From assembly GCA_016875225.1 (NCBI GenBank), contig VGRW01000017.1, positions 1-56,484 on the forward strand: a stretch of DNA of 56,484 nucleotides, in the 5' to 3' direction. A model generated the notes under the pieces. The model did not search any database. It was not told where the DNA came from and worked only from the letters and a program-made list of their open reading frames with translations. The position numbers and the translations under genes are program-made. This document shows positions 1 to 56,484 of the stretch, one piece after another (position 1 is the stretch's first letter; every line of letters begins with the position of its first letter). The stretch comes from Deltaproteobacteria bacterium. GTDB lineage: Bacteria; Myxococcota_A; UBA9160; SZUA-336.

Positions 1-117
1 GGGGGATGGGCAACTGGCCAGCGAACCGACCGACAACACTGGGCTTGCTCTCGACTCCGCGGACTCGCGGGGACGCCGCCCGTGCGGAGCGCGTAGACTG
101 CGCCGAGGAGGATCTCC

Positions 118-1032
118 ATGGCATCCGCAGCGCTTCCGGCCGTGAGTCTTGCCGCCGTCCCGGGTCGCCGGCGCGCCACCCTCGAGCTCGCGCGCGAGAT
201 CGAGCGCCGGGGTTTCGCCGGCATCTACTGCCCGAGCTTCGGCGACGGACTCGGTCTGTGCGAGGCGCTCGCATTCGCGACCGAGCGCATCCCGTTCGGG
301 ACGACGATCGCGAACATCTATGTGCGCCATGCCACAGACTACGCGCAGACCGCCTCGCTGATTCACGAGCTTTCCGGCGGGCGGTTCCGCTTCGGCGTGG
401 GTGTCTCGCACGGGCCGGCGCTCGATCGGCTGGGCGTGAAGGCGGGCCCGCCGCTAGGAGACATCCGCGGATTCGTCGCCGCGCTGCGCGCGAACCCGCG
501 CCTGGGCGAGCAGCCCCCGATCGTGCTCGCGACGCTGCGCAAGCGGATGATCGCCCTGGCCGCCGAGATCGCGCAGGGAATGGTCTTCGCGAACGGCGCG
601 CGCTCGCACATGCGCGAGTCTCTCGGAACGCTGCCGCCCGCGCGGGCGAACGATCCGGACTTCTTCATCGGCAACATGATTCCGACCTGCATCTCCGACG
701 ACATCGCGGCCGCCGCGGCGACGAATCGAAAGACGCTGATCGGCTACGTCTCGATGCCGAACTACCGCAACTACTGGCGCGAAGCCGGCTATGTCGAGGA
801 GATGAACGCGATCGAGGCCGCGGTCACGGCCCGGGACTTCGAACGCGTGCCTTCGCTGATGACGGACGAGTGGCTCTCGGACGTCACGCTCTACGGCCCC
901 GCCTCGCGCGTGCGCGAGGGACTCGAGGCCTGGTACGACGCGGGAATCCGAACTCCGATCCTCGTGCCGTCGTCGGCCGCAGGAAACCAGATGAAGGCGT
1001 TCGAGGAGCTCTTCGCCTGTCTGGCGCGCTAG
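118..1032 (+). CDS. Luciferase-like (LLM) flavin-dependent oxidoreductase
   Basis: A 304-residue protein of the bacterial luciferase-like monooxygenase family, cytoplasmic enzymes with a TIM-barrel fold that use FMN or F420 to oxidise or reduce a small substrate. The N-terminal half shows the family pattern: an ARE-IERRGFAGIYCPSFGDG-like segment, ATERIPFGTTIANIY, then LSGGRFRFGVGVSHG (about residues 85-100). The C-terminal DEWLSDVTLYGPASRVREGLEAW segment, where a window filter/alpha-helix closes the barrel, is also typical. An AGGAGGA Shine-Dalgarno lies 5 bases before the ATG. The substrate cannot be told from sequence, and FMN versus F420 is unclear. It stands alone, convergent with the DUF1329 gene. 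Confidence 0.85.
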   Translation: MASAALPAVSLAAVPGRRRATLELAREIERRGFAGIYCPSFGDGLGLCEALAFATERIPFGTTIANIYVRHATDYAQTASLIHELSGGRFRFGVGVSHGPALDRLGVKAGPPLGDIRGFVAALRANPRLGEQPPIVLATLRKRMIALAAEIAQGMVFANGARSHMRESLGTLPPARANDPDFFIGNMIPTCISDDIAAAAATNRKTLIGYVSMPNYRNYWREAGYVEEMNAIEAAVTARDFERVPSLMTDEWLSDVTLYGPASRVREGLEAWYDAGIRTPILVPSSAAGNQMKAFEELFACLAR

Positions 1033-1059
1033 CGCGATACGACGCGGTCCCGGCCGGGC

Positions 1060-2490
1060 TCAGCGGCCTTTGCGCTGGATTCCCTGGATCGACAGGTAGT
1101 CGCGCGTGGCTTCGGCGTCGGGGGGGTCGCTGCGCAGCGCGAATGACTCGCGCAGCCAGCCGCCGCCCTGCCCCGCGACCGAGAAGCTCTGCGCGACCGG
1201 GAGCATCACGCCGAAGCCGGTTCCGCTTCCCTGCCACTTCGGATCGAGCAGGTCGTCGGCGCTGAACCGCCCGGTGAAGATTCCCACCTCGTACACGGCG
1301 CCGCGGCTCCGGCGCGAGATCCAGTACAGCGGCTGAAGCGTGAGCGCGTCGATCCAGACGCTGACCGCGCGGACCATCCCTTCGGGTTCCTTGCGCTCTC
1401 CAGCGAGCACCAGCGCGCGGCGCAGCTCCCAGCGGTCGGACGCCGGCGACAGACCGCTCGGGCCGTAGTTCCGCTCGGGATCGCTCGGATACCCGCGCTC
1501 GCTCCCGTTTGCGGGCGCGAGCACGTCGCGCACGCCTTCGAGCTTCCAGGTGTACGCGTTGGGGCGGATCACGAGCCCGACGAAGCCGGTCCGGATCGGC
1601 TCGGCCGCGCTCATCGCGGGATTTCCCACGTCGACCATCTGCTCGCTCACCGTCATGCCGACGTTTCCGACCGAGCGGCCGCGCGTGTAGCTCGGCAGGT
1701 AGACGCCTTCGACCTGTTGCGGCGGCGCGCGGCGCACCTTGCGCTGGCCCGGGAGGTAGACGAAGACGTCGTCGGTCGCCCGGTAGTCGCTCTCCGCGGC
1801 GGTCTTCTGGAACTGCCGCCAGGCCAGGCCGCGCGCGCTCTCGGGAGCCGAGAACGATCCGCCGGCCACGAAGCGCTCGCCGCGGGCGTCGTCGGCCGCG
1901 CCGGGTACACCGTGCAGTGGCATCAGGAAGAAGCTGCCATTGAAGCCGGTGATGCCGCGACCGCCGCCGGTGACCTCGGTGACGCGGAAATCGCCGCGAA
2001 ATCCCGAGCCCAGGTAGCGGTACCGGTAGTTCCACGCCCAGCGCAGACCCGCGTCGGCGGAGTCGTCCGCGATGCTCTCCGGTGCGAACGGAAGCCCGTT
2101 GCCGGAATAGCCGACGAGGTTCCCGTCGCGATCGAGCGAGGCCTTTCCCGCGTTCGCCGCGGTCGCCTCGGCGAAGAACGGGGGCACCGGATAGCGCCGG
2201 TAGCACGGACCGACCTCGAGCTTCATGCCCTCGAAGAAGAACGCGTCGCGGCGCTCCCAGACCTCGTCCGGCAGCCAGCCGCGCAGGCGCTCGACGGACC
2301 CGAAGTCGACGAGCTCGCCCGGCCGCCACGCGGGCGGAATCACGTCCTCGGCACCTGGGCCGGTCTCCGGCGCCTCCTGCACGGGCCGGGCAGCGCAGGC
2401 GCCCTCGGGCGGAACCTCGAAGCTGCTGGCCACCGGCGCGAACGCGAGCAGGACCACCAGGAACGCGACTGCGGCGCGGCTGCAGCTCAT
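1060..2490 (-). CDS. DUF1329 family exported protein
   Basis: A 476-residue exported protein. The chosen ATG gives a classic signal peptide (SRAAVAFLVVLLAFAPVASS, then FEVPPEG); the frame is open much further upstream but without secretion features. The mature part matches the DUF1329 pattern: 'GNGLPF', 'WNYRYRYLG', 'QKTAAESDYRATDDVFVYLPGQRKVRR', 'GRSVGNVG', and a late 'WIDALTLQPLYWISRR' block. DUF1329 proteins are periplasmic or outer-membrane-associated and share a fold with LolA/LolB-type lipid carriers. They are often encoded near steroid, hydrocarbon or RND-transport genes, but none is adjacent here. The molecular role is unknown. It is divergent from the small gene at 2554, with 63 bases between them. 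Confidence 0.85.
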   Translation of the reverse strand: MSCSRAAVAFLVVLLAFAPVASSFEVPPEGACAARPVQEAPETGPGAEDVIPPAWRPGELVDFGSVERLRGWLPDEVWERRDAFFFEGMKLEVGPCYRRYPVPPFFAEATAANAGKASLDRDGNLVGYSGNGLPFAPESIADDSADAGLRWAWNYRYRYLGSGFRGDFRVTEVTGGGRGITGFNGSFFLMPLHGVPGAADDARGERFVAGGSFSAPESARGLAWRQFQKTAAESDYRATDDVFVYLPGQRKVRRAPPQQVEGVYLPSYTRGRSVGNVGMTVSEQMVDVGNPAMSAAEPIRTGFVGLVIRPNAYTWKLEGVRDVLAPANGSERGYPSDPERNYGPSGLSPASDRWELRRALVLAGERKEPEGMVRAVSVWIDALTLQPLYWISRRSRGAVYEVGIFTGRFSADDLLDPKWQGSGTGFGVMLPVAQSFSVAGQGGGWLRESFALRSDPPDAEATRDYLSIQGIQRKGR

Positions 2491-2553
2491 CTTCGCGCAG
2501 GGTATCGGATCGACCGGCGATCTCACGCTACCCTGGGACGGGGAGAGACGCGC

Positions 2554-2790
2554 ATGCCTTCGAGCGAGATCGCGATCGCGTTCGAGACCGGCCAGCCGGT
2601 GCGCCTTCACGCGGGCGATGGCGAGGTGCTCGTCGCGCGAATCCTCTCCTACGACGCCGACGAGATCTGCTTCATGGTCGTCTCGTCCTCGCGGCCGGAG
2701 CGCTACGCGGTCTGTGACTCGACGGGGTTCCGGCGCCGCTGGCAAGAGATCGAACGCGCGGTGCTCGTCTCAGCTCGCAAGCAGCGCTAG
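2554..2790 (+). CDS. Small hypothetical protein (78 aa)
   Basis: A 78-residue soluble protein of unknown function. A GGGGAGAG Shine-Dalgarno lies 6 bases before the ATG. The sequence alternates short beta-like stretches (EIAIAFETG, PVRLHAGDGEVLVARILSY, EICFMVVSSS) before a basic C-terminal helix (FRRRWQEIERAVLVSARKQR). This resembles a small beta-barrel followed by a helix, but I recognise no family. Its last 21 bases overlap the end of the convergent phosphatase gene. Length, RBS and regular codon use favour a real gene. Confidence 0.6.
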   Translation: MPSSEIAIAFETGQPVRLHAGDGEVLVARILSYDADEICFMVVSSSRPERYAVCDSTGFRRRWQEIERAVLVSARKQR

Positions 2791-3537
2791 CGCCTCGGCG
2801 TGCAACAGGCCGTTCGTCGTGACCAGGCTGCCGCGGTAGATCGATCGCTCGCCGGCGAGCGTCGTCGCCTTCCCGCCGGCCTCCTCGATCAGGATCTGCA
2901 ACGCGGCGATGTCCCAGGGCGCGACCACCGGATCGACGGCGATCTCGCCGGATCCGGTGGCGACCAGGCAGTGCTGCCAGAAGTCGCCGAAGCCGCGCTG
3001 TCGGTGCGTCGCGTGCGCGAGGCGAAGCAGGCCGGGCGGCGTGCGGCCGCCTTCGTAGCCGCCGAGGCTGCCGTGGAAGAGCTGGGCGATCGCGAGCTCG
3101 CGAACGCCCGACACGCGCAGGCGCCGCCCGCCCTGCCAGGCGCCGCCGCCGCGCGAAGCGTGCCAACGGCTGGCCAGCGCCGGCGCGCTGACCAGGCCGG
3201 CCACGACCTCCGACTCGATCTCGATCGCGAGCAGCGTCGCGAAGACGGGAATTCCGCGCACGAAGTTCGCGGTGGCGTCGATCGGATCGATGATCAGGCG
3301 CGAGCTCGCCCGACCCGCCTGCTCGCCCTGCTCCTCGCCGAAGACGCCGAGCTCGGGCTGCCGCTCCGAGACGAGCTTTCGCGCGGCGGTCTCGATCTCG
3401 CGGTCCGCCTCCGTGACCAGGCTCCGGTCCGGCTTCTCGTCGACGCGCAGGTCGACGCGGCGGAACAGCCGCCGCGCGATCTCGTCGGAGCGATCGGCGA
3501 TCTCGGAGAGAAGCGGCAGCCAGTCGGCGGTCGTCAC
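2770..3537 (-). CDS. hisN: Inositol monophosphatase family, probable histidinol-phosphatase
   Basis: A 255-residue Mg-dependent, Li-sensitive sugar-phosphatase-fold enzyme. Metal-binding motifs are intact: GEEQG at 67-71 (the GEE motif), DPIDAT at 84-89 (DPxDGT-like with Ala for Gly), and PWDIAALQILIEEAGG near 207 (WD-A-G motif). The 'DFWQHCLVATGSGEIAVDPV' block is the version typical of HisN-type histidinol-phosphatases, which release phosphate from L-histidinol phosphate in histidine synthesis. Other family members act on inositol-1-phosphate or PAP, so the substrate is inferred. The start is GTG. No other his gene is nearby. Confidence 0.75.
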   Translation of the reverse strand: MTTADWLPLLSEIADRSDEIARRLFRRVDLRVDEKPDRSLVTEADREIETAARKLVSERQPELGVFGEEQGEQAGRASSRLIIDPIDATANFVRGIPVFATLLAIEIESEVVAGLVSAPALASRWHASRGGGAWQGGRRLRVSGVRELAIAQLFHGSLGGYEGGRTPPGLLRLAHATHRQRGFGDFWQHCLVATGSGEIAVDPVVAPWDIAALQILIEEAGGKATTLAGERSIYRGSLVTTNGLLHAEALALLAS

Positions 3538-3568
3538 GAGCCGCAGACTAGCAGACGAGCCGCGGCGC

Positions 3569-4108
3569 TCAGGCTGCGCCGGCTCCGCGCGCCCGGTCGA
3601 GCGCGCGATGGAGCTCTTCGAGCGCGCGCTCGGCGCTCGACGCAGGGCCGAGCGGCGCGGGGATCGCGGCCATCAGCAGGCTCGGTGACACGCGCAGCGA
3701 TCCGAGCGAGAGCTCGGTTCCCTCGAGCGCGACCCGCAGCCGCTCCGCGACCAGGTTCAGCGACGGCTCGTCGCAGCCGGGCAGAACGGCGGCGATCTGC
3801 GCCTCGCCGAGCCGGCCGATCTCGTCGCAGGCGCGCAGGCGGCGGCGAAGCCCCCGGCCCAGATCCGCGATCGCGCGCTCGAAGTCGGCCGCGCCAGCGC
3901 TCTCCCGAACGGCCTTGTCGCCCTCGAACTCGAAGATCACCAATGCCATCTCGCCGCGGTGCTGCTGCGCACGCGCGATGAACGCGCCGAGCAGAGTCTC
4001 GAAGGACGCACGCACCAGCAGCGGCGAGCCCGGCTCGCGTTCGAGCACAGCGGCAAGCGATCGGTGCAGGTCGTCGAAGGCTCCGCGGGTGTCGCTCTCC
4101 GACTCCAT
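3569..4108 (-). CDS. Degenerate GGDEF-like domain protein
   Basis: A 179-residue protein that looks like a stand-alone GGDEF fold without the active site. Recognisable pieces are [29 protein letters not shown] (the metal-binding beta strand and following helix of a diguanylate cyclase) and [22 protein letters not shown], where the GGDEF loop reads RLGEAQ. Catalysis of c-di-GMP synthesis is therefore unlikely; a c-di-GMP or GTP-binding or scaffolding role is possible but unproven. The ATG at 4108 starts just before the domain; the open frame extends upstream without similarity. It is divergent from transketolase, with 173 bases between them holding no promoter I can defend. Confidence 0.55.
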
Positions 4109-4281
4109 CGCGACGATTCGCTGCCAAGGCTTCACACCAGAGGCGATCGGACGCGCTGCGACGGGAATTGAGTCTCGCGCTTGCCGGAAACCCCGCAGAG
4201 GCGCTAAACCACACCGACGTGCGCGCGAGGTGCGGGAGCCCTGCGTGTCGCTGCCAGCCGCATCGTCAAGAGGAGAGCGCT

Positions 4282-6288
4282 TTGAGCCATCCCTCCACAC
4301 CTCTAGCGCCAGAGCCGTCGGCACAGGGCGTTGATCTCGCTGCGAAGACGGTGCGCGTGCTGACCGTCGACGCGGTGCGACAGGCCGGGATCGGCCACGT
4401 CGGACTGCCGCTCGGCTGCGCCGAGATCGGCGTACTGCTCTACTCCGAGATCCTGAAGCACGACCCCGCGCGGCCCGACTGGTTCGATCGCGATCGCTTC
4501 GTGCTCTCGGCGGGCCACGGCTCGATGCTCTTGTACTCGCTCCTGCACCTGTCGGGCTACGACCTGCCGATCGACGAGATCCGCAAGTTCCGGCAGCTGC
4601 ACTCGCGAACGCCCGGACACCCCGAGTACGGCGCGACGCCCGGCGTCGAGACCACGACCGGCCCGCTCGGGCAGGGGCTGGGCAACGCGGTCGGGATGGC
4701 GCTCGCGGAGCGGATCCTGGCCGCGCGCTTCGGCGCGGAGCTGGTCGACCACCGGACCTACGTGCTCGCCAGCGACGGCGATCTGATGGAGGGCGTCGCG
4801 CACGAGGCCAGCTCGCTCGCCGGGCACCTGGGCCTGGGCAAGCTGATCGTGCTCTACGACGACAACTCGATCACGATCGAAGGCCCGACGTCCCTCTCGT
4901 TCTCGGAGGACGTCGCGCGCCGCTACGAGTCGTACGGTTGGGAGGTGCAGCGCGCGGACGGGCACTCGCGCGACGCGGTCCGAGCCGCGCTGCTCCGCGC
5001 GCAGAAGGACGAAGAGAAGCCGCACCTGATCATCTGCCGCACGCACATCGGTCAGGGCTCGCCGGCGGTCGACAGCTCCGACGCGCACGGATCGTTCAAG
5101 GACGGCGAGGCCACCGAGCAGACCCGCGCGAATCTCGGCTGGACGCTCGGCCCGTTCGAGGTTCCAGAGCCTGCGCGCGAGGTGTTCCGGGCCAACGCTT
5201 CGCGCGGCGCCGCGCTGCGACGCGACTGGGAGGTGCGCCGCACGCGCGTGCTCGCGGATCCCGGTCTCGCGGTGCTCTGGCGCGCGATGGTCGAACGCGA
5301 GCTGCCGGCGGACCTGTCGCAGCGGCTGCCGCAGATGCGCGGCGAGAAGCCGATGGCCACGCGGCAGGCGTCGGGAAAGCTGATCAACGCGCTGGCGAAG
5401 TCCGTTCCGTCGCTGATCGGCGGCTCCGCGGACCTGGCCGGCTCGAACAACACCGCGATCGCCGGCGAGGCGTCGATCTCGCGCGGGAAGTTCGTCGGCA
5501 GGAATCTGCACTTCGGCGTGCGCGAGCACGCGATGGGGGCGCTCGCCAACGGTCTGGCCCTGCACGGCGGGATCCGCCCCTACACCGGGACGTTCCTGGT
5601 CTTCAGTGACTACATGCGGCCGGCGTTGCGCCTGGCGGCGCTGATGTCGCAGCCGGTCGTGTTCATCTTCTCGCACGACTCGATCTTCGTCGGCGAGGAC
5701 GGCCCCACGCATCAGCCCGTCGAGCAGATCGCGGCCCTGCGCGCGATTCCGAACCTCGAGGTGTGGCGGCCCGCGGATGCGCGCGAGACGGTCGCGGCCT
5801 GGCAAGCGGCGCTCGCCCGATCCCACGGGCCGACCGCGCTTCTGCTCTCGCGCCAGAACCTGCCGGTGCTCGATCAGGACGGCGTCGAGGCGCAGGCCGC
5901 GCGGGGCGGCTGGATCGCGCTTCGCGAGGCCGGCACGGCGCCGCCCGAGCTCGTGATCGCGGCGACCGGATCGGAGCTTTCGCCCGCGCTCGGCGCCGCG
6001 GCACGGCTCGCCGCAGAAGGACGGCGCGTGCGCGTGGTGTCGCTGCCGTGCCTGGAGCGGTTCGCCGAGCAGGACGAGGCGTATCGCGAGTCGGTGCTGC
6101 CGGCCGCGCCGCGCCGGGTTCTGGTCGAGGCCGGCGTGGCGCTCGGGCTCGGAAGCTGGCTGCGGCCCGGCGACGGCTTCGTCGGCATGACCGGATTCGG
6201 CGCGTCGGCGTCGTACCAAGCCCTGGCCCAGGAGTTCGGCTTCAGCGCCGAGAACGTCCATCGCGTGGCGAAGGGAATCCTCTCCTGA
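4282..6288 (+). CDS. tkt: Transketolase
   Basis: A 668-residue thiamine-diphosphate enzyme that moves two-carbon ketol units in the pentose phosphate or Calvin-type pathways. Motifs: [18 protein letters not shown] (about 78-95), [16 protein letters not shown], the ThDP fold beginning [19 protein letters not shown] (about 163) and closing [11 protein letters not shown], and the C-terminal [21 protein letters not shown] with the catalytic HQP. The TTG start is chosen because AGGAG sits 7 bases before it and it gives the family length; the frame continues upstream without similarity. It overlaps the start of the next gene by three or four bases (CTGA). Confidence 0.95.
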
Positions 6289-7553
6289 TCCCCCGGCCCG
6301 CCGCCTGGCGCAGCGCGTTCGGGGCGAGCGCGATCGTGCTGCTGTCGGGCTGCGCGACGTTCTCGCCCTCGCTCGACGGCGTCTACCGCGACGAGGACGT
6401 GATCACCCGGGAATCCGGACCCGAGCCCGTGACGCTGCTCGCGATCGGCGACATCGGCGAGCCCCACGGCCGCGACCCGCGCCTGCACGCGTCGATGGCG
6501 CGGCGGCTCGAGAGCTCGGCCGGGGCGCCGATCCTGGTGCTCGGCGACGTGTTCTACCGCCACGGCCTGCTCGGCTTCTGCCGCTCGGCGAGCGGTCGGG
6601 TCTCGAAGAAGGGCTGCGAGCGACCGGGGCCGGCCGACCGGCAGCTCGATGCGATCCTGGGTCCGTACGCGCGCAAGCTCGCGGGCCATCCCGTCGTCGC
6701 GCTGGCGGGAAATCACGACCACGTCGGAGATCCGCTCGCGACCGAGAACGCCTGCGCGAAGATCCCCCCGCTCGGAGATGGGTGGCGCTACGTCGCGCGC
6801 GGCTGCGAGCTCGACGACGCGAACCCGATCGCCGTGCTCGACGCAGGCTCCGTGATCGTCGTGCTCGCCGACTCGCAGGCGATGATCGTGGACGGCGAGT
6901 TCCGCGAGCGCGCAAGCGCTGCGCTCCACACGGAACTGGCAAGACTGCGGCAAGAGCGGCCGGAAGCGTGGCTCGCGCTCGCGCTTCACCACCCGCTGGA
7001 GAGCTACGGCCTGCACAACGGCGCGGAGCCAGGCGCCGCGTTCCACAAGGATTTCTCAGCGCTGCTCGGCGGGCTGCTGGCTCCGATCACGCTCCCGATC
7101 GAGTGGGCCACGGGCGGCGGCGGCCAGCAGCTCTACGGCTGGGGCAATCGCGGCTACCGGCGCGAGCTGTACCGCGCGCTCGAGGACGCGCCCGTCGACG
7201 TCGTGCTCGCCGGTCACGACCACAGCCTGCAGCTGATCGAGCTCGAGCACCCGGGCGCGCGCTGGCAGATCGTCTCCGGATCCGGCGCCAAGCACTCGCG
7301 CGTGAAGCGCTTCGGGCTCGACTTCCTGTGGATGAACCGGCTCGCGCGCGCGATCGGGCTTCGCGACCTCGGGCCCTCCGTCGCGCACCATCTGGCGTTC
7401 GCCGCCGGCGACGGCGACGACCGCGGGCGCGCGGGCTTCGGCTATGCGGTGCTGGTCGCCTCGAAGGAGCGGCTGCGCGTGGAGTTCTGGGACCTCGCAG
7501 TCGCTACACCGCTCGGCGTCGCCGAGCTCGGGCGTCCGAGCCCGGCGCGCTGA
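6285..7553 (+). CDS. Metallophosphoesterase lipoprotein (calcineurin-like)
   Basis: About 422 residues. The protein opens with a lipoprotein signal ([20 protein letters not shown], lipobox LLSGC), so it is probably anchored in the cell envelope. All five calcineurin-like phosphoesterase motifs are present: [18 protein letters not shown], a mid-region LHHP in [11 protein letters not shown], and a final [11 protein letters not shown], which together bind two metals. The 'HH-P-ES-G-HN' stretch suggests a purple-acid-phosphatase-like subclass. No ATG or TTG precedes the signal peptide. The best start is the CTG that overlaps the transketolase stop, with AAGGGA 8 bases before it; an internal GTG would remove the n-region. 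Translational coupling to transketolase is likely. Substrate unknown. Confidence 0.75.
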
Positions 7554-7569
7554 GCCCGAGCGGTCGCAG

Positions 7570-7815
7570 CTAGGCGCGTCGCTCCAGCCGAGCGGAGTCG
7601 TCGTAGAGCTTGCGCACCGCCACCTGTCCGGGCTTGCCGACGGCCAGGCAGAGCTCGCAGAGCGTGCACTCGTCGAGGTTCTTCTCGATCACCTCGAGCG
7701 CGCCGCTGCTCGATACCTTGAAGATGTCGACCGGGCAGACCTCGGCGAGCTTGCGCGAGGCCGCCGAGTCGCTTGCGAGCTCGGGATCCACGTCGACCGC
7801 GATGAAGAGCGCCAT
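7570..7815 (-). CDS. Small single-cluster ferredoxin-like protein
   Basis: An 81-residue protein with one [4Fe-4S] ligand set: C50, C53 and C56 in CTLCELC, plus C27 in CPVD, an order reversed from classical ferredoxins. The C-x-P-V-D signature resembles FixX-type ferredoxins and the Fe-S insert of some RNA polymerase subunits. It is the last gene of an operon behind sucC and sucD: its GGGGAGG Shine-Dalgarno overlaps the sucD stop. Co-translation suggests that it serves the CoA-ligase reaction or a partner oxidoreductase, but that is inference. Confidence 0.7.
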   Translation of the reverse strand: MALFIAVDVDPELASDSAASRKLAEVCPVDIFKVSSSGALEVIEKNLDECTLCELCLAVGKPGQVAVRKLYDDSARLERRA

Positions 7816-7820
7816 CCGAC

Positions 7821-8720
7821 TCACCTCCCCAGCTGCTTCCAGACCAGCGCCGGGATGTCCTCGATGCGCTCCGCGACGGCGATTCCCGCCGCGCGCATGC
7901 GCTCGATCTTCTCCGCCGTGGTGTCGGCCTTGCCCTCGACGATCGTGCCGGCGTGGCCGAAGCGCATGCCGGGCATCGCGTCCATGAAGCGGCCGGCCAT
8001 GAACGCGACCACGGGCAGGCGAGAGCGGTGGTCGGTCACCCAGCGCGCGAGGTCCGCCTCCATCCGGCCGCCCGGCTCGGAGTAGATCGCGATAGCCTCG
8101 GTCTCGGGGTCGGCCTCGAAGAGCGGCATCAGCTCCGCGTAGCTCGAGCCGATGATCGCGTCGCCGCCGATCGAGACCGCCGTCGACTGGCCGAGGCCCG
8201 CGGCCGAGAGCGTGTTGCAGATCTCGGTGGTCATTCCGCCCGAGCGCGACATCACGCCGATGCGGCCCTTGGTGAAGGCCTTGCGCGCGTCGACCGCGCG
8301 CCCGCCGAGCCCGCCGATCTTCGCCTCGCCGGGCGAGAGCACGCCCAGGCAGTTCGGGCCGATGATCCGCGCGCCGCGAAGCTCGGCGAGCTCGACCATC
8401 TGCGCGACTTCGAAGCGCGGAATGTTCTCGGTCACGATCACGAGCAGTTTCACGCCCGCCTCGATCGCCTCGAACGCGGCGTCGCGCGCGAATGCCGGCG
8501 GGACCGAGATCACCGACGCGTCGACGCGCGTCTTCTTCGCGATCTGCTCGACCGTGTCGTAGACCGGAACTCCGTGCACGTCGCGACCGCCGCGCCCCGG
8601 AGTGACTCCGCCGACGATCCGGGTGCCGTAGTCGAGACACTCTCGGGTCATCGAGACCGCTTCGCGCCCCGTGATTCCCTGGATGATGCAGGTCGTGTCG
8701 GCGGTGATCAGGATCGACAC
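7821..8720 (-). CDS. sucD: Succinate-CoA ligase alpha subunit family (SucD-like)
   Basis: A 299-residue CoA-binding subunit of an ADP/GDP-forming acyl-CoA synthetase. It has the N-terminal Rossmann part with QGITG and GVTPGRGG, PNCLGVLSPGEAKIGG, the nucleotide loop MSRSGGMTTEI, and the phospho-histidine in FGHAG (about H256). Sequence around the His (MDAMPGMRFGHAGTI) departs from classical SucD (PKGKRMGHAG), so a related acid such as malate or itaconate may be the true substrate. The GTG start lies 2 bases after the sucC stop. Second gene of the sucC-sucD-ferredoxin operon. Confidence 0.8.
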   Translation of the reverse strand: MSILITADTTCIIQGITGREAVSMTRECLDYGTRIVGGVTPGRGGRDVHGVPVYDTVEQIAKKTRVDASVISVPPAFARDAAFEAIEAGVKLLVIVTENIPRFEVAQMVELAELRGARIIGPNCLGVLSPGEAKIGGLGGRAVDARKAFTKGRIGVMSRSGGMTTEICNTLSAAGLGQSTAVSIGGDAIIGSSYAELMPLFEADPETEAIAIYSEPGGRMEADLARWVTDHRSRLPVVAFMAGRFMDAMPGMRFGHAGTIVEGKADTTAEKIERMRAAGIAVAERIEDIPALVWKQLGR

Positions 8721-8722
8721 GC

Positions 8723-9928
8723 TCAGGCCCTCTTCATCTTGGCGACGGCGCGCCCGGCGGCTTCGTACATGGAGACGCTGCGGTCGCAGAACTCGACGCC
8801 GTACTTGCCGAGCAGCTTGAAGCCCTCCTGCTCCCACGAGCCGGGGATGCGGAAGATCGCGATCTTCTCGCCCGGATCGTGGCCGGACTCGACCACGCCC
8901 TTGATCACGCCGCGCGCGACCATGTCGACGCGGGTGTTCGAGACGACGTTCATCATCACCGCGATCTTCTTCACGCCGGGCTTCGCGAGGATCAGCCTGG
9001 TCAGCGCGGCGACCTTCCCCACGCTGGGATTCCCGCCGATCTCGCAGTAGTTGGCCGGGTCGCCGCCGTGGCTGCGCACCGCGTCGAAGAGCGTGAGCGA
9101 TCCCCCGCCGGCTCCGATGATCAAGCCCAGCGTCCCGTCGAATTCGGTCACGTTTCCCGCCACGCCGCGGTGATCGGCCGCGTTGATCGCGGCGCCATCG
9201 AGCTCGAACTTCGTCGGCGGGCGGGCCATGCGCGTCTCGTCGTCGCCGATGCCGAGCTCGCGAAGCAGCGCCGCGTGCTGCGAGCGCGCCTCCGCCTCCA
9301 TGTCGACGTGCGCGTCGAGCGCGACGAAGCTGCCGTCGGCGAGCTTCGCCAGCGGATTGATCTCGGCGAGCGTGAGCCCGTACTGCATGAAGATGCGCGC
9401 GAGCGGGGCGACGAATCTCACCAGCGCGTTCACGTCGGAGCCGCTGGCGAGCTGTGCGACCAGCTGCTTGGCGCGGTACTCCGAGAACGGCAGGAGCGTC
9501 GAGAAGTGGCGCTTGGCGATGTGGTCGGGGTGCTTCTCGGCGACCTCCTCCACGTCGATCCCGCCCATGTCGGAGAGGATCATCACCGGGCGCTTGGCGA
9601 TCCCGTCCCAGGTGACGCCGAGGTAGTACTCCTGCGCCACCGGCTGCCGGCTCTCGACCAGCACGCCGCGCGGCTTGTGGCCGTTGATCTCGAGCCGGAG
9701 GATCGTCTCTGCGGCGGCCGCGGCCTGGTCTGCGTTCTCTGCGAAGAGCACGCCGCCCGCCTTCATGCGCCCGCCGGAGAGCACCTGACTCTTCAGCACC
9801 GTCGGCCCGGCGATGCCAGCCGCGATCTGGCGCGCCTCGTCCGCGGAGCGCGCGAGCCTGGAGCCCTTGGGCAATGCCACGCCGTGTCGCGCGAGAAGCT
9901 GCTTCGATTCGTACTCGTAGAAGCGCAA
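8723..9928 (-). CDS. sucC: Succinate-CoA ligase beta subunit family (SucC-like, ATP-grasp)
   Basis: A 401-residue ATP-grasp subunit. N-terminus FYEYESKQLLARHGV and TVLKSQVLSGGRMKAGGV are diagnostic for the nucleotide-binding domain; AEINPLAKL and FVALDAHVDME give the Mg-binding region. The C-terminal CoA-ligase domain reads GAGGGSLTLFDAVRSHGG and YCEIGGNPS, more like the ATP-citrate-lyase/malate-CoA-ligase branch than E. coli SucC (NGAGLAMATMD). The TTG start has GGAGGG 7 bases upstream and gives the canonical first residue block. It is the first gene of the operon and lies behind a plausible sigma70 promoter at 9954-9982. Confidence 0.8.
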   Translation of the reverse strand: MRFYEYESKQLLARHGVALPKGSRLARSADEARQIAAGIAGPTVLKSQVLSGGRMKAGGVLFAENADQAAAAAETILRLEINGHKPRGVLVESRQPVAQEYYLGVTWDGIAKRPVMILSDMGGIDVEEVAEKHPDHIAKRHFSTLLPFSEYRAKQLVAQLASGSDVNALVRFVAPLARIFMQYGLTLAEINPLAKLADGSFVALDAHVDMEAEARSQHAALLRELGIGDDETRMARPPTKFELDGAAINAADHRGVAGNVTEFDGTLGLIIGAGGGSLTLFDAVRSHGGDPANYCEIGGNPSVGKVAALTRLILAKPGVKKIAVMMNVVSNTRVDMVARGVIKGVVESGHDPGEKIAIFRIPGSWEQEGFKLLGKYGVEFCDRSVSMYEAAGRAVAKMKRA

Positions 9929-9953
9929 GAGGGGTCCCTCCCGAGGCCGAGCC

Positions 9954-9982
9954 TTTTTACTCCACGGGCGCCAAAGGGGCAA
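9954..9982 (-). promoter_or_regulatory. Putative sigma70-type promoter for sucC operon
   Basis: Reading the minus strand, TTGCCC (4/6 to TTGACA) and TAAAAA (4/6 to TATAAT) are separated by exactly 17 bases. Transcription would begin about 19 bases before the sucC TTG start, leaving room for the GGAGGG ribosome-binding site. This is one of the few AT-rich patches in the area. It was read by eye only. Confidence 0.45.
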
Positions 9983-10019
9983 TTGTCGAAACGCCGATAC
10001 GAGAGGCGAGGAGACACCC

Positions 10020-10274
10020 ATGGCGAAGGTGCTCGGCATCCTGCTGATCGTGCTCGGCGTGTGGATCGGAATGGAGATCTTCACGAAGGGGACGGACGAG
10101 GCGTTCGGCGGCCTCTTCGCCGCGGGCGGAGCGCGCGAGGCGGGGGCGCCGGCGGAGCCGCCGGTCCAGCGCATCCGGTCGCGCGTCGAGCGGGACATGG
10201 CGGCGGGGCTGGCGCGCTCGAACACCGGGTTCGTCGAGCCGTCGGCCGACGAGAGCGACTCCGACGAGGAGTAG
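10020..10274 (+). CDS. Small single-pass membrane protein
   Basis: An 84-residue protein. Residues 3-19 (KVLGILLIVLGVWIGME) form one membrane helix directly at the N-terminus. A Gly/Ala/Pro-rich linker, a short charged helix (RIRSRVERDMAAGLARS) and an acidic tail (ESDSDEE) follow. GAGGCGAGGAG precedes the ATG at good spacing. No family is recognised; single-helix proteins of this shape are often membrane-complex accessories. It is divergent from the sucC operon and ends 5 bases before the convergent SDR gene. Confidence 0.7.
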   Translation: MAKVLGILLIVLGVWIGMEIFTKGTDEAFGGLFAAGGAREAGAPAEPPVQRIRSRVERDMAAGLARSNTGFVEPSADESDSDEE

Positions 10275-10279
10275 CGCGG

Positions 10280-11035
10280 CTAGAGGTTGCCCTTGTGCTG
10301 GCCGCCGTCGACCGAGATGACCACGCCGGTGATCCAGCTCGCGCGCGGTGACGCCGCGAAGACGATCGCGCTCGCGACCTCTTCGGCCGTGCCGAGCCGT
10401 CCCCACGGGATCGAGGCGCGGATCGCGTCGTAGTAGGGTCGATTTCCGTTCTTGATCTGCTCCCAGACGCCGCCGGGAAACTCGATCGAGCCCGGCGCGA
10501 TCGAGAGCACGCGGATCTTCGCGGGCGCGAGCGCGACCGCGAGAGTCTTGGAGTGACTGATCAGCGCGGCCTTCGCGGCCGCGTACGAGGGCGGGCTTCC
10601 GGCTTCGAGCGCCGACGTGGAGGAGATGTGAACGATCACGCCGCCGCCCTGCTCGGTCATCCAGGGCACGACCTTCCAGCTCGCGCGCACGCTCGCCATC
10701 ACGTCGACGTCGAACGAGACCTTCCAGCCCGCCTCGTCGTCGCTGATGCCGAATCCCGAGGAGTTGTTCACCAGCACGTCGATGCGTCCGAACTCCGCGC
10801 GCGCGGATTCGAGGAAGGCATCGAGCTCGGCGGCCTTGCCGACGTCGGCGGTCCGGGCGTGAACGCTGGCGCCGAGCGCGCGGATCTCTTTCGCGGTCGC
10901 TTCGAGCGCAGCGGCGCCGCGCGCGCAGATCGCGAGCTTCGCTCCTTCGTCGGCGAAGCCCAGCGCGGCGGCGCGTCCGATGCCGCGGCTCGCGCCGGTG
11001 ATCACCACGACCTTGCCCGCGAGTCCAAGATCCAT
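10280..11035 (-). CDS. SDR family NAD(P)-dependent oxidoreductase
   Basis: A 251-residue classical short-chain dehydrogenase. The cofactor motif TGASRGIG is at 13-20, an NNSSG variant of NNAG at 90-94, the catalytic triad is S138/S139, Y151 and K155 (SYAAAK), and the C-terminal SIAPGSIEFPGG and VVISVDGG are typical. The residue after the first beta strand region (CARG) contains Arg, favouring NADP. AGGAG lies 6 bases before the ATG. The substrate is not predictable; FabG-like 3-ketoacyl reduction and alcohol oxidation are both possible. Confidence 0.85.
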   Translation of the reverse strand: MDLGLAGKVVVITGASRGIGRAAALGFADEGAKLAICARGAAALEATAKEIRALGASVHARTADVGKAAELDAFLESARAEFGRIDVLVNNSSGFGISDDEAGWKVSFDVDVMASVRASWKVVPWMTEQGGGVIVHISSTSALEAGSPPSYAAAKAALISHSKTLAVALAPAKIRVLSIAPGSIEFPGGVWEQIKNGNRPYYDAIRASIPWGRLGTAEEVASAIVFAASPRASWITGVVISVDGGQHKGNL

Positions 11036-11044
11036 CGCTTGCTC

Positions 11045-11521
11045 CTAGCTCGCGAGCAGCGCTTCGAGGTCAGGCCACTCGATCGAGGACTGCGCCGCGA
11101 ACGCGCGCATCAGCAGCTCGCGCCGCTCCGGATCCTTGCCCTGGCGGAACGCCGCCACGGTCTTGGCCAGATCGGCGGGCTTGGGGCACTCGGGCGAGCT
11201 CGTGGCGAGCACGCCCTTCTCGTGCTCGAGACCGAGGGCGTCGAGCCATTCGGCGAGCAGGTCCGAGTGGTACTCGAGGAAGTACTCGGCCAGCACCTCC
11301 TCGGCCACCGCCGCCATCGCCGTGCGCGACAGGGCCTGGCGCATCCACTCCGCCTGTCGCTTTCGCGGCTGCCTGCGCAGGAACACCGGGCGCAGCCGGA
11401 ACGCGCCCGACGCCGCCGAGAGCGCGATCTGCTCGACGCCGGGCGCCTGCTCGTGGATCTCGGTCAGGAACGCCAGCGCCGCCTCGGGACCCATCCGCGC
11501 GAAAATCTCGTTGGACCGCAT
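11045..11521 (-). CDS. Hypothetical protein (about 158 aa)
   Basis: An all-alpha, soluble-looking protein of unknown function. It carries a basic stretch (PVFLRRQPRKRQAEWMRQAL, about 45-64) followed by acidic helices (EEVLAEYFLEYHSDLLAEWLDALGLEHEKG). I recognise no family. The start is uncertain: ATG at 11521 (no clear RBS) or GTG at 11563, which adds 14 residues. It lies 9 bases upstream of the SDR gene on the same strand, so the two are probably cotranscribed. Confidence 0.55.
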   Translation of the reverse strand: MRSNEIFARMGPEAALAFLTEIHEQAPGVEQIALSAASGAFRLRPVFLRRQPRKRQAEWMRQALSRTAMAAVAEEVLAEYFLEYHSDLLAEWLDALGLEHEKGVLATSSPECPKPADLAKTVAAFRQGKDPERRELLMRAFAAQSSIEWPDLEALLAS

Positions 11522-11646
11522 CTGGCCGGGATCATACCCGCCGAGCGCCTCCGGGCCAGCCACGGACCGCGATCAATCGGCCCGAGGCGGCGGCCGATGA
11601 GATCCCACCGGCACACCCAGCGCGTCGAAGTCGCGGAGATTCTGTG

Positions 11647-11958
11647 ATGGATCCGATCCGAAGCAGCTACGAATCCGATCCGGACATGCTCGAGATCGTC
11701 TGCGATTTTGCGCGCGAGCTGCCGGCGCGAGCGGCCAGGCTCGAGGCGCTGCTCGAGGCGCGCTCGTACTCCGATCTGCAGACGCTCGCGCACCAATTGA
11801 AGGGCGCCGGCGGGGGCTACGGCTTCGCGCAGATCACCGAGGTGGCCGGTCGCCTGGAGCAATCGCTGAAGTCGGGCTCGTCGGAGACGCTTGCGAAGGA
11901 ATGCGTGGCAGAGCTCTGCGCGATCCTGCGCGCGGTCGTGGTGCCGGAGACGAATTGA
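11647..11958 (+). CDS. Hpt (histidine phosphotransfer) domain protein
   Basis: A stand-alone Hpt module of about 103 residues, a cytoplasmic phosphorelay carrier. The phospho-accepting histidine is H49 in LAHQLKGAGGGYGF, which matches the A-H-x-L-K-G signature. GGAG sits 8 bases before the ATG; a GTG one codon earlier is an alternative. Its TGA overlaps the TTG start of the downstream response-regulator/diguanylate-cyclase gene (TTGA), so the two are translationally coupled. The obvious inference is that Hpt passes phosphate to that regulator. The cognate hybrid kinase is not in the window. Confidence 0.85.
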   Translation: MDPIRSSYESDPDMLEIVCDFARELPARAARLEALLEARSYSDLQTLAHQLKGAGGGYGFAQITEVAGRLEQSLKSGSSETLAKECVAELCAILRAVVVPETN

Positions 11959-12926
11959 ACCCGCAGGTTCCCAACCCGAACCGCGTGCTCGTGATCGACG
12001 ACAACGAGTCGATCCACAAGCTCGTGGTCGCGCGGCTTCGACCCGAAGGGCTCGAGGTGATCGGCGAGGACGACGGCGAGCGCGGGATCGAGCGCGCGGT
12101 CTCCAGCCAGCCGGACGTGATCCTGCTCGACATCGGGCTTCCCAACGTGGACGGCTTCGAGGTGTGTCGTCGGCTGAAGGAGCACCCGTCCACGCGCAAC
12201 ATCCCGATCATCTTCCTGACCGGCACGACCGACACCGAGTCGAAGGTGCGCGGTCTGGACCTGGGCGCGGTCGACTACGTGACCAAGCCCTTCGATCAGG
12301 TCGAGCTGCGCGCGCGAGTGCGCGCGGCGCTGCGCACCAAGCGGCTGCAGGACATCCTCGAGCAGCAGTCGTTCCTCGACGGACTGACGGGCCTCTGGAA
12401 CCGCTCGTACCTGGACCGCCGGCTGGAGTCGGAGCTGAACGTCGCGCGCCGGTACGGGCGGCCGCTCACGCTCGTGCTGGCCGACGTGGATCACTTCAAG
12501 CGGGTGAACGACAGCCTCGGGCATCTCTTCGGCGACATCGTGCTGCAGGGCATCGCCGAGGGCCTGCGCGCGTACGCGCGGCGCTCCGACATCGTCGCGC
12601 GCTACGGCGGCGAGGAGTTCGCGATCCTGCTCACCGACACGACGCTGCGCGCCGCGCTGCACGTCTCGGAACGCTTGCGCATGTCGGCGGAGAATCGCCA
12701 CTGCGAGGCGCGCTCCGAGGTCGTGAGCGTGACCGCGAGCTTCGGCGTCGCGTGCAGCGAGGACATCGGAGGAGTGCTGACGCCGGAGGAGCTGATCCGC
12801 GCGGCCGACCTCGCCCTGTATGCCTCGAAGGACGCCGGACGCAACTGCGTGCACATGTACCGGGACGGGGAGCTGATCCTGACCACCGGCGATCCCGACG
12901 CTCTGGGCGGCTCCGGCGCGACGTAG
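11955..12926 (+). CDS. Response regulator with GGDEF diguanylate cyclase (PleD-like)
   Basis: A 323-residue REC-GGDEF protein. REC: acidic pocket D15/D16, phospho-acceptor D59 (VILLDIG), T90 region and K111 (YVTKPF). A short helix links to the GGDEF domain (about 140-300), which has an intact active site GGEEF at 218-222 and a complete inhibitory site R209-R-S-D212, five residues ahead, so the enzyme should make c-di-GMP and be product-inhibited. The TTG start has GGAG 6 bases upstream and overlaps the Hpt stop. Phosphorylation through Hpt probably drives dimerisation and cyclase activity. A PilZ protein lies 1.7 kb downstream. Confidence 0.9.
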   Translation: MNPQVPNPNRVLVIDDNESIHKLVVARLRPEGLEVIGEDDGERGIERAVSSQPDVILLDIGLPNVDGFEVCRRLKEHPSTRNIPIIFLTGTTDTESKVRGLDLGAVDYVTKPFDQVELRARVRAALRTKRLQDILEQQSFLDGLTGLWNRSYLDRRLESELNVARRYGRPLTLVLADVDHFKRVNDSLGHLFGDIVLQGIAEGLRAYARRSDIVARYGGEEFAILLTDTTLRAALHVSERLRMSAENRHCEARSEVVSVTASFGVACSEDIGGVLTPEELIRAADLALYASKDAGRNCVHMYRDGELILTTGDPDALGGSGAT

Positions 12927-12959
12927 CCGCGACCGGGCCTTTGTGCGAGGCTCTGCGCG

Positions 12960-13748
12960 GTGAGTGCGGCGAGCCCGCTTCGATTCCACCCGCCCGTCGA
13001 TCCGCGCGAGCCGGTCGTGATCCTCGCGTACGCGGGCTGGAACGACGCCGGCGAGGCGGCGACGACCGCGGCCGCGCACCTGCTCGAGACGTTCAGCGCG
13101 CGCAAGCTCGCGACGCTCTCGATGGAGGATTTCGTCGACTACACCGTCGTGCGACCGCACGTGCGGCTCTCCGAGGCCGGCGCACGGCAGATCCGCTGGC
13201 CGGATCAGGAGTTCTTCGCGATCCGCTCCGAGACGAGCGACTTCGATCTGGTCGTCGGACTCGGCGTCGAGCCACACCTGCGCTGGCGCGGCTTCTCGGC
13301 CGCGATCGTCGAGCTCCTGGAACGGGTCGACGCGAAGCTCGTGATCCTGCTCGGCGCGTTCCTCGACGAGGTCATCTACTCGCAGCCGATCCAGGTGATC
13401 GGCGGAAGCACGGATGCTGCGCTCGTCGAACGACTCGGGCTCGCGGCGTCGAGCTACGAGGGACCGACCGGAATCGTCGGCGTGCTCGGCGACGAGCTGC
13501 AGACCGCGGGCGTGCCGACGCTCTCTCTCTGGGCGCGCCTGCCGCACTACGTGCAGGAGCAGCCGAACACGCGCGCGGCGCTGGCGCTCCTGCAGCGCGT
13601 CGAGGCGGTCACGGGCTTTCCGCTCGACAAGTCGGCGCTCGAGACCGCGGCCGCGACCTTCGACCAGGAGGTCTCCGAGGCGATCGCCGCCGATCCGCAG
13701 CTCGCGGCTTACGTGCGCGAGCTCAAGCGCCGCGCCTTCTCGCAGTAG
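12960..13748 (+). CDS. PAC2 family protein
   Basis: A 262-residue protein matching the PAC2 (proteasome assembly chaperone 2-like) family found in bacteria without proteasomes. Features: VVILAYAGWNDAGEAATTAAAHLLE (about 19-43), FDLVVGLGVEPHLRW, LVILLGAFLDEVIY, YEGPTGIVGVLGDELQ and the C-terminal LPHYV...P-N-RAALALLQRVEAVTG. The bacterial function is unknown. The GTG start has no strong Shine-Dalgarno. Confidence 0.8.
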   Translation: MSAASPLRFHPPVDPREPVVILAYAGWNDAGEAATTAAAHLLETFSARKLATLSMEDFVDYTVVRPHVRLSEAGARQIRWPDQEFFAIRSETSDFDLVVGLGVEPHLRWRGFSAAIVELLERVDAKLVILLGAFLDEVIYSQPIQVIGGSTDAALVERLGLAASSYEGPTGIVGVLGDELQTAGVPTLSLWARLPHYVQEQPNTRAALALLQRVEAVTGFPLDKSALETAAATFDQEVSEAIAADPQLAAYVRELKRRAFSQ

Positions 13749-13760
13749 CGCTCGCGCGCG

Positions 13761-14612
13761 CTAGAACAGCTGCTCGAAGACCCGCCGCGTCGCGGGCGAG
13801 CGATTCAGCGTGTAGAAGTGCAGCCCGGGCGCGCCGCGCCGCAGCAGCTCGCGGCACTGCGCGGTCGCCCACTCGACGCCGACCTCGAGCGTGCGCTCGT
13901 CGTCGGCGCCCGCCGCGTCGAGCGCGCGGCCGAGCTCGTCGGGAATGCGCGCGCCGCAGAGCGTGGTCATGCGGCGGATCGAGGCCGCGCTCACGACGGG
14001 CATGATTCCAGGCACGATCGGCACCGAGATCCCCGCCGCGCGCGCGCGCGCGACGAAGTCGAAGTAGTCCGCGTCGTCGAAGAAGAGCTGCGTGATCAGG
14101 AAGTCGACGCCGGCCTTTACTTTCTGGACCAGCATCTCGAGGTCGTGCTCGCGGCTGCGCGCCTTGGGGTGGGTCTCCGGATAGCACGCCGCAGCGACGC
14201 AGAAGCGCCCGCGCGGCCGTATCAGTGCGACCAGCTCGTTTGCGTAGCGCAGCGAGTCCGGTGGCGGTTGGTAGTTCTCGGGCTGGTCGCCGCCGAGCGC
14301 GAGCACGTTCTCGATTCCCGCGGATTCGAGCTGGTCGAGCGTGCCAGACAGCTCCTCGCGCGTCGAACCGACGCAGGAGAGGTGCGCCATCGCGGTGAGG
14401 CCGATCTCGTCCTGGATGCGGGTGACCAGCTCCACCGTCTTGCGCCGGGTGGAGCCCCCCGCGCCCCAGGTGACCGAGACGAACGAGGGAGACAGCGCCT
14501 CGAGCTCGGCGATGGTACGAAACAGAGAGTCGAAGCCGGCGTCCGTCTTTGGCGGGAAGAACTCGAACGAGATCACGGGCGCTCCCTTTCCGAAACGATC
14601 CGCGATCCGCAT
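13761..14612 (-). CDS. metF: Methylenetetrahydrofolate reductase
   Basis: A 283-residue FAD enzyme that reduces 5,10-methylene-THF to 5-methyl-THF for methionine synthesis. The TIM-barrel signatures are clear: ISFEFFPPKTDAGFDSLF at the N-terminus (catalytic Glu in FEFFPP), FVSVTWGAGGSTR, AHLSCVG, NVLALGGDQP, and FLITQLFFDDADYF later. The ATG at 14612 is preceded by GGAG and begins right at the domain. Its start codon faces a PilZ gene; the 67 bases between must hold promoters for both. It is monocistronic and convergent with the PAC2 gene (12 bases apart). Confidence 0.93.
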   Translation of the reverse strand: MRIADRFGKGAPVISFEFFPPKTDAGFDSLFRTIAELEALSPSFVSVTWGAGGSTRRKTVELVTRIQDEIGLTAMAHLSCVGSTREELSGTLDQLESAGIENVLALGGDQPENYQPPPDSLRYANELVALIRPRGRFCVAAACYPETHPKARSREHDLEMLVQKVKAGVDFLITQLFFDDADYFDFVARARAAGISVPIVPGIMPVVSAASIRRMTTLCGARIPDELGRALDAAGADDERTLEVGVEWATAQCRELLRRGAPGLHFYTLNRSPATRRVFEQLF

Positions 14613-14679
14613 GTCCACTCCACCGGCGCGCGAGCTCCGCGCCTCAAGGCGACTCGAGACGGCTCCGATTCTATCCGGA

Positions 14680-15033
14680 GTGAACCCATCCGCGCGCGCA
14701 CGCCGACGCGTCCTCACCTCGCGCGTTCCGGTCCGCTTCATGGCGGAGGGGACGGAGGGGCTCGGCCAGCTGAAGAACGTCTCGCGCTCGGGAATCTGCG
14801 TGCGCTCCTCCGACCTTCCGCGCCCGGGCGTGGCGATCGCGCTGCAGTTCGAGCTGCCGACGACGGGCATTCTGGTGGACCTGCGCGGCGAGGTGCGCTG
14901 GAGCAGCGACCGGCTCGGCTCGGCCGGCACCCAGTCGGCGTTCGGCGTGAACCTGCACGAGCCGCCGCCGCAGTTCCGGCTGTTCCTGCGCTGGGCGATC
15001 GAGCAGGCCGAGAAGGACGACGAGCCGGCCTAG
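14680..15033 (+). CDS. PilZ domain protein
   Basis: A 117-residue single-domain PilZ protein, a c-di-GMP effector. The RxxxR ligand motif is in RRRVLTSR (about 8-15) and the second motif is N33-V-S35-R-S-G38, matching (D/N)xSxxG. LRGEVRWSS and GVNLHEPP complete the barrel. The GTG at 14680 is chosen because it puts the RxxxR motif at the usual place. An ATG at 14611 is in frame but would overlap the divergent metF start. It probably responds to c-di-GMP made by enzymes such as the cyclase at 11955. Its output partner is unknown. Confidence 0.82.
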   Translation: MNPSARARRRVLTSRVPVRFMAEGTEGLGQLKNVSRSGICVRSSDLPRPGVAIALQFELPTTGILVDLRGEVRWSSDRLGSAGTQSAFGVNLHEPPPQFRLFLRWAIEQAEKDDEPA

Positions 15034-15067
15034 GAGTGCGGGCCGCGCCTGTGCTATGCAGGCGAGA

Positions 15068-15748
15068 ATGGCGTGCCCTGGCAGCGATCGGCTGATCTTC
15101 CCGCTCGACGTCGATTCACTCGAGCTCGCCCTGCCCTGGGTCGAGCGACTGCGCGGCAGCGTCGGGATCTTCAAGGTGGGGCTCGAGCTCTTCTCGGCCG
15201 CGGGGCCGGAGGCGGTCCGCGCCGTGCGCGAAGCGAGCGGCGCCGGTGTCTTTCTCGACGTGAAGCTCCACGACATCCCGGCGACCGTCGAAGGGGCGGC
15301 CCGCGTGCTTCGCGGCGTCGGCCCGGCCATGCTCACGGTGCACACCTCCGGCGGCAAGGCGATGCTCGAGGCCGCGGTGCGCGGCGCGGGGCCGGACGTG
15401 CGCGTGCTCGGCGTCACTCGGCTCACGAGTCTCGAGGCGTCGGTGGACGAGGTCTGCGAGCTCGCGATCCTTGCGCGCGAGGCCGGCTGCGGCGGGATCG
15501 TCTGCTCGGGCGCCGAGGCGGCGGCGGTTCGCAAGGCGGTCGGCCCGCGGCTTGCGATCGTCTGCCCGGGCGTGCGCCCCGCGGGAAGCGACGCGGGCGA
15601 CCAGGCGCGCGTGGTCACTCCGACCGCGGCGATCGCCTCCGGCGCGGACTACGTCGTCTGCGGCCGGCCGATCCGAGGCGCCGAAGATCCGGCGGCCGTA
15701 GCGAACCGGATCGCCGACGAGATCGCGCGCGCGCTCGCCTCGCGCTAG
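15068..15748 (+). CDS. pyrF: Orotidine 5'-phosphate decarboxylase
   Basis: A class I OMP decarboxylase of about 226 residues, catalysing the last step of UMP synthesis. The catalytic DxKxxD motif is present in FLDVKLHDIP, with the upstream Lys in FKVGLELF and the phosphate loop in VVCGRPIRGAEDP. VTRLTS and IVCPGVRP are the usual barrel strands. The start is either ATG 15068 (chosen; residues begin near the domain) or ATG 15056. No other pyr gene is nearby. It is followed by the terminator at 15763-15794. Confidence 0.9.
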   Translation: MACPGSDRLIFPLDVDSLELALPWVERLRGSVGIFKVGLELFSAAGPEAVRAVREASGAGVFLDVKLHDIPATVEGAARVLRGVGPAMLTVHTSGGKAMLEAAVRGAGPDVRVLGVTRLTSLEASVDEVCELAILAREAGCGGIVCSGAEAAAVRKAVGPRLAIVCPGVRPAGSDAGDQARVVTPTAAIASGADYVVCGRPIRGAEDPAAVANRIADEIARALASR

Positions 15749-15762
15749 CCCGGAACGAGAAA

Positions 15763-15794
15763 GGCCGGGGACCCCCGTGAAGGGATCCCCGGCC
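15763..15794 (-). terminator. Bidirectional hairpin between pyrF and pilY1
   Basis: A perfect 9-bp inverted repeat (GGCCGGGGA and TCCCCGGCC) with inner CCC/GGG able to extend it. On the minus strand the stem is followed by TTTCTCGTT, so it is a good intrinsic terminator for the pilin operon. On the plus strand no T-run follows, so termination of pyrF would be weaker. Confidence 0.75.
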
Positions 15795-15815
15795 CCGTCG
15801 TCTCGAGCCGTGGCG

Positions 15816-18800
15816 TCAGAAGTTCTGGCGCCAGTAGATCATGTCGACCGGATCGAGTGTCAGACCGCCGCCGTCGGGATTGGTCACCTCGCCGGTGGAC
15901 GTCTGCGCGGTGATCCGCACGATGATCTTCCCGGTCGAGTCACGCGACACCGTGATGCGCGGATCGGTGGGCGCGCCGTTTCCGATCACGCGCGTGCGCA
16001 CCATCGAGACGCCATCCGAGGGATCCACGAGCGACGCCGCGCCGTCGTCCAGCGACCAGGCCCACTCCGCCGTCTTGCCGCCGATGTAGCAGTTCGCGGA
16101 GGCGGCCGCGCCGGGCTCGTCCGGCGTGTAGGAGACCGTCGCCACGTTTCCGGCGAAGATCAGGTGGTTGGTGATGAACTTCTCGCCGTCCGGCACGCGG
16201 AAGAAGTAGCCGTCGTCCGTCGCGTTCGGGTCGCTGGCCGCATTGGTCATGTCGGTGAGCTGGCCGTGGCCGGAGAGCGGCACCGTCGCGGGCCAGAGCG
16301 GCTCCTCGTAGGCCGGCGCCGTAACCGGGAACGCGCCCGACCCGGTCGGCGTGCGATCCTTCAGCACCCAGAAGCGGTTGTTGTCGTCGTACAGGCCGAC
16401 GATGTCGTTCGGGTCGTTCGGGTCCTCCTGACCGCGATAGCCCAAGTTGGCGCGCTCGCCGCTCGCGAAGCTCAGCGTGAGCACGCGATCGTTGAACGCC
16501 GCCGCAGCGCTCTGGAAGATGCTGTGGTAGTGGAGCACGCCGCCCGCCGTGGTGGCCACCGGCGCCTCGAACATCACGCCGGCCGGCCAGATCGAGTTCG
16601 GCACCACGCCGGAGACCGGCACGCCGACCGCGGAGAGGTCCCACTTCCAGAGCTGACCGCCGAGATCGCCGATGTACACGACGTCGGCGAACCCGTCGAA
16701 GTTCAGGTCGAGGACCGCGGGCTCGGCCGGGATCGCGTAGCGCATCTTCGAGTAGGTGGCGCTGTTCGGGTCCTGGGCCAGCTGGCCGAGGATCGTCCCG
16801 TCCTTGACCCGGACGATGAACACGCCGCGTCCCTTCGTGGAGTACGAAGCGGAGTTCGGATCGTTGGTGTAGCTGAGAAGATTTGGGTCACCCTGCGTCC
16901 AATAGCCGGCGCCGAAGATCGCGACCCATTCCTCGACGCAGTCGCCGTCGCCGTTGTCGATCCCGCAGCGATCGCCCACTCCGAGGCCCGCGCGGATCTT
17001 CAGCTTGGTGAAGATCGGCTTGGACCAGGTCTGGCCAAGCCTTGAGTGCGTGAACTCCCACATCAGGCGCGGGTAGGGCCCGTGGTAGCCCGCGGTCGCG
17101 GTCGGGTCGGTCACGTCGAGCGCGAGAAGACTCTCGCCGCCCTCGCGAAGCGGGGTGAGCAACACCGTCGTCCAGTCCGTGCCCTCCTTCGCCGAGTTCA
17201 TGTTGTAGTCGATCCAGACGTCCGCGGCCGCAGAGGCGCCGTCGACGGCGTAGATCTTCCCCTGGTCCCACTTCGGCAGATCCTTGATCTTGGGCAGCAC
17301 CGCAGCGGGGATGTAGGCGAAGCGCTCGCGGCCGTCGCCCGCCGTGTAGTACTCGTCGCCCGTCACGCTCGGGCTCGGATCGACGAAGCTGCCCGCCGAG
17401 AACGCGTGCAGCATGCCGTCGTTGGCGCCGACGTACATCACGCGGTCGCGGTGCTTGTAGGTGTACATGAACGTGTTGGTGAGCGACTCCGGACCGTAGC
17501 CCGTCTCGTTGCGCAGGTACGAGAGCGGCGGACCGATCGCGAGCGGGTTGGAGTGGAAGATGTCGCCGAGCACGAACTCGCGCACGTCCGTGGTCGAGCC
17601 GTCCTCGTCCTCGTCGAAGGCGTCGAAGCCGTGCGTGAAGTTCACCACCGCGTCGGCGAGCTGCTCGGCGGTCGTGAAGTCGATCGCAGTCGGATCCTGC
17701 GGGTACTGCGGCTCCTCCGAGAGCAGGACGCCCAGGTCGCTCGCGGTGATGCCAGAGGTGGTGAAGGGCGCGCGCGCGCCGGACTTGGTGGTGTAGATCG
17801 TGCGCGAGGCGAAGTCCGCGAGCAGCGTGTCGGCCGCATCCCAATAGGGGTTGCGGGGCTCGTAGAACAGGTTGGTGAGAGGATCGATCGCGGGCTGGTT
17901 GGCCGCGTCGACCACGGTGAGCGTCTCGTCGACGCGGAACGCCTGAAGGTGCCCCGGCCAGAGCGAGCGGCGCCCGCCCGGCGCGAAGTACGCGGTGTAG
18001 AAGCCGTCGCCGAACAGCGTGCGGCTGGCGGGGACGTTCGCGGCGGTGAGCGTGGCATTGCGGTGCAGGATGTCGGTGACCGCGGTGCTCAGCACGGCGG
18101 CCAGCTCGTCGGCGTCGCTCGAGGAGTAGTACTCGCCGTCGCCGCGGTCCGCGACGTGCTGCAGGAGCGGCGAGTCGAGCGAGAAGCCCACCGTGTAGGT
18201 GATCGCGTTCTGCTTCTCGTCGATGGTCGGACGCAGATCGGTGTCGAAGAGATAGGCCGCGACGTCGTCGGTGTAGTCGCCGTCTCCGTCGACGTACGCG
18301 CCGATCGTGCTGGTGAAGGCCGTGCCGTGGTGATCGTTCGCGTCCGAGGTCGGCAAGCCGTCCGTCACGACGACGATGAAGATCTTGTCGCAGTGGCTGG
18401 TGACCGGGCTCTGCGGCGCGGACGATGCCGTCACCGTGCTGCCCGAGGTGTTGCGGTTGTACTGGGTGTAGCTGCCGAGCAGGCTCGAGCCCGCCAGGTA
18501 GCGGCCGACGTCGACGAGCGTTTCGGAGAGCGGCGTCGAGCCGGACGCTGGAAGCGTCGTGACCGCCGCGAGAAGCGAGGTCTTGTTGTTCAGGTCCGCC
18601 GGAACGACCACGTAACCGCCGTTGTTGTTCACGCCGTCGTAGCGCGCAAGCCCGAACTTGACCTTCGGGTCCTGGCCATCGACGTTCATCTCGTTCACGA
18701 GCGCCGTGACCGCCTGCTTCGCGGCGGCCAGCCGGTCCTGGGCGATGAAGTTGACCGGCGTGTTCCCCTTGTAGATCTCGTTCATGATCCAGAACAGGTA

Positions 18801-19439
18801 GTTCGGCGAGTACAGCGAGGTCGACGTGTAGGAGACGTCGGGCAGGGTGACGGTGGTGAAGGGCTGGCTCACCGTGGTGCCGCCCTCGCGCCGCCGCGCG
18901 CGGTTGGTCGTCGAGCAGGTCAGACCCGAGGGCACGTTCGTGCAGCCGCCCGGGACGTTCCAGCACTTGATCACGGCGCCGCTGTTGATCTGGCTGCCGA
19001 AGTTGTCGTCGTCGGCGCAGGAGGGCTGCGACGCCGGATTGAGCGCGGACATGCAGACCGCCTGCGAGTAGGAGCTGTTCGAGCTCGACGGGAAGATCTG
19101 GCAGGTGCGCTCATAGTTCTCGGTGCTGGTGCCGTTGCCGGTGCCGCTGTCCTCCCAGTTGTTGGGCGAGGTGGAGACGTCGCGATACACCGCCGGGCGG
19201 GTGGAGGTGCTGTTCACCGGCCAGTGGAACCAGAACTCCGGGTTCGCGCTGCCGCGATCGGTCCGGTACTTCTCGGGAAGGACCATCTGCCGCATCGATC
19301 CGGACGTGTCGAACTGGATCATCACGACCGGCGGCACGCGGCGCAGGAGGATGTCGAGATCCCCCTGGGCGTGCGCGCCGAGCGCGCAGGCGAGTGTCGC
19401 GAAGAGCGCGATCGTTCGTGCGAGGTTCTTCTTGGTCAC
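15816..19439 (-). CDS. pilY1: PilY1-like type IV pilus tip adhesin
   Basis: A 1207-residue secreted protein. Signal peptide: KKNLARTIALFATLACALGAHA. A von Willebrand A-like region follows, with the MIDAS sequence FDTSGSM (about 43-49) and a later VVTDGLPT. The C-terminal half is the PilC/PilY beta-propeller, with a Ca-binding loop DLNFDGFAD near residue 911 and further acidic loops (DEDEDGSTTD, NGDGDCVEEW). PilY1 sits at the pilus tip, promotes fibre assembly and retraction control, and can act in surface sensing. It is the last gene of the minor-pilin operon; its ATG overlaps the pilX stop by 4 bases. A terminator follows. Confidence 0.92.
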   Translation of the reverse strand: MTKKNLARTIALFATLACALGAHAQGDLDILLRRVPPVVMIQFDTSGSMRQMVLPEKYRTDRGSANPEFWFHWPVNSTSTRPAVYRDVSTSPNNWEDSGTGNGTSTENYERTCQIFPSSSNSSYSQAVCMSALNPASQPSCADDDNFGSQINSGAVIKCWNVPGGCTNVPSGLTCSTTNRARRREGGTTVSQPFTTVTLPDVSYTSTSLYSPNYLFWIMNEIYKGNTPVNFIAQDRLAAAKQAVTALVNEMNVDGQDPKVKFGLARYDGVNNNGGYVVVPADLNNKTSLLAAVTTLPASGSTPLSETLVDVGRYLAGSSLLGSYTQYNRNTSGSTVTASSAPQSPVTSHCDKIFIVVVTDGLPTSDANDHHGTAFTSTIGAYVDGDGDYTDDVAAYLFDTDLRPTIDEKQNAITYTVGFSLDSPLLQHVADRGDGEYYSSSDADELAAVLSTAVTDILHRNATLTAANVPASRTLFGDGFYTAYFAPGGRRSLWPGHLQAFRVDETLTVVDAANQPAIDPLTNLFYEPRNPYWDAADTLLADFASRTIYTTKSGARAPFTTSGITASDLGVLLSEEPQYPQDPTAIDFTTAEQLADAVVNFTHGFDAFDEDEDGSTTDVREFVLGDIFHSNPLAIGPPLSYLRNETGYGPESLTNTFMYTYKHRDRVMYVGANDGMLHAFSAGSFVDPSPSVTGDEYYTAGDGRERFAYIPAAVLPKIKDLPKWDQGKIYAVDGASAAADVWIDYNMNSAKEGTDWTTVLLTPLREGGESLLALDVTDPTATAGYHGPYPRLMWEFTHSRLGQTWSKPIFTKLKIRAGLGVGDRCGIDNGDGDCVEEWVAIFGAGYWTQGDPNLLSYTNDPNSASYSTKGRGVFIVRVKDGTILGQLAQDPNSATYSKMRYAIPAEPAVLDLNFDGFADVVYIGDLGGQLWKWDLSAVGVPVSGVVPNSIWPAGVMFEAPVATTAGGVLHYHSIFQSAAAAFNDRVLTLSFASGERANLGYRGQEDPNDPNDIVGLYDDNNRFWVLKDRTPTGSGAFPVTAPAYEEPLWPATVPLSGHGQLTDMTNAASDPNATDDGYFFRVPDGEKFITNHLIFAGNVATVSYTPDEPGAAASANCYIGGKTAEWAWSLDDGAASLVDPSDGVSMVRTRVIGNGAPTDPRITVSRDSTGKIIVRITAQTSTGEVTNPDGGGLTLDPVDMIYWRQNF

Positions 19440-19969
19440 TGGTATTGTCCTCCGCCGCCGCCCTCATGAAGTCGGTACTGAGCCTGCAAATGGACCATTC
19501 CGTTGCCGGCGTCCGTCGCGACGATGTCCGCGCGCACGGCGCCGAACGACTGGGCGTTGCCGCTGCCCAGGTTCAGCATGTATCCGTCGGGAGCCTCGAC
19601 GGCTCCGCCGTTGGCGCCGATCGACTCGGCCACGGCGTTCTCGGGCCGACCCGAGCGAACCGCGATGGGATTTCCGAAGCCGTCGTTCACGAGCGCCGGC
19701 TCGTCGATGGTGAACGACGGCGTGGTGCCGCCGTTGTAGTTCGCGAGCAGGTTCGCCTGGACCATCGAGAGCCCGGCCTCCCCCGCGTAGAGCGTCGCGT
19801 CTTTCCTTCGGGAGCTACCGCTCGCCGATGCCTCGTCCTGCGCGTGCTGCAGCGCCGAGATCCCGAGCGCGCTCATCAGCAGCAGCAGGACGACGGCGAC
19901 CAGAAGCGCCGCTCCGCTCTCGTCGCGAAGCGGCATCAACCGGGACTCAGTGACTCGAGATGGGTTCAT
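19436..19969 (-). CDS. pilX: PilX-like minor pilin assembly protein
   Basis: A 177-residue protein with the PilX N-terminal pattern: a short leader, then ESGAALLVAVVLLLLMSALGISAL as membrane helix (about 17-40) with no true G-F-T-L-x-E pilin cleavage motif, followed by QHAQDEASASGSSRRKDATLYAGEAGL, typical of PilX. The C-terminus is a soluble beta domain ending in Gly-rich sequence. It overlaps both neighbours (1 base with pilW, 4 with pilY1). Its role is in the pilus-initiating minor pilin complex. Confidence 0.85.
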   Translation of the reverse strand: MNPSRVTESRLMPLRDESGAALLVAVVLLLLMSALGISALQHAQDEASASGSSRRKDATLYAGEAGLSMVQANLLANYNGGTTPSFTIDEPALVNDGFGNPIAVRSGRPENAVAESIGANGGAVEAPDGYMLNLGSGNAQSFGAVRADIVATDAGNGMVHLQAQYRLHEGGGGGQYQ

Positions 19970-21003
19970 CAGATGTCTCCAACGGCGACGAGATTGCGCG
20001 GCAGGATGCTCGAGCTGAAGCTGCGGCGCCGGAAGCGGTCCGGCGCCGCTGCGGCCAGACGGTTGGCGAGCGCGGGCCGTCCGCCGATCCGGCCGTGCGC
20101 CGAGTCGGCCGCCTCTTCGCGATCCGTCCGGGCGAGGACCGAGACGCGCACGCGGCGCACCATCGACATGTCCGCGGGAATCGCGCCAGAGGGCGGATCG
20201 GGCGTGTTCAGCGTGTTGACCGGGAACTCGGCGTCGCCGTCCTGGACGCCGTTCGGAGCTCCCGCGTTGTCCAGCCAGTACTCGACCTGCAGGTCCTCGA
20301 TCGCCGTCGCGAGCAGCAGGCCGTTCCGGCGCAGCTCGAGCGCGTTCGGCTCGAGCTCGTAGACCTGGGCGGGAACCGCGCGGAGGTTCGCGCTGACTCC
20401 CGCCGTGATGTACTGGGTCGCGTCGCCGAACTCGACCGTGTCGTCGGTGTCGTGATCCTCGAAGTAGATGTCGCTTCCGACGATCCGCGTGATCCGCGCG
20501 CAGAAGGTCTCGGTCGGCGACGAGATGATGATCCCGCCGCCGTTTCCGGCGCCCGGGGAGCTCGGGATCAGGAAATCGACCGCGGGCGCGCTCCCGTCGA
20601 TGTCGAGGCTCGACACGGTCACGTGGTCCGCCGTGAGCGCGGTGACCTGGGCGCCGTCGAACGGGAAGGCCTTGGTGTCGAGCGGCGAAGGCGCGCCGGT
20701 GAAATCGAAGTACGAGGCGTCCGAGACGCAGAAGCGGTCGGCGGCGTCGGTGCCGCCGTCCACGCTCGACACCGCGGTCCAGCGCGGAACCATGAAGCCG
20801 CCCATCCGCGTGTCGAAGGCGACCAGGTCCAGCGTCAGCCGGGCCTGCTCCTGTACGTCGAGGGCGCGCTCGTTGCTCGAGTAGACGCGCTTCTGATTGC
20901 TGAACACCACCAGAAGCTGCGCGGTGATCAACCCGAACACGGCCACCGAGACCATCAGCTCGATCAGCGAGAAGCCAGCGGAGTCGCGCGGTTCGCTGCG
21001 CAT
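19969..21003 (-). CDS. pilW: PilW-family minor pilin
   Basis: A 344-residue type IV minor pilin. A class-III leader is clear: SAGFSLIELMVSVAVFGLIT, prepilin cleavage between G and F with Glu at +5, then the hydrophobic N-terminal helix. The PilW middle region has RLTLDLVAFDTRMGGF and ALELRRNGLLLATAIEDLQVEYWL. PilW forms part of the tip complex with PilV, PilX and PilY1. It lies in the operon directly after pilV, one base apart, and overlaps pilX by 1 base. Confidence 0.88.
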   Translation of the reverse strand: MRSEPRDSAGFSLIELMVSVAVFGLITAQLLVVFSNQKRVYSSNERALDVQEQARLTLDLVAFDTRMGGFMVPRWTAVSSVDGGTDAADRFCVSDASYFDFTGAPSPLDTKAFPFDGAQVTALTADHVTVSSLDIDGSAPAVDFLIPSSPGAGNGGGIIISSPTETFCARITRIVGSDIYFEDHDTDDTVEFGDATQYITAGVSANLRAVPAQVYELEPNALELRRNGLLLATAIEDLQVEYWLDNAGAPNGVQDGDAEFPVNTLNTPDPPSGAIPADMSMVRRVRVSVLARTDREEAADSAHGRIGGRPALANRLAAAAPDRFRRRSFSSSILPRNLVAVGDI

Positions 21004-21004
21004 C

Positions 21005-21439
21005 TCAGTTCATCCTCTTCACGGAGTTGAGCTGGACCTGCCGAGGTCCGCCCTGCTGGTTGGTCCAGACCACCGTCACGGAGACCTGCGCGAGCCCCGC
21101 CGATGGCGAGTTCGGCGTCACCGTGACGCTTCGCGTGAAGCGGGTCTGGTCGTCCGGGTCGCTGCTCGCCTGGATCGGGTTGGCCGGGTCGTCGGTGACC
21201 GCGGCGGTCTGGAGCAGCGGGGAGCCCAGCGGCAGCGCCTCGATGTCGTCCATCTGCTCGCGCGCCAGGAACATCGCCTGCTGCAGGTACTTGCTGCGAC
21301 CGGAGACCTTGATCGCGGAGAGCTGCGCGACCGCGATCGAGAGCAGGCCCACGCCGAGGATCGCCAGGGCGATCATCACCTCGAGGAGCGTGAATCCGGA
21401 CTCCCGATTCGACTCACTGACTCGTCCGTGAATCCTCAT
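21005..21439 (-). CDS. pilV: PilV-family minor pilin
   Basis: A 144-residue type IV pilus modification protein. The prepilin motif is ESGFTLLEVMIALAILGVGLLS (G/F cleavage, Glu+5), followed by PilV's usual VAQLSAIKVS and AMFLAREQMDDIEALP. The ATG at 21439 has a GGGTGG ribosome site and starts 1 base after the fimT stop. Part of the fimT-pilV-pilW-pilX-pilY1 operon. Confidence 0.88.
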   Translation of the reverse strand: MRIHGRVSESNRESGFTLLEVMIALAILGVGLLSIAVAQLSAIKVSGRSKYLQQAMFLAREQMDDIEALPLGSPLLQTAAVTDDPANPIQASSDPDDQTRFTRSVTVTPNSPSAGLAQVSVTVVWTNQQGGPRQVQLNSVKRMN

Positions 21440-21440
21440 G

Positions 21441-22115
21441 CTAGTGCCACCCCCCGCCGGCTGCATCGAGTTTTTGGAGCTTGACCGAGCCGAGCGGCAT
21501 CAGGAGCACGGCCAGGACGGCGTCGTTGTTGTCGGTCACGTAGATCCCGCCGGCGCCGGTGCCCCACTCCGCGGGCGTGTCGATAGCGACGGCCGCGCCC
21601 TGCGGCGAGAAGGCGGCGACCGGAACGCCGAGCTCCGCCGAGTCGGGAAGCGTCGTCCCGTCCGCGAGCACCGCGAGCGCGACTCCCGGCTCGGTCCCGG
21701 TCAGGTCGTCCGCCGGGATCGCGTAGGTGCCGTGAGGAGTGCTGGTGACTCCGTAGAAGGAGATGCTCGGACTCAGTCCGGAGTCCGGGAAGATCGGCAC
21801 GATCGTGTCGGCGGCCGTGACGCGGCTGTCGCCGTCGTCATCGGTCGCGAAGGCGGCGATCTGGCCGGGCGCGAACGGCGCCACGCCGTTGATCGGCTCG
21901 GCGAGCAGCAGGAACGTCATCCGGCCGGTCGCGATCGCGCGCGAGCGCGCGTTGGTCAGCCAGCCGCTCGCGTTCACGGCGGCGCGCCGGGTGTCTTCCT
22001 TGCGCTTGTAGCTGGTCATCGCGGGCATCGCGACCGCGACCACGATGCCCATGATCGCCACCACGACCATGAGCTCGATCAGCGTGAAGCCCTGTCGATC
22101 GCGAAATCTTTTCAT
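21441..22115 (-). CDS. fimT: GspH/FimT-family pseudopilin
   Basis: A 224-residue pseudopilin, first in the operon. The leader MKRFRDRQG is cleaved before FTLIELMVVVAIMGIVVAVAMPA, the canonical class-III signal, and SGWLTNARSRAIATGR is the FimT/GspH signature. The C-terminus is a long, rather acidic beta domain. The ATG has GGAGGCGAGGA just upstream. The major pilin gene pilE/pilA and the assembly ATPases are not in the window, so they must be elsewhere. Confidence 0.87.
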   Translation of the reverse strand: MKRFRDRQGFTLIELMVVVAIMGIVVAVAMPAMTSYKRKEDTRRAAVNASGWLTNARSRAIATGRMTFLLLAEPINGVAPFAPGQIAAFATDDDGDSRVTAADTIVPIFPDSGLSPSISFYGVTSTPHGTYAIPADDLTGTEPGVALAVLADGTTLPDSAELGVPVAAFSPQGAAVAIDTPAEWGTGAGGIYVTDNNDAVLAVLLMPLGSVKLQKLDAAGGGWH

Positions 22116-22210
22116 GGTCCTCGCCTCCGGGCGGAGAGAGGAGCAACGGCCGTGCCGCGGCTCCGGGGGCACGAAGCGGGCGCGGCATGCGGATTCCGAC
22201 GTGCGGACCC

Positions 22211-22243
22211 GCGCAAGGAATGCCGATCCGGAAAACCTTGCGC
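22211..22243. promoter_or_regulatory. 8-bp inverted repeat between pilin operon and mcd-like gene
   Basis: GCGCAAGG and CCTTGCGC form a perfect inverted repeat with 17 bases between the arms. It sits in the 187-base divergent region between fimT and the acyl-CoA dehydrogenase gene. It could be an operator or a hairpin in the dehydrogenase leader. There is no T-run, so a terminator is unlikely. No factor can be named. Confidence 0.25.
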
Positions 22244-22302
22244 GCCTCCGGGGCTTCCTGCACAAATGGGGGCCCGATCCCTCTCTGGTCAAGGAGCAAG
22301 TC

Positions 22303-23910
22303 GTGCCGACCCCCCTCTCTCTCGACCGCACCCGCAAGGCGCTCGCCGCGCTCGAAGCGCCGATCGCGCGCGCAATTGCCAGCGCAAGAGCGCGCGACGT
22401 CGACGAGCAACAGGTCGCCGTTGCACGGCTTGCGGATCTGGCGACGAAGCTGCGCGCGGCGCAGGACCTGGCCGCGTACGCCGCCACGGCCGGCGCGATC
22501 TACCAGGAGCAGGCGGCGGTCTTCGCCGGGCACGTCGCGTCCGAGGTCGCCAGGCTCGTGCGCGACAACGGCGGCGAGCACGGGCTCGGCGCCTCCGACC
22601 TGCCGGGCGACGAGACGCAGACCTTCGCGCGCGAGGCGCTGGCGGACGAGCGCGTGCGCGCGATCGGACGCGCGGTCGCCCAGTCCAAGGGGCGCAACGA
22701 CGGCCCGCTCGACGAGATGCTCGTGCTGGCACGCGACGCCGCGCGCGACTTCACCGACAGCGAGGTCGCGCCGCACGCCGAGCGGATCCACCGCAACGAC
22801 GAGCTGGTGTCCGAGGAGTTCCTGTCGAAGATGGCGGAGCTGGGCTACTTCGGGCTCTCGGTGCCGGAGCAGTACGGCGGCGTCGAGATGGGCAACGTCG
22901 CCATGTGCATCACCACCGAGGAGCTCTCGCGCGGGTCGCTCGCGGCCGCGGGCTCGCTGATCACCCGGCCCGAGATCCTGACCAAGGCGCTGCTCGCGGG
23001 CGGCACCGAGGCGCAGAAGCTGCACTGGCTGCCGAAGCTGGCGTCGGGAGAGCTGATGGTCGGCATCAGCGTGACGGAGCCCGACGTCGGCAGCGACGTG
23101 GCGGGCGTGAAGTGCCGCGCGGAGCGAGCGACGCAGGACGGTGTCGCCGGCTGGACGATCACCGGGCCGAAGGCCTGGTGCACGTTCGCGGGCCGCGCCG
23201 ACATCCTGGCCCTGCTCGCGCGGACAGACCCCGACATGAAGAAGGGCAACGCCGGACTGACGCTCTTCATCGTGCCCAAGCCGCGCGCTCTCGGTCACGA
23301 GTTCGAGTTCACGCAAGCCGGCGGCGGCAAGCTCGCTGGCAAGGCCGATGCGACGCCGGGCTACCGGGGCATGCACTCGTTCACGCTGAACTTCGAGCGC
23401 TGGTTCGTGCCCGCCGAGAACGTGGTCGGCGGCGAGGCGCAGATCGGCCGGGGCTTCTACCTGCAGATGGGCGGGTTCAGCGCCGGTCGCCTCCAGACCG
23501 CGGGGCGCGCCTGCGGCGTGGCACAGGCCGCACTCGAGAAGACCGCCGAGTACGTGGTCGACCGCGTGCAGTTCGGCAAGCCGCTGATCGACTACCAGCT
23601 CACGCAGTACAAGCTCGGCTGGATGGCGGTTCAGCTCGCCGCCGCGCGCGCGATCACCTACGCGGCCGCGGCCGCGATGGACGAGGACGAGCGCAAGGCC
23701 TCGCCCTACGCCGCGCAGGCGAAGCTGCTCGCCTGCGACGTGGCGGTCGCGGTCACGCAGGACGGCCAGCTCCTGCACGGCGGCTGGGGCTACGCCGAGG
23801 AGTATGCGATCAGCCGCTACGTGGTCGACGCGCAGGTGCTGCCGATCTTCGAGGGCGTGAAGCCGATCCTGCAGCTCCGAGTGGTCGGAAAGTCGCTGCT
23901 CGGAGGCTAG
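22303..23910 (+). CDS. mcd: Acyl-CoA dehydrogenase, (2S)-methylsuccinyl-CoA dehydrogenase-like
   Basis: A 535-residue flavoprotein. Residues from about 150 onward are a full acyl-CoA dehydrogenase: FTDSEVAPHAERIH, FGLSVPEQYGGVEMG, TEELSRGSLAAAGS, VTEPDVGSDVAG, GPKAWCTFAGRAD, AGRLQTAGRACGVAQAAL and HGGWGYAEEYAISRY, with a possible catalytic Glu in FEG near 517. An extra helical N-terminal domain of about 150 residues precedes it. That extension and the TEELSRG/GSL..R.EI core resemble methylsuccinyl-CoA dehydrogenase, which makes mesaconyl-CoA in the ethylmalonyl-CoA pathway. The GTG start has AAGGAG 6 bases upstream. The acyl-CoA dehydrogenase call is firm; the substrate is inferred from remembered family architecture. 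Confidence 0.7.
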   Translation: MPTPLSLDRTRKALAALEAPIARAIASARARDVDEQQVAVARLADLATKLRAAQDLAAYAATAGAIYQEQAAVFAGHVASEVARLVRDNGGEHGLGASDLPGDETQTFAREALADERVRAIGRAVAQSKGRNDGPLDEMLVLARDAARDFTDSEVAPHAERIHRNDELVSEEFLSKMAELGYFGLSVPEQYGGVEMGNVAMCITTEELSRGSLAAAGSLITRPEILTKALLAGGTEAQKLHWLPKLASGELMVGISVTEPDVGSDVAGVKCRAERATQDGVAGWTITGPKAWCTFAGRADILALLARTDPDMKKGNAGLTLFIVPKPRALGHEFEFTQAGGGKLAGKADATPGYRGMHSFTLNFERWFVPAENVVGGEAQIGRGFYLQMGGFSAGRLQTAGRACGVAQAALEKTAEYVVDRVQFGKPLIDYQLTQYKLGWMAVQLAAARAITYAAAAAMDEDERKASPYAAQAKLLACDVAVAVTQDGQLLHGGWGYAEEYAISRYVVDAQVLPIFEGVKPILQLRVVGKSLLGG

Positions 23911-24776
23911 AAGCGGTCGAGCGGCGTGACGCGAACCACGAGAAGTGAGTCGCTCGCGCCTGATTCGCGAACGGCCCCGATCGGGAGCTCGATTCCCGAG
24001 GTCGACTCCGAGCCAGTCACTCCCCCGATCGCCATCGTCTCTCCTGGCGAGACGCGGACCCGGGTCGCCGCGCCGGTCTCTCGGATGGAGCCGTCGGGTC
24101 CGAGCTCCTGCACGACCGGGGTGATCTCGATCTCGATCGCGTCCCGACCCGCGCTTCGCGGGCGTACCCGGAAGCCGCTTCGCACCGGCACGAGCTCGGT
24201 CGACTCGGTCACGCGGGCGTACGGCCCCGCCCGCTGGATCGTGCGCGTGGTGACCGGGTGGTCGGCGCCGGTCCAGATCTCTGCCGAGCGGCCCTCCATC
24301 ACCACCACGCTCGAGGCGAGCCGCTCGTCCGAGCCGGAGCGACCCGCGCTCGCGCGAATCCGCACGCCCTCCGGGCCGACGACCCGGCCGATCCGCACCC
24401 CGCCCGCCTCGACCCAGCCGGACACGCCGGCGGACTGCCCCTCGAGCGCGGCGCGCGTCGACGTCTCCGACTCGACGCGGTACTGGCGCACGGCCTGGTC
24501 CAGCTCGCGAAGCGCGTCGAGCGCCCGGGCCACCGCCCCCGCCTCGCCCGAGATCAGGAGCTTTCCCGAGTGCGGGTCGGCCACCGCCGTGCCCTGCCCC
24601 TCGAGCAGGGTCTCGACCAGCGGCGCGAGCTCCTCCGCGGGCCGATTCCGGGGCTCGTAGATCTCGAGACCCCCGGCCAGAGCCGACACGCCGAGGGTCA
24701 GGATCGCGATCGCGAGCCACAGAGCCGACTTGACACTCCGGCCTTCGCCCGTACGATGCGGCGCGCGCGCAGTCAC
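23907..24776 (-). CDS. Secretin-like domain protein without a pore scaffold
   Basis: A 289-residue exported protein. With the GTG start at 24776 the N-terminus is a good signal peptide (basic residues, then [18 protein letters not shown]). Residues 35-95 look like a secretin N-domain ([50 protein letters not shown]). A C-terminal block with [11 protein letters not shown] and [13 protein letters not shown] and a [13 protein letters not shown] tail resembles the secretin beta-domain signature. At this length it is too small for a full secretin pore. It may be a pilotin- or PilQ-related accessory, but no pilQ is present. It overlaps the mcd-like gene end by 4 bases. Low GC-start support makes the start less sure than the domain. 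Confidence 0.6.
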
Positions 24777-24860
24777 GTGGAGATCCGTCCGACCGCGCGC
24801 CGACCGACCCCCAAACTCACCCTCAACTTCACCCCCAACGACAGGGAGATCCGGGAAACC

Positions 24861-25154
24861 ATGGCAAGCAAGGTTCGTCCGCTCCACAACCGCATCATTG
24901 TGCAGCGCATCAAGGAAGAGGAGAAGACCGCGGGCGGGATCATCATCCCCGACACGGCCAAGGAGAAGCCGACCGAGGGCCGGGTGATCGCCGCGGGCCC
25001 CGGCCGGCGCGACGAGAAGGGCAACCTGATCGCCATGGACGTGAAGAAGGGCGACCGCGTGCTGTTCTCGAAGTACTCGGGCAACGAGGTCAACCTCGAC
25101 GGCGAAGAGCACCTGATCATCTCCGAGGACGACGTCCTCGCGATCCTGGAGTAG
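24861..25154 (+). CDS. groES: Co-chaperonin GroES
   Basis: A 97-residue heptameric lid of the GroEL chaperonin. Hallmarks are [31 protein letters not shown] (with the mobile loop), GRVIAAGPG and [24 protein letters not shown] precedes the ATG. The 84-base upstream region, which overlaps the start of the minus-strand gene, shows no CIRCE (HrcA) element, so heat control is probably by another route. Confidence 0.97.
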
Positions 25155-25157
25155 CGC

Positions 25158-26840
<1,683 letters not shown>

Positions 26841-26847
26841 GAGGCCC

Positions 26848-26873
26848 GGGCGGCGCGGGCGACCGCGCCGCCC
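26848..26873. terminator. Hairpin between groEL and purU
   Basis: A perfect 11-bp stem (GGGCGGCGCGG and CCGCGCCGCCC) with a GCGA tetraloop, placed between the convergent groEL and purU ends. There is no T-run on either side, but the very strong GC stem is a likely barrier or 3'-end stabiliser for both transcripts. Confidence 0.6.
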
Positions 26874-26875
26874 GC

Positions 26876-27733
26876 TCAGAACACCACCCCCCGCCGGCCG
26901 AGCGCGAGGATCCGGTCCTCGAGGTGCGCGAGCACCGCGCGTGCGAGCACCACGCGCTCCACGTCGCGGCCCTTCCGAACCAGATCGCCGATCGTGTCCC
27001 GGTGCGAGACCGCGACGACGTCCTGCTCGATGATCGGGCCCTCGTCGAGCTCGCTCGTCGCGTAGTGGGCCGTGGCACCGATGCGCTTCACGCCTCGCTC
27101 CCACGCCTGGTGGTACGGGCGCGCGCCGCTGAACGCGGGCAGCGTGCTGTGGTGGATGTTGATGATCCGCTCCGGGAACTCCGAGATGAAGCGCTCCGAG
27201 AGCACCTGCATGTAGCGGGCGAGCACGACCAGATCGATCTTCTCGCGCCGCAGCAGCTCGAGCTCGCGCTGCTCCTGCGCCGCCTTCGTCTGCTTGTCGA
27301 TCTCGAAGACGTGGTAGGCGACACCGAACTGCGACGCGACCCCAGCGAGATCCGGGTGGTTCGAGACCACCAGCGCGATCTCGCCGCGCAGCTCGCCGAG
27401 CCGGTGCCGGATCAAGAGGTCGTAGAGGCAGTGCTCGAACTTCGAGACGAAGATCGCGACGCGCTTGGGACGGTCGGAGTAGGAGATCCGCCAGCGCATC
27501 TGGTAGCGGCCGCACTCGATTCCGAGCAGAGCCTCGAGCTGATCGCGCGGGATGTCGAGCTCGGCCAGGTCGAATTGGATCCGCTGGCTGAAGATCCCCT
27601 GCTCGGGGTCCAGGTGCTGCTGCGCCTCGAGGATGTTCGCGCCGTGGTCGTGCAGGAGCTGCGCCATCGCCGCGACCAGGCCCTTCCGATCCGGACAGCA
27701 GAGCAGAAGCGTCGCCGTGGTCGTCGCACTCAC
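26876..27733 (-). CDS. purU: Formyltetrahydrofolate deformylase
   Basis: A 285-residue enzyme that hydrolyses 10-formyl-THF to formate and THF, balancing the C1 pool. An N-terminal ACT-like domain (LLLCCPDRKGLVAAMAQLLHDHGANILEAQQH) is followed by the formyltransferase-type catalytic domain with NIHHSTLPAFSGARPYHQA and GATAHYAT..LDEGPIIEQDV (His and Asp of the hydrolase pair). The GTG start overlaps the upstream DUF815 stop (GTGA), so the pair is coupled. An upstream in-frame start would add 13 non-homologous residues. Convergent with groEL. Confidence 0.92.
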   Translation of the reverse strand: MSATTTATLLLCCPDRKGLVAAMAQLLHDHGANILEAQQHLDPEQGIFSQRIQFDLAELDIPRDQLEALLGIECGRYQMRWRISYSDRPKRVAIFVSKFEHCLYDLLIRHRLGELRGEIALVVSNHPDLAGVASQFGVAYHVFEIDKQTKAAQEQRELELLRREKIDLVVLARYMQVLSERFISEFPERIINIHHSTLPAFSGARPYHQAWERGVKRIGATAHYATSELDEGPIIEQDVVAVSHRDTIGDLVRKGRDVERVVLARAVLAHLEDRILALGRRGVVF

Positions 27734-28608
27734 GTCGCGTCTTTCGGGAGCGTTTGGAGCAGCGCGATGCACGCCTGACGCGCGGTGCGCCCGCTTCTCG
27801 TGCCGCGCTCGAGCGCGAAGCGCAGCGCAAGCGCCTCTAGCTCGGCAGCGGGCACGAGGCCTTCCAGTCCAAGTGACTTCGCATGGAAGCGGACGATGCG
27901 CAGATAGGTCTCCTGGTCGAAGGCGAAGAACGGCAGCTCGAGTCCGAAGCGATCCGAGAGCGAGACCTTCTCTTCGGCCGTCTCGCCCGGGTGCAGGAGT
28001 CCGTCGGAATCCATTCGCGCCTCGGCATTCTCGGACAGGCGCTCGGTCAACAGATGGCGCCGGTTCGAGGTCGCGATGATCAACGCGTTCGCAGGCCGGC
28101 TCTCGAGCCCGCCGTCGAGCTCGGCCTTGAGCAGCTTCCAGCTCGTGTCGCCCTCCTCGAAGGAGAGATCGTCGCAGACCACGCCGAAGCGCTCGCGCCG
28201 GCCGCGAATCAGAGCCCAGAGCGGCGCGAGCTCGAGCAGGTCGTCGCGGCGCACCTCGACCAGCCGGAAGCCGCCTTCCGCGAACTCGCAGAGCAGCCCG
28301 CGAACCGCCGACGACTTGCCCGTGCCGCGCTCGCCGTAGAGCAGCATGTCGAGCGCGGGCTCGCCGCGCACGAACGCGGCGACGTTGGCGCGCAGCTTCG
28401 CGACCGAGCGCTCCACGCCGAGCAGCGCGTCGAGCGGGTACAGGTCCGGGTGCAGGATCGGCCGCAGTGCGCCGGCGCGAAAGCGGTACGCGAGCGCCTT
28501 CTCCTCGTCGGCGCCCGCGGCGGGCGCATCGGCGCGCGAGAGCGCGTCCTCGAGCCGCTCGAGCACGCGCTCGATCCTGGGCAGGAGAGCGTCCCAGCTG
28601 CGTTTCAC
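27730..28608 (-). CDS. DUF815-family AAA ATPase
   Basis: A 292-residue ATP-binding protein. The Walker A motif is GERGTGKSS at 92-100, Walker B-like VVCDDLSFEEGD, and sensor-like IIATSNRRHLL. The signatures YPLDALLGVERSVAKL and LSDRFGLELPFFAFDQETYLRIV are characteristic of DUF815, a small AAA family of unknown substrate. It overlaps purU by 4 bases, and the SH3 gene lies 22 bases upstream. Folate-pathway context is only by neighbourhood. Confidence 0.85.
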   Translation of the reverse strand: MKRSWDALLPRIERVLERLEDALSRADAPAAGADEEKALAYRFRAGALRPILHPDLYPLDALLGVERSVAKLRANVAAFVRGEPALDMLLYGERGTGKSSAVRGLLCEFAEGGFRLVEVRRDDLLELAPLWALIRGRRERFGVVCDDLSFEEGDTSWKLLKAELDGGLESRPANALIIATSNRRHLLTERLSENAEARMDSDGLLHPGETAEEKVSLSDRFGLELPFFAFDQETYLRIVRFHAKSLGLEGLVPAAELEALALRFALERGTRSGRTARQACIALLQTLPKDAT

Positions 28609-28630
28609 GTCGCGTCCCGCGCCACCGCGA

Positions 28631-29158
28631 TCAGAGCTTGAGCTTGCTTCGCGTTCCGCCGCCGCGCGGCGCGATCAGGCCGATCAGGATTCCGACCAGC
28701 ACGATTCCCGCACCGGCGGTGAGCGCCTTCCAGCGCGCGTTCGCGCTCGCGTTCGATGCGTCCACCTCGAGCACGCGGTTGCGCTCGCGCAGCGTCGCGA
28801 GCTCGACCAGCTCCGCACTCTGCGCCACCAGCTTCTGGTCGAGCTCGGAGATGCGCGCCTCCGCCACGACAAGCTTCTCGCGCAGCTGCGGAAGCTGAGT
28901 GCTCGCCGGCGGCTCGGCCGAGACGTAGTCGCTCGGAACCCAGCCCTCCAGGTCCGCGTGCCTCACCCTGACCCAGTCGCCACTTCGCTCGAGCGTCCGG
29001 ACCGCCGAGCCCGCCGGCAGGATCTTCAGGATGCGGTACTCGAGCCCGGGCCCGGAGCGGAGGTGGGCGCGCACCTCGCCATCGACGAACTCCGCCGCGG
29101 CGATGCGCGCGGTGCAGACGACGAGAACGACCCAGACGAGCCAGCGTGCCACGCGCAT
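28631..29158 (-). CDS. SH3-domain envelope protein with C-terminal anchor (TIGR04211-like)
   Basis: A 175-residue protein: signal peptide (RWLVWVVLVVCTARIAAA), a bacterial SH3 domain (about 28-82, LRSGPGLEYRILKILPAG, GWVPSDYVS), a coiled coil (LREKLVVAEARISELDQKLVAQSAELVELATLRERN, residues about 92-130), and a C-terminal membrane helix (AGIVLVGILIGLIAP) with a basic cytoplasmic tail. This is the layout of the TIGR04211 SH3-and-anchor family. It is probably inner-membrane-anchored with the SH3 domain in the periplasm. The role is unknown. Confidence 0.8.
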   Translation of the reverse strand: MRVARWLVWVVLVVCTARIAAAEFVDGEVRAHLRSGPGLEYRILKILPAGSAVRTLERSGDWVRVRHADLEGWVPSDYVSAEPPASTQLPQLREKLVVAEARISELDQKLVAQSAELVELATLRERNRVLEVDASNASANARWKALTAGAGIVLVGILIGLIAPRGGGTRSKLKL

Positions 29159-29188
29159 TCTCTACCACCTCGAACGGGCAGGTTCCAG

Positions 29189-30511
29189 CTAGAAGAAGAT
29201 TTTCGCGAAGACGAGCGCGGCGGCGATGCCCGTGAGGTCGGCCGCCAGACACGCGAATACGGTGTGGCGGGCCGCCCGCACACCGACGCTCCCGAAGTAC
29301 AGAGCCAGGACGTAGAAGGTCGTCTCGGTGCTCCCGTTGATGACCGAGACCAGGTAGCCCACGAACGAGTCCGGCCCGTGCGTCGTCATGGTCTCCGTCA
29401 TCACCGCCATCGCGCCGCTCCCCGAGAGCGGCCGGATCAGCGCCATGGGGAGTGCCTCGGCGGGAAAGCCGAGCAGCGACGTGACCGGCGACACCGCCTG
29501 GGTCAGAGCGCCGAGCGCGCCCGAGTGCCGGAACATGGCGACACCGACGAGGATCGCGACCAGGAACGGGATGATCATGATCGCGATCTCGAAGCCCTCG
29601 CGCGCGCCGGCGATGAACGAGTCGTAGACCTTCACGCGACGCGTGAAGCCGAACAGGACGATCGCCGCCATCAGCGCCGGCAGAAGCCAGGTGTCGAGCG
29701 CCTGCTTCACGCCCTCGAGTCCGCTCGAATCGGGAGCGCCCGACGCGAGCTGCCGCACGAGTGCAAAGGCGAGCAACGACAGGAAGCCGGCGAAGACGAG
29801 CTTGCGCAGCGGCTCGCCGCGCGCCCGAACACCCGCGAGCTCCTCGGCCTCGGCCATGCCGCGGATCGCCGCCGCGGCGCTCGGGGCGGCAGCGTTCTCC
29901 GGCGCCCCGAGCGCGGCTCGCTCGACCGCGAAGACCGCGCGACCCTGGAGCAGCTTCGTCACCCCCACCGCGACGAGCGTCGAGCAGGCGGTCGCGAGAA
30001 CGGTCGGGACCACGATCCCGGCGGCATTGCCCGAGCCCAGGCTCGCGCGAATCGCGATCACGCCGAGCGGGAGCACGGCGACGCCGGAGGTGTTGATCGC
30101 CAGGAACAGCGCCATCGCGTTGCTCGCCACGCCCGGCCGCGCGTTCAAGGTCTCGAGCTCGCGCATGGCTTTCAGCCCGAACGGCGTCGCGGCGTTGCCC
30201 AGCCCGAGCACGTTCGCGGCCAGGTTCAGGACCATCGCGCCCATCGCCGGGTGCTCGGGCGGCACGTCCGGAAACAGCCTGCGCATGACCGGCGAGAGGG
30301 CGCGCGCGATCGAGGCCATGAAGCCCGCGTCGCGCAGCACCCGCATGAAGCCGAGCCAGAGCGCCATCGGCCCGATCAGGCCGAACGCGACCACCATCAC
30401 CGCGTTCTTCGCCGCGTCGAGCGCCGCCTGGTTCGTGGCGGGCATCGTGCCCGCAAACGCCGCGACCAGGACCGAGCTTGCGATCAGCGCGATGAAGATC
30501 GCGTTCAGCAC
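29189..30511 (-). CDS. SpmA-SpmB fusion, nucleoside-recognition (Gate) membrane protein
   Basis: A 440-residue integral membrane protein joining the two spore maturation proteins. The first half has the SpmA pattern MVLNLAANVLGLGNAATPFGLKAM and FLAINTSGVAVLP; the second has SpmB-like IMIIPFLVAILVGVAMFRHSGAL, LIRPLSGSGAMAVM and VINGSTETTFYVLALYFGSVG. These are nucleoside-recognition-domain, Gate-fold membrane proteins whose substrate is unclear; fused versions occur in non-sporulating Gram-negatives. The GTG start overlaps the aldolase/SDR stop by 1 base. Confidence 0.85.
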   Translation of the reverse strand: MLNAIFIALIASSVLVAAFAGTMPATNQAALDAAKNAVMVVAFGLIGPMALWLGFMRVLRDAGFMASIARALSPVMRRLFPDVPPEHPAMGAMVLNLAANVLGLGNAATPFGLKAMRELETLNARPGVASNAMALFLAINTSGVAVLPLGVIAIRASLGSGNAAGIVVPTVLATACSTLVAVGVTKLLQGRAVFAVERAALGAPENAAAPSAAAAIRGMAEAEELAGVRARGEPLRKLVFAGFLSLLAFALVRQLASGAPDSSGLEGVKQALDTWLLPALMAAIVLFGFTRRVKVYDSFIAGAREGFEIAIMIIPFLVAILVGVAMFRHSGALGALTQAVSPVTSLLGFPAEALPMALIRPLSGSGAMAVMTETMTTHGPDSFVGYLVSVINGSTETTFYVLALYFGSVGVRAARHTVFACLAADLTGIAAALVFAKIFF

Positions 30512-32601
30512 TAGCGGGGAAAGGCGTCCGGAAGCCCGCCGTCGACGGGAAGCACCGCACCGGTGGTGGGAGTCTCCTGGCAGGCGAAGAAGACCACCGC
30601 CCGGCCCACGTGCCCCGCCGTGACGCGCGCCTTCAGCAGATTGCGGTTGCGGTAGAACTCCTCGAGCTCCTCGGGCGCGATCCCGCGCGCGGCCGCGCGG
30701 CCGGGACCGACCTCCTGCCACAGACCCGAGCGGTTCTCGGCCTCGCCGAAGACCGCGTCCGCGTTCACCAGGTTCACGCGCACGCCGATCGCTGCACCCT
30801 CGAGCGCGGCGACGCGGCCGAGCTGGTGCGCGCCGGCCTTCGAGGCGCTGTAGGCGCCGAACTCGATTCCGGGCGCGAACACGTTCTTGGTCGAGACCAG
30901 CACGATGTTTCCGCCCGTCGCCTGCCGGCGCAGCTGGAACAGTGCCTCGCGGAGGGTGAGGAACGCGCCCTTCAGGTTGACGTCGACCGCGGCCTCGAAG
31001 TCGGAGAGTGCGAGATCCGCAAGCGCCCCGACGCGCGCGACCCCCGCGTTCACGACCACGACGTCCACGCCGCCGAAGCGCTCGGCCGCGTGCAGGAACG
31101 CGTCGCGGACGTCGCCCTCGTCGGTGACGTCGCAGCGCACGCCAAGGCAGCGCTCGTCGCCGATCCGCTCGGTCGCGGCCGCCAGCCGCGCCTCGTCCAC
31201 GTCGACGAGCACGACGTTCGCCCCGGCGCGGAGCAGCTCGCGCGCGACGCCCTCGCCGATCGCGCCCGCGCCGCCGGTCACCAGCGCCACCTGGCCTTCG
31301 AGCTTGGCTTGGGCGTCGCGGCGCAGCTTCGCCTGCTCGAGGCTCCAGTACTCCATGTCGAAGAGCTCGCCCTCCGAGAGCCCCTCGTAGCGGCCGATCG
31401 ACGCCGCCCAGATCTTCGTGCGCACGGTGTGCTCGGCGATGTCGGCCGCGATCCGCGCGTCCCGTCGCGTCGCGCCCGCGGCGACCAGGCCGATGCCCGG
31501 CAGCACGAGCACTCGCGGCGTCGGATCGAGCATGGTGCGCTCCACGCGCTTGGCCGCGACGTTCCGGTCGAAATACTTCGCGTAGGAGCTGCGGTACTCC
31601 TCGATCTCCTCGCGAAGCCGCGTCGCGAGCGCCTCGAGATTCCCGTACGGCGGCCGCTCGATGAACAGATAGCGGCCCTTCGTGCGGATCACGTGATCGG
31701 GCGTGATCGGCGCGCTCGCGGCCAGCTCCGGCCCCTGCTCGGCCGCGGCGAAGTGCAGGATCTCGTCGGAGCTGCGCTTCTCGAGCACGAAGCGGCGGAA
31801 CGGGCGCTCGAGATCGCCGGTGCGAACGGCGAGCGCACCGCGAACGACCGAGGCGATCTCCTTCCACTCGCGCATGGCCACGACCGGCCGCGCGTCGAGC
31901 GGCCGGCGGCCCTCGGTCTGGCCGTCGATGAAACTGCGCGCTCGCCCGACCAGCTCGATGTGCCGCTCGTAGCTGGTCTTCGCGTCGTCTCCGAACGTGA
32001 CCAGGCCGTGCTTCTCGAGCACCAGGCCCACGACGTCCGGATCCTTCTCGAAGATCTCGACGGCGGACTTGGCGAGCGCGAAGCCGGGCATCGCCCAGGG
32101 AACCCATCCGACCCGCGAGCCGAACAGCGCGCGCACGCGGGAGGCGCCGTCGGGCTGGTTCGTGAGCGCGAGGATCGCGTCGGCGTGCGAGTGATCGACG
32201 AAGGCCGCGGGCAGGAAGGCGTGGAGCAGCGTCTCGATGCTCGGCGTCGGCGCGGTCGGGTCGACGAGCGCACGGCGCTGCTGCGCGACCATGTTTTCGT
32301 CGGAGAGCGCGCCGAGCGCGCGCAGCTCGAGCAGCGGCTGGAGCAGGAGCGCCGGCAGGCCCGCGGGCTCGATCCGCGCCAGGTCGCTCCCCGAGCCCTT
32401 CACGTGCAGCACGCGGACGTCGCGCCCGAAGAGATCGCGCGCGCTCGTCTTGACCGAGGTGTTGCCACCGCCGTGCAGCACCAGGTCCGGCTCGGCGCCG
32501 ATCAGCCGAGACGTGTAGACGCGGTCGGCGAGGGCTTCGCCCTGCTCGGAGTAGCGCTCCCGGTAGCGCGCGAGCTCCTCAGGACCGAAGCGGCTCTCCA
32601 T
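30511..32601 (-). CDS. Bifunctional class II aldolase / short-chain dehydrogenase
   Basis: A 696-residue fusion, like the RhaD/YuxG family. The N-terminal class II aldolase/epimerase domain (about 1-400) has LHGGGNTSVKTS, HVKGSGSDLA, FVDHSHADAILA and VLEKHGLVTFG with zinc-ligand histidines (HSHAD). The C-terminal domain (about 430-696) is an SDR: VTGGAGAIG, NAGVARVG, VSTKNVF then YSASKAG. A plausible reaction is aldol cleavage of a deoxy-sugar phosphate with oxidation of the aldehyde. It is first in the minus-strand run that continues into SpmAB, SH3, DUF815 and PurU. Confidence 0.85.
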   Translation of the reverse strand: MESRFGPEELARYRERYSEQGEALADRVYTSRLIGAEPDLVLHGGGNTSVKTSARDLFGRDVRVLHVKGSGSDLARIEPAGLPALLLQPLLELRALGALSDENMVAQQRRALVDPTAPTPSIETLLHAFLPAAFVDHSHADAILALTNQPDGASRVRALFGSRVGWVPWAMPGFALAKSAVEIFEKDPDVVGLVLEKHGLVTFGDDAKTSYERHIELVGRARSFIDGQTEGRRPLDARPVVAMREWKEIASVVRGALAVRTGDLERPFRRFVLEKRSSDEILHFAAAEQGPELAASAPITPDHVIRTKGRYLFIERPPYGNLEALATRLREEIEEYRSSYAKYFDRNVAAKRVERTMLDPTPRVLVLPGIGLVAAGATRRDARIAADIAEHTVRTKIWAASIGRYEGLSEGELFDMEYWSLEQAKLRRDAQAKLEGQVALVTGGAGAIGEGVARELLRAGANVVLVDVDEARLAAATERIGDERCLGVRCDVTDEGDVRDAFLHAAERFGGVDVVVVNAGVARVGALADLALSDFEAAVDVNLKGAFLTLREALFQLRRQATGGNIVLVSTKNVFAPGIEFGAYSASKAGAHQLGRVAALEGAAIGVRVNLVNADAVFGEAENRSGLWQEVGPGRAAARGIAPEELEEFYRNRNLLKARVTAGHVGRAVVFFACQETPTTGAVLPVDGGLPDAFPR

Positions 32602-32797
32602 TGCGCGAAAACCTAGCAGAGAGGGCTTGCCTTGCCCCCGCACCGGGCCGCCGATACCCTGCGCGAGTCGGCTCCGAGCGCGCCCTGCCAAGGGTGTTCG
32701 CTCGGCCTGGTCAGTGCCGTCGATGAGCGGGCGGCGATCGGGGCGGGAGCTGGGTCCCGCGCGACGTTCACGCGCCGCGTTAGGAGGTGGTCCAAAA
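32602..32797. other. Upstream half of 403-base intergenic gap
   Basis: Between the aldolase/SDR start and the structured leader lies GC-rich DNA with no gene, repeat or convincing promoter that I can support on either strand. Short open frames here lack ribosome-binding sites. Just beyond its right part, at 32782-32790, lies AGGAGGTGG, which serves the leader peptide described next. Confidence 0.4.
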
Positions 32798-32842
32798 GTG
32801 TTTCAATCAAGCACAGTGACGGCAGAGGTGGTTTCCATCTAG
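32798..32842 (+). CDS. Possible 14-residue leader peptide
   Basis: GTG followed by 13 codons to TAG, predicted peptide MFQSSTVTAEVVSI. The reason to list it is the Shine-Dalgarno TAGGAGGTGGTCC at 32781-32793, among the best in the window, with 10 bases from GGAGG to the GTG. Its codons 6-8 contain CAGTGAC, which can pair with the downstream hairpin loop, so translation would disrupt that pairing. Such short frames arise by chance, so expression is unproven. Confidence 0.3.
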   Translation: MFQSSTVTAEVVSI

Positions 32843-32961
32843 GTCCGCCTAGAAACCTGGTGGCGGACCTGGCATGGCCCAGGAACCACCCGAACCCCGA
32901 GGGTCCGCTTGGTCACTGAGCGGGCGACCGCCACGGCGGGCGCAGCACCTTCGGGGTTTTT
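32814..32961 (+). ncRNA. Candidate structured leader RNA with pseudoknot and terminator-like end
   Basis: Helices found by eye: GGTGGTT 32827-32833 with AACCACC 32884-32890, extended by CC/GG past a bulged T; inside it AGGTCCGCC 32841-32849 with GGCGGACCT 32862-32870; AACCCCGA 32893-32900 with TCGGGGTT 32951-32958; inside that CCGCT 32905-32909 with AGCGG 32919-32923 and CCGC/GCGG at 32928-32939. The 9-base loop of the CCGCT hairpin contains GTCACTG (32912-32918), perfectly complementary to CAGTGAC (32814-32820), giving a pseudoknot. The last helix ends in T5 (32957-32961), 43 bases before the start at 33005. GC is about 50% at 32791-32860. It fits no riboswitch class I recognise. Confidence 0.4.
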
Positions 32962-33004
32962 CTCGCCCGAATCGATCCGAACGCAGACCACGGGAGCCGC
33001 AGAA

Positions 33005-34237
33005 TTGGAGTTCGAGCAGCGCTGCCGGGATCTGCTCCCGAGCCTGGAACGCGAGGACGGCGGACTGCGATTCCACGTCGCGACCGTCGACGGCCCGGCG
33101 GTGATGTCGTCGTGGACGTCCGCGCATCTCGCGCTCTCGTTGCGCCACATCGACGCCGCCGCCGCGCTCGCGGAGCTTCGCGCCCTGTACGAAGGCTGTC
33201 AGCGCGACGACGGCCTGCTCGCGGCCGAGCGCGTCGCCGACGAGGCGGAGCGCAGCGCGCGCATGCGCGAAGTCGGCGCGGTCTTCGGCGAGGACGCGCG
33301 CTCGCAGCTGATCGCGCCGCCGGTCGCCGCGTTCGCGGTCGCCTGTCTCGCGCTCGCCGACGCGGAGGGAAGCCGCGATCTGCTCGAGCTCGCCACGCGC
33401 GAGCTCGACGCGATCTGGGGCGCACGGCTGCCCCCCGACACGCCGCTGCCGGTGATCCTGCACCCGCTGGAGAGCGGCGTTCCGCGTTCGGCGCTCTTCG
33501 AATCGCTGCTGGACTGCGAGGACGACGACGAGTGGCGCGACGACAGCGCGACGCTGTTCCGCTCCGCTGCGGCCTGCCGGCTCGACCCCGAGCACGCGCT
33601 GCGCGCGGGTCACCCGTTCGTGATCGAGGACCCCGTCTTCTGCGGCTGGCTGCTGCTCGCGCTCGAAGAGTGCTCGCGCGCCTGGGAGAAGCTCGGCGAC
33701 ACGACTTCGTGTCAGAAGCTGCGGATCCGCTCCGAGATGATCGCCGAGGGCATCCACTCGCGTCTCTGGTGGGAGGAGCATGAGATCTACGCCGGCTGGA
33801 ATCGCGGCCGGCAGAGCGCGCTCCGCTCGGTGACGGCCGGGGGGTTGCTTCCCGCCGCGACGCGAACGCTGGCCGAGGAGGGCACGCCGCGGCGTCTGGT
33901 CGATCGCCACCTGCGCCCCTCGGCGTCCGCGCTCTGGAGCTCGCGCGGCGTCTTCCACGCCCCGCCCATGCGCGGCGAGCGCGACGACCTCGATTCCCGA
34001 GGCGATCGGCCCGACGCGGCCTCGCCGCTCGCGCACTTCTGGGCGCACCTTGTGCTCTCGCGCGCGGAACGCCCGGCCGACGCGCGCGTCGCACGCGCAC
34101 AGCTCGAGGCGCTCGCGCTCGCGCGCGGGTTCCAGCACGAGTACGACGTCGGGAAGGATCAGCCCGAGGCGATGCTCGCGGACACGTCCGCCCTGCCCCT
34201 GCTCGCGCTGGGAATGCGCGAGCGCGGCCTGCTGTAG
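33005..34237 (+). CDS. Hypothetical protein, alpha/alpha-barrel (GH63/trehalase-like) fold suspected
   Basis: About 410 residues, mostly amphipathic helices, with segments such as IEDPVFCGWLLLALEECSRAWEKLG, IRSEMIAEGIHSRLWWEEHEIYAGW and SPLAHFWAHLVLSRAER that recall six-hairpin glycosidases (GH15/GH63/MGH1-like). The usual catalytic segments (WRGP-W-N and an Asp-rich first motif) are not evident, so activity is doubtful. The TTG at 33005 is chosen because GGGAG lies 8 bases upstream and it falls after the terminator-like helix; an in-frame TTG at 32909 would lie inside that structure. The methyltransferase follows after 16 bases. Confidence 0.55.
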   Translation: MEFEQRCRDLLPSLEREDGGLRFHVATVDGPAVMSSWTSAHLALSLRHIDAAAALAELRALYEGCQRDDGLLAAERVADEAERSARMREVGAVFGEDARSQLIAPPVAAFAVACLALADAEGSRDLLELATRELDAIWGARLPPDTPLPVILHPLESGVPRSALFESLLDCEDDDEWRDDSATLFRSAAACRLDPEHALRAGHPFVIEDPVFCGWLLLALEECSRAWEKLGDTTSCQKLRIRSEMIAEGIHSRLWWEEHEIYAGWNRGRQSALRSVTAGGLLPAATRTLAEEGTPRRLVDRHLRPSASALWSSRGVFHAPPMRGERDDLDSRGDRPDAASPLAHFWAHLVLSRAERPADARVARAQLEALALARGFQHEYDVGKDQPEAMLADTSALPLLALGMRERGLL

Positions 34238-34253
34238 ACTGACCCTCGTCGTC

Positions 34254-34862
34254 ATGGGGTTCTACGAGCGCCACGTCTTTCCGCACGTCCTCGACTTCGT
34301 GATGCGCGGCATGCAGCCGCTTCGCGGCGGCGTGCTCGCGCCGGCCTCGGGCGACGTGCTCGAGATCGGCTTCGGAACCGGACTGAACCTTCCGCACTAC
34401 CCGGCGTCGGTCCGCTCGCTCTCCGCGATCGATCCGATGGACGCGCTGCAGGAGCGGGTCGCGGCCCGGGTCGCGGCCGCGCCGTTTCCGGTCGAGCGGC
34501 ACCGGCTGCGCGCCGACGGCGGGCTGCCGTTCGACGCGGGGCGCTTCGACTGCGCGACGGTGACCTGGACGCTCTGCACCATCCCCGATCCGGTCGCGGC
34601 GCTTCGCGAGGTCCGCCGGGTGCTCAAGCCCGGCGCGCGTCTGCTCTTCATCGAGCACGGCCGCAGCGACGACGCGCGCGTCGCGCGCTTCCAGGACCGC
34701 TGGAATCCGATCCAGAACGTGATCGGCGTCGGCTGCAACGTGAACCGGAGGATCGACGCGCTGATCCTGGAGGCGGGCTTCGAATTCGAGAAGCTCGAGC
34801 GCTTCAAGGCCGACGGCCCCCGCTTCCTCGCCGAGATGTACCGCGGAGTCGCGACGAGCTAG
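34254..34862 (+). CDS. METTL7-like class I SAM-dependent methyltransferase
   Basis: A 202-residue Rossmann methyltransferase. Motif I is VLEIGFGTGLNLPHYP (35-50), acidic AIDPMD follows, motif IV is FDCATVTWTLCTIPDP and motif VI LKPGARLLFIEHG. The tail 'GCNVNRRIDALILEAGFEFEKLERF' closely follows the METTL7/TMT1 (thiol methyltransferase) pattern GCNLTRESWKALE.AGF, so alkyl-thiol methylation is a possibility; lipid or quinone substrates are also reported for related proteins. It lies in a plus-strand run with the upstream alpha/alpha-barrel gene. Confidence 0.8.
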   Translation: MGFYERHVFPHVLDFVMRGMQPLRGGVLAPASGDVLEIGFGTGLNLPHYPASVRSLSAIDPMDALQERVAARVAAAPFPVERHRLRADGGLPFDAGRFDCATVTWTLCTIPDPVAALREVRRVLKPGARLLFIEHGRSDDARVARFQDRWNPIQNVIGVGCNVNRRIDALILEAGFEFEKLERFKADGPRFLAEMYRGVATS

Positions 34863-34897
34863 CCGCTTGCAGCTGCGCGCCTTCGGGCGTAGCCTGC

Positions 34898-34934
34898 GTT
34901 CCAGAATCAGACACGGCGTTCTGAATAATGGAAC
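34898..34934 (+). promoter_or_regulatory. Palindromic element over the iclR-like start
   Basis: GTTCC (34898-34902) and GGAAC (34930-34934) form the outer arms, and CAGAA (34902-34906) with TTCTG (34919-34923) an inner inverted repeat. GTTC-x-GAAT also recurs directly. The element covers the region just before and over the ATG at 34928. A symmetric site at this place would fit autoregulation by the IclR protein, but no binding consensus was available to test. Confidence 0.35.
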
Positions 34935-35719
34935 GATCGAGCGACTTCAGCGGAACCATCGACAAGGCCCTCGAGCTGCTGTTCCACCTGCACGAGCAGC
35001 CCGCTCCGCGCGGCGTCTCCGAGCTCGGCCGGGCGCTCGCGCTTCCGAAGTCGACCGCGCACCGGCTGCTCGCGTCGCTCTCGCGGCGCGGGCTGGTCGA
35101 GCGCGACGCGCTGGGGCGCTACCGCCCGGGGATCGCGCTGGTCGCGCTCGGGCTCGGCGTGCTGGAGCGCGAACCGCTGGTCGAGGCCGCGCGGCCGGTG
35201 CTGGAGCGGACGGCGGAGGCGCTCGGCGAGACGATCTTCCTTTCGGCCGCGCGCGCCGGGCGGCTCTACGTGGTCGACAAGCAGGAGGGCTCGGGCTTCC
35301 TGCGCGCCGCTCCGCGCGTCGGCAGCGAGATTCCCGCGCACGCGACCGCGATCGGCAAGCTCTATCTCGCCTTCGCGCCCGGCGATCTGCTTCCCGTGCG
35401 ATCGGAGATCGCGCGCTTCACGCCCGCGACTCTGGTCGAACCGCGCGCGCTCTCGCGCGAGATCGAGCGCGTGCGCGCGAGCGGAATCGCCGAGATGCGC
35501 GACGAGTGGATTCCCGGGCTCTCGGGCGTGGCCGCCCCGATCCGACTCGGCGAGCGGCTCTTCGGCGCGATCGCGCTCGCCGCGCCGAGCCCGCACTTCT
35601 CGGGCGCGAGCGAGATCGCGTTTCGCGAAGGCGTGCTCGCGGCGGCCGCCGAGATCGAGACGCGCCTTTCGGGAGGGCGCCGGATGCCCGCGCGCAAGCG
35701 CGCAGGAGGTGACACATGA
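34928..35719 (+). CDS. IclR family transcriptional regulator
   Basis: A 263-residue regulator. An N-terminal winged helix (about 10-75, KALELLFHLHEQPAPRGVSELGRALALPKSTAHRLLASLSRRGLVER) is followed by the IclR effector-binding domain (GETIFLSAARAGRLYVVDKQE, IPAHATAIGKLYLAF, GIAEMRDEWIPGLSGVAAPI). IclR proteins bind small acids and usually control catabolic operons. The stop overlaps the ilvE ATG (ATGA), so the two are coupled. The effector is unknown. Confidence 0.92.
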   Translation: MERSSDFSGTIDKALELLFHLHEQPAPRGVSELGRALALPKSTAHRLLASLSRRGLVERDALGRYRPGIALVALGLGVLEREPLVEAARPVLERTAEALGETIFLSAARAGRLYVVDKQEGSGFLRAAPRVGSEIPAHATAIGKLYLAFAPGDLLPVRSEIARFTPATLVEPRALSREIERVRASGIAEMRDEWIPGLSGVAAPIRLGERLFGAIALAAPSPHFSGASEIAFREGVLAAAAEIETRLSGGRRMPARKRAGGDT

Positions 35720-36588
35720 AGGTGTGGATCGACGGCCGCGTCGTCGACGGGAGCGAGGCGCGCGTCCCGGTCACGGATCACGGGCTGCTCTACGGCGACG
35801 GGATCTTCGAGGGCATCCGGCTCGCCGGCGGACGCGTGTTCAGGCTCGACTCGCACCTCGCGCGACTGCGCCACTCGGGCCGGGCGATCGGCCTCGAGCT
35901 GCCGGGCGGAATCGCCGGCGTTCGCGAGATCGTGCTCGCGACGGCTCGCGCCTGGGGACGGCCCGACGGCTACGTGCGCCTGCTCGTCACGCGCGGCGAC
36001 GGCGCGATGGGCGTGGACCCGACGCGCTGTCCGAGCCCGCGGGTGATCTGCATCGCCTGCGAGATCGAGCTCTTCCCGGCGCAGCTTCTCGCGACCGGGG
36101 TCTCGATGGTGACCGTGAGCGTGCGGCGACCCGGGCCCGACGTGCTCGATCCCCGCGTGAAGAGCCTGAACTACCTGAACAGCGTGCTGGCCAAGCGCGA
36201 GGCCAGGCTGCGCGGCGCCGACGAGGCGCTGATCCTGAACTCGGTCGGAAACGTGGCCGAGGCCGCGGTGGCGAACGTGTTCGCGTTCCGCCGCGGGAAG
36301 CTGCTGACCCCGCCCGCGACGGACGGGGCGCTCGAAGGCGTGACACGCGGATGTGTCATGGAGCTCGCGGCCGGGCTCGGGATCCCGGCCGAGGAGCGCA
36401 GCCTGACGCGAATGGACCTGCTCTCCGCCGACGAGGTCTTCCTGTCGGGGACGGGCGCGCGAATCGTCGCCGTGCGCTCGCTCGACGGCGCCGAGATCGG
36501 AGTCCGGGCGCCGGGCCCGGTCACCGAGAAGCTCGCCGCCGCCTTCGCGGAGGTCGCCAGGAGCGACGGCCCGATCTACCTCGACTGA
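35716..36588 (+). CDS. ilvE: Branched-chain amino-acid aminotransferase (class IV)
   Basis: A 290-residue fold-type IV PLP enzyme that transaminates branched-chain 2-oxo acids. VKSLNYLNSVLA holds the PLP lysine K149, with DHGLLYGDGIFEGIR near the N-terminus and EALILNSVGNVAEAAVANVFAFR, GVTRGCVMELA and EVFLSGTGARIVAV later. D-amino-acid aminotransferase and aminodeoxychorismate lyase share the fold, but the sequence favours IlvE. It is coupled to the IclR gene and overlaps the convergent Fe-S gene end by 13 bases. Confidence 0.85.
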   Translation: MKVWIDGRVVDGSEARVPVTDHGLLYGDGIFEGIRLAGGRVFRLDSHLARLRHSGRAIGLELPGGIAGVREIVLATARAWGRPDGYVRLLVTRGDGAMGVDPTRCPSPRVICIACEIELFPAQLLATGVSMVTVSVRRPGPDVLDPRVKSLNYLNSVLAKREARLRGADEALILNSVGNVAEAAVANVFAFRRGKLLTPPATDGALEGVTRGCVMELAAGLGIPAEERSLTRMDLLSADEVFLSGTGARIVAVRSLDGAEIGVRAPGPVTEKLAAAFAEVARSDGPIYLD

Positions 36589-37268
36589 GGCGCGCTTCGG
36601 ATGCGCGAGTGGTGGGCGGTCTGCTCGGCCGAGTAGGCGTGCTCCCGGCCCACCACGCAGGCGCGGCGGGCGTCGCAGGCCAGGGCGCATTCGGGAAGCG
36701 TGAGGCGAATCCGGTAACACGCCTGCGCGTCGACGCCGCCCGCGCCGACGAGCCCCCCGTGACAGGCGCTCGCGCAGGGAGCCGCGCAGCCGTCGCAGGG
36801 TGACCAGGGCGCGGGCTCGCGCGGCTCGAAGCTCTCGACCACGAGCAGCACGGCGCGAATCCCGATCCAGGGTCCGTACCTGGGATGGATCAGCACGCCG
36901 ACGCGGCCGGGAGCGCCGAAGCCCGCGCGCCGCGCCAGCGCGACCAGCGGCAGGTACACACCGTCGCGTCGGTCGGCGTAGAAGCCGACCACGGCCGCAG
37001 GCTCGCAGAGCGCCGCGGACCGCGCGAGCACCCGGCGCGTGTACGCGTCGAGCGGGTCGATCTCGAGCGCACGCTCGGGCGAGGCGGCGAAGCGCTCCCA
37101 GAGCTCGCGCCCCGCGTTTCCGACCACGAGCGCGCCGCGCGCGCCGGGCGCGAGCTGCGAAGATCGCCACGGCTCGGGCACGAGCGAGTCGTACTCCGCG
37201 ATCGCAAGCGCTCCGGCGAGCCCGAGCCCGGCGTCGGCGAGCTCGGCCAGAGCCCGTTCGAGGCTCAA
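36576..37268 (-). CDS. QueG-like iron-sulfur protein
   Basis: A 230-residue protein related to the epoxyqueuosine-reductase / DUF1730 group. The N-terminal half contains SSQLAPGARGALVVGN and LARRAGFGAPGRVGVLIHPRYGPWIGIRAVLLV, which recall the QueG cobalamin/active-site half. The C-terminal cysteines lie in CDGCAAPCASAC, then a Cys near CYRIRLTLP and CALACDARRAC. The Fe-S spacing (C-x2-C-x3-C-x3-C) differs from normal QueG (C-x2-C-x2-C), and the protein is about 100 residues shorter. A specialised function is possible. The TTG start overlaps the formyltransferase stop (TTGA). Confidence 0.55.
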   Translation of the reverse strand: MSLERALAELADAGLGLAGALAIAEYDSLVPEPWRSSQLAPGARGALVVGNAGRELWERFAASPERALEIDPLDAYTRRVLARSAALCEPAAVVGFYADRRDGVYLPLVALARRAGFGAPGRVGVLIHPRYGPWIGIRAVLLVVESFEPREPAPWSPCDGCAAPCASACHGGLVGAGGVDAQACYRIRLTLPECALACDARRACVVGREHAYSAEQTAHHSRIRSAPQSR

Positions 37269-38209
37269 GCCCCGCTCTCGAAGCTTCGCCCCGCCTCGAG
37301 CCCGACGCGCTTCGCGAAGTCCGCGGCCGCCTCCTTGCCGCCGTCGGCGCGCACCCGCTTCACGCGCAGCGCGCCGCCGCGAAGCGCGATCGACAGCCCT
37401 GCGTCGCCGCAGTCGATCACGGTTCCCGCCGCGGCCGAAGCGCGCTCGGGAAGCAGCGCGGCGTCGAAGAGGCGAACGCGTTGCCCGGCGAAGCGCAGCC
37501 AGGCGCCGGGCTGCGGATCGCAGCCGCGCACGAGCCGGTCGATCTCGGCTGCGGGCGCGGCCAGATCGATCGCCGCCACCGTGTCGTCGACCAGCCCGTG
37601 CGCGGTCGCGAGCCGCTCGTCCTGGGCGCGCGGCTTCGCGCGACCGCTGGCGACCAGCTCGGTGGCCTCGACCATCGCTTCGATCCCCAACGGCTGCAGC
37701 TTCTCGAAGAAGAGCGTCGAGGTCGTCTCCGTCGGCGAGATCCCGACGCCGCCCTTCTGCAGGACGATCGGCCCGGTGTCGACGCCGTCGTCGGGAACGA
37801 AGATCGTCACGCCCGTCTCGCGCTCGCCGAGAATGATCTGGTACTGCAGCGCCGCGCCGCCGCGAAAGCGCGGCAGGAGCGAGGGGTGGAAGCACAAGCT
37901 CTTGTGCCGCGGATCGTCGGTGATCTCGCGCGGCAGGAAGACCTGCACCGACGCGAGCAGATTCAGGTCGGCGCCGAGCGCGCGGTGCTCGGCGAGCGCG
38001 GCCTCGATCGGCTCACCGCTCTTCTTGCGGAAGAAGCGCCGCCGCACCAGCGCGATGCCGAGCTCGGCGGCGCGCTCGGCCAGCGCGTCGGGGCGGCCGG
38101 CGTCGGGTGGCGCGAATACGCCGACGACCTCGTGGCCGTTCGCGCGCACCCGCTCGAGCGTCTCGCGGCCGAACGCGGCCTGGCCGAAGAGCGCAATGCG
38201 CAGGCTCAT
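37265..38209 (-). CDS. Formyltransferase, 10-formyl-THF hydrolase-domain (ALDH1L-like) type
   Basis: A 314-residue protein of the methionyl-tRNA formyltransferase fold. Active-site HPSLLPRFRGGAALQYQII (His108) and FVPDDGVDTGPI (Asp144) are conserved. The N-terminus (IALFGQAAFGRETLERVRANGHEVVGVF) and 'LGADLNLLASVQVFLPREI' match the hydrolase domain of 10-formyltetrahydrofolate dehydrogenase better than bacterial Fmt (which reads HASLLPRWRGAAPIQ). It may therefore be a formyl-THF hydrolase or a sugar/other formyltransferase rather than an initiator-tRNA enzyme. It sits between an acyltransferase and a QueG-like gene, all overlapping by 4 bases. Confidence 0.75.
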   Translation of the reverse strand: MSLRIALFGQAAFGRETLERVRANGHEVVGVFAPPDAGRPDALAERAAELGIALVRRRFFRKKSGEPIEAALAEHRALGADLNLLASVQVFLPREITDDPRHKSLCFHPSLLPRFRGGAALQYQIILGERETGVTIFVPDDGVDTGPIVLQKGGVGISPTETTSTLFFEKLQPLGIEAMVEATELVASGRAKPRAQDERLATAHGLVDDTVAAIDLAAPAAEIDRLVRGCDPQPGAWLRFAGQRVRLFDAALLPERASAAAGTVIDCGDAGLSIALRGGALRVKRVRADGGKEAAADFAKRVGLEAGRSFESGA

Positions 38210-38847
38210 CCGGGCAGCCTAGCACGCGGCCCGATCGACCGGACCGGACGCGCGGGGTGACCGAGCGCGAGCACTCCCGGCGGAATGTCGCGAGTCACGA
38301 CCGAGCGCGCGCCGACCACGACGTCGTCGCCGATGGTCACGCCCTGCAGCACAGTCACGTCCGACGCGATCCAGACGCGCTCGCCGATCGTCACCGGGCT
38401 GCTGCGTTCGGGGGTGTGCACGTCGAGGTTGTGGAAGTCCGAGTCCAGCACGCGCGAGCCGAAGCCGATCATCGAGTCGTCGCCCATGCGAATGCCGACG
38501 TTCGCGTGCAGCATCGCCCCATTCACCAGGCAGCGAGCGCCGAGCTCGATGCGCGCGCCCTCGGCCACGGTGACGAAGTTCGGGCCGCACTCGGTGCGCA
38601 GCCAGACGCGCGGCCCGAGCAGAAGCGATCCACCCGACTGTACCCAGACGTGGTTCACGCGCCGCCGCTCGGTCGCGTAGCCCGGGCCGACCGAGACGCG
38701 CGCGCCCGGCTCGATGCGAAGATCAGTGAGGCGCAGGTTCGGCGAGACCGCGGCGCCGAGCTCGAGCCGCGTACCGAATCTCTGCCGCCAGATGGCGAAG
38801 CGCAGCTGGTCCCAGGCATAGATCGCGCGTAGCAGCTCGGCTTTCAT
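38206..38847 (-). CDS. Hexapeptide-repeat (left-handed beta-helix) acyltransferase
   Basis: A 213-residue LbetaH acyltransferase. Repeats V-x-x-G and I-x-x-G-x-x-V run from about 60 to 200, with ARCLVNGAMLHANVGIRMGDDSMIG, HNLDVHTPERSSPVTIGERVWIASDVTVLQGVTIGDDVVVGARSVVTRDIPPGVLALGHPARPVR. The conserved HN near residue 150 fits the catalytic His of O-acetyltransferases of the NodL/CysE kind. Substrate is probably a sugar. First gene of the three-gene overlapping minus cluster. Confidence 0.8.
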   Translation of the reverse strand: MKAELLRAIYAWDQLRFAIWRQRFGTRLELGAAVSPNLRLTDLRIEPGARVSVGPGYATERRRVNHVWVQSGGSLLLGPRVWLRTECGPNFVTVAEGARIELGARCLVNGAMLHANVGIRMGDDSMIGFGSRVLDSDFHNLDVHTPERSSPVTIGERVWIASDVTVLQGVTIGDDVVVGARSVVTRDIPPGVLALGHPARPVRSIGPRARLPG

Positions 38848-38927
38848 GGCGGCGCAGTCTATCACTGGCACGCGGCGTGACTTGTGCGCTCCACTTCCCC
38901 CGCGCCTCCGGCCGATGAGAGCCGGCG

Positions 38928-41900
38928 GTGGCCGCCGGGAAAGATGCGCTCTACGACCTCGTCCTCGCCGAGCTCGAGCGGGCGCTCGACCCGCGCGAGC
39001 TGCGCAGGCGCGGGCGCGACGGCATCGTCGAGCTGGCCCAGAACGCGGCGGACTTCGCCGAGCTGCGTCCCCCGGGCGAGGCGCGCTTGCGGGTCACGTC
39101 GCCCGCCGGCCTGCGGGCGGGCCGCACCGCGATCGAGATCCTCGCGGCCGACCAGCCCTTCATCGTCGACACCGTGCGGCTGGTGCTTCGCAGGAGCGGG
39201 CAGCACGAGCTCGTGCTCCTGCACCCGCTGCTCGCGATCGAGCGGGACCTCGACGGCGGCGTCGAGAGCCTGGGGCGCGAGTCGGTGCCGCGGACGCGCG
39301 AGTCGTACGTCTACGCCGAGATCCACGCGCTGGACGACGCGAGCGAGTGCGCGCGGCTCGAATCGGAGCTCGCGCACGCGCTCGCCGACGCGCGCCGGGT
39401 GGTCGGCGACCATGCGCCGATGCTCGCACGCCTGCGCGAGCACGCAGCGCGGATCGAGGCCTGCGCCGACGCCCTGTCCGGAGCTTGCGAGCGCGCGCGA
39501 AACCTGGCGGAGATGTTCCGCTGGCTCGAGGGGGAGGGATTCCTCTTCATGGGCTATCGGCGCTACGCGGTGCAGCGCGAGCCGGGCGGCTACCGCGTCA
39601 CGCTCGAGCCTTCGAGCGCGCTCGGAATCCTCGCCGAGCTCGACGATTCCCGCTTCGACGACGCGGAGGCGAAGACGCCGGTGCCCGCGCTCGTGGCTTC
39701 GCGCCTCGAAGACGAGCGCGTGATCTTCTTCGACAAGACGCGAAGCGACTCGACGGTCCACCGGCTCGGCAGGCTCGACTCGGTTTCGGTGAAGCTCCTC
39801 GACGAGCGCGCGCGGGTGATCGGCTTCGGGCGGTTCGTCGGCCTGCTCACGAACCGGGCGATGCGGATGCGGCCTTCGGCGCTGGGAATCCTCGCGGCGC
39901 GACGCGCGCGCGTCGTCGAAGCGCTCGGAGCCGAGCCCGGGTCGCACACGCACAAGCTCGCGCTCGAAGCGTACGACTGCCTGCCGCTCGAATTCCTTCT
40001 GCCCGCGCAGCTCGAAGACGTGCGGCGGGTCGTCGCGAGCGTCGTTTCCGCGGCCGAGCTCTCACGGGTCGAGGTCGTGAGCGTGTCCGATCCGGAGAAC
40101 CGCTCCTTCTTCGTTTCCGTGGTGCTGCCACGGCGCGCCTACGAGGAGCGCTTTCGCGGCGAGATCGACCGCCTGCTCGAATCCCGTCACGCCGCGAGCC
40201 AGATCGATCACCGCACCTCGTTCCTCGACGAGGACCTGGCGCTCGTGCACTTCTTCTGCGCCTGCGAATCGGACCTGGCGCCGGGCGCGCTCGACGGCCT
40301 CGAAGCCGAGGTTCGCGACCTGGTCGAGCGCTGGCAGGATCGCTTCGAGGAAGCGCTCGCGCAGAGCTGGCCCGACGAGCGCGCGTTCCGCCTCGCCGAG
40401 CACTACGCGCGCGCGTTTCCGGATTCGTACCGCGTGGTCACGTCGCCCGAAGAAGCCGCGCTGGACACGGGCCACCTCGAACGGCTGCGCGCGGGCGAGT
40501 CGGGCGTCGAGATCGGGCTCGACCTGGCCACCGCCTACGGCGACCCGCGCACCCAACGGCTGAAGCTGTATCTGCGCGAGCGGCCGTACCTGACCGACGT
40601 GCTTCCCGTCGTGCACCGCTTCGGGGTGCACGTCGTCGACGCGACGCTCACCGAGATCGCCGCGCCGCCGCTGCCGTCGCTCTGGGTGGTGGCGTTCCGG
40701 ATCGAGCCGATGACCGGCGCGGAAGACGCGTCGGGTGCCGTCGAGGCGCGCGTTCTCGACGGCCTGCGCGCGGCGCTCTCCGGCCGGGTGGCGAGCGACG
40801 AGCTGAATCGGCTCGTGCGCGGCGCGGGTCTCGATTGGCGCGCGGTGGACGTGCTTCGCGCCTACCTGGAGTACGCGCGGCAGATCGGTCAGGCGCCCGC
40901 GTGGGCGCTCGGCTGCGACGCGCTGGCGCGACACCCGGAAGCGACGCGCGCGCTTGCCGCGCTGTTCCAGGCTCGCTTCGACCCGAGCCTGGCGGCGGAG
41001 CGCGAGCCCGCGCTCGCCGGCGCCGCGAGCGCACTGGCCGCGGCGCGCGCGCCGATCCGAAGCGCCGCGGAGGATCGCGTCTTCGGCGTGCTCGAGTCGC
41101 TGATCCGCGCGACGCTGCGAACCAGCTTCTTCACGGCCGCTGCTCCGGCGGATCCGCACGAGCTCGCGCTGAAGCTCGACTCGCGCGCGATCCCGGGCAT
41201 TCCCGCTCCGGTTCCGCTCTGCGAGATCTTCGTGCACTCGAGCGAGTTCATCGGCATCCATCTGCGCGGCGGAAGGGTCGCGCGTGGCGGGCTGCGCTGG
41301 AGCGATCGGCTGCAGGACCTGCGCACGGAGATCCTCTCGCTCTGGAAGACGCAGCGGGTGAAGAACGGACTGATCGTCCCGGTCGGCGCGAAGGGCGGTT
41401 TCGCGCTCAGGCGGATCGCGTCCGACGCGCCGGGCGCGCGCGCCGAGGCGGATCGGATCTACCCACGCTTCGTCTCCGCTCTGCTCCGGCTCACCGACGA
41501 CGTCCGCGCCGACCGCGTGATCGGTCCCGACCGGGTCGTGCGCCACGACGGCGACGATCCGTATCTGGTCGTGGCCGCGGACAAGGGCACGGCGCACCTC
41601 TCCGACGTCGCGAACCGTGTCGCGCTGGAGGCGGGCTTCTGGCTTGGCGACGCGTTCGCCAGCGGCGGGAGCAACGGGTACGACCACAAGCTCTGCGCGA
41701 TCACCGCGCGCGGCGCCTGGATCTGCGCGCGGCGCCACTTCGCGGAGCTCGGTCGGGACCCGGATCGCGAGGACTTCTCGGCCGTGGGAATCGGCGACAT
41801 GTCGGGCGACGTGTTCGGAAACGGACTCCTGCTGCTGCGGCGCGCGAAGCTTCTCGCGGCGTTCGATCACCGCCACGTCTTCGTCGATCCGGATCCGGAT

Positions 41901-43532
41901 CCGGACGCCGCGTGGCGGGAGCGAAAACGACTGTTCGAGCTGCCGCGCTCCTCCTGGGCCGACTACGCGAGCGAGCGCATCAGCGCGGGGGGCGGCGTCT
42001 ACGAGCGCGGGGCGAAGAGCATCGCGCTCTCGCCACAGGCGCGCCGCGCGCTCTCGATCGACGCGGAGCTCGTCTCGGGCGAGGAGCTGATCCGCGGCGT
42101 CCTGCGCGCGCCCGTGGATCTGATCTGGAACGGCGGAATCGGCACGTACGTGAAGGCCTCGGCCCAATCGCACGCGGACGCCGGAGACCGTGCGAACGAC
42201 GCGGTTCGCGTCGACGCTCACGAGATTCGCGCGCGAATCGTCGTCGAGGGCGGAAATCTCGGCCTGACGCAGGCCGCGCGCGTGGAGCTCGCGCGGGCCG
42301 GGGTTCGCATCGACACCGACGCGATCCACAACTCCGGCGGCGTCGACATGTCCGATCACGAGGTCAACTACAAGATCCTCCTCGCGGGCAGCGTCGCCGA
42401 CGGATCGCTCGCTGCATCGGAGCGGAGCGCGGTGCTGCGCGCCTGCGTGGACGAGGCGGCCGAGGACGTGCTGGCCCACAACGCGAGCCAGAGCCTGTGT
42501 CTGTCGCTGGATCTGCACCGCGCGGCCGATGCGCCGGAGCGGATCGCCGACGCCGCCGAGTACCTGGTGCGCCACGCGGAGCTCGACGCGGCGCTGGAGG
42601 GTCTGCCACAGGACGGCCATGGCGCGAGCTGGACGCGGCCGGATCTCGCGATCCTGCTCAGCTACAGCAAGCTGCTCGCCAAGCGCGCGCTCGCGAGCTC
42701 GGAGGTGATCGACCAGCCGGAGCTTGCGCCGCTGCTGCAGAGCTACTTCCCGCCGCGGCTTCGCGACGCGTTCGCGCCCGCGCTCGAGTCACACCGACTG
42801 CGCCGCGAGATCAAGGCACTGGTGCTGGTGAATCGCGTCGTCGACCATGCCGGAGTCACGCTGGTTCCCGAGCTCTCGCGCACGCTGGCCGTGGACGCGA
42901 GCGAGGTGCTCGCCGCCTACTGGACGGCCGATCGACTCCTCGACGCCGATGCGCTGCGAGCAGCGGCCGACGCGAGCTCCGCGACGGAAGCGCAGCGGCT
43001 CCGCGCGCGACTCTGCGTGGAAGACGCGCTTCGAGAGGCCGCGGCGCTCGCGCTCGGACTCGAGCGCCGGGCGCTGCTCGCTCCCGACGAGCTGCTGCGG
43101 CGGCGCGAGACCCTCGCGGAGCTGCGCGCTCGCGTCGCTCCGGGACGAACGGATCTGGACGCGCTCCCGCTTCTGGTCCGCGCGCTGGGCGCGCTCGTGG
43201 CGTCGCTTCGCAGCGGCGCGCCGCTCGCGAACGCGCTCGAACTCTGGTCGGAGCTCGGAGAACGAACGCGGATCGCATGGCTCCTGGATCGCCTGGCCAG
43301 CGTCGATGCGCGCGATTCGTGGAGCCGGGTCGGCGCCGCGTCGCTCGCGCTCGACATGACCCGCGTGCTCTGCGAGCTCTGCGAGCGCGAGCTCGCCAGC
43401 CCGAGTGCCGAGCGCGGTTCGCGCCGCGCCGAGCTCGACGCGATCGCGCGGCTCGCCGCCGAGATCGAGGCCGGGGAACGCGGACTCGCTCCGCTGCTCG
43501 TGCTCTCGCAGCGAATCCGACGCCTGTGCTAG
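38928..43532 (+). CDS. NAD-specific glutamate dehydrogenase (large, Bac_GDH type)
   Basis: A 1534-residue cytoplasmic enzyme oxidising L-glutamate to 2-oxoglutarate and ammonium with NAD, mainly catabolic. It belongs to the 180-kDa class with long N- and C-terminal regulatory regions. Catalytic-core landmarks: RGGLRWSDRLQDLRTEILSLWKTQ, NGLIVPVGAKGGF, GGSNGYDHKLCAITARGAW, GIGDMSGDVFGNGLLLL, LFELPRSSWADY, DLIWNGGIGTYVK and IVVEGGNLGLTQAAR. The N-terminal ACT-like and helical regions fit. The GTG start has a weak GAGAGCC site. It is followed by a tRNA 10 bases on. A complete gene. Confidence 0.95.
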   Translation: MAAGKDALYDLVLAELERALDPRELRRRGRDGIVELAQNAADFAELRPPGEARLRVTSPAGLRAGRTAIEILAADQPFIVDTVRLVLRRSGQHELVLLHPLLAIERDLDGGVESLGRESVPRTRESYVYAEIHALDDASECARLESELAHALADARRVVGDHAPMLARLREHAARIEACADALSGACERARNLAEMFRWLEGEGFLFMGYRRYAVQREPGGYRVTLEPSSALGILAELDDSRFDDAEAKTPVPALVASRLEDERVIFFDKTRSDSTVHRLGRLDSVSVKLLDERARVIGFGRFVGLLTNRAMRMRPSALGILAARRARVVEALGAEPGSHTHKLALEAYDCLPLEFLLPAQLEDVRRVVASVVSAAELSRVEVVSVSDPENRSFFVSVVLPRRAYEERFRGEIDRLLESRHAASQIDHRTSFLDEDLALVHFFCACESDLAPGALDGLEAEVRDLVERWQDRFEEALAQSWPDERAFRLAEHYARAFPDSYRVVTSPEEAALDTGHLERLRAGESGVEIGLDLATAYGDPRTQRLKLYLRERPYLTDVLPVVHRFGVHVVDATLTEIAAPPLPSLWVVAFRIEPMTGAEDASGAVEARVLDGLRAALSGRVASDELNRLVRGAGLDWRAVDVLRAYLEYARQIGQAPAWALGCDALARHPEATRALAALFQARFDPSLAAEREPALAGAASALAAARAPIRSAAEDRVFGVLESLIRATLRTSFFTAAAPADPHELALKLDSRAIPGIPAPVPLCEIFVHSSEFIGIHLRGGRVARGGLRWSDRLQDLRTEILSLWKTQRVKNGLIVPVGAKGGFALRRIASDAPGARAEADRIYPRFVSALLRLTDDVRADRVIGPDRVVRHDGDDPYLVVAADKGTAHLSDVANRVALEAGFWLGDAFASGGSNGYDHKLCAITARGAWICARRHFAELGRDPDREDFSAVGIGDMSGDVFGNGLLLLRRAKLLAAFDHRHVFVDPDPDPDAAWRERKRLFELPRSSWADYASERISAGGGVYERGAKSIALSPQARRALSIDAELVSGEELIRGVLRAPVDLIWNGGIGTYVKASAQSHADAGDRANDAVRVDAHEIRARIVVEGGNLGLTQAARVELARAGVRIDTDAIHNSGGVDMSDHEVNYKILLAGSVADGSLAASERSAVLRACVDEAAEDVLAHNASQSLCLSLDLHRAADAPERIADAAEYLVRHAELDAALEGLPQDGHGASWTRPDLAILLSYSKLLAKRALASSEVIDQPELAPLLQSYFPPRLRDAFAPALESHRLRREIKALVLVNRVVDHAGVTLVPELSRTLAVDASEVLAAYWTADRLLDADALRAAADASSATEAQRLRARLCVEDALREAAALALGLERRALLAPDELLRRRETLAELRARVAPGRTDLDALPLLVRALGALVASLRSGAPLANALELWSELGERTRIAWLLDRLASVDARDSWSRVGAASLALDMTRVLCELCERELASPSAERGSRRAELDAIARLAAEIEAGERGLAPLLVLSQRIRRLC

Positions 43533-43542
43533 GGTTCGCCGC

Positions 43543-43632
43543 GGAGAGATGCCGGAGCGGTTGAACGGGGCGGTCTCGAAAACCGTTGTACCCTCACGGG
43601 TACCGGGGGTTCAAATCCCTCTCTCTCCGCCA
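43543..43632 (+). tRNA. tRNA-Ser (anticodon CGA)
   Basis: A class II cloverleaf with 7-bp acceptor GGAGAGA/TCTCTCC (43543-43549 with 43622-43628), discriminator G and an encoded CCA (43630-43632). The anticodon loop CTCGAAA holds CGA at 43577-43579, reading UCG. The long variable arm (TACCC-TCAC-GGGTA) is characteristic of tRNA-Ser, and the T arm has GGTTCAAATC. It reads UCG, a common Ser codon in this GC-rich genome. Confidence 0.96.
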
Positions 43633-43653
43633 TCCGACCCGCGGACCGCCTGA

Positions 43654-44325
43654 GTGGAGAAGCTGGTCTACGCGCTCTTCGGAGACGTGTCGGCGAGCCC
43701 CGCGGCGATCGCGGGCGAGCTCTTCGCGCTGGGCGCTCGCCGCGTCGCCGTGAACGTTTCGGACGAGCACGTTGCGCCGAAGCTCGGCTCGCGGATCACC
43801 CGGCTCGATCCCACGCTCGGGGCCGTCGTGTCGTTCTGGCTCGAGAGCGCACTCGACCGGCGGGCGATCGAGCGCGCGCTCGCGAACACCGCGAGCAGTC
43901 TGGCCGGGTACTCCGTGCTCGAGTCCGTCGCGCTCTCGAACCGAACGCACCCGGCTTCGCCGTCGCGGCGCACGCCGGGGATCAACATGATCGCCTGCAT
44001 CGCGCCCAGAATCGGACAGCCGTACGACGCGTGGCTCGAGTACTGGCTCGAAGAGCACCGGCGCGTCGCGCTCGAGGTTCAGGCCAGCTACGCCTACGTG
44101 CGCAACGTCGTCGTGCGCGCGCTCACGCCCGGAGCGCCGGCGTGGCGCGGCATCGTCGAGGAGGGCTTCGACGCCGACGCCGTCGGCGACCCGATGGCCT
44201 GGTACAAGGCCGGCGGATCGAAGCAGCGGCTCACGGAGAATCTCGGCCGGATGATCGCGAGCTGCCGCGAGTTCCTGGACCTCGACCGCGTCGAGTCACA
44301 CCCGATGAGCGAATATCTGTTCTAG
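43654..44325 (+). CDS. EthD-domain protein
   Basis: A 223-residue protein with tandem ferredoxin-like folds of the EthD/dimeric alpha-beta barrel group. The second half (INMIACIAPRIGQPYDAWLEYWLEEHRRVALEVQASYAYVRNVVVRALT) has the EthD pattern WLEYW..HR..A.E.Q....Y..N. EthD proteins are small accessory or detoxification enzymes, first seen in ETBE degradation. The start is GTG. The last 4 bases overlap the end of the convergent acyl-CoA ligase. Confidence 0.7.
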   Translation: MEKLVYALFGDVSASPAAIAGELFALGARRVAVNVSDEHVAPKLGSRITRLDPTLGAVVSFWLESALDRRAIERALANTASSLAGYSVLESVALSNRTHPASPSRRTPGINMIACIAPRIGQPYDAWLEYWLEEHRRVALEVQASYAYVRNVVVRALTPGAPAWRGIVEEGFDADAVGDPMAWYKAGGSKQRLTENLGRMIASCREFLDLDRVESHPMSEYLF

Positions 44326-45962
44326 GTCTTGCGCAGATCCGGAAGCCGGTAGCCCTCGGACTCGAGCCTCGCGCGGATGGCTTTCTTGTCGAGCTTGCCG
44401 GTCGAGGTGAGCGGTACGGAGTCGACGAAGAGCACCTCGTCGGGGAGCTGCCACTTCGCGAAGCCGCTCGCGCAGTGTGCGGTCACGTCTTCGGCGCTGA
44501 GCTCGGCTCCGGCGCGCCGCACGACCAGCGCGACCGGACGCTCGTCCCACTTCGGGTGCGGCTGCGCGACGACCGCGGCGGTTGCGACACCGGGAAGCGA
44601 CACGATGTGGTTCTCGAGGTCGACCGACGAGATCCACTCGCCGCCGGACTTGATCAGATCCTTCGAGCGATCCGCGATGATCAAGTACTCCTCGGGATCG
44701 ATCTTCGCGACGTCGCCCGTCACCAGCCAGCCGTCGTGGAACTTCTCGGGCTGCGGGTCGTTGAAATACTCGGAGCATATCCACGGCCCGCGGATCAGCA
44801 GGTTCCCGGTCGCGCGGCCGTCGTGCGGAAGCGCCTTCCAGTCGTCGTCGACGATCTCGATCTCCAGGCCCGGCATGAGCAGCCCCGCCTTCGCGATGTT
44901 CTCGAACTGGGCGTCGAGCGGGAGCTCGCGGTGTTTGCGCTTGGCGATGCGGCGCGAGAGCGTGCCGAGCGGGTTCGTCTCGGTCATTCCCCAGCCCTGG
45001 ATCATCTCGACGCCGAGCCGGTCCCAGAACCAGCGCATCAGCGAGACGGGCGGCGCCGAGCCGCCGCAGGTGAGGCGCTGGAGCTGCGAAAGGTCCCAGC
45101 GCTCGGGCTCGGCCTCGAGCGCCGCGCGCGCGCCCTGCCAGATCGTCGGCACACCCGCGGAAATCGTGACCTGTTCCGCCGCGATCAGGTCGAGCAGCGA
45201 CTTCGGATCCATGAAGCGGTGCGGCATGACCTGCTTCGCGCCGAGCATCGTGGCGCTGAACGGAAGGCCCCAGCCCATGGCGTGGAACATGGGGACGATT
45301 CCGCAGACGCTGTCGGTCGCGGAGAGCGCCATCGCGTCGGTCATCGACTGCGCCATCGTGTGCAGGTAGGTCGAGCGGTGCGTGTACATCACGCCCTTGG
45401 GATTTCCGGTCGTGCCGCTGGTGTAGCAGAGGCCCATCGGCGCGTTCTCGTCGAGCTCGGGCCAGCGGCAGTCCGCGGGCTCCGAACCGATGAAGTCCTC
45501 CCAGTCGACGGCGTTCGGGAGCGTGGTCTGGAAGCCGCCGGCCTCGCAGCCGACCACGATCCGCTCGACGCTGGCGAGCTTGCCGCGAAGCGGCTCCAGC
45601 AGCGGCAGCAGGTCGGCGTCGACGAGCAGCACGCGATCGGCCGCGTGATTCACGATGTACTCGAGCTCGCGCGGAGAGAGCCGGATGTTCAGCGTGTGCA
45701 GCACCGCGCCCATCGACGGCAGCGCTTGATACGCCTCGAGGTGGCGGCGGCCGTTCCACATGAACGTGGCGACCCGGTCGCCGATCCCGATGCCGTGGCG
45801 TCGCAGGGCGCTTGCGAGCTGACAGGCGCGAGCGCGCGTCTGCGCGTAGCTCTGCCGATGCCTTCCGTTCGCGGTCGCGGTGACGATCTCCTCGTCGGGC
45901 GAGAGCCGCGCGCCGCGATCGAGAAGACGGGACATGAGCAGAGGAGTGCGCTGCATGGTCAT
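44322..45962 (-). CDS. AMP-dependent fatty acyl-CoA ligase
   Basis: A 546-residue adenylate-forming ligase. AMP-binding motif YTSGTTGNPKGVMYTHRS, A5 GWGMTETNPLGTLS, D-G-W-L-V-TGDVAKIDPEEYLIIADRSKDLIKSGGEW (A7/A8) and A10 LTSTGKLDKKA are intact. The layout is that of medium/long-chain AlkK/FadK ligases: fatty acid + ATP + CoA gives acyl-CoA. The ATG lies a few bases before the second Met. It belongs to a minus-strand run behind MATE and PP2C. Confidence 0.9.
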   Translation of the reverse strand: MTMQRTPLLMSRLLDRGARLSPDEEIVTATANGRHRQSYAQTRARACQLASALRRHGIGIGDRVATFMWNGRRHLEAYQALPSMGAVLHTLNIRLSPRELEYIVNHAADRVLLVDADLLPLLEPLRGKLASVERIVVGCEAGGFQTTLPNAVDWEDFIGSEPADCRWPELDENAPMGLCYTSGTTGNPKGVMYTHRSTYLHTMAQSMTDAMALSATDSVCGIVPMFHAMGWGLPFSATMLGAKQVMPHRFMDPKSLLDLIAAEQVTISAGVPTIWQGARAALEAEPERWDLSQLQRLTCGGSAPPVSLMRWFWDRLGVEMIQGWGMTETNPLGTLSRRIAKRKHRELPLDAQFENIAKAGLLMPGLEIEIVDDDWKALPHDGRATGNLLIRGPWICSEYFNDPQPEKFHDGWLVTGDVAKIDPEEYLIIADRSKDLIKSGGEWISSVDLENHIVSLPGVATAAVVAQPHPKWDERPVALVVRRAGAELSAEDVTAHCASGFAKWQLPDEVLFVDSVPLTSTGKLDKKAIRARLESEGYRLPDLRKT

Positions 45963-45995
45963 GGGCGCATTCTCGGCGCGCGGGGGCGGCGCTGT

Positions 45996-47600
45996 CTACT
46001 GGCGCCAGCGACCTTCGAAACGCAGGCGTCCCCCGGCATCGTTCAGGATCAGGCGCTGCTCGTCCTGGGTGCGGAAGCGGCCGTTCTCGTCGCGGAACGC
46101 GTAGCTCACCACGAGCCGCAGATAAACGCGCCCCGGCTGCGAGCGCTCCTCGTCGATCTCGGCCGCGACGAGCCGGAAGCCGTCGCGCGTTCCGGGACGG
46201 CCCGCGAACTCCGCGGGCTCGTCACTGAAGCCGAGCGCCTCCAGGCGCGCGCGGTCGCTGGTCTCGAGCGCTGCGAGCCACTCGGTGAGGAATCTCTCGA
46301 CGGGCGGCGTGAGCTCGAAGCCGGCGAAGCTCGGCTCCGGCGCGTCGGCGAGAGGCGCGGGCGCGGCGGGGATCTCCGGCGGTCGCGGCGCGATCTCGAG
46401 CTTGGGGGCCGCTGGCTTCTCGACCGGCTTTGGGGCGGGCTTTGCGACCGGCTTTGCGATGGGCGTCGCGGCCGGCTTCGCCACCGGTGCGGGTGCGGGA
46501 GTGGGTGCTGGAGTGGGAGCCGGAGCGGGAACCGGCGATCGGACCAGCGCGGGGCGCGGCACTGGTGCGCCGCTGGTCGCGATCGCAGGGCTCTTCGCCG
46601 TGTAGGTCCAGATGCCGAGGCCGATGCCAGCGACCACGAGCGCCGCGAAGCCGCCGACGAGGAGCGAGAGCGGGTCGAACGAGCGCCGCGACTGCACCGG
46701 CGTCATGCGCGGGATCTGGATCTGCTGGACGGGGGGCGGCACGAAGTCCGGCTCGGGCGCGGGCTCGCCCGTGAGGTCCGCGAAGGACGTCTCGGACTCT
46801 GCTGCGGGCTCGGCCTCGACCAGCGGTGCCTCGGCAATCGCATCGGCAACCACCGCGACGACGACGGACACGTTGTCCGGTCCCCCCGCTTCGTTCGCGG
46901 CGTCGACCAGAGCGGCTGCGGCGGAGCGAGGGTCTCCAGAAGCGAGCGCTCGCGCGATCGCTCGCTCTTCCACGTATCCGTGCAGACCGTCGGAGCAGAG
47001 CAGCAGGCGATCGCCGGGGCGGAGCTCGATCGCGACGTGCTCGACCGAGACGTCCGGCGCCTGTCCGACCGCGCGCATCAGCTCGTGCCGGCGCGGGTGC
47101 GTCCGGGCGGCGTCGCTCGTGATCACGCCGAGAGAGATCCACTCGCTCATCAGCGAGTGGTCGCGCGAGAGCGCCTCGAGATTGCGACCGCGAAGCCGGT
47201 AGCAGCGGCTGTCGCCGACCCATGCGAGCCAGGCGCCGCCGTCGGGCGCGAGCATGACGGCGACCGCGGTCGTGCCCATTCCGCGCAGCTCGGAATTGGA
47301 GAGCGCGTGCGCGTACACCTCCTCGTTCGCGAGCTCGAGGCTGCGGCACAGCCGCTCCTCGGGCGTTCCGTGCGGCTCGCGGAACACCCGCTCGACCGTC
47401 TCGAGGCAGATCCGGCTCGCGGTCTCGCCGCCGCGATGCCCGCCCATTCCGTCGGCGACGATCAGAATCCGCTCGCGCGAGGTGTTCTCGAAGACCGCGA
47501 CCGAGTCCTGGTTCTCCGCGCGCACCCGTCCCGCGTCCGAGAGCGACGCGATCGCGATCGTCTCGGCCTCGGGCGCGCCGAGCGCGTCGATGCCCTGCAT
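45996..47600 (-). CDS. PP2C-type protein phosphatase with membrane anchor and Pro-rich spacer
   Basis: A 534-residue PPM-family Ser/Thr phosphatase. Catalytic domain (about 1-250): SDAGRVRAENQD, VADGMGGHRGGETAS, MGTTAVAV, AWVGDSRCYRL, LLLCSDGLHGYV, DNVSVVVAVV, which supply the metal-binding Asp residues. A membrane helix (LLVGGFAALVVAGIGLGIWTYTA, about 300) is followed by a Pro/Ala/Lys repeat (PAPTPAPTPAPAP, KPVAKPAPKPVEKP, about 330-400) and a C-terminal NTF2-like domain of about 110 residues (FLTEWLAALETSDRARLEAL, RVYLRLVVSYAFRDENGRF). The ATG at 47600 has AAGG 5 bases upstream. It lies downstream of the MATE gene. A partner kinase is not seen. Confidence 0.85.
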   Translation of the reverse strand: MQGIDALGAPEAETIAIASLSDAGRVRAENQDSVAVFENTSRERILIVADGMGGHRGGETASRICLETVERVFREPHGTPEERLCRSLELANEEVYAHALSNSELRGMGTTAVAVMLAPDGGAWLAWVGDSRCYRLRGRNLEALSRDHSLMSEWISLGVITSDAARTHPRRHELMRAVGQAPDVSVEHVAIELRPGDRLLLCSDGLHGYVEERAIARALASGDPRSAAAALVDAANEAGGPDNVSVVVAVVADAIAEAPLVEAEPAAESETSFADLTGEPAPEPDFVPPPVQQIQIPRMTPVQSRRSFDPLSLLVGGFAALVVAGIGLGIWTYTAKSPAIATSGAPVPRPALVRSPVPAPAPTPAPTPAPAPVAKPAATPIAKPVAKPAPKPVEKPAAPKLEIAPRPPEIPAAPAPLADAPEPSFAGFELTPPVERFLTEWLAALETSDRARLEALGFSDEPAEFAGRPGTRDGFRLVAAEIDEERSQPGRVYLRLVVSYAFRDENGRFRTQDEQRLILNDAGGRLRFEGRWRQ

Positions 47601-47629
47601 GCGCACCTTATCGACCGGTGCGGCCGAGA

Positions 47630-49006
47630 TCAGATGCGGATCGACCGCCAGTGCCCGGCGCGGAAGCGCAGCACGAGGGCGAGCGAGAGCACGAGCACGT
47701 AGACGAGCTCGCCCACCCAGGCGCCGAACACGCCTCCCTCGAGCCAGATGGCGGCGACGTACACGGCTGGCAACCGGAGCGCCCAGGCGAGCGTGGCCTG
47801 CACGGCAAACGGCCAGCGGGTGTCGCCCGCGCCGCGCAGCGAGCCGCTGGCGACGATGCCCACCGCGTCGATCACCTGGAAGAACGCTCCGAGCAAGAGC
47901 AGCGGGCGCGCGAGCTCCAGCACGTTCGCGTCGCGCGAGAAGATCCCGAGCAGCGCCTCGGGCACGCCGACGAACAGGATCGCCACGAGCAGCGCGAGCC
48001 CGAGCGCGAGCATCTGCGCCGAGCCGTAGCTGCGCTGCGCCGCCTCGAGATCGCGTCCGCCGATGTAGCGCCCGACCAGCGTGCCCGCCGCGATCGAGAT
48101 CGCGAAGGCCTGCATGAACGAGACGGACAGCAGCTGCAACATGGCCTGGCTCGCGGCCATCGAGACGTCGCCCATCCGGGCGACCACCGAGGCGAAGATC
48201 GCGAACGTCGTCATGTCGAGCAGCCACTGTCCCCCGATCGGCGCGCTGGTGCGCAGGAAGCGCAGCATGGCGTCGCGCTCGGGTCGACACGGAGCGGTGT
48301 GATAGCGCAGGCGCATCGTGCGGCGCAGCACGGCCGCGGCCTGGATGGCCAGGATCGTCCAGCTCCCCGCGGAGATCGCGTAGCCGGCACCTGCGACGCC
48401 GAGCTCCGGCATGCCGAGCTCGCCGAAGATCAGCGCGTACGCGAGCACCACGTTGACCGCGATCCCGCCGAGCACGGCGTAGAGCGGGGTTCGCGTGTCT
48501 CCGACGCCGCGGAAGAAGCTCATCAGCACGAAATTCGCGACCACCGCCGGCCCGCCCGGAAGGCGCGCGTAGCCGTAATCTATCGCCGCGGCCGCGAGCT
48601 CGGGCGACGGGCCGATCCATCCGATCAAGAGCGGCAGGAGCACGGCGACGGCGAACATCCAGACGGTCATCGCCGGAACCAGCAGCCAGATCGCCTGCCA
48701 GATCCACGGGCCGCAGCGCGCCTGCTCCTCCGCGCCGTCGTGGCGCGACACGAACGCCTGAACGCCCTGCCCCATGCCGGTGAACGGAACGAAGAGCGTC
48801 CAGATCCAGATGCCGGCGAACCCGATCGCGCCGAGCTCGGTGGCCCCGAGCCGGCCGACCATCGCCGAGTCGACCAGCTGCATGATGGTCTCGGAGATGG
48901 TCTGCAAGACGACCGGGAAGGCGAGGAACGCGACTTCGCCGACGCTCCCGCTGCGGGCGCCGATCTCGGTGGTGCGGCTCGAAGTCTCTGCTGGTACGGA
49001 CATCAT
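47630..49006 (-). CDS. MATE family multidrug exporter
   Basis: A 458-residue twelve-helix cation-driven exporter. Two MatE repeats are visible: FLAFPVVLQTISETIMQLVDSAMVGRLGATELGAIGFA, SFFRGVGDTRTPLYAVLGG, and in the second half LDMTTFAIFASVVARMGDVSMAASQAML, FAISIAAGTLVGRYIGG and SGSLRGAGDTRWPFAVQ. DNF/NorM-type substrates cannot be assigned. The first codons are ATGATG. A 13-bp hairpin and a possible leader frame lie upstream, so expression may be under attenuation. Confidence 0.92.
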   Translation of the reverse strand: MMSVPAETSSRTTEIGARSGSVGEVAFLAFPVVLQTISETIMQLVDSAMVGRLGATELGAIGFAGIWIWTLFVPFTGMGQGVQAFVSRHDGAEEQARCGPWIWQAIWLLVPAMTVWMFAVAVLLPLLIGWIGPSPELAAAAIDYGYARLPGGPAVVANFVLMSFFRGVGDTRTPLYAVLGGIAVNVVLAYALIFGELGMPELGVAGAGYAISAGSWTILAIQAAAVLRRTMRLRYHTAPCRPERDAMLRFLRTSAPIGGQWLLDMTTFAIFASVVARMGDVSMAASQAMLQLLSVSFMQAFAISIAAGTLVGRYIGGRDLEAAQRSYGSAQMLALGLALLVAILFVGVPEALLGIFSRDANVLELARPLLLLGAFFQVIDAVGIVASGSLRGAGDTRWPFAVQATLAWALRLPAVYVAAIWLEGGVFGAWVGELVYVLVLSLALVLRFRAGHWRSIRI

Positions 49007-49024
49007 TTGAACCTGTCTGGAAAG

Positions 49025-49062
49025 CCGAAGGCCGCGGTCGCTTTCGCGCCCGCGGCCTTCGG
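49025..49062 (-). promoter_or_regulatory. 13-bp GC hairpin in MATE 5' region
   Basis: CCGAAGGCCGCGG (49025-49037) and CCGCGGCCTTCGG (49050-49062) form a perfect 13-bp inverted repeat with a 12-base loop, 19 bases upstream of the MATE start codon. In the MATE transcript it is followed by CTTTCC, a weak terminator tail. Nothing upstream on this strand needs a terminator, so an attenuator or mRNA-stability role is more likely than simple termination. Confidence 0.5.
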
Positions 49063-49084
49063 TGAATCCCCTTCCAGGGTCGAG

Positions 49085-49171
49085 TCAGTCTGAGGCGGGC
49101 GCGTTTGTCCTGGGTGCGCGGATGCGCGTCATTGGCGCGCAGGGGCACGCGACGGCGTTGGTGTTCATCAT
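49085..49171 (-). CDS. Possible 28-residue leader peptide upstream of MATE
   Basis: A short frame beginning ATGATG with GGGAG about 9 bases upstream, ending at a TGA just before the 13-bp hairpin. The predicted peptide starts MMNTNAVACPCAPMTRI and is rich in Ala, Pro, Arg and Cys. It is a candidate because of position (RBS, short frame, stable hairpin, exporter gene), a familiar attenuation layout. A random frame of this size is common in GC-rich DNA. Confidence 0.3.
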   Translation of the reverse strand: MMNTNAVACPCAPMTRIRAPRTNAPASD

Positions 49172-49276
49172 CGGTGCCACTCCCTGCCTCGAATCGACGG
49201 CCGAGCTTATCGCGCGGCACGCCGCGAAGCAACGTTCTTCTACTTCCCGGGGCCGCCTGCCGAAGCGTGAGGGGAA

Positions 49277-50332
49277 GTGGCCCCCCACCCCTTCGCGCAG
49301 CAGTTCGCGCAGTGGCTCCTCTGGGAGGAGCAGAGCAACTTCTCCGGCTTCCGCACGACGACGCAGTACGTCGATCTCGAGGTCGCTCACGTCGAGCGCA
49401 GACGCGTGGCGGTGCAGAGCGCCGGTCCGGTGCCGCGCGCGCTGGCCGAGCGGATCCTCTCGGGGGATCACGTGCGGTTTCCGAAGCACCCGCTGAACCG
49501 AGACCCGAGCGTGGCCTTCCACGACGCCCCGGCCGCGGAGCGCTGGCGCGCGCGCTTCACGTCGTCGCGGACGCTCGTGATCTGGGACGGCGCCGGTGGG
49601 CTTCCCTTCGCGATCAAGCTCGCGACGGACCACCCCCACGCGGACGTGGTCCAGCCCGAGAAGACGCTTCTGCGCGAAGAAGTGCGCGAGGCGCTGCTCT
49701 TCGCCGAGCACGTGCGCGCGGTCGACGAGCGGCTCGGGCGCGATCCCGAGCTGATCCTGCTCACGGAGTCGATCGGAATCTCGGTGCCGGGCTCCGAGAG
49801 CGGATTTCTGGTCCGAGATCTCGGCCGGCTTCTCGACGGTCACTTCTACCTGCCGGCGTTCAGCATCCCGTTCGCGGGAGCTGCGATCGCGTCGGCCGCG
49901 GGCGAATCGTTCGCCGGCTTCTGGGGCGAAGCGTACGCCGAGCCGATCGGCCGCGCGAAGGCGAAGCTGCTCGCGCGCTACGGGCTGCAGTACCAGACGC
50001 CCAACCCGCAGAACATCCTCGTGCAGCTCGACCGGCACCTGCGCCCGACCGGCGCGATCGCGCTTCGCGATCTGGCCGACACCGACTTCGCGACCGACTC
50101 GTCTGGCGCGCCGGGCGCGGACTGGACGCAGCTCACGGCAAAGCTCGCGCCCGAGACGGCGAACTCCTTCTGGGCCTTCGACCAGGCGCCGGAATCGCCG
50201 GCCGACCCCGAGACGCTGGCCCACTGGTACCGCCGACACGATCGAGCGTACGTCGACGAGCTGTGCCGGCTGCGCGACCTGCCCGAATGCGACTCGCTCG
50301 AGGCGCTCGCGAAGGCGCTCACGCCCGTCTAG
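49277..50332 (+). CDS. Hypothetical protein with faint IucA/IucC (NIS synthetase) features
   Basis: A 351-residue cytoplasmic-looking protein (GTG start). Segments that recall the C-terminal half of NRPS-independent siderophore synthetases are RTLVIWDGAGGLPFAIKLATDHP (like the KL-SL...R strand in IucA), LILLTESIGISV, and QTPNPQNILVQLDRHLRPTGAIALRDLADTDF (like the E-x-H-x-QN-LLV..dg.p..l-RD pattern). The classic N-terminal HPxHPxxK motif is not visible, though FPKHPLNRDPSVAFH is suggestive. Either a reduced NIS synthetase or an unrelated family is possible. Upstream divergent from MATE; followed 10 bases later by rlmI. Confidence 0.4.
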   Translation: MAPHPFAQQFAQWLLWEEQSNFSGFRTTTQYVDLEVAHVERRRVAVQSAGPVPRALAERILSGDHVRFPKHPLNRDPSVAFHDAPAAERWRARFTSSRTLVIWDGAGGLPFAIKLATDHPHADVVQPEKTLLREEVREALLFAEHVRAVDERLGRDPELILLTESIGISVPGSESGFLVRDLGRLLDGHFYLPAFSIPFAGAAIASAAGESFAGFWGEAYAEPIGRAKAKLLARYGLQYQTPNPQNILVQLDRHLRPTGAIALRDLADTDFATDSSGAPGADWTQLTAKLAPETANSFWAFDQAPESPADPETLAHWYRRHDRAYVDELCRLRDLPECDSLEALAKALTPV

Positions 50333-50342
50333 CTTCGCGGGC

Positions 50343-51557
50343 TTGGGCCCACCTTCCGTCACCGTCCGGCTCACGCATTCCGCCGAGCGGCTGGTGCGCA
50401 TGGAACACCCCTGGCTCTACGCCGAGAGCATCCGCGCGGCGTCGCGCTCCGGAGCGGCAGGGGATCTCGCGGTGATCTTCGATCACAAGCGCAAGCTCCT
50501 CGCGCTCGGCCTCTGGGACCCCGACTCGCCGATCCGGATCCGCGTTCTCCACCGCGGCAAGCCGCGGTCGATCGACCGCGAGTTCTTCGCCGAGCGCCTG
50601 CGCGTCGCGAGCGAGATTCGCGCCGCGCTTCCCGACGAAGGCACGACGGGCTACCGCGTCGTGAACGGCGAGAGCGACGGGCTCCCCGGTCTCGTGCTCG
50701 ACCGCTACGAGGCGACGCTGGTACTGAAGCTCTACACCGCGGCGTGGCTGCCGCACCTGGCCGAGGTGCGCGCCGCCATCGCCGCGACTCTCGCGCCCGA
50801 GCGCGTGGTGCTGCGGCTGGCGCGCGCGATCGAAACCGCGTGTCGCGAGCGAGCCGGGCTCGAGGACGGGGCGATCCTCGAAGGGCCGCCGCTCTCGACC
50901 CCGCTGGTCTTCCGCGAGAACGGGCTTCGCTTCCGCTGCGATCCGGTGCGCGGTCAGAAGACCGGTTTCTTCCTCGACCAGCGCGAGAACCGCGCGCGCG
51001 TGGGCGGGCTCTCGCGCGGAAGGACGGTGCTGAACGCGTTCTCGTACACCGGCGGCTTCTCGCTCTACGCGGCGCGAGGCGGCGCGACGAGCGTGGTCTC
51101 GCTCGACTCGAGCCCGGCCGCGCTCGCGGAAGCGCGCGAGAACTTCGCCCTGAACGCGGATCTGCCCGAGATCGCGCGGGCGACACACGAATGCGTCTGC
51201 GAGGACGCGTTCGGCGCGCTGGCCCGCTTCGCAATCGAGCGCCGCCGCTTCGATCTGGTGGTGGTCGACCCGCCCGCGTTCGCGAAGGCGAAGTCCGAGG
51301 TCGGCTCGGCGCTCTCCGGGTACGCGAGACTCGCGGAGCTCGCCTGCGGCGTGCTCGCGCCGCAGGGCATTCTGGTCATGGCGTCCTGCTCGGCCCGGAT
51401 CGACGCCGACGCGCTGGCCGGGGCGATCCGCGCGGGTGCCAAGCGCGCCGGCCGGGAGCTCGCGGAATGGCAGCGAACCGCGCACGGCCCGGACCATCCG
51501 GTGCGCTTCCGCGAGGGCGCCTACCTGAAGTGCATCTGGCTTCGCGCTGCGAGATGA
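50343..51557 (+). CDS. rlmI: 23S rRNA (cytosine) methyltransferase RlmI-like
   Basis: A 404-residue enzyme: N-terminal PUA domain (LTHSAERLVRMEHPWLYAESI), EEHRE-like middle, then a SAM methyltransferase with GQKTGFFLDQRENRARV, VLNAFSYTGGFSLYAARGGA and LVVVDPPAFAKAKSEV, followed by ILVMASCSARID. This is the RlmI architecture (m5C1962 of 23S rRNA). The TTG start gives no strong SD; an internal start near the domain cannot be excluded. It is followed by the F420-type oxidoreductase. Confidence 0.87.
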   Translation: MGPPSVTVRLTHSAERLVRMEHPWLYAESIRAASRSGAAGDLAVIFDHKRKLLALGLWDPDSPIRIRVLHRGKPRSIDREFFAERLRVASEIRAALPDEGTTGYRVVNGESDGLPGLVLDRYEATLVLKLYTAAWLPHLAEVRAAIAATLAPERVVLRLARAIETACRERAGLEDGAILEGPPLSTPLVFRENGLRFRCDPVRGQKTGFFLDQRENRARVGGLSRGRTVLNAFSYTGGFSLYAARGGATSVVSLDSSPAALAEARENFALNADLPEIARATHECVCEDAFGALARFAIERRRFDLVVVDPPAFAKAKSEVGSALSGYARLAELACGVLAPQGILVMASCSARIDADALAGAIRAGAKRAGRELAEWQRTAHGPDHPVRFREGAYLKCIWLRAAR

Positions 51558-51589
51558 TGGGCGCCACACCCGGCGAACGGAGGCGAGAC

Positions 51590-52636
51590 ATGAAGCTCGG
51601 CATCGGCATCGGCTACTCGGGCGCGGACATCCGGATCCCCGTCGAGCGGATCCAGCTCGCGGAGAGGCTCGGCTACGACTCGGTCTGGACCGCCGAGGCC
51701 TACGGGTCCGACGCGATCACGCCGCTCGCCTACCTGGCCGGCAAGACCTCGCGGATCCGGCTCGGCACCGGGATCATCCAGCTCGCCGCCCGCACGCCCG
51801 CCGCGACCGCGATGGCGGCGGCCACGGTCGACCAGCTCGCCGGCGGAAACCGGTTCATCTGCGGGCTCGGCGTCTCGGGGCCGCAGATCGTCGAGGGCTG
51901 GTACGGCCAGCCCTGGGGCAAGCCGAACGCGCGCATCCGCGACTACGTCGCGATCATGCGCAAGATCTTCGAGCGCAAGGCGCCGGTCACGCACGCGGGA
52001 AAGGAGATCTCGCTGCCCTACACCGGGCCGGGCGCGATGGGGATCGGCAAGCCGCTGATGTCGATCCTGCACCCGAATCCGAAGCTTCCGATCTGGCTGG
52101 GCACGGGCACCGAGGCGAACGTGAAGATGACCGCGGAGATCGCCGACGGCTGGCTGCCGCTGGGGCTCGTGCCCGGCAACTGGAAGCTCTACCAGGGCTG
52201 GGTCGAGGCCGGCTTCGCGCGCGCGGGCAACGGCAAATCCTGGAAGGACTTCGAGATCCAGGCCTCGTCGACGGTGATCCTGACCGACGACGTGCGCGGG
52301 GCGCTCGCGCGGATCAAGCCGCGCGTCGCGCTCTACGTCGGCGGAATGGGTCACCGCAACATCAACTTCCACAACCAGATGATGGTGCGCCGCGGCTACG
52401 CCGACGCGGCCGCGCGGATCCAGGAGCTGTACCTGGCCGGGCGCAAGGCCGAGGCCGCCGACGCCGTGCCCGACGAATTCGTCGACGACGGCGCGCTGGT
52501 CGGTCCGGTCGCGCGGATTCGCGAGCGCTTCAAGGAGTGGACGCAGATCCCCGTAACGGGGCTCACGATCAACGGCGACGCCCCGGGCACGCTCGAGCTC
52601 ATGGCCGAGATCGCCGGACTCCGCGCGCCGGCCTAG
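51590..52636 (+). CDS. LLM-class F420-dependent oxidoreductase (Rv3520c-like)
   Basis: A 348-residue luciferase-like enzyme. MKLGIGIGYSGA, AERLGYDSVWTAEAYGSDAITPLAYLAGKT, RIRLGTGIIQLAARTPAATAMAAATVDQLAGG and GLGVSGPQIVEGWYGQPW closely follow the TIGR03559/Rv3520c subfamily. LPIWLGTGTEANVKMTAEIADGWLPLGL is the typical distal strand. F420 is the likely cofactor, which implies that the organism makes F420; no cofactor-synthesis gene is present here. CGGAGGCGAGAC precedes the ATG. Confidence 0.85.
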   Translation: MKLGIGIGYSGADIRIPVERIQLAERLGYDSVWTAEAYGSDAITPLAYLAGKTSRIRLGTGIIQLAARTPAATAMAAATVDQLAGGNRFICGLGVSGPQIVEGWYGQPWGKPNARIRDYVAIMRKIFERKAPVTHAGKEISLPYTGPGAMGIGKPLMSILHPNPKLPIWLGTGTEANVKMTAEIADGWLPLGLVPGNWKLYQGWVEAGFARAGNGKSWKDFEIQASSTVILTDDVRGALARIKPRVALYVGGMGHRNINFHNQMMVRRGYADAAARIQELYLAGRKAEAADAVPDEFVDDGALVGPVARIRERFKEWTQIPVTGLTINGDAPGTLELMAEIAGLRAPA

Positions 52637-52640
52637 CGGC

Positions 52641-53246
52641 TTGTTCCGGCTCGCTCGCTGGCTCGCGCTCTGGCTCGCCGCGGGCGTGCTGCTGCTCGTC
52701 GCGATCGGCGTCGCCGCCCGCTGGCACGATGGTCCGATCGGACCGTTTCCAGGCGGCGCGATGACCGGAGACGTGGTCCGCGTGCCGGTGCGGGACTGGG
52801 GAGCGCTGCTGCCGCCCAACGACGACTTCGGCGGGCGCGTCGAGCTGCAGGTGTGGCCGGGCGAGCCGCGCTCGATCACCGTCGGCTACGTCGTTCGCGA
52901 CGGCAGGCTGTACGTGCCGGCGCTGCTCGGCGCGCGCAAGACCTGGCCTGCACTGGTGACGGCGGACGAGCGCGTGCTGCTGCGAGTTAGCGGCAAGCTC
53001 TACCCGCTGCGCGCGGTTCGCGTGACCGATCCCGCGGAGCTCGAGCCGCTCGCGCTCGCGCTCGGAGAGCTCGAGCCAGGGACGCGCGCCGACCCCGACG
53101 CGCTTGCTACCTGGTTCTTCCGGCTGGAGCCGCCGCGCGAGACGACGAGGCGGCGAAATCTCGGCGAGTCGGCGCCGGCCGCAGGTCGGTCGCGCGCGCG
53201 GCCGGACTGGTGCGAATCGCCTTCCCCTGATCTCGCTCGACCGTGA
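52641..53246 (+). CDS. Membrane-anchored hypothetical protein, split-barrel-like
   Basis: A 201-residue protein starting at TTG, 4 bases after the oxidoreductase. Residues 1-28 are a membrane helix (FRLARWLALWLAAGVLLLVAIGVAAR). The outer part has beta segments EPRSITVGYVVRDGRLYVPALLGARKTWPALV and LLRVSGKLYPLRAVRVTDPAEL, which recall the F420/FMN split barrel (DUF385/PNPOx-like). Adjacency to an F420-type enzyme makes a flavin or F420 partner role attractive but unproven. The C-terminus is basic and low complexity. Confidence 0.5.
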   Translation: MFRLARWLALWLAAGVLLLVAIGVAARWHDGPIGPFPGGAMTGDVVRVPVRDWGALLPPNDDFGGRVELQVWPGEPRSITVGYVVRDGRLYVPALLGARKTWPALVTADERVLLRVSGKLYPLRAVRVTDPAELEPLALALGELEPGTRADPDALATWFFRLEPPRETTRRRNLGESAPAAGRSRARPDWCESPSPDLARP

Positions 53247-53284
53247 GCCGACCGCCGCGCGGCGGCTATGCTACGCCCGTGGCG

Positions 53285-56174
53285 ATGGTCGACCGCGAAT
53301 CCCTGGCTCGAGCGCTGCGGCAGCGGCGGGTCCAGCTGCTGCTCGCGGTCGTCGTCCTGCTCGCGATCGTGCGCGTCGCTCTGCCCTACGTGCTGCGCTC
53401 CGTGATCGTCTCTCAGGCCGACCAGGCGCTGGTCGGCCGGGTCGCGCTCGAGGATCTCGACCTCTCGCTGATCCGCGGCGGTGTCACGCTGCGCGGGCTC
53501 GGGGTCTACACGGACGAGCTGCCATCGAGTGCGCCCGCGCTCTTCGAGGCGAAGCGCCTGTGGACGCAGATCAGCTGGCTTGCGCTCTTCACCAAGACGA
53601 TCGAGGTCGAGGAGTTCGAGCTCGAGGGCTTCGTGGTCCGGCTCGACCGGATGAAGGAAGGCATGGTCTTGCCGCGGCCGGTGCCGAGCGAAACGCCGCC
53701 GGAGCCCGAGCCGGAGCCCGAGAATGCGGAGCCGCTCGGCTGGTCGTTCGCCGCCGACGACGTGGCGTTCCGTGACGGGCAGATCCACTTCCAGGATCAC
53801 ACCGTCGGCGTGGAGCCGCACCGCTTCGACCTGGCGGTGAAGGATCTCTCGGCGAAGCAGATCGCGCTGCGCATCGACCCCACCGGACAGGTGCCGGGGC
53901 GGATCTCGATCGTGGCGCAGATCGGCGAGGGATCGGTCGGGCTCGACTCACAGGTCACGCAGCATGCCGCAGGGCCGGGCGCCGTCTCGACGGTGACGCT
54001 GGCGAACCTGCCGATCGACAAGGTGCGCGTGTACCTCACGATGTTCGGCTGGAGCGACCTCTCGGGAAAGCTCGACGCGTCGATCGAGCACCACTTCGAG
54101 CCGGGTGGCGTGCACCAGATCGGCGGCGCGGTGTCGCTCTCCGAAGTCTCGGTGCGCGTTCCGGGTCTCGACCGGCCGGCGCTCGGCTTCGAGAAGCTGC
54201 GGGTCGCGCTCGACGCGATCGACGTCGAGAAGCAGAGCGCGGCCGTCGCCGAGGTCGCGCTGGTCGGCGCGCAATTGGTGGTGGACGCGAAGTCCAAGGA
54301 GCCGGTGCCCGCGATCGCGAGGCCCGCGGGCGCGGAGGCAGCGGCCGCGGAGGCGGCCGAGCCCGCGAAGCCGTGGACCTGGGGCGTGCGCAAGGCGCGG
54401 CTCGAGCGCGCGGTCGTCGAGCTCGAGGGCGGCGCCGAGCCGCTGCCGATCGGCGTGGACGCCGAGATCGGCGAGCTCTCGAGCGAGCCGGGCAGTCGCT
54501 GGCCGATCGCACTGCGGGTGGCGCAGGGTGAAGGATCGCTCGCCGTCGACGGAACGCTCGCGATCGATCCGCTCGCATTCGACGGAAAGCTCGCGATCCG
54601 AGAGCTCGCGCTCGCGCCGCTGCTCTCGCGGATCAAAGCGCCGGCGGTGGGACTGCTGCGCCAGGGGAAGGCCCGCGCCGAGCTCTCGATCGGGCTGGCC
54701 AAGGATCTGCACGTCTCGGGAACGCTGGGTCTGGCCGGTCTCGACGTCGGCGAGGAGAAGACCGCGAAGGAGTTCGGCGTCGCGTGGAAGGACTTCGAGC
54801 TCGGCATCCGCGATCTGTCCGTGCCCGGGCTGATCGGAGCGACGGATGGCTCGGCCGCGCGCACGATCGGCGTGAAGCTCGATCGGGTCCGATGGGTCGA
54901 GCCGGCGTTCACCATCACGCGCACGGCGGACGGGATCGTGCTTCCGTCCTTCGGAAGCGCGGCCGTCGAGCCGGGCGCGCCCGCGCCCGTAGAGCCCGCG
55001 CCGGAGCAGGCGGGACCGACGACGGAGGTCGCGGTCGAGCTCGCCGATGCCCGGATCGATCGCGCGAAATTGCGCTTCGGCGATCGCACCGTGAAGCCGT
55101 TCTTCGCCACCCGGATCGACCGCCTCGACGCGCGCGCGCGGCGTCCGCTGGCCGGGGCCGCGCGTCGAGAATCTGACCCTCGCCCTGCTCGGAATGAACG
55201 GGGCGAAGCTCGACCTGCAGGGGAGCATCCGGCCCGGCAACTCGGTGATCGACGCGAAGCTCGTGAAGCTGGGGCTTGCGCAGTTCAATCCGTACGTGAC
55301 TCCGACGGGCTACGGCCTCGCGGATGGCGCGCTGTCGCTCGAGTCCAAGGCGAAGATCGAGAAGGACGCGTACAGGACGTCGACCGACGTCGTGGTCTCG
55401 AAGCTCGAAATGGGCGGCTCCGAGGGCGAGTCGCTGTTCCAGCAGAACTTCGGGATCCCGCTCTCGGTCGCGCTCGGGCTTCTGAAGGACCTCGACGGGA
55501 ACATCACGCTCGCGGTGCCGGTCGACGGCGACCGCGGCGGCATGAAGCTCGGGCTGGGAAGCATCGCGGGTCAGGCGCTGCGCAGCGCGTTGATGGGCGC
55601 GCTCGCCTCGCCGCTCGCGCTCCTCGGCGCGATCACGGCCGACGGCAAGGTTCAGAGCCTGGCGCCCGAGCCGGTCGTCTTCGTGGCGGGGAACTCGGAG
55701 CTCGCGCCCGAAGGCGCCGAGCGCATCGAGCAGATCGCCGGCCTGCTCTCCGGCTCGCCCGGAATCGCTCTGACACTTTCCGGTGGCACGTCCGAGAGCG
55801 ATCTGCGCGTGCTCCGCGAGCGCGCGCTCCTGGCCGAGCTCGAGGCGACCTCGGGCGTGCGCGCTCTGGGTCAGCTCGGCGAGATCGGCACGCGCCGGGC
55901 CGTGCGAAACCACCTCGGCGCGAAGCTCGCGGGCCAGCCGGCTCCGGCGCTCGAGCCGGAGCAGGAGACCTGGCTCGAGGAGAAGGTCGCCGCGAGCGCG
56001 ATCGACGCCGCGGCGCTCCAGACGCTCGCCGCGACGCGCGCCGCGGCGGTGCACGGCCTGCTCGTGCGCGAGCACGGCATCGCCGAACGGCAGCTCGTGA
56101 TCGGCCCGCCGAGCACCGAGCCCCCGCTCGCGAAGCCCGGCGTCGCCATCGCGCTCGGCGCGCCGAAGCGCTAG
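53285..56174 (+). pseudogene. AsmA/DUF748-family protein interrupted by a frameshift
   Basis: A large envelope protein of about 963 codons if repaired. The N-terminus is a membrane anchor (QLLLAVVVLLAIVRVALPYVL) followed by AsmA-like repeats (VALEDLDLSLIRGGVTLRGLGVY, FDLAVKDLSAKQIALRI, VSLSEVSVRVPGLDR); the C-terminal part has the DUF748 tail and an OmpA-like stretch (FVAGNSELAPEGAERIEQIAGLL). The reading frame changes by one base in a (CG)6 run at 55129-55142: before it the frame reads IDRLDARAR, after it VRWPGPRVENLTLALLGMN. The expected join is RARVRWPG. The length 2890 is one more than a multiple of three, fitting one inserted base. Sequencing error is as likely as inactivation. Confidence 0.75.
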
Positions 56175-56200
56175 CCGCGCCCGCGCGCTAAGCTCGGCGT

Positions 56201-56443
56201 GTGTCGACGCCCTCGAGCCCGCAAGCTCCATCTCGATCTCACGCTCTCTTGCTCGAGAGACTCGCCCGCGCCTCTGCCGCGGAGAACGCACGAGCGCGCG
56301 CGAGAGAGTGGGCCGGAGCGACGGATGCCGAGCGCGTCGCCGCGTTCGTGGAGCTGTCGCGGATCTGCGCCGAACTAGCGCGAATGCGCGGTGCGGTGGC
56401 CGTGAAGCCTCCGCTTCCGGTGATCCGGATCTCCTCGCGCTAG
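56201..56443 (+). CDS. Small hypothetical protein (80 aa)
   Basis: An 80-residue, mainly helical protein with a GTG start. The core RSHALLLERLARASAAENARAREWAG-type helices and AAFVELSRICAELARMRG give an amphipathic helical pair. No family is recognised and no Shine-Dalgarno is obvious, so confidence is modest. It stands 26 bases after the DUF748 gene on the same strand. Confidence 0.5.
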   Translation: MSTPSSPQAPSRSHALLLERLARASAAENARARAREWAGATDAERVAAFVELSRICAELARMRGAVAVKPPLPVIRISSR

Positions 56444-56484
56444 GCCGATGAGTCCGACTGCGGCCCTCCCGCACGAGAAGAAAA

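Follow-up and report, generated by a model that had tools for sequence, protein, structure and literature searches.

Ms_IGR-5 (RF02471) is reported as a stand-alone actinobacterial small RNA (PMC8780764, PMC8079986) and is listed as being of unknown function. RNA-seq validated it in S. lividans (PMC8079986), it has been mapped in S. avermitilis as an sRNA transcription unit (PMC8780764), and two mycobacteria, M. abscessus and M. smegmatis, are reported to show ribosome footprints on its homologues (PMC4974804). The structure line of RF02471 contains nested helices only, with neither a pseudoknot nor an ORF annotated. We found no description of an ORF, a pseudoknot or non-actinobacterial relatives of Ms_IGR-5 in the open-access literature searched.

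In dual-function (translated) small RNAs and in translation-controlled leader RNAs, translation of a short ORF competes with RNA structure. An Ms_IGR-5 relative outside the Actinobacteria that contains a short ORF is described here from a 56,484-nucleotide stretch of deltaproteobacterial DNA, referred to throughout as the window.

A structured RNA related to Ms_IGR-5

Sequence and comparison identified positions 32743-32962 of the window as a structured RNA made of a 5' hairpin, a Shine-Dalgarno sequence (SD), a 14-codon frame, a pseudoknot and an intrinsic terminator (Table 1). The first-pass annotation had singled out the locus by a fall in GC content to about 50% at 32791-32860, and our recount gave 35 of 70 bases (50%), against 70.8% for the whole window; only about 0.02% of the 70-mers in the window have a GC content as low. 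It had also read a near-perfect SD ahead of the short frame, the CAGTGAC/GTCACTG pseudoknot strands, and a closing helix running into five Ts about 43 nt before a downstream start. All were confirmed in the sequence, the next in-frame start past the terminator being the TTG at 33005. The limits given at the time, 32781-32961, do enclose structured RNA; the true 5' start lies further upstream, as the covarying hairpin P0 indicates.

Table 1. Parts of the RNA, in window coordinates.
Feature	Position	Strand	Basis
5' hairpin P0, GCGGGA-GCTGGG-TCCCGC	32743..32760	+	position and compensatory stems in relatives
Extended Shine-Dalgarno AGGAGGTGGTCC	32782..32793	+	complementary to the 16S rRNA 3' end, one G-U
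Mini-ORF, 14 codons, GTG start, TAG stop, (M)FQSSTVTAEVVSI	32798..32842	+	homologous ORFs
Pseudoknot 5' strand CAGTGAC, within the mini-ORF	32814..32820	+	pairs with 32912-32918
P1 5' strand GGTGGTT, last ORF codons; second SD-like motif GAGGTGG	32827..32833	+	pairs with 32884-32890
P2 hairpin, 9-bp helix AGGTCCGCC/GGCGGACCT	32841..32870 (32841-32849 with 32862-32870)	+	window fold
P1 3' strand AACCACC	32884..32890	+	7-bp helix with GGTGGTT; alignments A1 and A3
Terminator/closing helix P3, 5' strand AACCCCGAGGG	32893..32903	+	pairs with 32948-32958, one G-U
Pseudoknot hairpin CCGCT-(TGGTCACTG)-AGCGG; loop strand GTCACTG 32912-32918	32905..32923	+	comparative pairing
Third hairpin within the P3 junction, length variable	32924..32943	+	window fold and alignment A1
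P3 3' strand CCTTCGGGGTT and T5 tract (32957-32961), intrinsic terminator	32948..32961	+	sequence; covarying stem

The predicted fold of 32781-32965 proved far more stable than those of shuffled sequence (z = -5.2; 0 of 200 shuffles equally good). Extending the segment by 45 bases on the 5' side yielded a different lowest-energy structure and a z of -3.4. Folding of the single sequence is thus not decisive, and the case for the structure is made by comparison.

A BLASTN search with 32775-32975 found a single copy in the genome itself and clear homologues in 8 of the 10 other same-family genomes sampled; a weak second match in one of them (G002) was rejected as a homologue. Two covariance models were then available from related intergenic regions, as had been suggested at first pass. 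Model R1, built from the nine aligned sequences of alignment A1, had matches in 11/11 family genomes and full-length matches in additional members of the class. Model R2, built from 25 class-type sequences, had matches in 66 of 80 other class genomes, which brings the class total to 77/91, nearly always once per genome (many of the genomes without a match are fragmented or less complete MAGs), and it also matched several other families and other classes of the phylum. The annotation had allowed that related genomes might lack the sequence or break its helices without compensation; instead, relatives carry the RNA with compensatory changes. At the level of genome sequence, these searches show an RNA of about 180-230 nt, usually present in one copy per genome. 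One class genome (G077) carries two full-length copies, at C70:36046-36245 and C135:367851-368026.

A search of the window against Rfam at the gathering threshold gave a single match, a tRNA at 43543-43629; no riboswitch family matched the RNA, and a plasmid collection gave no match. The earlier statement that no known riboswitch motif fits therefore holds at the Rfam cutoff, but it missed a divergent relative of RF02471. Against that model the locus scored 21.8 bits (E 0.004 in 351 bases), below the gathering cutoff of 45 bits, aligning end to end (model 1-184); nowhere else in the 3.87 Mb genome did the model match at E <= 10. The best non-actinobacterial relatives reached 32-41 bits against the same cutoff, and 16/16 sampled actinobacterial loci were Ms_IGR-5 above it. 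A blind RF02471 scan of the 91 class genomes at E <= 0.1 gave 19 matches, 11 of them at R1 loci; four further matches (L198-L201) had the same ORF and pseudoknot on inspection and are recovered by R2. Conversely, R1 recovered Ms_IGR-5 loci at full length, these loci having been preselected by pattern. The blind scan landed on the same loci, and the model found nothing else in the genome itself, so the RNA is related to Ms_IGR-5. We consider it highly probable that it is a divergent member of this family with a translated mini-ORF architecture. The two have in common the full-length alignment, an extended SD at the equal position, a closing terminator helix, a probable stand-alone occurrence, a short ORF ending in EV(A/V)Ax-stop (EVVSI-stop in the window) and a hairpin loop complementary to a strand in the ORF (GGAC/GTCC, 4-5 bp, in Ms_IGR-5). 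The window RNA differs in having 14 codons rather than 12, a 7-bp pseudoknot of other sequence and an additional 5' hairpin.

Several weaker candidates were set aside. Four weak RF02471 matches (G068, G041, G008:C30 and G055:C451) were judged to be chance since two of the loci (L202, L203) have no ORF and the other two lie off R1 loci. Pseudomon-1 scored 14.6 bits, below its cutoff and over the terminator portion only, and tmRNA was rejected after the tRNA-like domain and tag frame were looked for and not found. In the Caulobacter sRNA CC2171 (RF01867), the consensus starts with AAAGGAGGUGAUCCA followed by GUG, and its beginning, AAAGGAGGUGAUCCAGUG, has the SD-plus-start layout of the window RNA; the score of the window was 11.4 bits (cutoff 75), the likeness being seen at the consensus start alone. 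CC2171 may be an alphaproteobacterial counterpart and is a lead rather than an established relative.

To follow the RNA beyond the phylum, GTDB genomes were scanned with a pattern consisting of an SD, a spacer and GAGGTGG...stop, which gave at least 120 loci, preselected for SD and GAGGTGG with start codon and pseudoknot left free. The matches listed were mostly from Actinomycetota, with others from Rokuibacteriota and Nitrospirae, one Deltaproteobacteria-labelled MAG, one unlabelled MAG and one Acidobacteria locus (L095) that is doubtful as a member, having no clear pseudoknot. An in-frame start lay 11-15 codons ahead of the stop in 119 of the 120 matches listed. As far as sequence comparison reaches, the mini-gene, its SD and the pseudoknot are very old features that several bacterial phyla have retained.

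The mini-ORF and the pseudoknot in relatives

The GGAGGT core of the SD is invariant in alignments A1 and A3. Its complement, the 16S 3' end GGATCACCTCC, was read in a family member (G008), the 16S of the genome itself being incomplete in the assembly. The genome has 14 AGGAGGTGRTC sites, but only 2 stand ahead of a start codon; the others are apparently inside coding sequence.

What is held constant was read from a comparison of 137 distinct homologous ORFs, each 11-15 codons long. Their length is mostly 14 codons (13-15) outside the Actinobacteria and 12 (11-13) within them. The start codon swaps between ATG, GTG and TTG and is never CTG; differences in length inside the ORF are whole codons, and the spacer between SD and start varies freely. 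Codons 2-5 are AT-rich and unconserved. The pair GAG GTG is identical in 137/137 ORFs, third bases included, a figure that is partly by construction as the search was anchored on GAGGTG. In Actinobacteria, codon -6 keeps a T at its third base as its first base and residue vary. The C-terminal residues EV(A/V)(A/T)x are conserved, with EV(A/V) kept as amino acids too, which makes a functional peptide conceivable. Since codons 2-5 vary and GAG GTG, fixed at its third bases, lies inside RNA helices, the comparison shows, for these predicted ORFs, that start codon, frame, length and stop are kept and the peptide is not. Such a pattern would fit selection on translation and on the RNA, not mainly on peptide sequence.

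In one clade (L024, L027, L031, L198 and similar class loci), GATTCGGTG, which runs from SD to start codon, complements CACCGAATC right after the stop, and the latter can alternatively pair with a later TCTCGGTG. The first pairing is possibly an anti-RBS helix, a candidate switch masking the start codon in this clade only.

The pseudoknot strand within the ORF lies at a fixed distance ahead of GAGGTG, and its complement is in a hairpin loop within the terminator stem. With G-U allowed, all seven positions pair in 50 of 60 non-actinobacterial sequences (shuffled mean 1.1, maximum 4), and pooled pair types include compensatory ones at 5/7 positions. The sequence types are exclusive: the partner of CTACGGC is present in 27/28 sequences of its own class and in 2/23 of other types. 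Across the whole structure, 8 pairs in alignment A3 show double-sided changes, in 27 cells altogether, and 0 of 500 shuffles scored as high. A3 and position-anchored counts replaced the R1-guided alignment A2, whose pseudoknot columns were left out because the terminal hairpin of class members was misaligned. A swap test with free offset told us nothing, as long matches arise by chance in GC-rich sequence (936 of 3074 swaps were equally good), and the fixed-position shuffle control was used instead.

The nested helices fared differently. Both perfect helices described at first pass, of 7 and 9 bp, are present in the window. P1 is paired in 100% of A3 cells, with one compensatory case (GGTGA/TCACC, L028). 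Support for the 9-bp helix of P2 comes from no more than the four nearest relatives, and compensation is seen in L002, L003 and L006 only; it is a lineage-specific hairpin, other relatives forming a different one there. In P3, 6 of 10 pairs are changed on both sides in A3, and most relatives have the covarying terminator stem followed by a T-rich tail (A1, A3). L009/L023 has a different terminal hairpin; L023 (G004) has lost the closing helix and carries the unrelated hairpin GTCGTCGCAACGAGCTTGCGACGAC in its place.

At the 5' side, most relatives outside the Actinobacteria have P0 about 22 nt ahead of the SD, with a CTGG(G) loop and stems compensated across families (GCGGGA/TCCCGC, GCGGAG/CTCCGC, GCGAGG/CCTCGC). 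It is absent in Actinobacteria, where promoter-like sequence (GGTTGT...TAnnnT directly upstream, for example at L157, L046 and L061) occupies its place, so that the transcript would start just some 10 nt upstream of the SD, without the 5' hairpin. In the actinobacterial loci GGAC/GTCC is the counterpart of the pseudoknot: the 4-nt complement was found in a hairpin loop at 101/105 GGAC loci, and 5/5 GGAT loci carry ATCC. As unrelated 4-mers scored 20-72/105 in the same test, this part of the pseudoknot evidence is suggestive only.

Neighbouring genes and rival explanations

The first-pass annotation had called the element a leader RNA, and neighbouring genes bear on this directly; genes were called by codon-position GC, which makes the counts approximate. 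Among the loci compared, the conserved same-strand downstream gene expected of a cis-regulatory leader or attenuator was not found. Of the 83 downstream neighbours called in Actinobacteria, 50 are convergent, and in the class 19 loci are followed by 13 different families. Upstream neighbours, named from their protein sequences, are shared within a clade but not between clades: a purU-like gene in the class, an aminodeoxychorismate-lyase-like one in mycobacteria. In the window, a gene for a bifunctional class II aldolase/short-chain dehydrogenase lies divergently upstream at 30514-32601 (-). At least 15 class genomes (L163-L177, L189-L197) have the purU-like gene, a formyltetrahydrofolate deformylase by sequence, in divergent orientation about 250 nt upstream, where it possibly shares a control region with the RNA. 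Two actinobacterial loci have c-di-AMP riboswitches nearby (L119:2717-2876 and L127:7534-7742), probably by coincidence. Since neighbours are unconserved and often on the opposite strand, the RNA has its own terminator and its actinobacterial relatives are reported as stand-alone, the name leader lacks support, and the window RNA is very probably a stand-alone RNA. One family departs from this picture: in f1, one co-directional gene, an MGH1-like glycoside hydrolase, makes up 5 of the 8 downstream neighbours called, so a local cis role there is possible.

That gene, starting at 33005 in the window, could be the target of a transcription-attenuating leader controlled by translation of the leader peptide. 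Its orientation, the distance of about 43 nt from the terminator and its recurrence in several f1 genomes speak for such an arrangement, which is nevertheless decidedly unlikely, given that the RNA persists without the MGH1-like gene in other f1 members and the remaining class, where downstream genes are unrelated or convergent, that P3 was found to have no conserved antiterminator as a competitor, and that related RNAs are annotated as stand-alone sRNAs. Nor does pairing with a distant target account well for the pseudoknot loop. A stand-alone gene with an exposed loop and a terminator is what an ordinary trans-acting antisense sRNA would look like, but the loop co-changes clade by clade with its partner in cis (CAGTGAC, CTACGGC, CTACGAC, GGAC), which points to the ORF, not a conserved target, as its partner and makes the antisense reading very unlikely.

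Two further explanations start from the translation signals. If the transcript were a plain mRNA for a functional peptide of 12-14 residues, with RNA structure serving stability and termination, the strong SD, the conserved start, stop and frame and the C-terminal residues conserved as amino acids would follow; the unconserved N-terminal half, the absence of synonymous variation at GAG GTG (with the anchoring noted above), the third-base T of actinobacterial codon -6 and a covarying pseudoknot inside the ORF make it rather improbable. The complementarity of the SD to the 16S 3' end and the footprints on relatives (PMC4974804) would suit a ribosome decoy, with an SD that sequesters 30S subunits or the anti-SD and an ORF that serves only to clear the ribosome. 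A decoy would need neither the pseudoknot nor a fixed ORF length and would require very high abundance, and we regard it as unlikely.

A proposed translation-gated RNA

The explanation we favour, with a probability of roughly 55%, is that of a stand-alone, translated small RNA whose pseudoknot can form only while the mini-ORF is free of ribosomes. A ribosome at the SD and reading the mini-ORF would cover the pseudoknot strand as well as the P1 strand, and the two pairings would form only on an RNA with no ribosome engaged. The act of translation would itself be the signal, and the conformation of the RNA would report it, because a ribosome on the mini-ORF excludes pseudoknot and P1. The two forms, translated and open or untranslated and knotted, would differ in stability or in partner binding, and the RNA would act away from its own locus, reporting or buffering free 30S subunits or initiation capacity. 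That such gating is the function of the RNA is suggested by the overlap of the elements, and we put it at even odds. The first-pass annotation had offered switching by peptide translation or by a ligand; the overlap argues for the former, and ligand sensing found no support. Set against dual-function sRNAs and translation-controlled leader RNAs, the window RNA is stand-alone, without a conserved target gene, and conserves frame and structure, not a known peptide or seed.

More broadly, and tentatively, we propose a very widespread class of stand-alone RNAs, in Actinomycetota and several Gram-negative phyla, that may sense ribosome availability through translation of a mini-ORF: the ribosome-free RNA would close a pseudoknot between ORF and terminator hairpin, and the two forms would act differently. 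The comparison adds Ms_IGR-5 relatives in other phyla, and a conserved core in which a covarying pseudoknot ties a translated mini-ORF to the terminator. The orphan annotation Ms_IGR-5 thereby becomes a specific hypothesis that can be tested in M. smegmatis and Streptomyces. Should the RNA indeed read out ribosome engagement, very many bacteria would carry, usually in a single copy, a small-RNA sensor of a new kind.
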